NCBI GenBank assembly: GCA_947625155.1
Contig: CANQNG010000001.1
Coordinates: 1-39,147 of the forward strand
Length of the DNA: 39,147 nt
Origin: an uncultured Clostridia bacterium
Lineage (GTDB): Bacteria > Bacillota > Clostridia > Oscillospirales > Ruminococcaceae
Reading direction: 5' to 3'
Shown here one piece after another: positions 1 through 39,147 of the stretch (positions are counted from its first letter, which is position 1; each line of letters begins with the position of its first letter). The notes below the pieces were generated by a model that worked only from the letters and a program-made list of their open reading frames with translations, was not told where the DNA came from and ran no database searches. Made by a program: the position numbers and the translations under genes.

Positions 1-943
1 CAATGAGCAGAGGCAGTTGGTGGCTTGATTTGAAAAAACTTGAAAAAAATGTGTCAAGTATTATTGACAAAATCATGGTATACTCACTGCCGCCTGCTTC
101 CTCAAGCATCTTGAGCATATTCGCATCCCCAAAGCAGATCATCATTTCCTTGTCCCGCATATGCTCATAGATCCGTACAGAATTGCCGACACCGGAAAAA
201 AAGTCCACATTGAGGTATCCATTTTCCACCATTTCAAGCGGCATATCGACACAGCTTTCGAGATGTCCGGCAAAGGTTGATCCCCGCTTTGCCATTTCGC
301 TGCTCCACAAAACGCCTTCTGCCTGTCCCAGAAAATCTGGTATCTGTGTGCCCAGCAGATAGGTCGAGACGGACATCATCGTGGACGGGATGCCGAACAC
401 CGAACCATCCGCTCCGACACCGATCCCCTTTTCCTTTGCGGTTTTCATCATCTCCATAATGTCCCCCGGCGTTTCCGGCCGGGGAATACCTGCCTCTTCA
501 GCAAGAGTGACATTGTAGATATAGCCGTAATACTGTCCCGGCACGGGAATAAAAACAGTCCGCCCGTCCTTGGACATAATATCGTGTATCAGACCGGACT
601 GGTAATTGGTAACATAGCTCTCTGCGCTCAGGTCAAGCAGTTTGTCAAGCATCGAAATATTCGCCATTTTCGAGGTAATGATGTCTGTTCCGTGTCCGTT
701 GCGCAGACGGCGCTCTGTTTCACCGTCGATCGTTGCTTCAGTATTGCGTTCGATCTGCAGGTCAATATCCGGATACGTGCTTTCAACGAGAGCCTCAAAG
801 TGGGAAAGATCAATGGTATACAGCATGGTGACAGGGATGCGTTCGGCATCATCCGCAGCCGGAGGCGTTTTCTGACAACTGCTGCATGCACAAAGGATAC
901 AAAGTGCCTCTGCAAGAGCCGACAGTTTTTGGATCGTTTTCAA
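1..943 (-). CDS. Extracellular solute-binding lipoprotein (ABC transporter), partial
   Basis: Reading the minus strand from a TTG at 943 gives 314 open codons that run off the window. GGGTGA five bases before the TTG supports this start. The N-terminus is a lipoprotein signal: a hydrophobic stretch ending in a lipobox LCAC, followed by a Ser/Pro-rich linker. The body resembles family 1 sugar-type solute-binding proteins, with stretches such as TDIITSKMANISMLD and YGYIYNVTLAEEAGIPRPET that match the usual hinge and ligand-lobe pattern. It would sit on the outer face of the membrane and deliver a ligand, probably a sugar, to an ABC permease outside this window. After about residue 288 (near position 75) the sequence turns into an AT-rich, hydrophobic, low-complexity stretch unlike the family, so the gene may be disrupted or the contig misjoined there. 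The ligand is unknown. Confidence 0.7.
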   Translation of the reverse strand, partial: MKTIQKLSALAEALCILCACSSCQKTPPAADDAERIPVTMLYTIDLSHFEALVESTYPDIDLQIERNTEATIDGETERRLRNGHGTDIITSKMANISMLDKLLDLSAESYVTNYQSGLIHDIMSKDGRTVFIPVPGQYYGYIYNVTLAEEAGIPRPETPGDIMEMMKTAKEKGIGVGADGSVFGIPSTMMSVSTYLLGTQIPDFLGQAEGVLWSSEMAKRGSTFAGHLESCVDMPLEMVENGYLNVDFFSGVGNSVRIYEHMRDKEMMICFGDANMLKMLEEAGGSEYTMILSIILDTFFSSFFKSSHQLPLLI

Positions 944-998
944 AATGATCACCCAATTTCACAGATAATTCCGGGTAGTTACAAAGACCCATATTACA

Positions 999-1027
999 AT
1001 TATATCACAATTATAGAAAACTGTCAA
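999..1027 (-). promoter_or_regulatory. Promoter of the solute-binding lipoprotein gene
   Basis: On the minus strand TTGACA (1027-1022) and TATAAT (1004-999) are separated by exactly 17 bases, a consensus housekeeping sigma promoter. The lipoprotein start lies about 55 bases downstream. Confidence 0.75.
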
Positions 1028-1046
1028 TACAATTTTCTCCCAGTAC

Positions 1047-1075
1047 TTGACAATCGTTTCGTTTTATTGTATAAT
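1047..1075 (+). promoter_or_regulatory. Promoter of glyQS
   Basis: TTGACA (1047-1052), a 17-base spacer and TATAAT (1070-1075) form a consensus promoter. Transcription would start near 1082, leaving a leader of only about 45 bases before the GTG start. That is too short for a T-box. The -35 boxes of this promoter and the divergent one are only 19 bases apart. Confidence 0.85.
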
Positions 1076-1126
1076 ATGGTATAGTCCCCTTTGAGGGAGA
1101 TCCAAAAACAGAAAGAAGGAATCGAT

Positions 1127-2515
1127 GTGCTGAAAAATGCTGAAAAAAGCATGGATAAGATCGTTGACCTCTGTAAGTCCAGAGGGTTCGTATACGCAGG
1201 TTCTGAGATCTACGGAGGACTTGCCAATACATGGGACTACGGTCCGCTCGGTGTGGAGCTGAAAGACAATATCAAGCGTGCATGGCGCAAAAAGTTCATC
1301 CAGGAATGCCCTTATAACGTGGGGCTGGACAGTGCTATCCTCATGAATCCGGAAACTTGGGTCGCTTCCGGACACCTTGGCGGCTTCTCTGACCCGCTGA
1401 TGGACTGCCGTGCCTGCAAGACCCGTCATAGAGCTGACAACCTGATCGAGGACTTTGACGGCACGAATCCTGCTGGCTGGACAAATGACCGGATGATGGA
1501 CTACATCCGCAGCAAGAACATTCCCTGCCCCGTCTGCGGCAAGACGGATTTCACGGATATACGGCAGTTCAATCTGATGTTCAAGACATTTCAGGGCGTG
1601 ACGGAGGACTCTAAGTCTGAGCTGTATCTCCGCCCGGAGACGGCACAAGGTATTTTTGTCAATTTCCAGAACATCCAGCGCACCACCCGGAAGAAGATCC
1701 CTTTCGGCGTGGCACAGGTCGGCAAGTCGTTCCGGAATGAGATCACGCCCGGCAACTTCATTTTCCGGGTACGTGAATTTGAGCAGATGGAGCTGGAATT
1801 CTTCTGCAAGCCCGGCACAGATCTGGAGTGGTTCCAGTACTGGCGTGGCTACTGCCGTGACTTCCTGCTGGGGCTTGGCATCAAAGAGGAAAATCTCCGC
1901 CTGCGTGACCATGACCCGGAGGAACTGTGCTTCTATTCCAAGGCTACGACTGATTTTGAATACCTCTTCCCGTTCGGCTGGGGTGAGCTGTGGGGCGTTG
2001 CAGACAGAACGGACTACGACCTCACACAGCACCAGAAGCATTCCGGCAAGTCTATGGAATACTTTGACCCGGAAACGGAAACCAAATACATCCCCTATGT
2101 CATCGAGCCGTCTCTCGGTGTGGAACGTCTGTTCCTGTCCATCGTGACAGAAGCCTATGATGAGGAAGTCGTGGACGAAGCCAAGAAGGATACCCGTGTT
2201 GTGATGCATCTGCATCCGGCGCTGGCACCGTTCAAGGCCGCTGTGCTGCCGCTTTCCAAGAAGCTTTCCCCGGAGGCGCAGGAGATCTTCCGGAGCCTTT
2301 CCGGAAAATGGATGATCGATTTCGACGATACCGGTTCGATCGGCAAGCGTTACCGCCGGCAGGATGAGATCGGTACACCGTTCTGTATCACCTACGACTT
2401 TGATACCAAGGAAAAAGACGGCTGTGTGACTGTGCGTGACCGTGACACCATGGAACAGGTACGCATGCCCATTGCAGAGCTTGAGGGCTGGCTGACAGAA
2501 AAGCTTGCCTATTGA
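1127..2515 (+). CDS. glyQS: Glycine--tRNA ligase, single-chain type
   Basis: Class II aminoacyl-tRNA synthetase that charges tRNA-Gly in the cytoplasm. At 462 residues it is the homodimeric, archaeal/eukaryal-like form, not the two-subunit GlyQ/GlyS form. Visible family signatures are the N-terminal [20 protein letters not shown], the segment [12 protein letters not shown], motif 2 around SFRNEITP, and the C-terminal anticodon-binding domain near [20 protein letters not shown]. The four cysteines in [12 protein letters not shown] and CPVCGKTDF, residues roughly 90-150, look like the insertion domain usual in this form. The GTG at 1127 is chosen because AAGGA ends six bases before it; an upstream in-frame TTG at 1091 has no ribosome binding site and lies only nine bases after the predicted transcription start. 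It has its own promoter and terminator, so it is probably monocistronic. Confidence 0.96.
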
Positions 2516-2523
2516 CAGAAATT

Positions 2524-2568
2524 CCCGGAGCAGAGTGGAAACCGTTGCTCCGGGAGAATTTTTTCTTT
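2524..2568 (+). terminator. Intrinsic terminator of glyQS
   Basis: CCCGGAGCA (2524-2532) pairs perfectly with TGCTCCGGG (2546-2554), followed within five bases by a T-rich run. It begins nine bases after the glyQS stop codon. Confidence 0.9.
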
Positions 2569-2580
2569 TCCTGTATATAC

Positions 2581-2607
2581 AAAAAAAGACCGAAAAACGG
2601 TCTTTTT
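2581..2607 (-). terminator. Terminator of the tRNA-Pro gene (bidirectional)
   Basis: A run of A, the stem AGACCG/CGGTCT around an AAAAA loop and a run of T make this a symmetric terminator. On the minus strand it lies just downstream of tRNA-Pro. It could also back up glyQS termination. Confidence 0.85.
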
Positions 2608-2622
2608 CTGTGCATGTACATA

Positions 2623-2698
2623 TGGTCTGAGTGACGGGACTTGAACCCACGGCCTCTACCACCCCAAGGTAGCGCGCTACCAACTGCGCCACACCCAG
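2623..2698 (-). tRNA. tRNA-Pro (anticodon GGG)
   Basis: Read on the minus strand this folds as a full cloverleaf. The acceptor CTGGGTG pairs with CACTCAG (one G-U), the D stem is GCGC/GCGC, and the anticodon stem CTACC/GGTAG encloses the loop TTGGGGT, giving anticodon GGG. The T arm has the loop TTCAAGT. The discriminator is A and the CCA end is encoded (plus-strand 2623-2625). It reads CCC/CCU proline codons. It has its own promoter and terminator and is not part of a tRNA cluster in this window. Confidence 0.95.
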
Positions 2699-2732
2699 AC
2701 CTTTTTGGGGTATGGTGTAGCCACCATATATT

Positions 2733-2761
2733 ATTATAGCACATCCGCCGGGATCTGTCAA
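2733..2761 (-). promoter_or_regulatory. Promoter of tRNA-Pro
   Basis: On the minus strand TTGACA (2761-2756) and TATAAT (2738-2733) are spaced by 17 bases, a perfect consensus as expected for a stable RNA gene. The start would be near 2726, some 28 bases before the mature tRNA end. Confidence 0.85.
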
Positions 2762-2801
2762 GCTTTTTTTCAAAATTTTTTGAAATACATGGTACATAGG
2801 T

Positions 2802-4268
2802 TCAGCTGACCTTTGCATATCTCTCACTCGAAAGCACATTCTCCATGATCTGGAGAGGAGAAATGTTCCCGCTGATCACCATGTCAAAGATCGCCGGACT
2901 AAAGCCGGAGACCAGTGCTGTGCCGCTCTTCTCTACGGTAACGGGAACATGGCTGTGACGGCTGTTCACATTCCAGAACACCACCTGCGGGAGCGTATAG
3001 CCGGCAGCCCTATAGCAGCGCCGCATCTGATCATAAAGTGTCTGCCTATTGCCGCCTGTGATGCAGGCGTTGAATTCCATATCCGAGATGATGTACAGTC
3101 TGTCCGGCATTTCCTCCTGCGGGAGCTGATACTTCATGGCAGTGGAGAGAATGAGACGGAACACGGCTTCCAGATCCGTACTCGATACTTCATGGAACGA
3201 AGCACAGTACTGCGCCTTTTCCACAATATCTCTGCCCATGATCTTCACAAGCTGTGGGCGGCTGGAGAAGGTAATGAAATGATCCGCAAAAGCCCCCTTG
3301 CTGTGCTCGGCAAAGTAAATGCCAAGAGAAAGCGCCGCATCGATCGGACGTACACCGGACATGCCCACTGTCATCGAGCCGGATCCGTCGATCACGGCAA
3401 TGGCATTTTCTTTCTGTTCCCCGAAAGCGGGAAGGCATCTCCACGTCAGATCCAGCGCCTGCCGATCCGCATCGGTCACAATGGACGGATACAGACAGCG
3501 GCGAATGATCTCATAGGGATAGAGCGTGGCAGCATTCAGCTTTGCCTTGCCCTGTTCTGCGGCATTGAGAAAGCCCATGTAACGCTCATAGTCATTGCGC
3601 AGGAACGCCTTGCGGTACTTGAACATTGCCCCGGCAGGCTGCTTCTCATAGTCAAAGCTGTAATTTGATGTACGCAAATGATTTTCCAGAATATCGCAAT
3701 AGCGCCGCAGCGCAGAGAGCAGCCTGCGGTAGCTGCGTTCGGTCATGCCAAGGCGCATGGCAAGGTAACGTGCGGTCTCCCTTGTTTCTTCCGAAGAAGC
3801 ATTGACGGATGGCAGCCACTTCGCCAGCAGGGAGACAGCGCCCTTTTCCTGCATGGCAGTCTGGTCTGCATCGAGCTGTTTCCGGATCTCAGCAAGTGCT
3901 GCTTTTTCACAAGGGGTATGCAGAAGAGCGCAGAGATCATCATAGCGCCCGTATTCGGAGAACAAGGGAATATTGCGTTTGACTGCCCTCGGTGACATAG
4001 AAGCGATCGTTTGCATGGCAATGCGGAAAAAGCGCCGCTCGCCAAGACCGCCCCTGATGTCTCTTGCAAAAAAGACGATCTTCATCGTTTTTTGGGCATC
4101 CTCCGCAAAGGCATGGGTCACTGCGGCTGCGATCTCCTGCGGAGCGGCATCCCGCATCGCACCTGCCCGGAAAAACAGATCCAGACAGAAGGATCCGCTG
4201 GTGCTGTAAGTAAGAGCGCCGTTTTCGGTATAAGTCAGATCTGCTTCCTGTTTCAAATAATTCAGCAT
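2802..4268 (-). CDS. DUF2828 protein, Ro60/TROVE-like RNA-binding vWA protein
   Basis: A 488-residue cytoplasmic protein without signal or membrane segments. The N-terminal half carries DUF2828 signatures: ENGALTYSTSGSFCLDLFF (residues 15-33) and ARDIRGGLGERRFFR (about 68-82), within a helical region like the HEAT-repeat ring of TROVE proteins. The C-terminal half is a von Willebrand A domain with a complete metal-binding MIDAS: DGSGS (294-298), Thr364 in SSTD, and Asp396 in ISDMEF. The segments ITFSSRPQL and LPQVVFWNVNSR are also typical of the family. Ro60/TROVE proteins bind Y RNAs and misfolded RNA ends; DUF2828 is a relative whose own function is undefined, so an RNA-binding role is inference. 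The ATG at 4268 follows GAGAGG at a seven-base spacing. About 400 bases of highly structured non-coding DNA lie directly upstream, and two WYL regulators are divergent beyond that. Confidence 0.82.
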   Translation of the reverse strand: MLNYLKQEADLTYTENGALTYSTSGSFCLDLFFRAGAMRDAAPQEIAAAVTHAFAEDAQKTMKIVFFARDIRGGLGERRFFRIAMQTIASMSPRAVKRNIPLFSEYGRYDDLCALLHTPCEKAALAEIRKQLDADQTAMQEKGAVSLLAKWLPSVNASSEETRETARYLAMRLGMTERSYRRLLSALRRYCDILENHLRTSNYSFDYEKQPAGAMFKYRKAFLRNDYERYMGFLNAAEQGKAKLNAATLYPYEIIRRCLYPSIVTDADRQALDLTWRCLPAFGEQKENAIAVIDGSGSMTVGMSGVRPIDAALSLGIYFAEHSKGAFADHFITFSSRPQLVKIMGRDIVEKAQYCASFHEVSSTDLEAVFRLILSTAMKYQLPQEEMPDRLYIISDMEFNACITGGNRQTLYDQMRRCYRAAGYTLPQVVFWNVNSRHSHVPVTVEKSGTALVSGFSPAIFDMVISGNISPLQIMENVLSSERYAKVS

Positions 4269-4302
4269 GGGAATACCTCTCTTTCTGTTCGTGGATCAAA
4301 AC

Positions 4303-4361
4303 ACGGCTCGTTGGGGATCAGATGATCCCACGTCGAATATAAGATCTGCTGTACGAGCCGT
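4303..4361 (-). ncRNA. Stem-loop element 1 (nearest the DUF2828 gene)
   Basis: A perfect 9-bp outer stem (plus-strand 4303-4311 with 4353-4361). On the minus strand ACAGCAG follows the 5' stem strand immediately (plus-strand 4346-4352), then a 16-base single-stranded part, then the inner hairpin GGGATC-loop-GATCCC (4314-4329), two bases, and the closing strand. A short GTTTT follows the outer stem on this strand, which could act as a weak terminator. Confidence 0.5.
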
Positions 4362-4380
4362 TCAGATGATCGCTTTCTGT
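4361..4380. repeat. Linker repeat, copy 1 (second copy at 4595-4614)
   Basis: TTCAGATGATCGCTTTCTG here recurs at 4595-4614 as TTCAGAATGATCGCTGTCTG, differing by one inserted base and one substitution. A shorter related CTTTCTG also occurs near 4281. The copies lie outside elements 1-3. They suggest that the array grew by duplication or that the linkers carry a shared signal. Confidence 0.6.
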
Positions 4381-4389
4381 GAGAGACCT

Positions 4390-4440
4390 AGGCACATACA
4401 TCACTTTATCGTTAAATGGATGCGTCTGCTGCGTGTGCCT
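4390..4440 (-). ncRNA. Stem-loop element 2
   Basis: A perfect 7-bp outer stem (4390-4396 with 4434-4440). On the minus strand one base separates the 5' stem strand from GCAGCAG (plus-strand 4426-4432). The inner hairpin is a 5-bp helix with one G-U (4398-4402 with 4419-4423), a 2x2 internal loop, and TTTA/TAAA closing a four-base loop. A single base joins it to the closing strand, so the motif sits in a strongly asymmetric internal loop. Confidence 0.5.
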
Positions 4441-4445
4441 GAAAC

Positions 4446-4504
4446 TCGGTGCTGCTGCGAACGAAGATCTTCAGTCTCCTGCAATGTACTGCTGTAGGCA
4501 CCGA
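4446..4504 (-). ncRNA. Stem-loop element 3
   Basis: A perfect 7-bp outer stem (4446-4452 with 4498-4504). On the minus strand two bases separate the 5' stem strand from ACAGCAG (plus-strand 4489-4495). The inner part contains the palindrome GAAGATCTTC (4463-4472). A second GCAGCAG lies on the 3' side, overlapping the closing stem by one base (plus-strand 4452-4458). Confidence 0.48.
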
Positions 4505-4511
4505 CACGGTC

Positions 4512-4534
4512 CTGCTGTACTCACCTGCGGTGAG
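4512..4534 (-). ncRNA. Partial element 4: hairpin next to ACAGCAG
   Basis: CTCACC (4520-4525), a three-base loop and GGTGAG (4529-4534) make a perfect 6-bp hairpin. On the minus strand TACAGCAG follows it directly (plus-strand 4512-4519). I find no convincing outer stem enclosing both, so this copy is either degenerate or arranged differently from elements 1-3. Confidence 0.35.
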
Positions 4535-4640
4535 GCTGCGGTATTTCATAGACGGCTGGTCACGTCAGGGCTTTTCGCCATAAATACTGCATCTTTCAGA
4601 ATGATCGCTGTCTGGACCTGTTGGATCTCTCAGATCTGTT

Positions 4641-4684
4641 TACTGTGTAGGCATCCGCTGTATCGGTCGGCTACAGTTACAGTA
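4641..4684 (-). ncRNA. Element 5, distal stem-loop with variant motif
   Basis: The plus-strand segment 4641-4650 pairs with 4671-4675 and 4680-4684, leaving a four-base bulge (4676-4679). Inside, CCG/CGG closes a six-base loop containing ATACAG, and the minus strand reads ACAGCGG, a one-base variant of the motif. It overlaps the possible -10 box at 4681-4686, so if that promoter is real only the inner 5 bp would be transcribed. Confidence 0.3.
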
Positions 4685-4686
4685 TA
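4681..4686 (-). promoter_or_regulatory. Possible extended -10 promoter of the RNA array and DUF2828 gene
   Basis: The minus strand reads GTGCTATACT, a -10 box with the TGn extension. No good -35 box is found 16-18 bases upstream, so this would be a weak or activator-dependent promoter. It is the only plausible promoter I see for the minus strand in 4269-4760. Confidence 0.35.
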
Positions 4687-4740
4687 GCACGTTCCGGCAG
4701 GAAAATCATGTAAAAAAATCTGCGCAGTCTGATCACCCTC

Positions 4741-4769
4741 TTGCAGCCGGCGGAGAATTCTGGTATAAT
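4741..4769 (+). promoter_or_regulatory. Promoter of the WYL regulator operon
   Basis: TTGCAG (4741-4746), a 17-base spacer and TATAAT (4764-4769). The first WYL gene starts at 4797 after a strong GGAGG. This promoter is divergent from the DUF2828 side, so one regulator could act on both directions. Confidence 0.75.
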
Positions 4770-4796
4770 ATAGTAGTGAGGAAAGGAGGGAACACG

Positions 4797-6068
4797 ATGA
4801 GCGGATTTTCGGAACTGATCAAGAATTTTGACAAGACAAGGGATCATATACGGGATTTTTTTATTTACGGCTTCAAGGTGCGCAGCGATTTCAGCCGCAA
4901 GAGCAGCCGCACCTATGATGACGAGCGGCGGCGTGTGGAAAGCTGGCTGGGGGATCATATCCGGTATGACAATACCCAGAGGGGACGGCAGATCTCGCTC
5001 ACGGTGGACAGCGGACACATTGCAGAAGATCCCCTGTATCAGGCATATTATGCCAAAAGCTTTACAGACAATGACATCCGTCTGCATTTTCTGCTGCTTG
5101 ACCTGTTGGCGGACGGAAAAACGCATACGCTCCGGGAGCTGACAGACCGTCTGGATACTGACTATGCGGTGCTGTTTGAGGAACAGACCGTCCGGGGAAA
5201 ACTCCGGGAGTATACCGGAGAGGGACTGGTCGTTACTGAAAAGCACGGGAAAACGGCATGCTATCGGCTTTCTGCGGATACCGTGGACAGCTTTTGGGAG
5301 ATGTGTGCCGGTCTGACAGATGCAGTCCGCTTTTTTTCAGAAGTACAGCCGTTCGGTGTGGTCGGCAACAGTATCCTCAAATGTATTGGCGCACAAAATG
5401 ATGTGTTTCTCCAGAAGCACCATTATATCGTACATACGCTGGAGGATGAGACGCTTTCTGTGGTGCTGCATGCCATGGAGGAAAAGCGCTATCTGACGTT
5501 CCGGGTGTTTTCCTCCCGGAGCGCACTGACAGATGCTTCCGGGCATGATGCCCGCTGTGTGCCGCTGCAGATCTTTATCTCTGTGCAGACAGGACGGCGG
5601 TATCTGGCGGGCTATGTGCCGGAATACCAGCAGTTCAGTGCGTTCCGGCTGGACTTTATCCGGGAAGTCCGGCAGGCGGAAACATGTTCGGACTATGACA
5701 GGCTGGCAGAACAGCTTCACCGGGATCTGCCAAAGCTGTTCGGCGTATCGTTCGGCATGCGGGATCCTGCCGGAGCTGTCGAACCGCTCCGTGTGACGCT
5801 CCGCATCCGGGAAAAAGAGGAGGCATATGTTCTGGAACGCATCCGCCGGGAAATGCGCTCCGGTACGGTCGAACGGATCGGGCAGGATACTTTCCTGCTG
5901 AAACTGGATATTTTTGACCCGAAGGAAGCACTGCCGTGGATCAGGACATTTACCGGCAGGGTGCTTTCCGTGGAGGGCGGCTGCCTGTCGGTGCGAAACC
6001 AATTTTACGAGGATGTCCTGCGGATGCAGGCACTGTATAAGGAGTCGGATCATGTCGATATTCCATGA
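4797..6068 (+). CDS. WYL-domain transcriptional regulator 1
   Basis: A 423-residue cytoplasmic protein. The N-terminal segment around DFFIYGFKVRSDF and RTYDDERRRVESWLGD is typical of clostridial WYL proteins. It is followed by a winged-helix-like region (about 95-158) and a WYL ligand-sensing domain (about 218-295, including YLAGYVPEYQQFSAFRLDFI), then a C-terminal extension. WYL proteins are transcription factors whose WYL domain binds ligands such as nucleic acids or nucleotides, and they often control stress, RNA-repair or defence genes. The ATG at 4797 is chosen because AAAGGAGG lies seven bases upstream; the earlier GTG at 4776 overlaps that site. It overlaps the second WYL gene by 17 bases, so the two are translationally coupled. 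The divergent DUF2828 gene is the likely target, by inference. Confidence 0.85.
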   Translation: MSGFSELIKNFDKTRDHIRDFFIYGFKVRSDFSRKSSRTYDDERRRVESWLGDHIRYDNTQRGRQISLTVDSGHIAEDPLYQAYYAKSFTDNDIRLHFLLLDLLADGKTHTLRELTDRLDTDYAVLFEEQTVRGKLREYTGEGLVVTEKHGKTACYRLSADTVDSFWEMCAGLTDAVRFFSEVQPFGVVGNSILKCIGAQNDVFLQKHHYIVHTLEDETLSVVLHAMEEKRYLTFRVFSSRSALTDASGHDARCVPLQIFISVQTGRRYLAGYVPEYQQFSAFRLDFIREVRQAETCSDYDRLAEQLHRDLPKLFGVSFGMRDPAGAVEPLRVTLRIREKEEAYVLERIRREMRSGTVERIGQDTFLLKLDIFDPKEALPWIRTFTGRVLSVEGGCLSVRNQFYEDVLRMQALYKESDHVDIP

Positions 6069-7032
6069 AATATATGGTGTATATTACCGCATTGCCGGAA
6101 AGCTTCTGGGGCGGGAACGCCTGACGGAGCAGGAGATAAGGGAGACTGTGCAGAAAGAGGGTTTCCGGGATTCGGTGCTGTTTCTTCCACAGAAGCTCCT
6201 GCCGCAGAAAGACGGTTCGGACTGGGGATTTTTTCGCCGTACAAAGGATGATGCTCTCGTGCCGGTGACAAAGCACAAGCCCCCACAGATCCTGACAGGA
6301 CTGCAAAAACGCTGGCTTCGTGCGGTTCTGGACGATCCACGCATTTTGCTTTTCCTGACGGAGGCGGAACGGCTGGCGCTGCTGGGTCGGCTCGGGGAGA
6401 CAAAGCCCTTGTTCCAGCAGTCGCAGTTCAGGTATACCGACCAATTCTCGGACGGGGATCCTTATGAGGACAAAAGCTACCAGCAGATATTCCGGCAGAT
6501 CCTGACTGCGATCCGGAAACAGTCGGTGCTGGCTGTGTCCTACCGGAGCGGCAGAAAAAACCAGCTATATCTGCACTGCGTGCCGCTAAAACTGGAATAT
6601 TCCGAAAAGAACGATAAATTTCGTGTGTACTGTATCGAGCTGCGGGGAAAGCGCTCTGCGGGCGCTATCCTCCTGAATCTGGGGCGCATCCGTTCTGTGC
6701 GGGATACGGGGGAGCAGCGTGAAAAAAGACTCTCGGCAGAAACGTATTTTCAGAAGCTCCGCTGCAAAGAGCCTGCTGTTGTGAAAGTATTCCCGGAGCG
6801 CAATGCGGTGGAGCGCTTCCTGATGGAGTTCGCTCCTTATGAGAAACGGACAGAACGTAACATAGAGAATGGCTGCTGTACCGTGCAGCTCTGGTATGAC
6901 CGGCAGGATGAAACGGAGCTTCTCATCCGTCTGCTTGGATTTGGACCAGTGCTGGAAATACTTGGTCCGCCGGAACTGCGCCGTAAGGCAGCAGAACGTG
7001 TGCAGATGCAGTGCAGACTGCTGCAGCTGTAG
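6052..7032 (+). CDS. WYL-domain protein 2
   Basis: A 326-residue protein starting at ATG 6052, inside the end of the first WYL gene, with AAGGAG seven bases upstream. A WYL-like sheet is recognisable at about residues 140-220 (AVSYRSGRKNQLYLHCVPLKLEY, then FRVYCIELRG). The C-terminal extension ends with LLGFGPVLEILGPPELR, a pattern common in WYL proteins. The N-terminal 130 residues are basic and helical, but I do not see a clear helix-turn-helix, so this member may sense or dimerise with the first. Adjacent WYL pairs like this probably work as a heteromeric regulator. The call rests on pattern recognition of the WYL and C-terminal regions. Confidence 0.75.
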   Translation: MSIFHEIYGVYYRIAGKLLGRERLTEQEIRETVQKEGFRDSVLFLPQKLLPQKDGSDWGFFRRTKDDALVPVTKHKPPQILTGLQKRWLRAVLDDPRILLFLTEAERLALLGRLGETKPLFQQSQFRYTDQFSDGDPYEDKSYQQIFRQILTAIRKQSVLAVSYRSGRKNQLYLHCVPLKLEYSEKNDKFRVYCIELRGKRSAGAILLNLGRIRSVRDTGEQREKRLSAETYFQKLRCKEPAVVKVFPERNAVERFLMEFAPYEKRTERNIENGCCTVQLWYDRQDETELLIRLLGFGPVLEILGPPELRRKAAERVQMQCRLLQL

Positions 7033-7077
7033 AAAGATCTCTAGGTGTGGATAAACAGGGGAGTTTTTGAAAGTATT

Positions 7078-7111
7078 CCGACCTTTGCCGCCGTAAGGCG
7101 GCATTGGGAGG
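7078..7111 (+). repeat. REP-like palindromic repeat, copy 1
   Basis: The inner stem GCCGCC/GGCGGC is flanked by TTT and ATT, with CCGACC and GGGAGG outside. Copy 3 at 7268-7298 shares both outer flanks, and copy 2 has the same plan in the opposite orientation. Confidence 0.65.
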
Positions 7112-7130
7112 AAAATTAAAGTTTTTTGCT

Positions 7131-7153
7131 CCAGCTTTTTTCAAAAAAGCTGG
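7131..7153. terminator. Perfect A/T-cored hairpin after the WYL operon
   Basis: CCAGCTTTTTT pairs with AAAAAAGCTGG across a single central base (7131-7153). It begins 98 bases after the second WYL stop codon. The stem works in both orientations and is terminator-like, but no long T run follows outside the stem. Confidence 0.45.
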
Positions 7154-7197
7154 CAGGAGTCCAGAGGGCAGCGGCGGCAGGCTGCCGCCTCCGTGGT

Positions 7198-7231
7198 GTC
7201 GCCCAATGCGCCTGACGGCGCAAAGGGCGAC
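7198..7231 (-). repeat. REP-like palindromic repeat, copy 2 (inverted)
   Basis: The outer stem GTCGCCC/GGGCGAC and inner stem GCGCC/GGCGC are separated by AAT and AAA. The motifs CCCAATGCG and GCAAAGG are the reverse complement of the arrangement in copies 1 and 3. Confidence 0.6.
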
Positions 7232-7267
7232 TGCTTTCAGGTAAGATAAAAGTAGCAGGCATGCAAG

Positions 7268-7298
7268 CCGACCTTTGCGGCGTAGCCGCATTGGGAGG
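7268..7298 (+). repeat. REP-like palindromic repeat, copy 3
   Basis: CCGACCTTTGC, a short GC stem (GCGGC/GCCGC) and GCATTGGGAGG. The flanks are identical to copy 1 but the stem sequence differs, so pairing is kept while bases change. Confidence 0.65.
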
Positions 7299-7355
7299 CA
7301 GGACGGGTGCAGCGTCACGCTGCCGGCGAAACACTTCTATACTACGCCATTTTCA

Positions 7356-7403
7356 GGGGGTGAAGTCCAAAAACAGCATAGTATGCTGTTTTGAAGTGCC
7401 CCC
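7356..7403. repeat. Large imperfect palindrome
   Basis: A perfect inner inverted repeat of 11 bp (7370-7380 with 7382-7392) is framed by GGGGG (7356-7360) and CCCCC (7399-7403). It could be a cruciform, a remnant of a small transposable element, or a transcript-end structure. I see no gene in it. Confidence 0.5.
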
Positions 7404-7502
7404 TTCTCTCCTTTTCTCCGCACCATCCGCTCCGCCCTTGGGCGGAGCAGCGTGGATGCACATAATAACCGCAATTTATCCACTCCCAGATCTCTGTCCT
7501 AT

Positions 7503-7531
7503 TTGACTTTCCTGTGATCTTGTGATATAAT
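7503..7531 (+). promoter_or_regulatory. Promoter of the PBP-AraC regulator gene
   Basis: TTGACT (7503-7508), a 17-base spacer and TATAAT (7526-7531). The start would be near 7538, and the TTG start codon is at 7577. Confidence 0.8.
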
Positions 7532-7576
7532 TATGTAAAAAGTCGAAAAGCAGCTTCATCAAAGGAGGTGCAGCAC

Positions 7577-9772
7577 TTGGAAAAACGTCCCCTCATCGGT
7601 GTCATCACCGCCAAAGCCGCCGAACCGGAGCAGCGGCAGCTTCTGGGCGGCATCCTTACCCGGGCACACAAGCACGGAGCAGATACTGTCATCTTTTCCA
7701 ATATCTATAATTTTGACAAGTATTATGCCGGAACAGAGGTCGAAAACAAGATCTACGACCTCATCCTTTCCGAGCGTATCGATGGACTGATACTGACGGC
7801 AGAATCCATTCTGAACCCGGATCTGCAGCAGTATATCTATGAACGCATCACGAAAAGAAGCGTGCCTGTGGTCGTCACGGGAGCTGTACTTCCGGGAATG
7901 TGCTGCATCAACACGGACGTGACTGCCGACTTTGAGGCGATCACCCGGCATGTCACAGAGGTACACGGCATGACGGACATCGACTTTCTTACAGGGTATG
8001 AGGGTGTGGAGACCTGCTATGAACGGATACAGGGCTGCCGGAACGTTCTTGCGGAGCAGGGGCTGATGCTGACAGATGAGCATATTATTTTCGGCGATTT
8101 CTGGATGAATTCCGGCAACAAGCTCGCCATGGACTATATCGAAAAACGCCGGAAGCTCCCGCAGGCGATCCTCTGCGCCAATGATTATATGGCATATGGC
8201 ATCATCGACACGTTTTTGGATCACGGGATCAAAGTGCCAGACGATGTGACAGTCATCGGCTATGAATACATCGGGAAACGGTTCTATCATGCGCCTATCC
8301 TGACGACCTACCGCCGCAACCGCTATGCCATGGGCGAAAAGGCTGTGGAAGTGCTTCTCTCCCAAATGACAGGCAGAGCACCGGAGGAGATCTCGCTGGC
8401 AGGCGATCTTCTGTGCGGTGCTTCCTGTACCTGCCGGCTTTCGCAGAAAGCGCTTTCCGAGGAACTGAAATGGGAACGGGTGGAACAGCAATATAACACC
8501 CTCAACATGGATGCCAATTTTGAGCAGCAGCTCACGGTCTGCCGTTCGATCGAGGACTATATCCATGTATTGCAGGAATTCGTCTACCTGATCCGGGATT
8601 GTACCGGACTGTATCTCTGTCTGTACGAGGACTGGTGCAGCAGCGGCACGGAGAACAATTTTCATGCGGAAACGCTCCGTTCGTCCATGCTCTGCTACCG
8701 TGTCATGAGCCAGCAGGAGATACAGGCGGAACCGGTGTGTTTTATCCGGGATCAACTGTTCCCGGAAAAGCTGCCGGGTGCTGTCACACAGGAGATCCTC
8801 TATTTTCAGCCGATCCTCTTTGCCGGGCGGGAAATGGGATATTTCATCCTGCAGTATGACGAGCCGGACGGGATAGACCCGATCTTCCGGTATTGGCTGA
8901 AGATCGCTGCAAACGGACTGGAGGCGCTCCGGATGAAAAACGACATCCGTTCTCTCCTCGAATGCCGTGATCTCTCCGAATTCCACGATACAGCGACCGG
9001 GCTTTACACACGGGAAGGCTTCTTCAATGAAGTCAGCATGAAGCTGGATCATGTCACGGAGGAGGGATCCCTGCTGGTGGTGCTGCTGCGTGTACCGCTG
9101 TTTGCAGACAATGCCAGCATCGACAAGCGGCAGTATTTCATCCGGCTGGAAGCGCAGATCGCAGAATGTATCAAAAAGCTGACCACGGGAGAACAGGAAT
9201 TTGGGGCAAAGCTGTTTGACCGACAGTTTGCCATTGCCTGTGTAGGATGCTATGACAACGGACAGGAACAGTTGCTTGCGGATAAACTGCTGACACTCGT
9301 GCAGCATGCGCCGCTGTATCAGGAACGCTTTGCACAGGATGCGGCTGTCTGTGTCTGCACCAGACTGCCTGCCGGGAAAGCTGACCTCGCATCCGATCAG
9401 CTCAAAACCGAGCTGGAAACGAAAATGCAGCAGCTTTCCGCCATGCGCAGCCAGCCCGGCTACCCGGATTATGCCAAACTGCGTGCAGCGATGTTCCATG
9501 AGCCGCAGCGGGAATGGACCGCACAGGAAATGTGCCGGGAATTCCACCTGAGCTATGGACATTTCCGGGCGACCTACAAGGAGCTGTTCGGGGTGAGCTT
9601 CCACCATGATCTGATCGAGAGCCGCATCGGGCTTGCCAAATACCTGCTGCTGACGACATCCATGAGCCTGCAAGCCATATCGTACAAATGCGGGTATGAG
9701 GACTACAAGTATTTTCTGCGGCAGTTCCGGCAGATGACCGGAAAAACACCGAATGCTTACCGGAACGCTTAA
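7577..9772 (+). CDS. Hybrid regulator: periplasmic-binding-like sensor with AraC helix-turn-helix
   Basis: A 731-residue cytoplasmic transcription regulator. Residues about 5-280 look like the LacI/GalR-type periplasmic-binding fold (GVITAKAAEPEQRQLLGGI, then ILCANDYMAYGIIDTFLDHG), without the usual N-terminal LacI DNA-binding helix. A linker of about 180 residues, possibly a GAF-like sensor, follows. Next comes a region starting HDTATGLYTREGFF that resembles the beginning of a GGDEF domain but lacks the GGDEF signature, so it is probably catalytically inactive. The last 95 residues are a double AraC helix-turn-helix ending in YFLRQFRQMTGKTPNAYRN. It likely responds to a sugar-like ligand. 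The TTG at 7577 is preferred because AAAGGAGG sits eight bases before it; the GTG at 7568 lies inside that site. It is probably monocistronic. The target genes are not evident. Confidence 0.85.
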   Translation: MEKRPLIGVITAKAAEPEQRQLLGGILTRAHKHGADTVIFSNIYNFDKYYAGTEVENKIYDLILSERIDGLILTAESILNPDLQQYIYERITKRSVPVVVTGAVLPGMCCINTDVTADFEAITRHVTEVHGMTDIDFLTGYEGVETCYERIQGCRNVLAEQGLMLTDEHIIFGDFWMNSGNKLAMDYIEKRRKLPQAILCANDYMAYGIIDTFLDHGIKVPDDVTVIGYEYIGKRFYHAPILTTYRRNRYAMGEKAVEVLLSQMTGRAPEEISLAGDLLCGASCTCRLSQKALSEELKWERVEQQYNTLNMDANFEQQLTVCRSIEDYIHVLQEFVYLIRDCTGLYLCLYEDWCSSGTENNFHAETLRSSMLCYRVMSQQEIQAEPVCFIRDQLFPEKLPGAVTQEILYFQPILFAGREMGYFILQYDEPDGIDPIFRYWLKIAANGLEALRMKNDIRSLLECRDLSEFHDTATGLYTREGFFNEVSMKLDHVTEEGSLLVVLLRVPLFADNASIDKRQYFIRLEAQIAECIKKLTTGEQEFGAKLFDRQFAIACVGCYDNGQEQLLADKLLTLVQHAPLYQERFAQDAAVCVCTRLPAGKADLASDQLKTELETKMQQLSAMRSQPGYPDYAKLRAAMFHEPQREWTAQEMCREFHLSYGHFRATYKELFGVSFHHDLIESRIGLAKYLLLTTSMSLQAISYKCGYEDYKYFLRQFRQMTGKTPNAYRNA

Positions 9773-9777
9773 TAAGA

Positions 9778-9812
9778 CACATTGCCGCACCGTTCTCCGA
9801 TGCGGCAATGTG
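9778..9812 (+). terminator. Terminator of the PBP-AraC gene
   Basis: CACATTGCCGCA (9778-9789) pairs perfectly with TGCGGCAATGTG (9801-9812) just after the stop codon. The downstream T tract is interrupted, so efficiency is uncertain. Confidence 0.7.
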
Positions 9813-9833
9813 CTGCTTTGTTAAGGCAGAACT

Positions 9834-9863
9834 AAAAACAGGGCACAGCACTGTGTACCCTGT
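9834..9863 (-). terminator. Terminator of the minus-strand cardiolipin synthase
   Basis: On the minus strand ACAGGG and ACAG pair with CTGT and CCCTGT across a short loop, followed by TTTT. It ends the convergent cardiolipin synthase transcript. Confidence 0.75.
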
Positions 9864-9869
9864 ATCCGG

Positions 9870-11423
9870 TCATAATAACGGTGCGATCAGGCGCATGACT
9901 TCACCGGTCAGCTTGGTAAATATTTTTTCATGGCGGATCGTTTCCTCGGTGACTTTGGTGCATTTGGCAAGCGTTTCCTGAAGATCCTGTTCCATCGCCG
10001 CAATGCAGTCCGCCTTGTAAAAGTACGTGGCGCATTCAAAATGATGATACAGACTCCGGTAATCAAGATTGATCGTGCCGATGACAGCTTTCACATCATC
10101 CGACAGGAACATTTTTGCATGGACAAAACCGGGCGTATACAGATAAATTTCCACGCCTGCATCCAGCAGTGTCCGGAAATAGGTCTTTGCCAAAGCGAAC
10201 ACTGCCTTTTTGTCCGGGATGCCCGGCAAGATGAGCTTCACATCCACACCACGCTCCGCCGCATATTTCAGGGCATTGAGCAACTGATCGTCTAAAATGA
10301 GATAGGGGGTCATGATGTGGACGTAGGTGTTCGCCCGGTTGAGGATGTCCACATAGACCGTCTCCCCTACCTTGTCCTTGTCAAACGGCTCATCTCCATA
10401 GGGAATGGCATAGCCTGCCTCCGGGAACTGCTCCGCATGACCGAAAAACTGCCGGAAGTCTTCTGGCTTTTCGTTCATCGCCCACATGTTCAGGAACATC
10501 AGTGTCAGATTGTCCACAGCTTTTCCCTCGATCCTGACAGCGGTGTCCTTCCAGTGACCGAATTTTGGAATATGGTTGATATACTCGTCCGCCAGATTCA
10601 CGCCGCCGTTATAGCCGATCTTCCCGTCAATGACCAGAATTTTCCGGTGGTCACGGTTGTTGTAGTGTGTGGACACGAACGGAACGATCGGGGAGAACAT
10701 CTTGCATTGGATGCCAAGTTTTTCCAGCATTTGGGGATAGTGGTACGGCAGCAGTGAGATCGCGCATGTGCCGTCATACAGTACCCGCACATCGACACCT
10801 GCCTTTGCCTTATCCGCAAGGATCTGCAATATACTGCCCCACATCTTCCCCTCATCTACGATGAAGTATTCCAGAAAAATAAACTTTTCCGCCCGTTTCA
10901 GATCTTCGAGCAAAGCGGCGAATTTGTCCTCTCCCAGCGGAAAATAAGTAACACGGTTCCCTGTCGTGACCGGAAAGGTACCACTCTGGTTCAGGTAATG
11001 CACCAAGGAAGCTGTTTCGGGGCTTTCCGCTGCAAGGGCAGAAAGCACCTGTTCGTCCTGAACGATATCCCTGCGGTGTTCCTCGATCAGCCGGGCACAT
11101 TCTTTTGCAGCAGCCTTGCCGCCGTAATTGTTCTTCGTGAACAGGTAGAACAGCGCCCCGAATACCGATGTCACCGAAATCACCAAGATCCATGTCAGCT
11201 TCGCCGAACTGTCCATATCGCTGTTGATGAGCGCAAGAATGACGATGGCATTGAACAGCCACACGCCCCTCAGCAGTCCGTTGATCAGCCCCGCCCAGAA
11301 TAACTGCGTCAGGACAAAGACGGCGATCGCCAGCAGCGACAGCAGCAGAACGATCCCCGTCCGGCTGAACACGATGCGGAGGATCCCCTTTTTGCGTTTC
11401 TTCAATAAATGTAATTCTGACAT
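9870..11423 (-). CDS. cls: Cardiolipin synthase, first paralogue
   Basis: A 517-residue membrane enzyme of the phospholipase D superfamily that joins two phosphatidylglycerol molecules to make cardiolipin and glycerol. Two hydrophobic helices lie in the first 80 residues or so (from IVLLLSLLAIAVFVLTQLFW). Two complete HKD motifs follow, HRKILVID (His at about 259) and HAKMFLSD (His at about 435), each with the conserved GG or GTINLDYRS context. The start ATG at 11423 follows an AAGGAG site; an alternative ATG at 11450 would add nine residues. It is transcribed alone from a consensus promoter at 11471-11499. A second copy sits downstream of uvrA at 23605-25140. Confidence 0.93.
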   Translation of the reverse strand: MSELHLLKKRKKGILRIVFSRTGIVLLLSLLAIAVFVLTQLFWAGLINGLLRGVWLFNAIVILALINSDMDSSAKLTWILVISVTSVFGALFYLFTKNNYGGKAAAKECARLIEEHRRDIVQDEQVLSALAAESPETASLVHYLNQSGTFPVTTGNRVTYFPLGEDKFAALLEDLKRAEKFIFLEYFIVDEGKMWGSILQILADKAKAGVDVRVLYDGTCAISLLPYHYPQMLEKLGIQCKMFSPIVPFVSTHYNNRDHRKILVIDGKIGYNGGVNLADEYINHIPKFGHWKDTAVRIEGKAVDNLTLMFLNMWAMNEKPEDFRQFFGHAEQFPEAGYAIPYGDEPFDKDKVGETVYVDILNRANTYVHIMTPYLILDDQLLNALKYAAERGVDVKLILPGIPDKKAVFALAKTYFRTLLDAGVEIYLYTPGFVHAKMFLSDDVKAVIGTINLDYRSLYHHFECATYFYKADCIAAMEQDLQETLAKCTKVTEETIRHEKIFTKLTGEVMRLIAPLL

Positions 11424-11470
11424 GATCCGACATCTCCTTTGCAGGAACATGAGCGCTCCTCTTCCCTTTT

Positions 11471-11499
11471 AGTATAGCACCAAAAGACAATTTTGTCAA
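11471..11499 (-). promoter_or_regulatory. Promoter of cardiolipin synthase 1
   Basis: On the minus strand TTGACA (11499-11494), a 17-base spacer and TATACT (11476-11471). Confidence 0.8.
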
Positions 11500-11516
11500 G
11501 CAGGAGAACACAGCTT

Positions 11517-11548
11517 CACCCGCTGCAGCTATCCAGATACAGCGGGTG
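11517..11548 (-). terminator. Hairpin after the DUF4352 lipoprotein gene
   Basis: CACCCGCTG (11517-11525) pairs perfectly with CAGCGGGTG (11540-11548), just after the lipoprotein stop codon on the minus strand. No T run follows, so it may stabilise the transcript end instead of terminating by itself. Confidence 0.45.
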
Positions 11549-11554
11549 TTCCAG

Positions 11555-12109
11555 TCATTCTGTCTCCTTGTCAGCACCGGTCATGCTTTCCTTGCTGACA
11601 GGTACATTGATACGGGAAACACTGTCGGTCGTTTTTGGGAGAAAGTGAACGATGATCTCCTGATAATCCTTATCTACCTCAAATGCCACATACCCCGCAC
11701 AGCTCTCTCCCGGTGCAATTTCTGCCGAAAGCGCTTCATTTCCAGTCCGGTCGTACATCTCCTTCATGGCAGGAATGGAACAGCAATCACCCGGTTCCAG
11801 GAAAGTGCCATCCACAGTCAGGGTAAAATTATTCAGATAACTGCACTTGATGGTTTCCTCCGTACCGTTTTTCAGTTCGACCTGAATGAAGATGGCTTTC
11901 TTGCCATCGGGAAGCGTAATATCCGGGTCCTCAGCCGAAATGACCCGCAGTGTCATTCCGCCATAGGATGCCTCCTGTCCCAATTCTCCCTGCACCTCTA
12001 CCATTGGCTGTGTCTCCTGTTCTGTATCCCGTTTCCCGGTTTTACCGAGGCATCCGGCAAACATCACACCGCACAGCACCAACACCGCACAAATCAGCTT
12101 TCTTTTCAT
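11555..12109 (-). CDS. DUF4352-type lipoprotein
   Basis: A 184-residue secreted lipoprotein. The signal starts MKRKLICAVLVLCG and ends in the lipobox FAGC, followed by a charged linker and one beta-rich domain. The domain pattern (GGMTLRVISAEDPD, IFIQVELKNGTEETIKC, TLTVDG, and the late APGESCAGYVAFEVDKD) is that of DUF4352, an immunoglobulin-like fold found in many Gram-positive surface lipoproteins with no defined biochemical role. The ATG at 12109 is chosen because AAAGGA lies six bases upstream; an earlier in-frame ATG at 12124 lies ahead of that site. It has its own promoter and a hairpin behind it. Confidence 0.8.
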   Translation of the reverse strand: MKRKLICAVLVLCGVMFAGCLGKTGKRDTEQETQPMVEVQGELGQEASYGGMTLRVISAEDPDITLPDGKKAIFIQVELKNGTEETIKCSYLNNFTLTVDGTFLEPGDCCSIPAMKEMYDRTGNEALSAEIAPGESCAGYVAFEVDKDYQEIIVHFLPKTTDSVSRINVPVSKESMTGADKETE

Positions 12110-12153
12110 AAACGATCCTTTCAACTTACAAAACTCGGCATATGCCTATTTTT

Positions 12154-12182
12154 ATTATACCACATCCGGCTGCATTTTGCAA
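12154..12182 (-). promoter_or_regulatory. Promoter of the DUF4352 lipoprotein gene
   Basis: On the minus strand TTGCAA (12182-12177), a 17-base spacer and TATAAT (12159-12154). Confidence 0.75.
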
Positions 12183-12245
12183 GTCTGTTTCTGCAAAAAG
12201 ATCTCCTGCATATGCAATTATTTTTTCAGGGCAGCGGCTGTATCG

Positions 12246-12338
12246 ATGATCGCAGAAGAGGCGCATCAACGAATGGAAGTTCTGGATCGTCTTTACAAGG
12301 GGGACCCTATCCTATACCGTCAGGAGATCTTTGGCTAA
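12246..12338 (+). pseudogene. Possible C-terminal gene remnant
   Basis: A 30-codon open stretch ending in TAA encodes a protein-like tail (MIAEEAHQRMEVLDRLYKG and onwards, ending YRQEIFG). It has no ribosome binding site or promoter, and the upstream in-frame sequence is AT-rich. Its amphipathic, charged make-up looks like the end of a real protein, so it may be left over from a deleted gene. I do not recognise the family. The rest of 12183-12446 holds nothing I can name. Confidence 0.25.
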
Positions 12339-12446
12339 AAATGTTCCTCTTCTCGCTATAGACTGGTCTTTTGGCGTTATAATGGACTTTTGGCGTATGA
12401 ATGGTAAAAGAATTGTAAAAAAAATGTAAGAAATCACAAAAGGGGC

Positions 12447-12475
12447 TTGACAGAAGAGACAAAATGTAGTAAAAT
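12447..12475 (+). promoter_or_regulatory. Promoter of pfkA
   Basis: TTGACA (12447-12452), a 17-base spacer and TAAAAT (12470-12475). The leader to the ATG at 12527 is about 45 bases and AT-rich. Confidence 0.8.
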
Positions 12476-12526
12476 AATAAGTGCAAGATTTTTATTTTTG
12501 CGTAAGCAGAATGGAGATTGAAAACT

Positions 12527-13492
12527 ATGAAAAAAATCGGTGTTTTGACCAGCGGCGGTGATGCGCCGGGTATGAATGCGGCTGTCAGAGCAGTGGCTCG
12601 TGCAGCACTTGCCAGAGGGATGCAGGTCGTCGGCATTCAGAGAGGGTATGTCGGACTGCTGAACCGTGAATTTGTGGATATGAACGCAAGGACTGTTTCC
12701 GGTATCATCCAGCGGGGCGGAACTTGCCTGTATACAGCAAGATGCCCGGAGTTCCGCAACATGGATGGCGTTCTCAAGGGAAAGGCTGTCTGTGAGGAGA
12801 TCGGGCTGGAGGGCTTGGTCGTCATCGGCGGTGACGGCTCGTTCCGTGGCGCAGGTGATCTGTCCAGTGTTGGCATTCCGTGTATCGGTGTTCCCGGTAC
12901 GATCGACAATGACATCCAGTGTACAGAGTATACCATTGGCTATGATACCGCTATGAATACGGCAATGGAGATGATCGACAAGCTCCGTGACACCACGCAG
13001 TCTCATGACCGCTGCTCCGTTGTTGAGGTCATGGGCAGACGGGCTGGCTATATCGCTGTCAATGTGGCGATCGCTGCGGGCGCAGAGGCTGCCCTCACAC
13101 TGGAACGCCCCTATGACCTGAACGAGATCGCAGCCAAGATGACCAAGACCAAGAACGAAAAGGGCGGCAAGCATCATTTCATTCTGGTCGTGTCAGAGGG
13201 TGTCGGACAGACCGAAAATATCGCAAGAGAGATCCAAGAAATGACCGGTATCGAGTCGAGGGCGACCGTTCTCGGACACGTGCAGAGAGGCGGTTCACCG
13301 ACTTTGCGCGATCGTGTCGTGGCAACAGAAATGGGCTACCATGCTGTGGAACTGCTGGAACAGGGCATTGGCAACCGCATCGTAGGGCTTAAGAATGGCA
13401 AAGTCTATGATGTCGACCTGCAGGAGGGACTGGCAATGAAGAAGGAATTCGTTGACAGACTGTATGATATTCTCAATGAGACTGCCTATTGA
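12527..13492 (+). CDS. pfkA: ATP-dependent 6-phosphofructokinase
   Basis: Phosphorylates fructose 6-phosphate to fructose 1,6-bisphosphate in glycolysis, as a cytoplasmic tetramer. The 321-residue length is normal for the short bacterial type. Visible signatures are GGDAPGMN near the N-terminus (ATP site), GGDGSFRG, PGTIDNDI with the catalytic aspartate region, and HVQRGGSPT near the C-terminus. Glycine after GGD and in PGTID (not D and K) is the pattern of ATP-dependent, not pyrophosphate-dependent, enzymes. The ATG is preferred over the TTG nine bases earlier because GGAG lies ten bases before the ATG. It is followed by a terminator and so probably forms its own unit ahead of folC. Confidence 0.96.
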   Translation: MKKIGVLTSGGDAPGMNAAVRAVARAALARGMQVVGIQRGYVGLLNREFVDMNARTVSGIIQRGGTCLYTARCPEFRNMDGVLKGKAVCEEIGLEGLVVIGGDGSFRGAGDLSSVGIPCIGVPGTIDNDIQCTEYTIGYDTAMNTAMEMIDKLRDTTQSHDRCSVVEVMGRRAGYIAVNVAIAAGAEAALTLERPYDLNEIAAKMTKTKNEKGGKHHFILVVSEGVGQTENIAREIQEMTGIESRATVLGHVQRGGSPTLRDRVVATEMGYHAVELLEQGIGNRIVGLKNGKVYDVDLQEGLAMKKEFVDRLYDILNETAY

Positions 13493-13566
13493 ACAGATCT
13501 TCAGTCCACAGCTTTGAGAACATGATCACTTGAAAAACGATAGAACCCGATCCATACGTGCGCTTT

Positions 13567-13610
13567 ACACCTTCTTTCCATGTCAGGTATGCGGGAAAGA
13601 AGGTGTTTCT
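13567..13610 (+). terminator. Terminator-like hairpin between pfkA and folC
   Basis: ACACCTTCTTTCC (13567-13579) pairs perfectly over 13 bp with 13594-13606, followed by TTCTG. The stem is strong but the T tract is short, so some read-through into folC is possible. Confidence 0.65.
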
Positions 13611-13627
13611 GTGCGGAGGTGTTGCGA

Positions 13628-17878
<4,251 letters not shown>

Positions 17879-17915
17879 ATTGCATTGTTCCTCCTTCCGG
17901 ATAGGTCCCGGATCT

Positions 17916-17944
17916 ATTATACCATATCCTGCCGGATCTGAAAA
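17916..17944 (-). promoter_or_regulatory. Promoter of the pseudouridine synthase gene
   Basis: On the minus strand TTTTCA (17944-17939), a 17-base spacer and a perfect TATAAT (17921-17916). The -35 box is weak. Confidence 0.6.
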
Positions 17945-18025
17945 GAAGTTTTGCAAAATTTCAGCAAAATGCACGGCAGAGGATCTTTTTTTGCATACTA
18001 TTGTCATAAGCGGAGGCGATACCTG

Positions 18026-18754
18026 ATGGCGAAGCAAACTGAAAAACCGGGTGAGCAGGTGAAAAAGAAAAAGCATGACCACTACGGGCATAGGGAAAGG
18101 ATGCGCAAACGTCTGCGGGAAAATGGATTTGAGGGCTTTTCCGACCATGAGATCTTGGAATACATGCTGTACTATGTGTACAAGACACAGAATACCAATG
18201 AGATCGGGCATAGGCTGCTCAACCATTTCCGTTCCATTCCGGATGTGATCGCAGCATCGGAGGAAGAACTGCTGGAGGTGGAAGGCATCGGCAAAGCATC
18301 AGTAGATCTCATCCTGTTTCTGCGGGAATTCATCAAGGTATATGAGCGCAGCAGTGTAAAGGGAATGGATATGCGTTCGCTTGAAAGCCGATGTGCTTAT
18401 TTTCTGAAGAAATTTGCACTGGAAAGCGAGGAGAAGATGATCGTTGCCTGTCTGGATGACCAGATGTGCATCTCTTCTGAATTTCTGGCAGCCAGTGGTT
18501 CGGCGGGGGTCATTGATCTGGACATGCAGCGCATTACACGTAATGTTCTGAACCGGCACTGCAATATGCTGATGCTTGCCCATAATCATCCCAGGGGAAA
18601 GGCTGTGCCGTCCTACCATGATATACAGAGTACCAGACTTGTTGCGGAACTTTGCAGCCAGCTTGGTATCGTGCTGGTCGACCATGTGATCGTAGCGGAC
18701 GGCAAGGCGATCTCGATGGCGGGTACAGGCAGCTTCACACCAGTCGGGATATGA
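18026..18754 (+). CDS. radC: RadC-family JAB domain protein
   Basis: A 242-residue member of the RadC/YeeS family. A helix-hairpin-helix region ([18 protein letters not shown]) precedes a JAMM metalloprotease-like domain with the metal motif HNHPRG followed by PSYHDIQST and a conserved [12 protein letters not shown]. The metal ligands look intact. The family was named for a supposed radiation-repair role that was later withdrawn, and its function remains unclear. Its position directly before uvrB (stop codon ten bases from the uvrB ATG) keeps a link to repair or genome maintenance possible. The ATG at 18026 is chosen because of GGAGG upstream; the 25 preceding in-frame residues are not RadC-like. 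The first 30 residues are rich in lysine. Confidence 0.9.
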
Positions 18755-18764
18755 GGTGGCGGAT

Positions 18765-20726
18765 ATGGATGCGTTCAGACTTCATGCGCCCTATGCCCCG
18801 GCAGGTGACCAGCCAAAGGCGATCCGGGCGCTGACGGAAGCGCTTGCTTCCGGTAAAAGGTTCCAGACTCTTCTCGGTGTGACAGGTTCTGGTAAGACTT
18901 TTACAATGGCAAATGTCATTGCTGCCCTGAACAAGCCGACTTTGGTGCTGGCACACAACAAGATCCTTGCGGCGCAGCTTTGCTCGGAATTCAAGGCGTT
19001 TTTCCCGGAAAATGCAGTAGAATATTTTGTAAGCTACTATGACTATTACCAGCCGGAGGCTTACGTGCCAAGCACCGACAGCTATATCGAAAAGGATTCT
19101 TCCATCAATGACGAGATCGACAAGCTCCGGCATTCGGCAACGACGGCATTGGCGGAGCGCAGGGATGTGATCATTGTAGCAAGTGTGTCCTGCATCTACT
19201 CGCTCGGTTCGCCGGAGGAGTACCGGAACATGACAGTTTCGGTCCGGGCAGGGATGGAAAAGCCGCTTTCGCAGCTCATTGCAGAGCTGGTGAATATCCA
19301 GTACGAGCGCAATGACATTGACTTTTCCCGTAACAAGTTCCGTGTGCGGGGCGATGTGCTGGAAATTTTTCCGGCAAGTTCTTCGGATACAGCGATCCGT
19401 GTTGAATTTTTCGGGGACGAGATCGACCGCATCAGTGAGGTAGATGTGCTCACCGGAAAGGTGAAAGCCATTTTACAGCATGCAGCGATCTTTCCGGCTT
19501 CCCACTATGTGGTGGGTGACGAAAAAATGGAAGCAGCGATCCAAGATATTGAGGAGGAGCTGGCGGAACGGGTGCAGTATTTCACCGAGGAACACAAGCT
19601 GATCGAAGCACAGCGCATTGCACAGCGCACGACCTACGATATAGAAATGCTGCGGGAGATCGGTTTTTGCAGCGGCATCGAGAATTATTCCCGTGTGCTT
19701 GCCCGCCGTCCGCCGGGGAGCGTGCCTTACACGCTGCTTGACCATTTCCCGGAAGATTTCCTGCTGATCGTGGACGAGAGCCATGTGACCATCCCGCAGG
19801 TGCGTGCCATGAGTGCCGGCGACCGGGCAAGAAAACAGACGCTGGTCGATTACGGCTTCCGGCTGCCGAGTGCCTTTGACAACCGTCCGCTGGTATTCTC
19901 GGAGTTTGAAAGCCATATTCGGCAGGCGATCTTCGTGAGTGCGACCCCCGGCGATTATGAGCGGGAGCATTCCTCAGATATTGTGGAGCAGGTCATCCGC
20001 CCCACCGGACTGGTCGATCCGGAGATCAGTGTCCGCCCGGTAGACGGGCAAATGGACGATCTGCTATCCGAGATCCGCACCCGTGCCGGGAAAAACGAAC
20101 GTGTTCTGGTGACGACCCTCACCAAGAAAATGGCAGAAAACCTGACCGCCTATCTGGAACAAATGGGTACACGGGTGCGCTATCTGCACCACGACATTGA
20201 CACGATCGAGCGTATGGAGATCATCCGTGATCTGCGGCTGGGGGAATTTGATGTACTGGTCGGCATCAATCTGCTGCGGGAGGGATTGGATATTCCGGAA
20301 GTGTCACTGGTGGCAATACTGGATGCAGACAAGGAGGGCTTCCTCCGGAGTGAGACTTCCATGGTGCAGACCATTGGACGTGCTGCCCGGAATGCACACG
20401 GGCAGGTCATCATGTATGCCGACACGGTCACGGGTTCGATGGAACGTGCCATCCGGGAAACGGAACGAAGGCGGGCTTTGCAGATCGCTTTCAACGAAGA
20501 ACACGGCATCGTGCCGCAGACCATTGTCAAGGATGTGCATGAGGTCATTGAAATTTCCAAAAAGGAAAATGTGGAGGAAAAGACAAGCCGGAAGAAAATG
20601 TCCAAAAAGGAGCGTGAAGAGCTCATTGAGAGCCTGACCGCCCAGATGAAAGAGGCTGCGAAGATGCTGGAATTTGAGCATGCCGCCTATCTGCGGGATA
20701 AGATCGCACAGCTCCGGGAAAAATAG
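18765..20726 (+). CDS. uvrB: Excinuclease ABC subunit UvrB
   Basis: The helicase-like damage verifier of nucleotide excision repair, loaded by UvrA and acting with UvrC. 653 residues. It begins with the family pattern [13 protein letters not shown], has the Walker A GVTGSGKT at about 38-45, the beta-hairpin [21 protein letters not shown], Walker B DESH, helicase motifs V and VI ([12 protein letters not shown] and QTIGRAARN), and a C-terminal UVR domain that binds UvrC. A GTG at 18756 is in frame, but the ATG at 18765 has GAGGTGG at the right distance and gives the usual N-terminus. It lies in an operon with radC and uvrA. Confidence 0.97.
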
Positions 20727-20767
20727 AGAGACAGAATTTCTGCTTAGTGAGAAGAGGATGTGGTGTT

Positions 20768-23593
20768 ATGAAAAATGAGATCGTCATCAAGGGCGCACGT
20801 GCCCATAATCTGAAAAATATCGATATTACCATTCCAAGGGATAAATTTGTTGTCATGACGGGGCTTTCCGGTTCGGGGAAGTCCTCATTGGCGTTTGATA
20901 CGATCTATGCAGACGGGCAGAGGCGGTATGTTGAGAGCCTTTCTTCCTATGCAAGGCAGTTCCTCGGGCAAATGGAAAAGCCCGATGTGGACAGCATCGA
21001 GGGGTTGTCTCCGGCGATCTCTATCGACCAGAAAACGACCTCCAAAAACCCCCGTTCCACGGTCGGCACGGTCACGGAAATTTATGACTATCTGCGTCTG
21101 CTGTATGCTAGGATCGGCATCCCGCACTGTCCGATCTGCGGCAGGGAGATCAGCCAGCAGACGGTGGATGAGATCGTTGATCAGATCATGTCTCTTCCGC
21201 AGGGGACAAAGATCCAGCTCCTTGCCCCCATTATCCGGGGCAAGAAAGGGCAGTATGTCAAGGAACTGGAACGTGCCCGCAAAAGCGGTTATGTCCGTGT
21301 GCGCATTGACGGGATCCTGTATGACCTTTCGGAGGAGATACGGCTGGAGAAGAATCTCAAGCACACGATCGAGATCGTGGTCGATCGTCTTGTCATCAAA
21401 GAGGGGCTGGAGTCCCGTCTGACGGACAGTCTGGAGACCGTTTCCTCTCTGACCGGGGGTATCATCCATGTGGATGTGGTTGACGGGGAAATGCTTGTAT
21501 TTTCGCAGAATTATGCCTGCCCGGAGCATAATATCAGCATGGAAGAACTGACCCCCCGGCTGTTTTCGTTCAACAATCCCTACGGTGCGTGTGAAAAATG
21601 CACCGGACTTGGGATGTTCCAGCGCATCGACCCGGATATCATCATGCCGAACACGGAGCTGAGTATCCGGGAGGGGGCGATCCATGCATCGGGGTGGAAC
21701 AACCTTGAGGACGGCTCGATCGCCATGATGTATTACAATGCCCTTGCTGAAAAATTCCATATTTCGCTGGATACCCCCGTTGCCAAGCTCCCGAAGAAAG
21801 CCATTCGTGCTTTCCTTTACGGCACGGACGGGGAGAAGCTGGAGCTGCACCGCAGCAGAGATCTGGGAGGCGGGGTGTATTATGCACCCTTTGAGGGCAT
21901 CATCCCGAATCTGGAACGCCGCTACCGGGAGACCACCAGCATCTACACCCGTGCAGATATTGAGGACTACATGGGTGAGGTCACTTGTGAAGCCTGTCAG
22001 GGCGCAAGGCTCAAGCCGGAAGTGCTTTCGGTCACGGTCGGCGGACTGAATATCTATGAGCTGACACAGCTCCCGGTCACAGGGGCGCTTGCCTTTTTCC
22101 ATGACCTGAAACTGACGGAGCATGAAACTTTCATCGGGGAACGCATCATCAAGGAGATCTGCGACCGGTTAGGTTTTCTGGCAAGTGTGGGACTGGATTA
22201 TCTGACACTGTCCCGTTCATCCGGGACACTTTCCGGCGGCGAGAGCCAGCGCATCCGCCTTGCTACGCAGATCGGTTCGTCTTTAGTAGGGGTGCTGTAT
22301 ATTCTGGACGAGCCGAGCATCGGACTGCATCAGCGGGATAATGACATGCTCATTGCGACCATGAAGCACCTGCGTGACCTCGGCAATACGCTGATCGTGG
22401 TCGAACATGATGATGATACCATGCTTGCTGCCGACTATATCATTGACATCGGACCGGGGGCAGGCGTGAACGGCGGACAGGTCGTCTATGCCGGTACGCC
22501 AAAGGGCTTGCTGCGCTGCAAAGGATCCGTGACGGGGCAGTATCTTTCCGGGAAAAAGAAGATCCCTATCCCGAAAGAACGCCGCAAAGGAAACGGACAC
22601 AGCCTGCGTGTGATCGGTGCGGCAGAGCATAATCTGCAAGATCTGACAGTGGAATTTCCGCTGGGGACATTCATCTGTGTGACAGGTGTCTCCGGTTCCG
22701 GGAAATCTTCGCTTGTCAATGAGATCCTATATAAGCATCTTGCTGCCGAACTCAACCGTGCCCGCATCAAAGGCGGCAAGTGCAAAAAAATAGAGGGACT
22801 GGAATATCTCGACAAGGTCATCTGCATCGACCAGTCTCCTATCGGCAGAACGCCCCGTTCCAATCCGGCGACCTATACGGGCGTATTCACGGACATCCGG
22901 GATCTGTTTGCCAAAACGACCGATGCCAAAGCCCACGGCTATGGACCGTCCCGCTTTTCGTTCAATGTCAAGGGCGGGCGCTGTGAAGCCTGTGAGGGTG
23001 ACGGTATCCTGAAGATCGAAATGCACTTCCTGCCGGATGTGTATGTGCCCTGTGAGGTCTGCAAAGGCAAACGCTACAACCGGGAGACCCTCGAAGTCCA
23101 TTACAAGGGCAAGAGCATCTATGACGTGCTGGAAATGACCGTGGACGAGGGTGTGCTGTTCTTTGAGCCTATCCCGAAAATTGCCCGCAAGCTGAAAACA
23201 TTGCAGGATGTGGGGCTTGGCTATGTGAAGATCGGACAGCCGGCGACCACGCTTTCCGGCGGTGAGGCGCAGCGTGTGAAGCTCTCCACGGAGCTGTCAC
23301 GCCGTGCGACAGGGCGGACGGTGTATATTCTCGATGAGCCGACAACAGGTCTCCATGCGGCAGACGTACACAAGCTCATCACCGTTCTCCAGCAGCTTGT
23401 CGATGCAGGCAACACGGTCATTGTCATCGAGCACAATATGCACGTCATCAAAATGGCAGACCACATCATTGACCTCGGACCGGAGGGCGGTGACAAGGGC
23501 GGCACCGTGGTCGCACAGGGCACACCGGAGGAGATCGTCCGGGTACCGGAGTCCTATACGGGGCAGTATCTTGCGCCCTATCTTGCAACTTGA
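20768..23593 (+). CDS. uvrA: Excinuclease ABC subunit UvrA
   Basis: The ABC-type ATPase that finds DNA lesions and hands them to UvrB. 941 residues, the usual length. Two ATP-binding cassettes are present, each with Walker A (GLSGSGKS near the N-terminus and GVSGSGKS in the second half) and an ABC signature (LSGGESQR and LSGGEAQR). Zinc-binding cysteine pairs are visible (CPICG, CEKC with CEAC, and CEACEGDG with CEVC). The ATG at 20768 is chosen for its match to family starts ([18 protein letters not shown]); GAGG lies about 11 bases upstream. It is 41 bases after uvrB and 11 bases before the second cardiolipin synthase, so it is part of the same operon. Confidence 0.97.
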
Positions 23594-23604
23594 TCGGAGG
23601 TCTC

Positions 23605-25140
23605 ATGCATCTTTTCAGAAAAATGCTCCGGTTTTTGTTCAACCGGAACACCCTGTTTATCTTCATGCTGCTTTTGCAGATCACGGTGCTGGTGCTGATC
23701 GTTTCTTTCCTGAGTCAGCACTACCTGCCGATCTACCTGATGCTGGTGGGGCTGAATATGGTGTTGGTGGTGTACATCTCCAACACCTCAGAGAACCCGT
23801 CCTACAAGCTCCCGTGGCTGGTGGCGATGCTGGTCGTGCCGCTGTTTGCCGGGCTTGCCTACCTGCTCATCAAGACCGACATCGGTCACCGCATGTTCAA
23901 GCAGAACTATGCGAAAAAAATGAAAAGTACACAGAAATACCTGCCGCAGAAGCTCCACGTCCTGCAAAGTCTGGAGGAAACTGCCCCGCAGCAGGCAGGA
24001 CTTGCCCGGTATCTGAAAGACTATGCCGGTTATCCGGTCTACCGCAATACCGAAGCGGCATATTTTGCAGAGGGCGAGACGATGTTTGAGGCGATGAAGC
24101 GGGAGATCCGGGCGGCAAAGCAGTATATCTTCCTCGAATTTTTCATTATCTCCGAGGGTGAGATGTGGGACAGCATCCTCCAACTGCTCAAGGAAAAGGC
24201 GGCGGATGGTGTGGAGATACGGCTGATGTATGACGGATTCGGGACGCAGTTTATTATGCCGAGGCGGTATTTTGACAGCCTGAAACGATTCGGCATCGAG
24301 TGCCGGGTGTTCAATTCGTTCAAGCCGTTCCTGTCCAGCTCACAGAACAACCGTGACCACCGGAAAATTCTGGTCATCGACGGAAAGACAGCCTTTACCG
24401 GCGGTATCAATCTGGCGGATGAATATATCAACCGCAAGGAACGTTTCGGGTACTGGAAAGACGGCGGGATGATGTGCCGGGGGGAAGCGGCATGGAGCTT
24501 TACGGTCATGTTTTTGCAGATGTGGGATCTGGAAAAGGGCGATGACGGGATACTGCGATATGCCCCGGAAGAAACCGTTCCGGAGGGGTATGACGGCTTT
24601 ATCCAGCCCTACAGCGACTCTCCGACCGATACGGAATATGTCGGCAAAAATGTCTATCTGGATATCATCAACCATGCCCAGCGTTATGTCTATATCATGA
24701 CACCCTACCTGATACTGGATCATGAAATGGTCACGGCACTGGGGCTGGCAGCGAAAAAGGGCGTGGATGTGCGCCTGATGACCCCCCATATCCCGGACAA
24801 ATGGTATGCCTACAGCGTGGCATGGAGCTACTACCGGGAGCTGCTGGAAGAGCATGTGCGTATTTTTGAGTATGAGCCGGGATTTGTCCATGCGAAGAAT
24901 TTCTGCTCGGACGACAATATCGGGGTAGTCGGGACGATCAATCTGGACTACCGGAGCCTGTATCTGCATTACGAGTGCGCCGCCGTGCTGTACGGAAGCC
25001 GTACAGTCAGGGCGATACGGCAGGATTTTGATGGATCCCTGCGGCACTGTATCGAGATCAAAATGGAGGATCATGACAAGCGTCCTCTCCCCAAACGGCT
25101 CGTGAGCTGGGTGCTGCGCATTTTTGCCCCCCTGCTCTGA
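23605..25140 (+). CDS. cls: Cardiolipin synthase, second paralogue
   Basis: A 511-residue phospholipase D superfamily membrane enzyme, clearly paralogous to the gene at 9870-11423. Two N-terminal hydrophobic segments (TLFIFMLLLQITVLVLIVSF and the next) are followed by two intact HKD motifs, HRKILVID (His at about 252) and HAKNFCSD (His at about 429). The ATG at 23605 follows GGAGG at a short four-base spacing. It starts 11 bases after uvrA and ends 28 bases before the Mrp gene, so it travels with the repair operon. Why a cell should carry two full-length copies is not apparent from the sequence. Confidence 0.92.
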   Translation: MHLFRKMLRFLFNRNTLFIFMLLLQITVLVLIVSFLSQHYLPIYLMLVGLNMVLVVYISNTSENPSYKLPWLVAMLVVPLFAGLAYLLIKTDIGHRMFKQNYAKKMKSTQKYLPQKLHVLQSLEETAPQQAGLARYLKDYAGYPVYRNTEAAYFAEGETMFEAMKREIRAAKQYIFLEFFIISEGEMWDSILQLLKEKAADGVEIRLMYDGFGTQFIMPRRYFDSLKRFGIECRVFNSFKPFLSSSQNNRDHRKILVIDGKTAFTGGINLADEYINRKERFGYWKDGGMMCRGEAAWSFTVMFLQMWDLEKGDDGILRYAPEETVPEGYDGFIQPYSDSPTDTEYVGKNVYLDIINHAQRYVYIMTPYLILDHEMVTALGLAAKKGVDVRLMTPHIPDKWYAYSVAWSYYRELLEEHVRIFEYEPGFVHAKNFCSDDNIGVVGTINLDYRSLYLHYECAAVLYGSRTVRAIRQDFDGSLRHCIEIKMEDHDKRPLPKRLVSWVLRIFAPLL

Positions 25141-25168
25141 TGCCGGAGAACTGAAAGGAGTTTTTAGA

Positions 25169-25996
25169 ATGAGTACAGAATGCACACATGATTGCAGCAC
25201 CTGCGGGAGCAGCTGTTCCGAACGGACAGCGCCGCAGAGTATGCTGGAGCAGCCGAACCAGCTCAGCCGCATCGGCAAGGTGATCGGCGTTGTCAGCGGC
25301 AAAGGCGGCGTCGGCAAATCATTGGTCGCTTCCATGCTTGCGGTCGGGGTACAGCGTGCGGAAAAACACGCCGCTATCCTTGATGCGGATGTGACAGGAC
25401 CGTCCATCCCAAAGGCTTTCGGCATCCATGAGAAAGTGCTCGGCAATGAGCTTGGGCTGATCCCTGCCCGTTCCAAAATGGGGATCGACATCATGTCCGT
25501 TAATTTGATGCTGGAAAATGCTACCGACCCGGTCGTCTGGAGAGGACCTGTCATTGCGGGCGTGGTGAAGCAGTTCTGGACGGATGTGATCTGGGACAAT
25601 GTGGACTACCTGTTTGTGGATATGCCGCCCGGAACGGGAGATGTGCCGCTGACGGTATTTCAGAGCATTCCGGTGGACGGCATTGTCATTGTGACCTCAC
25701 CGCAGGAACTGGTCTCCATGATCGTGCAGAAAGCTGTGAAAATGGCAGAGATGATGCAGATCCCGGTGCTTGGTATCGTGGAGAACATGAGCTATGCGGT
25801 ATGTCCTGACTGCGGAAAGAAGATCATGGTCTACGGTGAAAGTCACACAGCGGAGATCGCCAAGGAATTCCACATTCCGCTGCTGGCACAGATCCCGTTT
25901 GACCCGGCGCTGGCAAAGTGCGTGGACATGGGCGTGATCGAACTGCATGAGTCGGATGCGATGGATGCGGCTGTTGCGGCGATCATGGGTGAATAG
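25169..25996 (+). CDS. Mrp/Nbp35-type Fe-S cluster carrier ATPase
   Basis: A 275-residue cytoplasmic P-loop ATPase of the ParA/MinD superfamily that carries iron-sulfur clusters to target proteins. The deviant Walker A GKGGVGKS lies at about 47-54 and the conserved DADVTGPSIPKAFG follows. The C-terminal CPDC (CxxC) binds the bridging cluster at the dimer interface. The N-terminus adds a four-cysteine cluster (CTHDCSTCGSSC), the Nbp35-like extension seen in many anaerobic Firmicutes. The ATG at 25169 follows AAAGGAG by eight bases. A terminator comes right after. LigA and UvrB do not need Fe-S clusters, but the PurF downstream appears to be an Fe-S type. Confidence 0.9.
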   Translation: MSTECTHDCSTCGSSCSERTAPQSMLEQPNQLSRIGKVIGVVSGKGGVGKSLVASMLAVGVQRAEKHAAILDADVTGPSIPKAFGIHEKVLGNELGLIPARSKMGIDIMSVNLMLENATDPVVWRGPVIAGVVKQFWTDVIWDNVDYLFVDMPPGTGDVPLTVFQSIPVDGIVIVTSPQELVSMIVQKAVKMAEMMQIPVLGIVENMSYAVCPDCGKKIMVYGESHTAEIAKEFHIPLLAQIPFDPALAKCVDMGVIELHESDAMDAAVAAIMGE

Positions 25997-26007
25997 AATA
26001 GGCTGCT

Positions 26008-26044
26008 CTGCGGACAGATGATCCTGTCCGCAGGGCGGTTTTCT
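26008..26044 (+). terminator. Terminator of the radC-uvrBA-cls-mrp operon
   Basis: CTGCGGACAG (26008-26017) pairs with CTGTCCGCAG (26024-26033), then GGCGG and a TTTT run at 26039. About 120 AT-rich bases before the next promoter hold no gene. Confidence 0.8.
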
Positions 26045-26169
26045 GTATTTTTGGGAAGGATCTGAAACTTTGTGCAAAATCACAAAAACAGTGTTGAAAA
26101 AATATGCACGTAATTTCGCCAAATTTTTCTATACGATATTTTCCTTAAAAAAAGTTTGTCAAAAAACTC

Positions 26170-26198
26170 TTGCATTCCTGCCGATAATGTAGTATGAT
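26170..26198 (+). promoter_or_regulatory. Promoter of the glycosyltransferase gene
   Basis: TTGCAT (26170-26175), a 17-base spacer and TATGAT (26193-26198). It may also feed the purine genes downstream, because no clear terminator or further promoter is visible before purE. Confidence 0.65.
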
Positions 26199-26233
26199 AT
26201 ATAGTGTATTGGTATGACGTAAGGAGGAAGTCT

Positions 26234-27205
26234 ATGAAGCTGCTGTCGATCATTGTGCCCTGCTACAACGAGGAGGAGGTCCTTCCGCTGTTTTATGATG
26301 AGATCCGGAAAGTCATGGCACAGATGCAGGAGACCTACCCGGAACTGTGCTTTGAACTGCTGTTCATTGATGATGGCTCAAAGGACAAGACACTGGAGAT
26401 CCTCCGGAGCATGTCACTTGCGGACAAGCAGGTGCGGTATATTTCTTTCTCCCGGAATTTTGGCAAAGAAGCGGGCATGTATGCCGGACTGGAGAATTCG
26501 AAGGGGGACTTCGTGGTCGTCATGGATGCCGATCTGCAGCACCCGCCGGCTTTTCTCCCGCAGATGTACAGCTATGTGCGCAGCGGTGAATATGACTGTG
26601 CCACGACCCGCCGTGTGAGCCGGAAAGGGGAATCGAAGCTCCGTTCCTTCTTTGCAAGGACGTTCTATAAGCTGATGAATAAGATCTCTCAGACGGAGAT
26701 CGTGGACGGAGCGCAGGATTTCCGGTTCATGACAAGGCAGATGGTCGATGCGATCCTGCAAATGCACGAGTACAACCGCTTTTCCAAGGGGATCTTCAGT
26801 TGGGTGGGCTTTAAGACCCGTTACATTGAGTATGAAAACGTCGAGCGCCCGGCGGGAACGTCCTCGTGGTCGTTCTGGGGGCTGTTCCGGTATTCACTGG
26901 AGGGGATCTTTGCGTTCTCGACAGCACCGCTGTCCTTTGCGGTACTGGTTGGTGTGCTGATCTGTCTGATCTCGCTGGTGCTGCTGATCCTGTTTGTCGT
27001 GAAAGCAGTGATCGTACCGGATGCGGATCTGCGGTTTCTGGCGGCGCTGTGTATCCTTTCTCTGCTCAGCGGCTTGCAGCTATTCAGCATCGGGATACTG
27101 GGGCAGTACCTCTCCAAGACATACATGGAGAGCAAGCACCGTCCGATCTACTTGACGAGGGAGACGGAGAAAACCTACCGCAGCCGGCAGGGTGAGGGGC
27201 AATGA
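26234..27205 (+). CDS. GT2 glycosyltransferase with C-terminal membrane helices (GtrB/DPM1-like)
   Basis: A 323-residue enzyme that probably transfers a sugar from a nucleotide sugar to a polyprenyl phosphate on the inner face of the membrane. The GT-A fold starts with SIIVPCYNEEEVLPLFYDEI and has the metal-binding motif in VVVMDADLQHPP. Two hydrophobic segments near residues 230-300 (around VLVGVLICLISLVLLILFVV and FLAALCILSLLSGLQLFSIG) anchor it. This is the common layout of bactoprenol glucosyltransferase relatives. The ATG at 26234 follows AAGGAGG. Its stop overlaps the start of the next gene (ATGA). The sugar and acceptor are not determinable. Confidence 0.88.
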   Translation: MKLLSIIVPCYNEEEVLPLFYDEIRKVMAQMQETYPELCFELLFIDDGSKDKTLEILRSMSLADKQVRYISFSRNFGKEAGMYAGLENSKGDFVVVMDADLQHPPAFLPQMYSYVRSGEYDCATTRRVSRKGESKLRSFFARTFYKLMNKISQTEIVDGAQDFRFMTRQMVDAILQMHEYNRFSKGIFSWVGFKTRYIEYENVERPAGTSSWSFWGLFRYSLEGIFAFSTAPLSFAVLVGVLICLISLVLLILFVVKAVIVPDADLRFLAALCILSLLSGLQLFSIGILGQYLSKTYMESKHRPIYLTRETEKTYRSRQGEGQ

Positions 27206-28200
27206 GCAATCGTGCCAAGCTGCTGGTCTCCGTATTGTTTATTGCGGTCATTATCCTGTGCGTAGGGCTGACAAGGTTCTATTTTGACGTGACAAAGAAT
27301 ACCGGCAATACCGGCGGGGAGGATGAGGTCAAAGCCATTGTCCGCACCTATGGGGACATGCAGGTCTTTGAAAGCACGAACGGGTATTATGGGCTGATGA
27401 ACAGCGAGAATGCGGTCGTCATTGAGCCGGAATGGATGGAGATACTGGACGTGACACCGGAACTTGTGCTGGTCTCCACAAGGATACAGGACAGTATCCT
27501 GATCGGCGGTATCGACTACGAGGAAAATGTGGTGCTGCCCTTTGTGTTCCGTTCCATGGAAACGGCAGGGGAGCATTGCCTGATCGGCGTTGTGGAGGCA
27601 GATGAAAGCTGCATGATCTATCAGAGCAATTACCAGCCTGCGTTCCGGAAAAGCTATGATGCAGCGAAATATGACGACGGCATCCTCACACTGGATACAG
27701 AGAACTGTCGGTTTTCCTATGATGTGACAAAGGAACAGCCGGAACTGGACAGTGCGGAAATGGTCTGCGCTGTCGGAGAACTGACCTTGCAATGGCAGCC
27801 GTCAAAGCAGCGCCTGTTTCCGGAACTGGAGGAAGATGATCTCCTGCGCATCAACAACTGTGCCGAGCTGTATATGGAAATGCTGCTGACCAGTGATTTT
27901 ACCGCACTTCCGGAGATCACCAGCAGTGATTCCGTCGGGAAGCTGACAAGACCGGGCAGTTTTTCGGGCATGGAGCTGGATACGGTCAGCGATCTCTCTT
28001 TTGACAAAGAGGAAGATATCGGCTATGATCTCGCATTTACGCTCGGATACCATATGACAGATGCGGAGCCGTCCGCACAGACGGTACAGGTGCATCTGTA
28101 TTTCCAGCGAAATTCGGAAAACACATTGATCCTATCATCGGCAGATCTCGATTTCCAGAGCCAGACTGTGGCAGGACCAGAGACGACCGATGCGGAATAG
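27202..28200 (+). CDS. Membrane-anchored WG-repeat-like protein
   Basis: A 332-residue protein with one N-terminal membrane helix (AKLLVSVLFIAVIILCVGLT) and a large extracellular part. Residues about 55-165 contain WG-like beta repeats (NGYYGLMNSENAVVIEPEW and a second near IGGIDYEENVVLPFVF), a fold usually involved in binding and not in catalysis. The C-terminal part is acidic, with no recognised domain. It is translationally coupled to the glycosyltransferase (four-base overlap), so it may help present or recognise the glycan. The function is not known. Confidence 0.6.
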   Translation: MSNRAKLLVSVLFIAVIILCVGLTRFYFDVTKNTGNTGGEDEVKAIVRTYGDMQVFESTNGYYGLMNSENAVVIEPEWMEILDVTPELVLVSTRIQDSILIGGIDYEENVVLPFVFRSMETAGEHCLIGVVEADESCMIYQSNYQPAFRKSYDAAKYDDGILTLDTENCRFSYDVTKEQPELDSAEMVCAVGELTLQWQPSKQRLFPELEEDDLLRINNCAELYMEMLLTSDFTALPEITSSDSVGKLTRPGSFSGMELDTVSDLSFDKEEDIGYDLAFTLGYHMTDAEPSAQTVQVHLYFQRNSENTLILSSADLDFQSQTVAGPETTDAE

Positions 28201-28290
28201 ACCCGCTAGCGGAAACTGCCGTGCAGTCCGCTTCCGGGTGGAGGGGCATTGCCTTTCCGGGAAACAGCACGGAGAAATGAGGCATTTTGA

Positions 28291-28791
28291 ATGGCAAAAA
28301 AGGTAGCAGTCATTATGGGCAGCGACAGTGATCTTCCGGTCGTGAAGGCAGCCGTGGAAAAGCTGAAGCACTTCGGGATCCCAACAGAAGTACATGTCAT
28401 GTCCGCACACAGGACACCGGATGCAGCCGCTGCGTTTTCAAAGCAGGCAGCTTCTGCGGGATTTGGGGTCATCATTGCGGCAGCCGGCAAGGCAGCGCAT
28501 TTAGGCGGTGTGCTGGCAGCGCATACAACGCTCCCGGTCATCGGCATACCGATCCGTTCCTCGGAACTGGACGGGCTGGATGCTTTGCTCTCGACGGTAC
28601 AGATGCCGCCGGGGATCCCGGTCGCAACGGTGGGGATCAACGGTGCAGCGAATGCTGCCATTCTGGCAGCGCAGATGCTGGCACTTTCCGATCCTGCACT
28701 GGCAGACAAGCTTGCAGAAATGAAGGCAGATATGGCAGCAGGTGTGGCAAAAAAAGATGCTGCGATACAGGAAATGGTAAACTCCCTCTGA
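28291..28791 (+). CDS. purE: N5-carboxyaminoimidazole ribonucleotide mutase PurE
   Basis: Converts N5-CAIR to CAIR in purine synthesis. 166 residues with the class I signatures GSDSDLPV near the N-terminus, SAHRTPD (catalytic His), and the AAGKAAHLGGVLA segment. It is the first gene of the purine cluster. GAGG lies eight bases before the ATG. The 90 bases between the previous gene and purE contain imperfect inverted repeats (ACCCG with CGGGT, 28201-28241) but no purine riboswitch and no clear promoter. purK, purL and purB are not in the window. Confidence 0.95.
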   Translation: MAKKVAVIMGSDSDLPVVKAAVEKLKHFGIPTEVHVMSAHRTPDAAAAFSKQAASAGFGVIIAAAGKAAHLGGVLAAHTTLPVIGIPIRSSELDGLDALLSTVQMPPGIPVATVGINGAANAAILAAQMLALSDPALADKLAEMKADMAAGVAKKDAAIQEMVNSL

Positions 28792-28838
28792 GACAGTGTT
28801 TCAGATAAGGGTCACATATTTGGATGGAGGTAATTGAA

Positions 28839-29555
28839 ATGGCAGAAGTAGTGAAGGGCGAACAGCTCTACGAAGGCAAGGCAAAGAAGGTCTTTGCGAC
28901 CAATGATCCGGATCTCGTGATCGTGGACTACAAGGACGATGCGACTGCATTCAACGGGGAGAAAAAAGGCACGATCACCGGAAAGGGCGTCATCAACAAC
29001 CGCATGACAAACTATATGTTCCGGCTTTTGGAAAAGGAAGGCGTGCCGACACATCTCGTAGAGGAGATCTCCGAACGTGAAACGATCGTCAAGAAAGTGG
29101 AGATCCTTCCGCTGGAGGTCATTGTCCGCAATGTGGCAGCCGGCAGCTTCTCCAAGAAGCTCGGCATTGAAGAGGGCAGAAAACTCCTCCGTCCGACACT
29201 GGAATTCAGCTATAAGAACGATGACCTCGGCGATCCGTTCATCAATGACTACTATGCGCTTGCTCTTGGTCTGGCAACGCAGGAGGAGATCGACAAGGTC
29301 ACGGAATATGCTTTCAAGGTGAATGCGTTCATGCTGGACTTCTTTAAGAAAATGAACATCGACCTGATCGACTTCAAGATCGAATTCGGGCGCTTCCATG
29401 GGGAGATCCTGCTCGCCGATGAAATTTCCCCGGATACCTGCCGCTTCTGGGACAGCACGACCCATGAGAAGCTCGATAAGGACAGATTCCGCCGGGATAT
29501 GGGCGGCGTCGAAGAGGCGTATCAGGAGATCATGAAACGCCTGATGGGAGAATGA
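28839..29555 (+). CDS. purC: SAICAR synthetase PurC
   Basis: Joins CAIR with aspartate using ATP. 238 residues, normal for the short bacterial type. Visible signatures are [11 protein letters not shown] at the N-terminus, [13 protein letters not shown], the [17 protein letters not shown] segment, and [12 protein letters not shown] near the C-terminus. The ATG at 28839 follows GGAGG by nine bases; the ATG at 28824 lacks a site. One base separates the stop codon from the next gene. Confidence 0.96.
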
Positions 29556-29556
29556 T

Positions 29557-30978
29557 ATGGGCGGATTTTTCGGTGCAGCATCCGAACATGATTGTGTGAC
29601 GGATGTCTTTTTCGGAACGGATTATCATTCGCACCTCGGCACAAGAAGGGGCGGCATGACGGCATTTTCCGCTGAACGGGGCTTTCAGAGAAGCATCCAC
29701 AGCATTGAAAATTCCCCCTTCCGGACAAAGTTTGAAAATGATGCAGCATCCATGCAGGGCAAGCTCTGCATCGGCTGTATCAGCGATACAGACCCGCAGC
29801 CTATTTTGATGCGCTCCAAGCTCGGCTTGTATGCCGTGTGCAGCGTGGGTATCATCCGCAATGCACAGCAGCTTGTGCAGGAACTGCTTTCTTCCGGCTG
29901 CGCAAGCTTTGAGGCAATGAGCAGCGGCAGCATCAATTCCGGCGACTTGATCGGTGCGCTGATCTCCCAAAAGGATTCCTTTACAGAGGGCATCCGCTAT
30001 GCACAGGAACGCATCGAGGGGACGATGGACTTGATCGTACTGACCGAAGAGGGCATCCTCTGTGCCCGTGACAAGGACGGCAGACTGCCCATTATCATCG
30101 GCAAGCGGGATGACGGTTACTGCTGTTCGCTGGAGTCCTTTGCCTTCCAGAAGCTGGGGTACTATACCCACAAGGAACTTGGTCCCGGTGAGATCGTCCG
30201 CCTGACGGCAAGGGGCTGCGAAACGCTTTCGCCTGCCAACGGACAGCTGCATATCTGTTCGTTCCTGTGGACGTATTACGGCTATCCGAATGCCGTCTAC
30301 GAGGGTGTGACGGTAGAGACCATGCGGACCCGCAACGGGGAGATCATGGCAGAAAACGATATTCAGGCAGGACGGCTGCCGGATGTGGACTATGTGTGCG
30401 GCGTGCCGGATTCGGGAACGCCCCATGCGATCGGCTATGCCAACCGCAGCGGCATCCCGTTTGCCAGACCTTTTATCAAATATACCCCCACATGGCCAAG
30501 GAGCTTTATGCCGACCAACCAGTCGATGCGCAATCAGGTCGCAAAGATGAAGCTGATCCCTGTGCATGAACTGATCGAGGGCAAGCGTCTGCTGTTTGTC
30601 GATGACAGCATCGTGCGTGGTACACAGATGCGGGAGACAGTGGAATTTCTGTACGAGAACGGCGCAAAAGAGGTACATATGCGCTCTGCCTGCCCGCCGA
30701 TCATGTACGGGTGCAAATACCTGAATTTTTCCAGAAGCACTTCTGAAATGGAACTGATCGCCAGACAGGTCATTGATGCCTTTGAGGGGGCTGAGGGTGT
30801 GGAGCATCTGGAGGAATACAGCAATTCCGAGACCGAACGGGGCAGACGGCTGCGGGATGAGATCTGCCGCCGGCTCAAGCTGACAAGTCTTGAATTCCAG
30901 TCGCTGCCCGGCACGATCAAAGCCATCGGGAAGCCGTCCTGCGGGCTGTGTACCTATTGCTGGAACGGAAAGGAATGA
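29557..30978 (+). CDS. PurF-like paralogue with a lost glutaminase site
   Basis: A 473-residue homologue of amidophosphoribosyltransferase placed directly before true purF. The phosphoribosyltransferase half looks intact: the PRPP loop VDDSIVRGTQ, the flexible-loop pattern RSFMPTNQSMRNQ, and VPDSGTPHA. The N-terminal glutaminase half is degenerate. The protein begins MGGFFGA where PurF has the nucleophile in CGVFG, the GHVRYSTTG motif reads GCISDTDPQ, and the AHNGN motif reads CSVGI. It therefore should not hydrolyse glutamine. It could use free ammonia, pair with PurF, or regulate it; these are inferences. The C-terminal CGLCTYC resembles the CGFCTGC of the Fe-S type PurF next door. The start has no strong ribosome binding site of its own and is probably coupled to purC. 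Confidence 0.85.
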   Translation: MGGFFGAASEHDCVTDVFFGTDYHSHLGTRRGGMTAFSAERGFQRSIHSIENSPFRTKFENDAASMQGKLCIGCISDTDPQPILMRSKLGLYAVCSVGIIRNAQQLVQELLSSGCASFEAMSSGSINSGDLIGALISQKDSFTEGIRYAQERIEGTMDLIVLTEEGILCARDKDGRLPIIIGKRDDGYCCSLESFAFQKLGYYTHKELGPGEIVRLTARGCETLSPANGQLHICSFLWTYYGYPNAVYEGVTVETMRTRNGEIMAENDIQAGRLPDVDYVCGVPDSGTPHAIGYANRSGIPFARPFIKYTPTWPRSFMPTNQSMRNQVAKMKLIPVHELIEGKRLLFVDDSIVRGTQMRETVEFLYENGAKEVHMRSACPPIMYGCKYLNFSRSTSEMELIARQVIDAFEGAEGVEHLEEYSNSETERGRRLRDEICRRLKLTSLEFQSLPGTIKAIGKPSCGLCTYCWNGKE

Positions 30979-30984
30979 GTTTTC

Positions 30985-32400
30985 GTGGGAGTACATGAGG
31001 AATGCGGTGTTTTCGGTGTGTTTTCGCCGGAAAATACGGACACGGCAGAACTTGCCTATGCGGCTCTGTTTGCCTTGCAGCACAGAGGACAGGAAAGCTG
31101 CGGCATCGTGGTGAATGACAGGGGCATTTTTTCCCATCATAAAGATGTGGGTCTCGTGCAGGAAGTATTCAGCGCTGACAAGCTGGAACAACTGGGGCAG
31201 GGGAATATCTCCATCGGACACGTCCGGTATTCCACAACAGGTGCCAATAACCGTGTGAATGCGCAGCCGCTGGTGGTGCGCCACATCAAAGGTCCGCTTG
31301 CCATTGCCCATAACGGGAATCTGGTCAATGCGCATATGCTCCGGGAGCGCTATGAACTGCGGGGAGCAATTTTCCAGTCGACCAATGACACGGAAGTTAT
31401 TTCCTACTGCCTGACAGAACACCGGCTGCGGAAAGATTCCATTGAGCGTGCCGTAGAACACGCCATGTACGACCTGAAAGGTGCTTACTCTTTGGTGATC
31501 ATGTCTGCCCAGAAGCTGATCGCCGCCCGTGACCCCAATGGTTTCCGACCGCTGGTCATGGGCAGTCTGCCGGACGGGAGCACGGTCTTTGCCTCGGAGA
31601 CCTGCGCACTCGATGCCATCGGTGCGAGATTTGAGCGTGACTTGCTGCCGGGAGAGATCATTGTGGCAGATAAGGAGGGGCTTCGCTCTATCCGGACACA
31701 CTGCGGAAGAAGATCGACCATGTGTGTCTTTGAATACGTGTATTTTGCCCGCCCGGATTCCGTAATGGAGGGGTGCAGCGTACACAAGGCAAGACTGCAC
31801 GCCGGCGAATTGCTCTGGGAGGAGCATCCGGCGGAGGCAGATGTCGTTGTTGGTGTACCGGACAGCGGACTGGATGCAGCGCTTGGTTTTGCGCATGCCT
31901 CCGGGATCCCCTATGGGGTGGGCTTTATCAAGAACCGTTATGTCGGAAGAACATTCATCCAGCCAAGCCAGAAGCAGCGGATGAACTCCGTCCGGCTCAA
32001 ACTGAATGCCGTGCGGGAGACCGTGGAGGGCAAGCGTGTCGTGCTGATCGATGACAGCATTGTCCGGGGAACGACCTCGGCACGGATCGTCAGGCTGCTG
32101 CGGGATGCGGGGGCAAAGGAGATCCATTTCCGGGTGTCCTGTCCGCCGTTCACGGATCCCTGCTATTTTGGCACGGATATTGACAGCAAGGAACACCTGA
32201 TCGCCTGCCGGATGACGATCCCGGAGATCTGTGAAACGATCGGTGCGGATTCGCTCGGCTACTTAAGTGTGGAGGGAGTGCGCCATATTGCACAGGGTGC
32301 AGGATGCGGCTTCTGCACGGGCTGCTTTACCGGGGACTATCCGATCGCCGTTCCCAAGGAGCAGCCAAAGGATAAGTTTGAAATGAAAATTGGAGGTTGA
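30985..32400 (+). CDS. purF: Amidophosphoribosyltransferase PurF
   Basis: The first committed enzyme of purine synthesis, making phosphoribosylamine from PRPP and glutamine. 471 residues with a short propeptide of six residues (MGVHEE) before the Ntn nucleophile Cys7 in CGVFG. Glutaminase motifs GHVRYSTTG and AHNGNL are intact, as are the PRPP loop IDDSIVRGTT and the loop RTFIQPSQKQR. Cysteines in SCPPFTDPCYFG and CGFCTGC match the Bacillus-type enzyme with a 4Fe-4S cluster. The GTG at 30985 gives the expected propeptide; the AAGGAA site lies about 11 bases upstream. It is six bases after the paralogue. Confidence 0.95.
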   Translation: MGVHEECGVFGVFSPENTDTAELAYAALFALQHRGQESCGIVVNDRGIFSHHKDVGLVQEVFSADKLEQLGQGNISIGHVRYSTTGANNRVNAQPLVVRHIKGPLAIAHNGNLVNAHMLRERYELRGAIFQSTNDTEVISYCLTEHRLRKDSIERAVEHAMYDLKGAYSLVIMSAQKLIAARDPNGFRPLVMGSLPDGSTVFASETCALDAIGARFERDLLPGEIIVADKEGLRSIRTHCGRRSTMCVFEYVYFARPDSVMEGCSVHKARLHAGELLWEEHPAEADVVVGVPDSGLDAALGFAHASGIPYGVGFIKNRYVGRTFIQPSQKQRMNSVRLKLNAVRETVEGKRVVLIDDSIVRGTTSARIVRLLRDAGAKEIHFRVSCPPFTDPCYFGTDIDSKEHLIACRMTIPEICETIGADSLGYLSVEGVRHIAQGAGCGFCTGCFTGDYPIAVPKEQPKDKFEMKIGG

Positions 32401-32403
32401 CCC

Positions 32404-33438
32404 ATGAACAGTTTTTCTGAAAGCTACAAAAAGGCGGGTGTCGATGTCACTGCCGGGTATGAAGCTGTCAAGCTGATGAAAGAGCATATCGCCAGAACAA
32501 ATGTGCCGGGTGTGCTTTCGGGTATCGGCGGATTCGGGGGGCTGTTTGAGCCTGACCTGACGGGTATCGAAAAACCGGTATTCGTTTCCGGAACGGACGG
32601 CGTGGGCACAAAGCTCAAGCTGGCATTCCTGATGGACAAGCATGACACGGTCGGCATCGACTGTGTGGCAATGTGTGTCAACGACATCATTTGCTGCGGG
32701 GCAAAGCCGCAGTTCTTTCTGGATTATATCGCCGTGGGCAAGAATTATCCGGAGAAGATCGCTACGATCGTTTCCGGTGTGGCAGAGGGCTGCGTGCAGG
32801 CAGGCTGTGCGCTGGTCGGCGGAGAAACTGCCGAAATGCCGGGCTTCTATCCGGTGGACGAATATGACCTTGCCGGGTTTGCGGTCGGTGTGGTGGACAA
32901 GAAGAAGATCATTGACAATTCCACGCAGAAAGCCGGCGATGTGCTGATCGCACTGGCTTCTTCGGGGGTGCATTCCAATGGGTTTTCTCTGGTGCGGAAG
33001 GTATTCGCCATCAACGAAAAGAACCTTGCGGAGCATTTTGACGAGCTGGGGATGCGCCTTGGAGAAAGCTTGCTGACTCCGACGAAGATCTATGTAAAGC
33101 CTGTGCTGTCTCTGCTGGAGCAGGTGCAGGTGAAGTCGATCTCCCACATCACGGGCGGCGGATTCTACGAGAACATCCCACGGTCACTGCCGCAGGGTAT
33201 TTCTGCACATATTGCCAAAAAGGATGTACAGGTCCACCCCATTTTCCAGCTCATTGCTAGGACCGGGCATATCCCGGAGCGTGATATGTTCAATACGTTC
33301 AATATGGGCGTTGGCATGGTGCTTTGCGTGAACGCTGCGGAGGCGGACAAGGCTGTGGATATCCTGAATGCCGCAGGAGAAAAGGCTTACATTCTCGGCG
33401 AACTGGTTTCTTCTGAGGAGGGTGTGATCCTCGACTGA
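32404..33438 (+). CDS. purM: Phosphoribosylformylglycinamidine cyclo-ligase PurM
   Basis: Closes the imidazole ring to form AIR with ATP. 344 residues, the family length. Signatures seen are [13 protein letters not shown], the [23 protein letters not shown] stretch (cysteine-rich here), [13 protein letters not shown] and [13 protein letters not shown]. The ATG lies three bases after the purF stop, with a GGAGG inside the end of purF. Confidence 0.96.
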
Positions 33439-33454
33439 TGCCGTTCCTACGGAT

Positions 33455-33489
33455 CGCCGCCTGTATCCCCTTTGCGGCAGCGGGCGGCG
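33455..33489 (+). other. GC hairpin between purM and the SUKH-like gene
   Basis: CGCCGCC (33455-33461) pairs perfectly with GGCGGCG (33483-33489). It lies in the only sizeable gap (93 bases) within the purine cluster. Without a T run it is not an intrinsic terminator, but it could mark an insertion point or affect transcript stability. Confidence 0.4.
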
Positions 33490-33531
33490 TGCATTTCCGG
33501 TGTGCGGTATCTGTATGGAGGGAGGGGCACG

Positions 33532-34473
33532 GTGAAACAAAGATCGGAAAAGAAAATGCTGTCTGCATTGCATTCCTATTATGCACAGGTGCGTGGACCG
33601 GAACGGTTTGCGCACTGCAAATGCGGATCGGAATATGCAGAGCAGATACGACAAGGGAATTACGTATTTCCCCGGAAAGAAAAGACGGATACAGCAGCAT
33701 TTCGGCAGAGGTTCGGCTATGAGATGCCGGAGATCCTGCAAGCGTATTTTTCGGTGTATCATCCGGAGGTGTCCGGCTTTCATCCGCATAGTCCGTACTG
33801 CCACGATGCTATCATTCTGCATTCTTCCTTTTCGCAGGGACTACAGGATATTCTGCACGATGCAGCTCTCTGGGGGGATACATACCATGCGATCGACATG
33901 GAGCAGTATATCCCGATCGGGTGCATCAGCTATTTTGGAAGTCTGGTACTCATGGAACGGATGACCGGGCATATCTATGTAGAAGATGATGATAACAAGG
34001 ACGGGGTGGTCTATCCCAGACCGCTGGCTGAAGATCTGATCACATTCATTCAGGATATGAGAGTGTACCCGGAATGGAAGATCGCACGGTTTCTCCGCAA
34101 GGACAAACGAGAAAGGTTTCTGTACGAAATACGTGGAAAAAAGAGGAAAACGGGCATTGGGCGCTTCTGTCACAATGCGGCATCCATGCTGGATCCTTCT
34201 GCTATTGTTGCCTGTGGCAGATCATCAGAAGAAGAAATTGTGCAGACGGTGCAGCAATATGATCCATTTGCTATGCAGCATCTGAATTGGTATATTATGG
34301 CGTGTGCAAAGGAATTGGACGGAAAACTATGTTCTTTTCGGGATGCCCTGTCAATGGTGCTGGGAAATGGCATGGCAGCAGTGATCATTTCAGAACACAC
34401 AGCAATTGTGGAAACAGAACAGGAACAGGGTACACCTGTACGATATATCCTGCATGATACAAAAAAGGAGTGA
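33532..34473 (+). CDS. Hypothetical protein, possibly SUKH (SMI1/KNR4)-like
   Basis: A 313-residue soluble protein inserted between purM and purN and unrelated to purine synthesis. Residues about 60-180 have the look of a SUKH fold: RFGYEMPEILQAYFSVYHPE near the start, then IPIGCISYFGSLVLMERMTG, YVEDDDNKDGVVYPRP and EDLITFIQDM. SUKH proteins are often immunity proteins to toxins, but also general adaptors. The call is tentative. The codon use is richer in A/T-ending codons than the pur genes on both sides, which suggests a separate origin. The start is a GTG preceded by GGAGGGAGG; the earlier in-frame ATG at 33472 lacks a site. It ends five bases before purN. Confidence 0.55.
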   Translation: MKQRSEKKMLSALHSYYAQVRGPERFAHCKCGSEYAEQIRQGNYVFPRKEKTDTAAFRQRFGYEMPEILQAYFSVYHPEVSGFHPHSPYCHDAIILHSSFSQGLQDILHDAALWGDTYHAIDMEQYIPIGCISYFGSLVLMERMTGHIYVEDDDNKDGVVYPRPLAEDLITFIQDMRVYPEWKIARFLRKDKRERFLYEIRGKKRKTGIGRFCHNAASMLDPSAIVACGRSSEEEIVQTVQQYDPFAMQHLNWYIMACAKELDGKLCSFRDALSMVLGNGMAAVIISEHTAIVETEQEQGTPVRYILHDTKKE

Positions 34474-34478
34474 ATGCC

Positions 34479-35123
34479 ATGAAGAATATTGTTGTGCTGG
34501 TCTCCGGAGGGGGAACCAATTTACAGGCGCTCATCGATGCGCAGGAACGGGGCGAACTGCGGGGCGGAAAGATCACCTGTGTCATTTCCTCGAAGCCGGA
34601 TGCCTATGCTCTCAAGCGGGCAAAGGCGCATGACATCTCCACACGCATCGTGCCCCGGAAACATTACCCGGACAATGCGTCCTACAGCAAGGCGCTGCAT
34701 GAGGCATTGTTTGAGGAATATGCAGACCTGATCGTGCTTGCCGGGTTCATGACGATCTTAGACAAGCGCATCATTCAGGCATTTCGGAACAAGATCATCA
34801 ACGTACACCCGTCTTTGATCCCGTCTTTCTGTGGGGACGGGTTCTACGGGCTGCACGTACATGAAAAGGTACTGGAGCGTGGTGTGAAGCTCACGGGTGC
34901 GACTGTGCATTTCGTGACAGAAGTCTGCGACGGCGGACCGATCATTCTTCAGAAAGCGGTCGAAGTGCAGGACAATGACACCCCGGAGATCCTGCAAAGG
35001 CGTGTCATGGAGCAGGCTGAGTGGAAGATCCTGCCCGAAGCCGTCAGCCTGTTCTGTGAGGACAGACTGACTGTCATCGGCGACCGGGCATACATTGATC
35101 ATAAGGAGGAGCAAACACAATGA
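34479..35123 (+). CDS. purN: Phosphoribosylglycinamide formyltransferase PurN
   Basis: Transfers a formyl group from 10-formyl-THF to GAR. 214 residues with the signatures VLVSGGGTNLQALIDA at the N-terminus, LAGFMTILD, the catalytic IINVHPSLIPSFCGDGFYG and GATVHFVTEVCDGGPII. Canonical PurN has PSLLPxFxG here, so the site is intact. The ATG at 34479 follows AAAAGGAG by eight bases. The stop overlaps the purO start by four bases. Confidence 0.95.
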   Translation: MKNIVVLVSGGGTNLQALIDAQERGELRGGKITCVISSKPDAYALKRAKAHDISTRIVPRKHYPDNASYSKALHEALFEEYADLIVLAGFMTILDKRIIQAFRNKIINVHPSLIPSFCGDGFYGLHVHEKVLERGVKLTGATVHFVTEVCDGGPIILQKAVEVQDNDTPEILQRRVMEQAEWKILPEAVSLFCEDRLTVIGDRAYIDHKEEQTQ

Positions 35124-35836
35124 AAACACTGGACATTTACGAGGAGCTGCGGAATAATTCCTATCCCGGCAGAGGCATTATCATCGGCAGATCGGCAGAC
35201 GGCAAGTCGGCTGTGACGGCATACTTCATCATGGGCAGGAGCGTCAATTCCCGCAACCGGGTATTCACGGAAACAGAGGACGGCATCCGCACGGAAGCGG
35301 CTGACCCGTCAAAGCTGACCGACCCGCATCTCATCATCTATTCCCCTGTGCGTGTTCTCGGCAACAAGACCATTGTCACGAACGGCGACCAGACAGACAC
35401 GATCTACGAACTCATGGACAAGCAGCAGACCTTTGAGCAGTCCCTGCGCACCCGTGAATATGAGGACGATGCCCCCAACTATACGCCTAGGATCTCTGGC
35501 ATCATGCACATCGGGAACGGGATGTTCAACTATGCCATGTCCATCCTGAAGTCTGCGGACGGGGATCCGGACAGTGTGGAGCGTTTCACGTTCTCTTACA
35601 ACAGCCCGATCGCAGGGTACGGGCATTTCATCCATACCTACATGGGCGACGGCGAACCGCTGCCGAGCTTTGAGGGAGAGCCGAAGAAGATCAGCATCCC
35701 GGACGATAGCGATGCCTTTGCAGAGGACTTGTGGAATGCCCTGAACGAGGACAACAAGGTCTCGCTGTTCGTGCGGTATATCGACATTGCCACGGGCAAG
35801 GCTCAGTCGAAGATCATCAACAAGTATAGCAAGTAA
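35120..35836 (+). CDS. purO: PurO-type IMP cyclohydrolase
   Basis: Closes FAICAR to IMP, the last step of the pathway. The 238 residues match the archaeal-type IMP cyclohydrolase family (PurO), not the N-terminal domain of PurH. Conserved segments are NSYPGRGIIIGRS, YFIMGRSVNSRNR, the central YTPRISGIM with NGMFNYAMSILKS, and GYGHFIHTYMGDG. The ATG overlaps the end of purN (ATGA) and follows AAGGAGG by ten bases. It is directly upstream of a stand-alone AICAR transformylase, so the two together replace bifunctional PurH. Confidence 0.88.
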   Translation: MKTLDIYEELRNNSYPGRGIIIGRSADGKSAVTAYFIMGRSVNSRNRVFTETEDGIRTEAADPSKLTDPHLIIYSPVRVLGNKTIVTNGDQTDTIYELMDKQQTFEQSLRTREYEDDAPNYTPRISGIMHIGNGMFNYAMSILKSADGDPDSVERFTFSYNSPIAGYGHFIHTYMGDGEPLPSFEGEPKKISIPDDSDAFAEDLWNALNEDNKVSLFVRYIDIATGKAQSKIINKYSK

Positions 35837-35852
35837 GCAGGAGGAACACACA

Positions 35853-37028
35853 ATGGAAATGCTTTTGAAATACGGATGCAACCCGAATCAGAAACCTTCT
35901 AAGGTATTCATGGAGGACGGCAGTGATCTGCCGATCACGGTGCTCAACGGCAAGCCGGGCTATATCAATCTGCTCGATGCCCTCAACGGCTGGCAGCTTG
36001 TAAAGGAACTGAAAGCGGCAACGGGTATGTGTGCAGCAACTTCCTTCAAGCACGTATCTCCGGCAGGTGCTGCTATCGGCAGACCGCTGAGTGATACGCT
36101 GAAGAAGATCTACTGGGTCGATGACCTCGGGGAACTCTCTCCGCTTGCCTGTGCCTATGCAAGGGCAAGAGGTGCGGACAGAATGTCCTCTTACGGTGAT
36201 TTTATCGCACTTTCGGACAAGGTGGATGTCTGCACGGCAAAAATGATACAGCGGGAAGTGTCTGACGGTATCATTGCACCTGCCTACGATGAGGAAGCAC
36301 TTGCGATCCTGAGATCGAAGCGGAAAGGGACATACTGCATCCTGCAAATGGACGAGAATTACAAGCCGAACCCCATAGAACACAAGCAGGTGTACGGTGT
36401 AACTTTTGAACAGGGGCGAAATGAACTGAACATCGACCGGGCGCTTTTGGCTAATGTTGTCACGGAGAACAAGACGATCCCGGACGACAAGCTGGACGAT
36501 CTGCTGATCTCTCTCATCACCCTCAAATACACGCAGTCCAATTCCGTCTGCTACGTCAAGGACGGACAGGCGATCGGTATCGGGGCTGGGCAGCAGTCGA
36601 GGATCCACTGCACACGCCTTGCCGGACAGAAAGCCGATAACTGGTGGCTGCGGCAAAGCCCGCAGGTGCTGGGGCTGCAATTCGTGGAGGACATTCGCCG
36701 GGCTGACCGGGACAATGCCATTGACGTTTACATCGGGGAGGAATATGAGGATGTACTCCGTGATGGCGAGTGGCAGCGTATCTTCAAGGTGAAGCCCCCG
36801 GTATTTACTGCGGAGGAGAAAAAGGCTTGGCTGGCACAAAATACGGATGTCTGCCTTGGGTCGGATGCGTTCTTCCCGTTCGGGGATAATATCGAGCGTG
36901 CGAGAAAAAGCGGTGTTGCCTACATTGCTGAACCGGGCGGTTCGATCCGGGATGACAATGTGATCGAGACCTGCAACAAGTACCATATCGCTATGGCATT
37001 TACGGGTATCCGGCTGTTCCACCATTAA
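35853..37028 (+). CDS. purV: Stand-alone AICAR formyltransferase (PurV type)
   Basis: Formylates AICAR to FAICAR with 10-formyl-THF. The 391 residues correspond to the C-terminal AICARFT part of PurH: LKYGCNPNQKPSKVF at the start, the catalytic-region CAATSFKHVSPAGAA, SYGDFIALSDKVD, the LKYTQSNSVCYVKDGQAIGIG segment and DAFFPFGDNIERARKSGV. The N-terminal cyclohydrolase (MGS-like) domain is absent. The ATG at 35853 follows CAGGAGG; the upstream ATG lies within purO. The literature name PurV is used for such single-domain enzymes. Confidence 0.9.
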   Translation: MEMLLKYGCNPNQKPSKVFMEDGSDLPITVLNGKPGYINLLDALNGWQLVKELKAATGMCAATSFKHVSPAGAAIGRPLSDTLKKIYWVDDLGELSPLACAYARARGADRMSSYGDFIALSDKVDVCTAKMIQREVSDGIIAPAYDEEALAILRSKRKGTYCILQMDENYKPNPIEHKQVYGVTFEQGRNELNIDRALLANVVTENKTIPDDKLDDLLISLITLKYTQSNSVCYVKDGQAIGIGAGQQSRIHCTRLAGQKADNWWLRQSPQVLGLQFVEDIRRADRDNAIDVYIGEEYEDVLRDGEWQRIFKVKPPVFTAEEKKAWLAQNTDVCLGSDAFFPFGDNIERARKSGVAYIAEPGGSIRDDNVIETCNKYHIAMAFTGIRLFHH

Positions 37029-37039
37029 GGAGAAGCGAC

Positions 37040-37609
37040 ATGGAAAAATTAGGAATCACCAAACGGCTTGCGCTGATCGCCGCTATTTTGTACTGTGTGG
37101 ACTTTGTGGTCGGGATAGTGCTGATGCTGTGTTACCCTGTCTATTTACAGAATATTCTCCGTGATATTCCCACTGATCTTGAGACATTGCCTTGGGAGAT
37201 CATCGGAATTTATCTGATATATATTGCGGTGCAGCTGCTGCCCTTTGCTGCGGTCGCTTTCTGGAATTATGCACAGAGGCAGATCTCCCGAAACAAGGCA
37301 ATGGGGACGCTGATCGTGACAGGGGTGCTGTATGTTGTTTTGGGTATTGCAGCGACTCTGATCTACAGGGGCAGTATAAATATCGCTGTCCTCTATGGTT
37401 TAGGGGTATTTAAATCCTACCAGATGACCTCGTCAACGCACAGTATGTTTTCACCGCTTAGGACAGTGGGGCTGGTCTTGCTGTGCTGTGCGGCTGCGGT
37501 AGAACTGTATGCTGTGACCCATCAGGAGGGAAATAGGTATGAGATCAATTCCTATGCGCCGCAGGGACAGGGAAGTGACCGACCTGACGGAGCTACTGAA
37601 GATCATTGA
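37040..37609 (+). CDS. Small multi-spanning membrane protein
   Basis: A 189-residue integral membrane protein with about four hydrophobic helices (LALIAAILYCVDFVVGIVLM, the segment around IIGIYLIYIAVQLLPFAAVA, GTLIVTGVLYVVLGIAATLI and TVGLVLLCCAAAVELYAV), a charged loop (NYAQRQISRNKA) and a hydrophilic tail. I do not recognise the family. AAGGAG precedes the ATG by eight bases, and it starts 11 bases after purV. Its 3' end overlaps the next gene by 71 bases in another frame. Confidence 0.7.
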   Translation: MEKLGITKRLALIAAILYCVDFVVGIVLMLCYPVYLQNILRDIPTDLETLPWEIIGIYLIYIAVQLLPFAAVAFWNYAQRQISRNKAMGTLIVTGVLYVVLGIAATLIYRGSINIAVLYGLGVFKSYQMTSSTHSMFSPLRTVGLVLLCCAAAVELYAVTHQEGNRYEINSYAPQGQGSDRPDGATEDH

Positions 37610-38024
37610 TGCCTGCGAGGTACTGCGTTTAGGGCTTGCGGACGGGGCTGTGCCGTACATCGTGCCGGTGAATTTTGCCTACACCTTTGACGAGGAAACG
37701 CTCTGCTTCTACATCCACGGTGCAGAAGCGGGCAGGAAGTATGCACTGATGCAGCGATGCGGTGTCTGTGCGTTTGAAATGGATATGCCCCTGCAAATGG
37801 AGTGCATTCCGGAACGTGGGGATGTGACGATGCGTTACAAAAGCGTCATGGGGACGGCAGCTATTGCCTTTCTGGAGGGGGAAGAAAAGCAGGATGCTGT
37901 GGAAAATATCATTTTACAACGGTATGAAATGACACGGCATTTTTCCTATAACAAGAGCGCACTCGAACGCACGGCAGTGGCAAAGCTGACCGTGCAGGAA
38001 CTGCGTGCGAAGGCAAACCTTTGA
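37539..38024 (+). CDS. PPOX-fold (pyridoxamine 5'-phosphate oxidase family) protein
   Basis: A 161-residue flavin-binding split-barrel protein like the NimA/PPOX group. Typical features are MRRRDREVTDLTELLKII at the start, LRLGLADGAVPYIVPVNFAY, CFYIHGAEAGRKYALMQR and VCAFEMD. Such proteins bind FMN, F420 or haem; the substrate is unknown. The ATG at 37539 has GGAGGG upstream, although an ATG at 37554 would give the shorter family-typical start. It is in the reading direction of, and overlaps, the membrane protein gene, and lies 56 bases before purD. Confidence 0.82.
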   Translation: MRSIPMRRRDREVTDLTELLKIIDACEVLRLGLADGAVPYIVPVNFAYTFDEETLCFYIHGAEAGRKYALMQRCGVCAFEMDMPLQMECIPERGDVTMRYKSVMGTAAIAFLEGEEKQDAVENIILQRYEMTRHFSYNKSALERTAVAKLTVQELRAKANL

Positions 38025-38080
38025 CGGAAATTCCGGGAGGACTGGAACAGGAATATGACTGATAGATAAGGAGAGCTACT

Positions 38081-39147
38081 ATGAAGATACTGGTTGTCGG
38101 CGGCGGCGGCAGGGAACACGCCATTATCATGAAACTGGCTGAAAGCGCAAGAAGCCCGGAACTGTACTGCGCACCGGGAAACGGTGGTATTTCCCGCTAT
38201 GCGAAATGCTTTGATGTCAAGGCAACGGATATTCCGGGGATGATCGCACTGGCGAAAAAGCTCCAGCCGGATCTTGTGTTTGTTGCGCCGGATGACCCGC
38301 TTGTGCTGGGCATGGTGGATGCCATGCAGGCAGAGGGATTCCGGACATTTGGTCCTAAGGCGGATGCTGCCATTCTGGAGGGGAGCAAAATATTCTCCAA
38401 GGAATTGATGCAGAAGTATGGCATTCCCACGGGCAGCTATGCGGTATTCTCTGACAGTGCCGAAGCGATCGCCTATATCCGGAAACAGAACACCTACCCG
38501 ACTGTGATCAAGGCGGATGGGCTTGCGCTTGGCAAGGGAGTCATCCTTGCGCAGAATGAGGAAGAAGCCATAGAAGCTGTGAAGTCCATGATCGACGGCA
38601 GGAAATTCGGGGAGAGCAGCGCACGGATCGTTGTGGAGGAGTACCTGACAGGACCGGAAGTTTCCGTGCTGTCGTTCACGGACGGGAAAACGGTCGTGCC
38701 GATGATCTCGTCCATGGATCACAAGCGGGCACTGGACGGCGACAAGGGCTTGAACACGGGCGGTATGGGTACGGTCGCACCGAATCCTTACTACACGGAC
38801 GAGATCGCTAAGACGTGCATGGAGCAGATCTTTCAGCCCACTGTGGAAGCCATGCAGAAAGAGGGCAGACCCTTTACGGGATGTCTGTATTTCGGGCTGA
38901 TGCTGACACCGGACGGTCCGAAAGTCATTGAATACAACTGCCGGTTCGGCGACCCGGAAACACAGGTCGTGCTGCCGCTGCTGGATACGGACTTGGTAGA
39001 CATCATCGAAGCTGTTTATGAGGGCAGACTGGCAGAGCTGCCCATTCACTGGAAACAGGAAAGTGCTGCCTGTGTAGTCATGGCAAGCGGTGGGTATCCG
39101 GTGAAATATGAAAGCGGCAAGGTCATTTCCGGGCTGGATGAAAAGGG
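38081..39147 (+). CDS. purD: Phosphoribosylamine--glycine ligase PurD, partial at window end
   Basis: Joins phosphoribosylamine and glycine with ATP to form GAR. 355 codons are visible and the gene continues past the window. Signatures are the N-terminal VVGGGGREHAIIMKL, the ATP-grasp segments KADGLALGKGVILA, EEYLTGPEVSVLSF, NTGGMGTVAPNPYY and EYNCRFGDPETQV. The region that usually reads VGPEAPL reads VAPDDPL here. AAGGAG lies eight bases before the ATG. Confidence 0.96.
   Translation, partial: MKILVVGGGGREHAIIMKLAESARSPELYCAPGNGGISRYAKCFDVKATDIPGMIALAKKLQPDLVFVAPDDPLVLGMVDAMQAEGFRTFGPKADAAILEGSKIFSKELMQKYGIPTGSYAVFSDSAEAIAYIRKQNTYPTVIKADGLALGKGVILAQNEEEAIEAVKSMIDGRKFGESSARIVVEEYLTGPEVSVLSFTDGKTVVPMISSMDHKRALDGDKGLNTGGMGTVAPNPYYTDEIAKTCMEQIFQPTVEAMQKEGRPFTGCLYFGLMLTPDGPKVIEYNCRFGDPETQVVLPLLDTDLVDIIEAVYEGRLAELPIHWKQESAACVVMASGGYPVKYESGKVISGLDEK

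What the first reader, a model, noticed from the sequence alone, without database searches (positions are those of the whole stretch)
2802..7032. Candidate DUF2828 ribonucleoprotein system: Ro60-like protein, structured RNA array and two divergent WYL regulators
Seen: a DUF2828 gene with a complete MIDAS, about 400 bases of hairpin-rich non-coding DNA directly upstream, and two overlapping WYL genes on the other side. Known: Ro60/TROVE proteins share the helical-ring plus vWA plan and are often encoded next to Y RNAs in bacteria; WYL proteins often control RNA-repair and defence genes. Inference: this is a parallel system in which the DUF2828 protein binds its own small RNAs under WYL control. 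I am not aware of a described RNA partner for DUF2828.
Basis: partly seen in the sequence, partly recalled or inferred. Interest (0 to 1): 0.85.

Follow-up and report, generated by a model that had tools for sequence, protein, structure and literature searches.

The report
Ro60-like protein with its own RNAs
A bacterium carries a little-studied protein gene preceded by a row of small structured RNAs of one family, and the same pairing recurs in other bacteria and in phages, which suggests a second, parallel version of the Ro60/Y RNA machine that handles damaged RNA.

Summary
The DUF2828 gene (2802-4268, -) has a complete MIDAS and is preceded by hairpin units of one form: stem of 7 or more pairs (often AAG.../...CTT-G), 0-2 nt, ACAGCAA/G, variable insert, closing arm. 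In 80 relatives, 240 of 289 upstream ACAGCAR cores have matching arms (29 of 159 downstream; 0 of 15 on the opposite strand). Own arms find their complement in 231 of 288 cases, arms dealt from other units in 8%: real covariation. A model built from bacterial units gives 132 hits in 60 of 71 viral DUF2828 loci, all on the DUF2828 strand. The window has one strong, one fair and one weak match. WYL genes adjoin in 53 and RtcB in 37 of 80 loci; an operator-like element is shared. Some relatives' units carry tRNA-like modules, a few permuted as in YrlA, but with the ACAGCAA stem in place of YrlA's. Five TROVE loci lack such units. Most likely: a non-TROVE Ro60/Y RNA-type particle under WYL control. 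Binding, fold and expression here are untested. A 2025 phage paper already guessed Rsr/Y RNAs for one homologue.

The parts
2802..4268 (-). DUF2828/DUF7788 protein gene (488 aa); Ro60-like in plan is inferred (N-terminal region plus C-terminal vWA with full MIDAS)
4276..4286 (-). ribosome-binding-site-like purine stretch before the DUF2828 start
   Evidence: sequence; inference
4300..4363 (-). RNA unit nearest the gene: ACGGCTCGT / ACGAGCCGT stem with ACAGCAG
   Evidence: 33.7 bits, E 8.2e-7; also found in the genome scan
4390..4440 (-). RNA unit with an altered core (CGCAGCAG), stem AGGCAC / GTGCCT
   Evidence: 11.6 bits, E 0.72 (weak on its own)
4443..4506 (-). RNA unit: TCGGTGC / GCACCGA stem with CTACAGCAG
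   Evidence: 21.5 bits, E 0.0015
4507..4680 (-). first part of the presumed transcript; may hold a decayed unit, not resolved
   Evidence: sequence; inference
4681..4689 (-). extended -10-like element TGCTATACT, start of the presumed array/DUF2828 transcript
   Evidence: similar distance from the operator in relatives by eye. The simple promoter scan did not list it
4702..4724 (-). operator-like element CGCAGATTTTTTTACATGATTTT, presumed site of the WYL regulators; the only match to its core in the window at one mismatch or less
4797..6068 (+). first WYL-domain regulator (423 aa), divergent from the array
   Evidence: similar gene next to DUF2828 in 17 of 25 loci
6052..7032 (+). second WYL-domain regulator (326 aa), overlapping the first by 17 nt

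Best explanation
The locus makes a Ro60/Y RNA-type ribonucleoprotein in which DUF2828 takes the place of the TROVE protein. A promoter at about 4681 (-), marked by an operator-like element at 4702-4724, makes one transcript that runs through the RNA units into the DUF2828 gene; units are presumably cut out or protected by the protein. Each unit has a common docking end (short stem, then ACAGCAA or ACAGCAG on the inner 5' side) and a swappable insert. In a minority of relatives' units the insert is a tRNA-like module. DUF2828 is proposed to hold the docking end, while the insert controls access to the ring or recruits or imitates tRNA-binding partners. The two WYL proteins are proposed to switch the system on when RNA is damaged, and RtcB, linked in many relatives, to reseal cleaved RNA. 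Shown by computation: the RNA family, its covarying stem, its tie to DUF2828 in bacteria and phages, the WYL and RtcB linkage, the operator-like element, the tRNA-like inserts of some units. Inferred: binding, processing, regulation by WYL, and the role in RNA repair or surveillance.
For: Cores with matching arms: 240 of 289 upstream against 29 of 159 downstream and 0 of 15 on the opposite strand; own 5' arm with a foreign 3' region 119 of 1115. Own arms paired 231 of 288, dealt arms 468 of 5760. Stem covariation on 71 bacterial units (these were picked for having arms, so this count is inflated) and on 129 distinct viral hits (fitted to the model). Model R1: 132 hits at E<=0.01 in 60 of 71 viral loci, none on the opposite strand. 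In 119 genomes of the family 12 had a hit at E<=0.01; 9 of these 12 carry DUF2828. 12 of 13 named-phage records have a strict unit on the DUF2828 strand, 1 of 13 on the other. WYL in 53 and RtcB in 37 of 80 loci; with full flanks 38 and 28 of 49. Operator-like core: 53 in 351 kb upstream, 1 in 308 kb downstream, 5 opposite. T-arms: 58 in 115 kb upstream, 0 opposite. The YrlA model spans 4 units end to end, below its cut-off. TROVE: 0 of 197 genomes of the order. DUF2828/TROVE profiles: probability 77.8, E 1.9e-5.
Against: No RNA or binding data for this bacterium. The fold was not tested: 23 attempts at structure prediction met a full queue, and a sequence search of the PDB gave only two unrelated chains at E 0.73 and 0.9. 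The TROVE profile had 3 sequences and the match covers 96 columns. The window's own units carry no tRNA-like module that I can see, one is weak (E 0.72), and DUF2828 was not found in the 4 other same-genus genomes searched. RtcB of this genome lies on another contig; no operator-like core was found in the 5.2 kb fetched around it beyond one two-mismatch match on the other strand. Only 29 of 240 units have a strict T-arm. The operator-like core is in 44 of 75 loci, and a few of its 53 matches stand out of place. 22 of 80 viral loci have no strict unit within 1.5 kb upstream. In phage cka15 the most abundant RNA region (26,236-26,727) is not the unit region.
Confidence: 0.74

Rival explanations
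1. The units are cis-acting: a folded 5' leader that controls processing, stability or translation of the DUF2828 message, perhaps with the protein binding its own leader, and no free small RNA is made.
For: In the window the units lie between the promoter-like element and the start codon, and the terminator scan called none on that strand. In many bacterial relatives the units also lie just before the start codon.
Against: Unit number, spacing and inserts vary (0 to 7 strict units per locus). In phages units also lie behind the gene, as in JoeDirt and S-CoN_Ph13, and among tRNA genes in AYO145A. In L048, and by sequence similarity L052, they lie before the rtcB gene, with DUF2828 after it. 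tRNA-like inserts have no obvious use in a leader.
Confidence: 0.15
2. A type III toxin-antitoxin-like pair: the RNA units are antitoxins that block a toxic DUF2828 protein.
For: RNA repeats directly before a protein gene is the type III layout (recalled); patchy distribution, 28 of 297 genomes.
Against: No toxin model among the matches of the protein: DUF7788, DUF2828 and a sub-threshold VWA_2 in Pfam, none in NCBIfam or PADLOC. Units differ in stem and insert, whereas toxI-type repeats are near identical (recalled). RtcB and WYL neighbours and tRNA-like inserts do not fit.
Confidence: 0.04
3. A tRNA-decoy or defence system: the RNAs mainly bait tRNA-cutting nucleases during phage infection, and the protein only stores or protects them.
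For: Some inserts copy T- and D-arms and a few look like anticodon arms; several large phages carry the pair beside their tRNA genes; RtcB linkage; PADLOC WYL models. PMC7790460 (passages) raises the decoy idea for YrlA.
Against: 211 of 240 units have no strict T-arm, the window's have none that I can see, and PADLOC has no match for DUF2828.
Confidence: 0.25

Closest known systems
Ro60/Rsr (TROVE, PF05731) with bacterial Y RNA YrlA (RF02553), rsr-yrlBA-rtcBA operon
   Same: vWA protein with MIDAS, neighbouring structured RNAs, RtcB linkage in relatives, and in some relatives' units the permuted T-arm / acceptor / D-arm module
   Different: No TROVE match; YrlA's protein-binding stem replaced by the ACAGCAA stem; often several units in an array; WYL pair beside it where RtcR is the usual regulator of rtcBA (PMC7790460, passages); no ACAGCAA unit in 5 TROVE loci
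DUF2828 / 'Ro-like RNA binding protein' of phages (Listeria P100 and cka15, mycobacteriophages such as JoeDirt)
   Same: Same protein family at 29-41% identity to the window protein in the records checked, RNA units of the same form on the same strand in 12 of 13 records (PVA23 and KP2025 doubtful)
   Different: Phage copies sit in or near tRNA genes in several records; no WYL gene is named in the annotated neighbourhoods viewed, though many products there are unnamed
WYL-regulated RNA repair or defence loci
   Same: WYL genes next to an RNA-handling module
   Different: Here tied to DUF2828 and an RNA array; the operator is proposed, not tested

Membership tests
Ro60/Rsr (TROVE family PF05731) | Match to the TROVE model | tested here: not met
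   Pfam hits are DUF7788, DUF2828 and a sub-threshold VWA_2 only; this genome has no TROVE match
Ro60/Rsr (TROVE family PF05731) | Helical-repeat ring closed by a vWA domain | tested here: inconclusive
   hhalign probability 77.8, E 1.9e-5 over 96 columns reaching into the vWA start; structure prediction never ran (queue full, 23 tries)
Ro60/Rsr (TROVE family PF05731) | MIDAS metal site in the vWA domain | tested here: met
   D294, S296, S298, T364, D396 invariant in 22 sequences
Ro60/Rsr (TROVE family PF05731) | Binds a Y RNA | not testable with these tools
   needs biochemistry; genomic association only
Bacterial Y RNA YrlA (RF02553) | Score above the Rfam cut-off (69 bits) | tested here: not met
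   best 53.6 bits (L116); none at gathering in 20 loci; window none
Bacterial Y RNA YrlA (RF02553) | Permuted tRNA-like module (T-arm, acceptor-like hairpin, D-arm) | tested here: inconclusive
   seen in 8 of 240 units of relatives, with 4 more in normal tRNA order; not seen in the window's units
Bacterial Y RNA YrlA (RF02553) | YrlA-type protein-binding stem | tested here: not met
   alignment of one unit (L116): YrlA's inner stem pairs are broken and ACAGCAA stands there instead
RtcB RNA-repair operon | rtcB next to the RNA-protein genes | tested here: inconclusive
   37 of 80 relatives, but in this genome the one rtcB found is on another contig
Type III toxin-antitoxin (ToxIN-like) | Endoribonuclease toxin domain | tested here: not met
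   no such domain in Pfam, NCBIfam or PADLOC scans of the DUF2828 protein

The most novel reading that the evidence does not exclude
DUF2828 proteins form a second, TROVE-independent class of Ro-type ribonucleoprotein found across bacteria and phages. Its RNAs are built as arrays of modules: one shared docking end and interchangeable heads, among them normal-order and permuted tRNA mimics, so that one protein is loaded with a set of different RNA adaptors. Large phages carry their own sets, at least one with the protein inside the virion (CKA15_055 was detected in purified particles, PMC12282133, passages). The DUF2828 proteins of plants and other eukaryotes would then be expected to have RNA partners too.
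Probability: 0.4. Interest if true: 0.9.

Novelty: new variant of a known kind. Interest (0 to 1): 0.8.

Why it matters
It gives a widespread family of unknown function (679 of 50,697 phage records; at least 566 stretches of bacterial or archaeal genomes) a defined candidate RNA partner that can be tested at once, and suggests that the Ro60/Y RNA idea exists with a different protein family and docking stem. If right, it may account for unassigned RNAs beside phage tRNA genes, adds a WYL-linked branch to RNA repair in gut bacteria, and offers a natural modular adaptor system.

Tried and rejected
Generic folding of the gap gives no signal beyond shuffles. Rfam has no match above cut-off for the units: nothing in the window, and in 20 relatives only five tRNA-model matches, all upstream of DUF2828 and on its strand. 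Weak R1 hits away from DUF2828 in G111:C40, G049:C38, G075:C19 and G028:C161 were read; by eye they look like coding sequence or terminator-like hairpins, so I treat them as chance, though G111:C40 (E 4.2e-4, in a genome that also has DUF2828) is not excluded. An anticodon-arm pattern (50 in 115 kb upstream, 6 on the opposite strand) is mostly T-arms caught by the same pattern (36 of 50); of the other 14, two lie in tRNA-gene-like sequence of L133, so I claim little from it. The units of PVA23 and KP2025 look doubtful. One search printed WYL1 and WYL2 as 0 because of a label error; one search recounts. In one search one of four TROVE rows (L151) was a wrong ORF picked by length and was dropped. 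Nine viral loci near-identical to others were left out (71 of 80 given). For the TROVE control 5 of the 6 phylum matches were fetched; the sixth, G483, has a stop in its frame. The pairing count is inflated because its 71 units were picked for having arms; one search was run to give a count without that choice. Structure prediction was tried 23 times; the queue was full each time. Two papers looked up by DOI, on bacterial Y RNAs and on RNA repair systems (titles recalled), are not held.
Full report
What is in the window. The 488-aa gene at 2802-4268 (-) matches DUF7788 (E 1.1e-47) and DUF2828 (E 2.2e-32) in Pfam, and all five MIDAS residues are invariant among 22 homologues. Two WYL genes lie on the other strand at 4797-6068 and 6052-7032. 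Between them, 4269-4796 has no Rfam match, and 4269-4690 folds no better than shuffled sequence.

The RNA units. Comparing 25 loci from the same family showed one repeated pattern before most of the DUF2828 genes: a short stem, 0-2 nt, ACAGCAA or ACAGCAG, an insert of variable length, and the closing arm, most often ending CTTG or CGTG. I then took 80 loci from genome records (the best 80 of 566) and counted. In the 1.5 kb upstream there are 289 ACAGCAR cores and 240 have arms of at least 7 pairs. Downstream on the same strand it is 29 of 159 in 425 kb. On the opposite strand upstream it is 0 of 15. With the 3' region swapped for one from another locus it is 119 of 1115. 77 of 80 loci have at least one strict unit; of the other three, one has only 132 bases of upstream sequence (L124), one shows an array-like start at -3.7 kb (L133), and L107 shows the operator without a strict unit.

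Covariation. A count without selection on pairing: for 288 of the 289 cores (one lacks flank) the fixed 7-nt arm before the core has its complement downstream in 231; when each core is dealt the arm of another core that differs at two or more places, in 468 of 5760. For the 202 cores whose arm departs from AAGGCAC at two or more places the numbers are 146 of 202 and 251 of 4040. 59 different arms are among the paired ones. On 71 aligned units (those of the 240 with inserts of 20-30 nt and the conserved G, duplicates dropped) 99.4% of the cells of the 7-bp stem pair, 6 of 7 pairs change on both sides, and 0 of 500 shuffles reach the covariation score; as these were picked for having arms, that count is inflated and I rest.

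Model tests. A covariance model, R1, was built from those 71 bacterial units. In the window it gives 4363-4300 (33.7 bits, E 8.2e-7), 4506-4443 (21.5 bits, E 0.0015) and 4440-4390 (11.6 bits, E 0.72), all on the DUF2828 strand; the next hit has E 4.7. Across 119 genomes of the family, 12 have a hit at E<=0.01; 9 of the 12 are genomes in which one search had found DUF2828, and the other three have one weak hit each (E 0.0014 to 0.006); one hit of G111 also lies away from its DUF2828. In 71 viral DUF2828 loci (of 80 fetched; protein identity 37-44%) it gives 132 hits at E<=0.01 in 60 loci, all 132 on the DUF2828 strand. By the strict pattern 58 of 80 viral loci have a unit within 1.5 kb upstream, 70 anywhere on that strand of the fetched stretch, and 8 anywhere on the other. 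In 13 named phage records (protein identity 29-41%) 12 have at least one strict unit on that strand within the fetched stretch and 1 has one on the other; two of the 12 (PVA23, KP2025) look doubtful. Some lie behind the gene, so the units are not tied to the leader. In 5 loci with a TROVE match instead, R1 finds nothing better than E 0.41.

Neighbours. Both WYL genes sit beside DUF2828 in 17 of 25 family loci; several of the other 8 are cut by contig ends. In the 80 loci, WYL is found in 53, RtcB in 37, either in 59; for the 49 with at least 4.5 kb upstream and 3 kb downstream the numbers are 38, 28 and 40. RtcB was confirmed by Pfam in 5 of the 10 neighbour proteins scanned. In Listeria phage P100 a tRNA splicing ligase lies 1.3 kb behind the DUF2828 gene and tRNA genes lie before it. 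This genome's own RtcB is on another contig, without the operator core near it.

Promoter element. CGCARMTTTTTTT with at most one mismatch occurs 53 times in 351 kb upstream of DUF2828, once in 308 kb downstream and 5 times on the opposite strand; 44 of 75 loci with at least 1.5 kb have one. By eye it mostly stands at a near-constant distance from an extended -10, both before RNA arrays and before rtcB; a few of the 53 are out of place and may be chance. The window has one, at 4724-4702, followed by TGCTATACT at 4689-4681. That WYL proteins read it is inference from linkage.

tRNA likeness. A five-pair T-arm occurs 58 times in 115 kb upstream, never on the opposite strand, 17 times in 425 kb downstream and 2 times on that stretch's other strand; a few upstream ones belong to tRNA-gene-like sequence (L133). 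29 of 240 strict units have one. Of 14 units with a D-arm motif, 8 have T-arm before D-arm (permuted), 4 the normal order, 2 no strict T-arm. In 6 loci picked for such units, Rfam's YrlA model aligns end to end to 4 units at E 2.7e-9 to 2.1e-5, all below the curated cut-off of 69 bits. The alignment for one of them, L116, shows that the tRNA-like module matches while YrlA's inner protein-binding stem does not. The model also gives weak matches elsewhere: the best in this genome is 23.1 bits, partial, and 13 of 14 control genomes ring below the cut-off at E<=1. Two of five TROVE loci show YrlA matches of about 40 bits, one of them end to end. So the effector module may be shared between the two systems while the docking stem goes with the protein. 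I see no such module in the window's own units.

Relation to Ro60. TROVE was found in 0 of 197 genomes of the order and 6 of 299 of the phylum. Profile comparison of DUF2828 with three TROVE proteins gives probability 77.8 and E 1.9e-5 (a one-against-one comparison) over columns 232-332, which reach into the start of the vWA domain. A sequence search of the PDB found no relative. The fold itself could not be tested, so the Ro60-like plan is a supported lead, not a result.

What is in print. Searching the held library for DUF2828 gave 4 papers, by title plant work; DUF7788 gave 1. In PMC12282133 (passages seen) the cka15 homologue CKA15_055 is reported to match Rsr by HHpred, to be present in purified particles, and to lie within 2 kb of three highly transcribed non-coding regions that the authors suggest may be Y RNAs. 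The most active one (26,236-26,727) maps to L235 2477-2968 and has no ACAGCAA core; the three units of cka15 lie at L235 3650-3930. I did not see coordinates for the other two regions, so I cannot say that units are among them. Phage records also carry the label 'Ro-like RNA binding protein'. No title or abstract start listed by the ten searches points to an ACAGCAA RNA family or a WYL-DUF2828 link; the listed papers were not read in full, lists were capped, and subscription papers are mostly not held.

Verdict. The association of DUF2828 with this RNA family is strong by several controls. The mechanism, a Ro60/Y RNA-type particle with exchangeable RNA heads under WYL control and linked to RtcB repair, is the best reading but rests on inference for binding, processing and purpose.

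Noticed in passing
window 2623-2698 (-) and 1091-2515 (+): A tRNA-Pro (GGG) gene directly behind the DUF2828 gene and a glycyl-tRNA synthetase-like gene beyond it (name from reading the translation, no family scan); the system may have inserted beside a tRNA gene.
   Followed up: no
window 7080-7110 and 7270-7300 (+): Two copies of a short sequence beginning GACCTTTGC and ending GCATTGGGAGG, behind the second WYL gene; looks like a small interspersed repeat.
   Followed up: no
L235 2477-2968 (Listeria phage cka15): The most abundant phage RNA region of PMC12282133 lies about 700 nt before the ACAGCAA units and has no such core; it may be a different large non-coding RNA.
   Followed up: partly
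L133, about -1160 to -990 before the DUF2828 match: Sequences with the look of tRNA-Arg and tRNA-Phe genes lie between the array-like start (about -3.7 kb) and the DUF2828 gene.
   Followed up: no
L127, L129, L130, L134: Units whose insert is a tRNA-like body in normal order (D-arm, anticodon-like arm, T-arm), so that the unit stem extends the acceptor end; differs from the permuted YrlA layout.
   Followed up: partly
L041 5298-6449 (+): A HIGH nucleotidyl transferase (PF05636) gene near the DUF2828 locus, a family whose known member modifies tRNA-Met (recalled).
   Followed up: no
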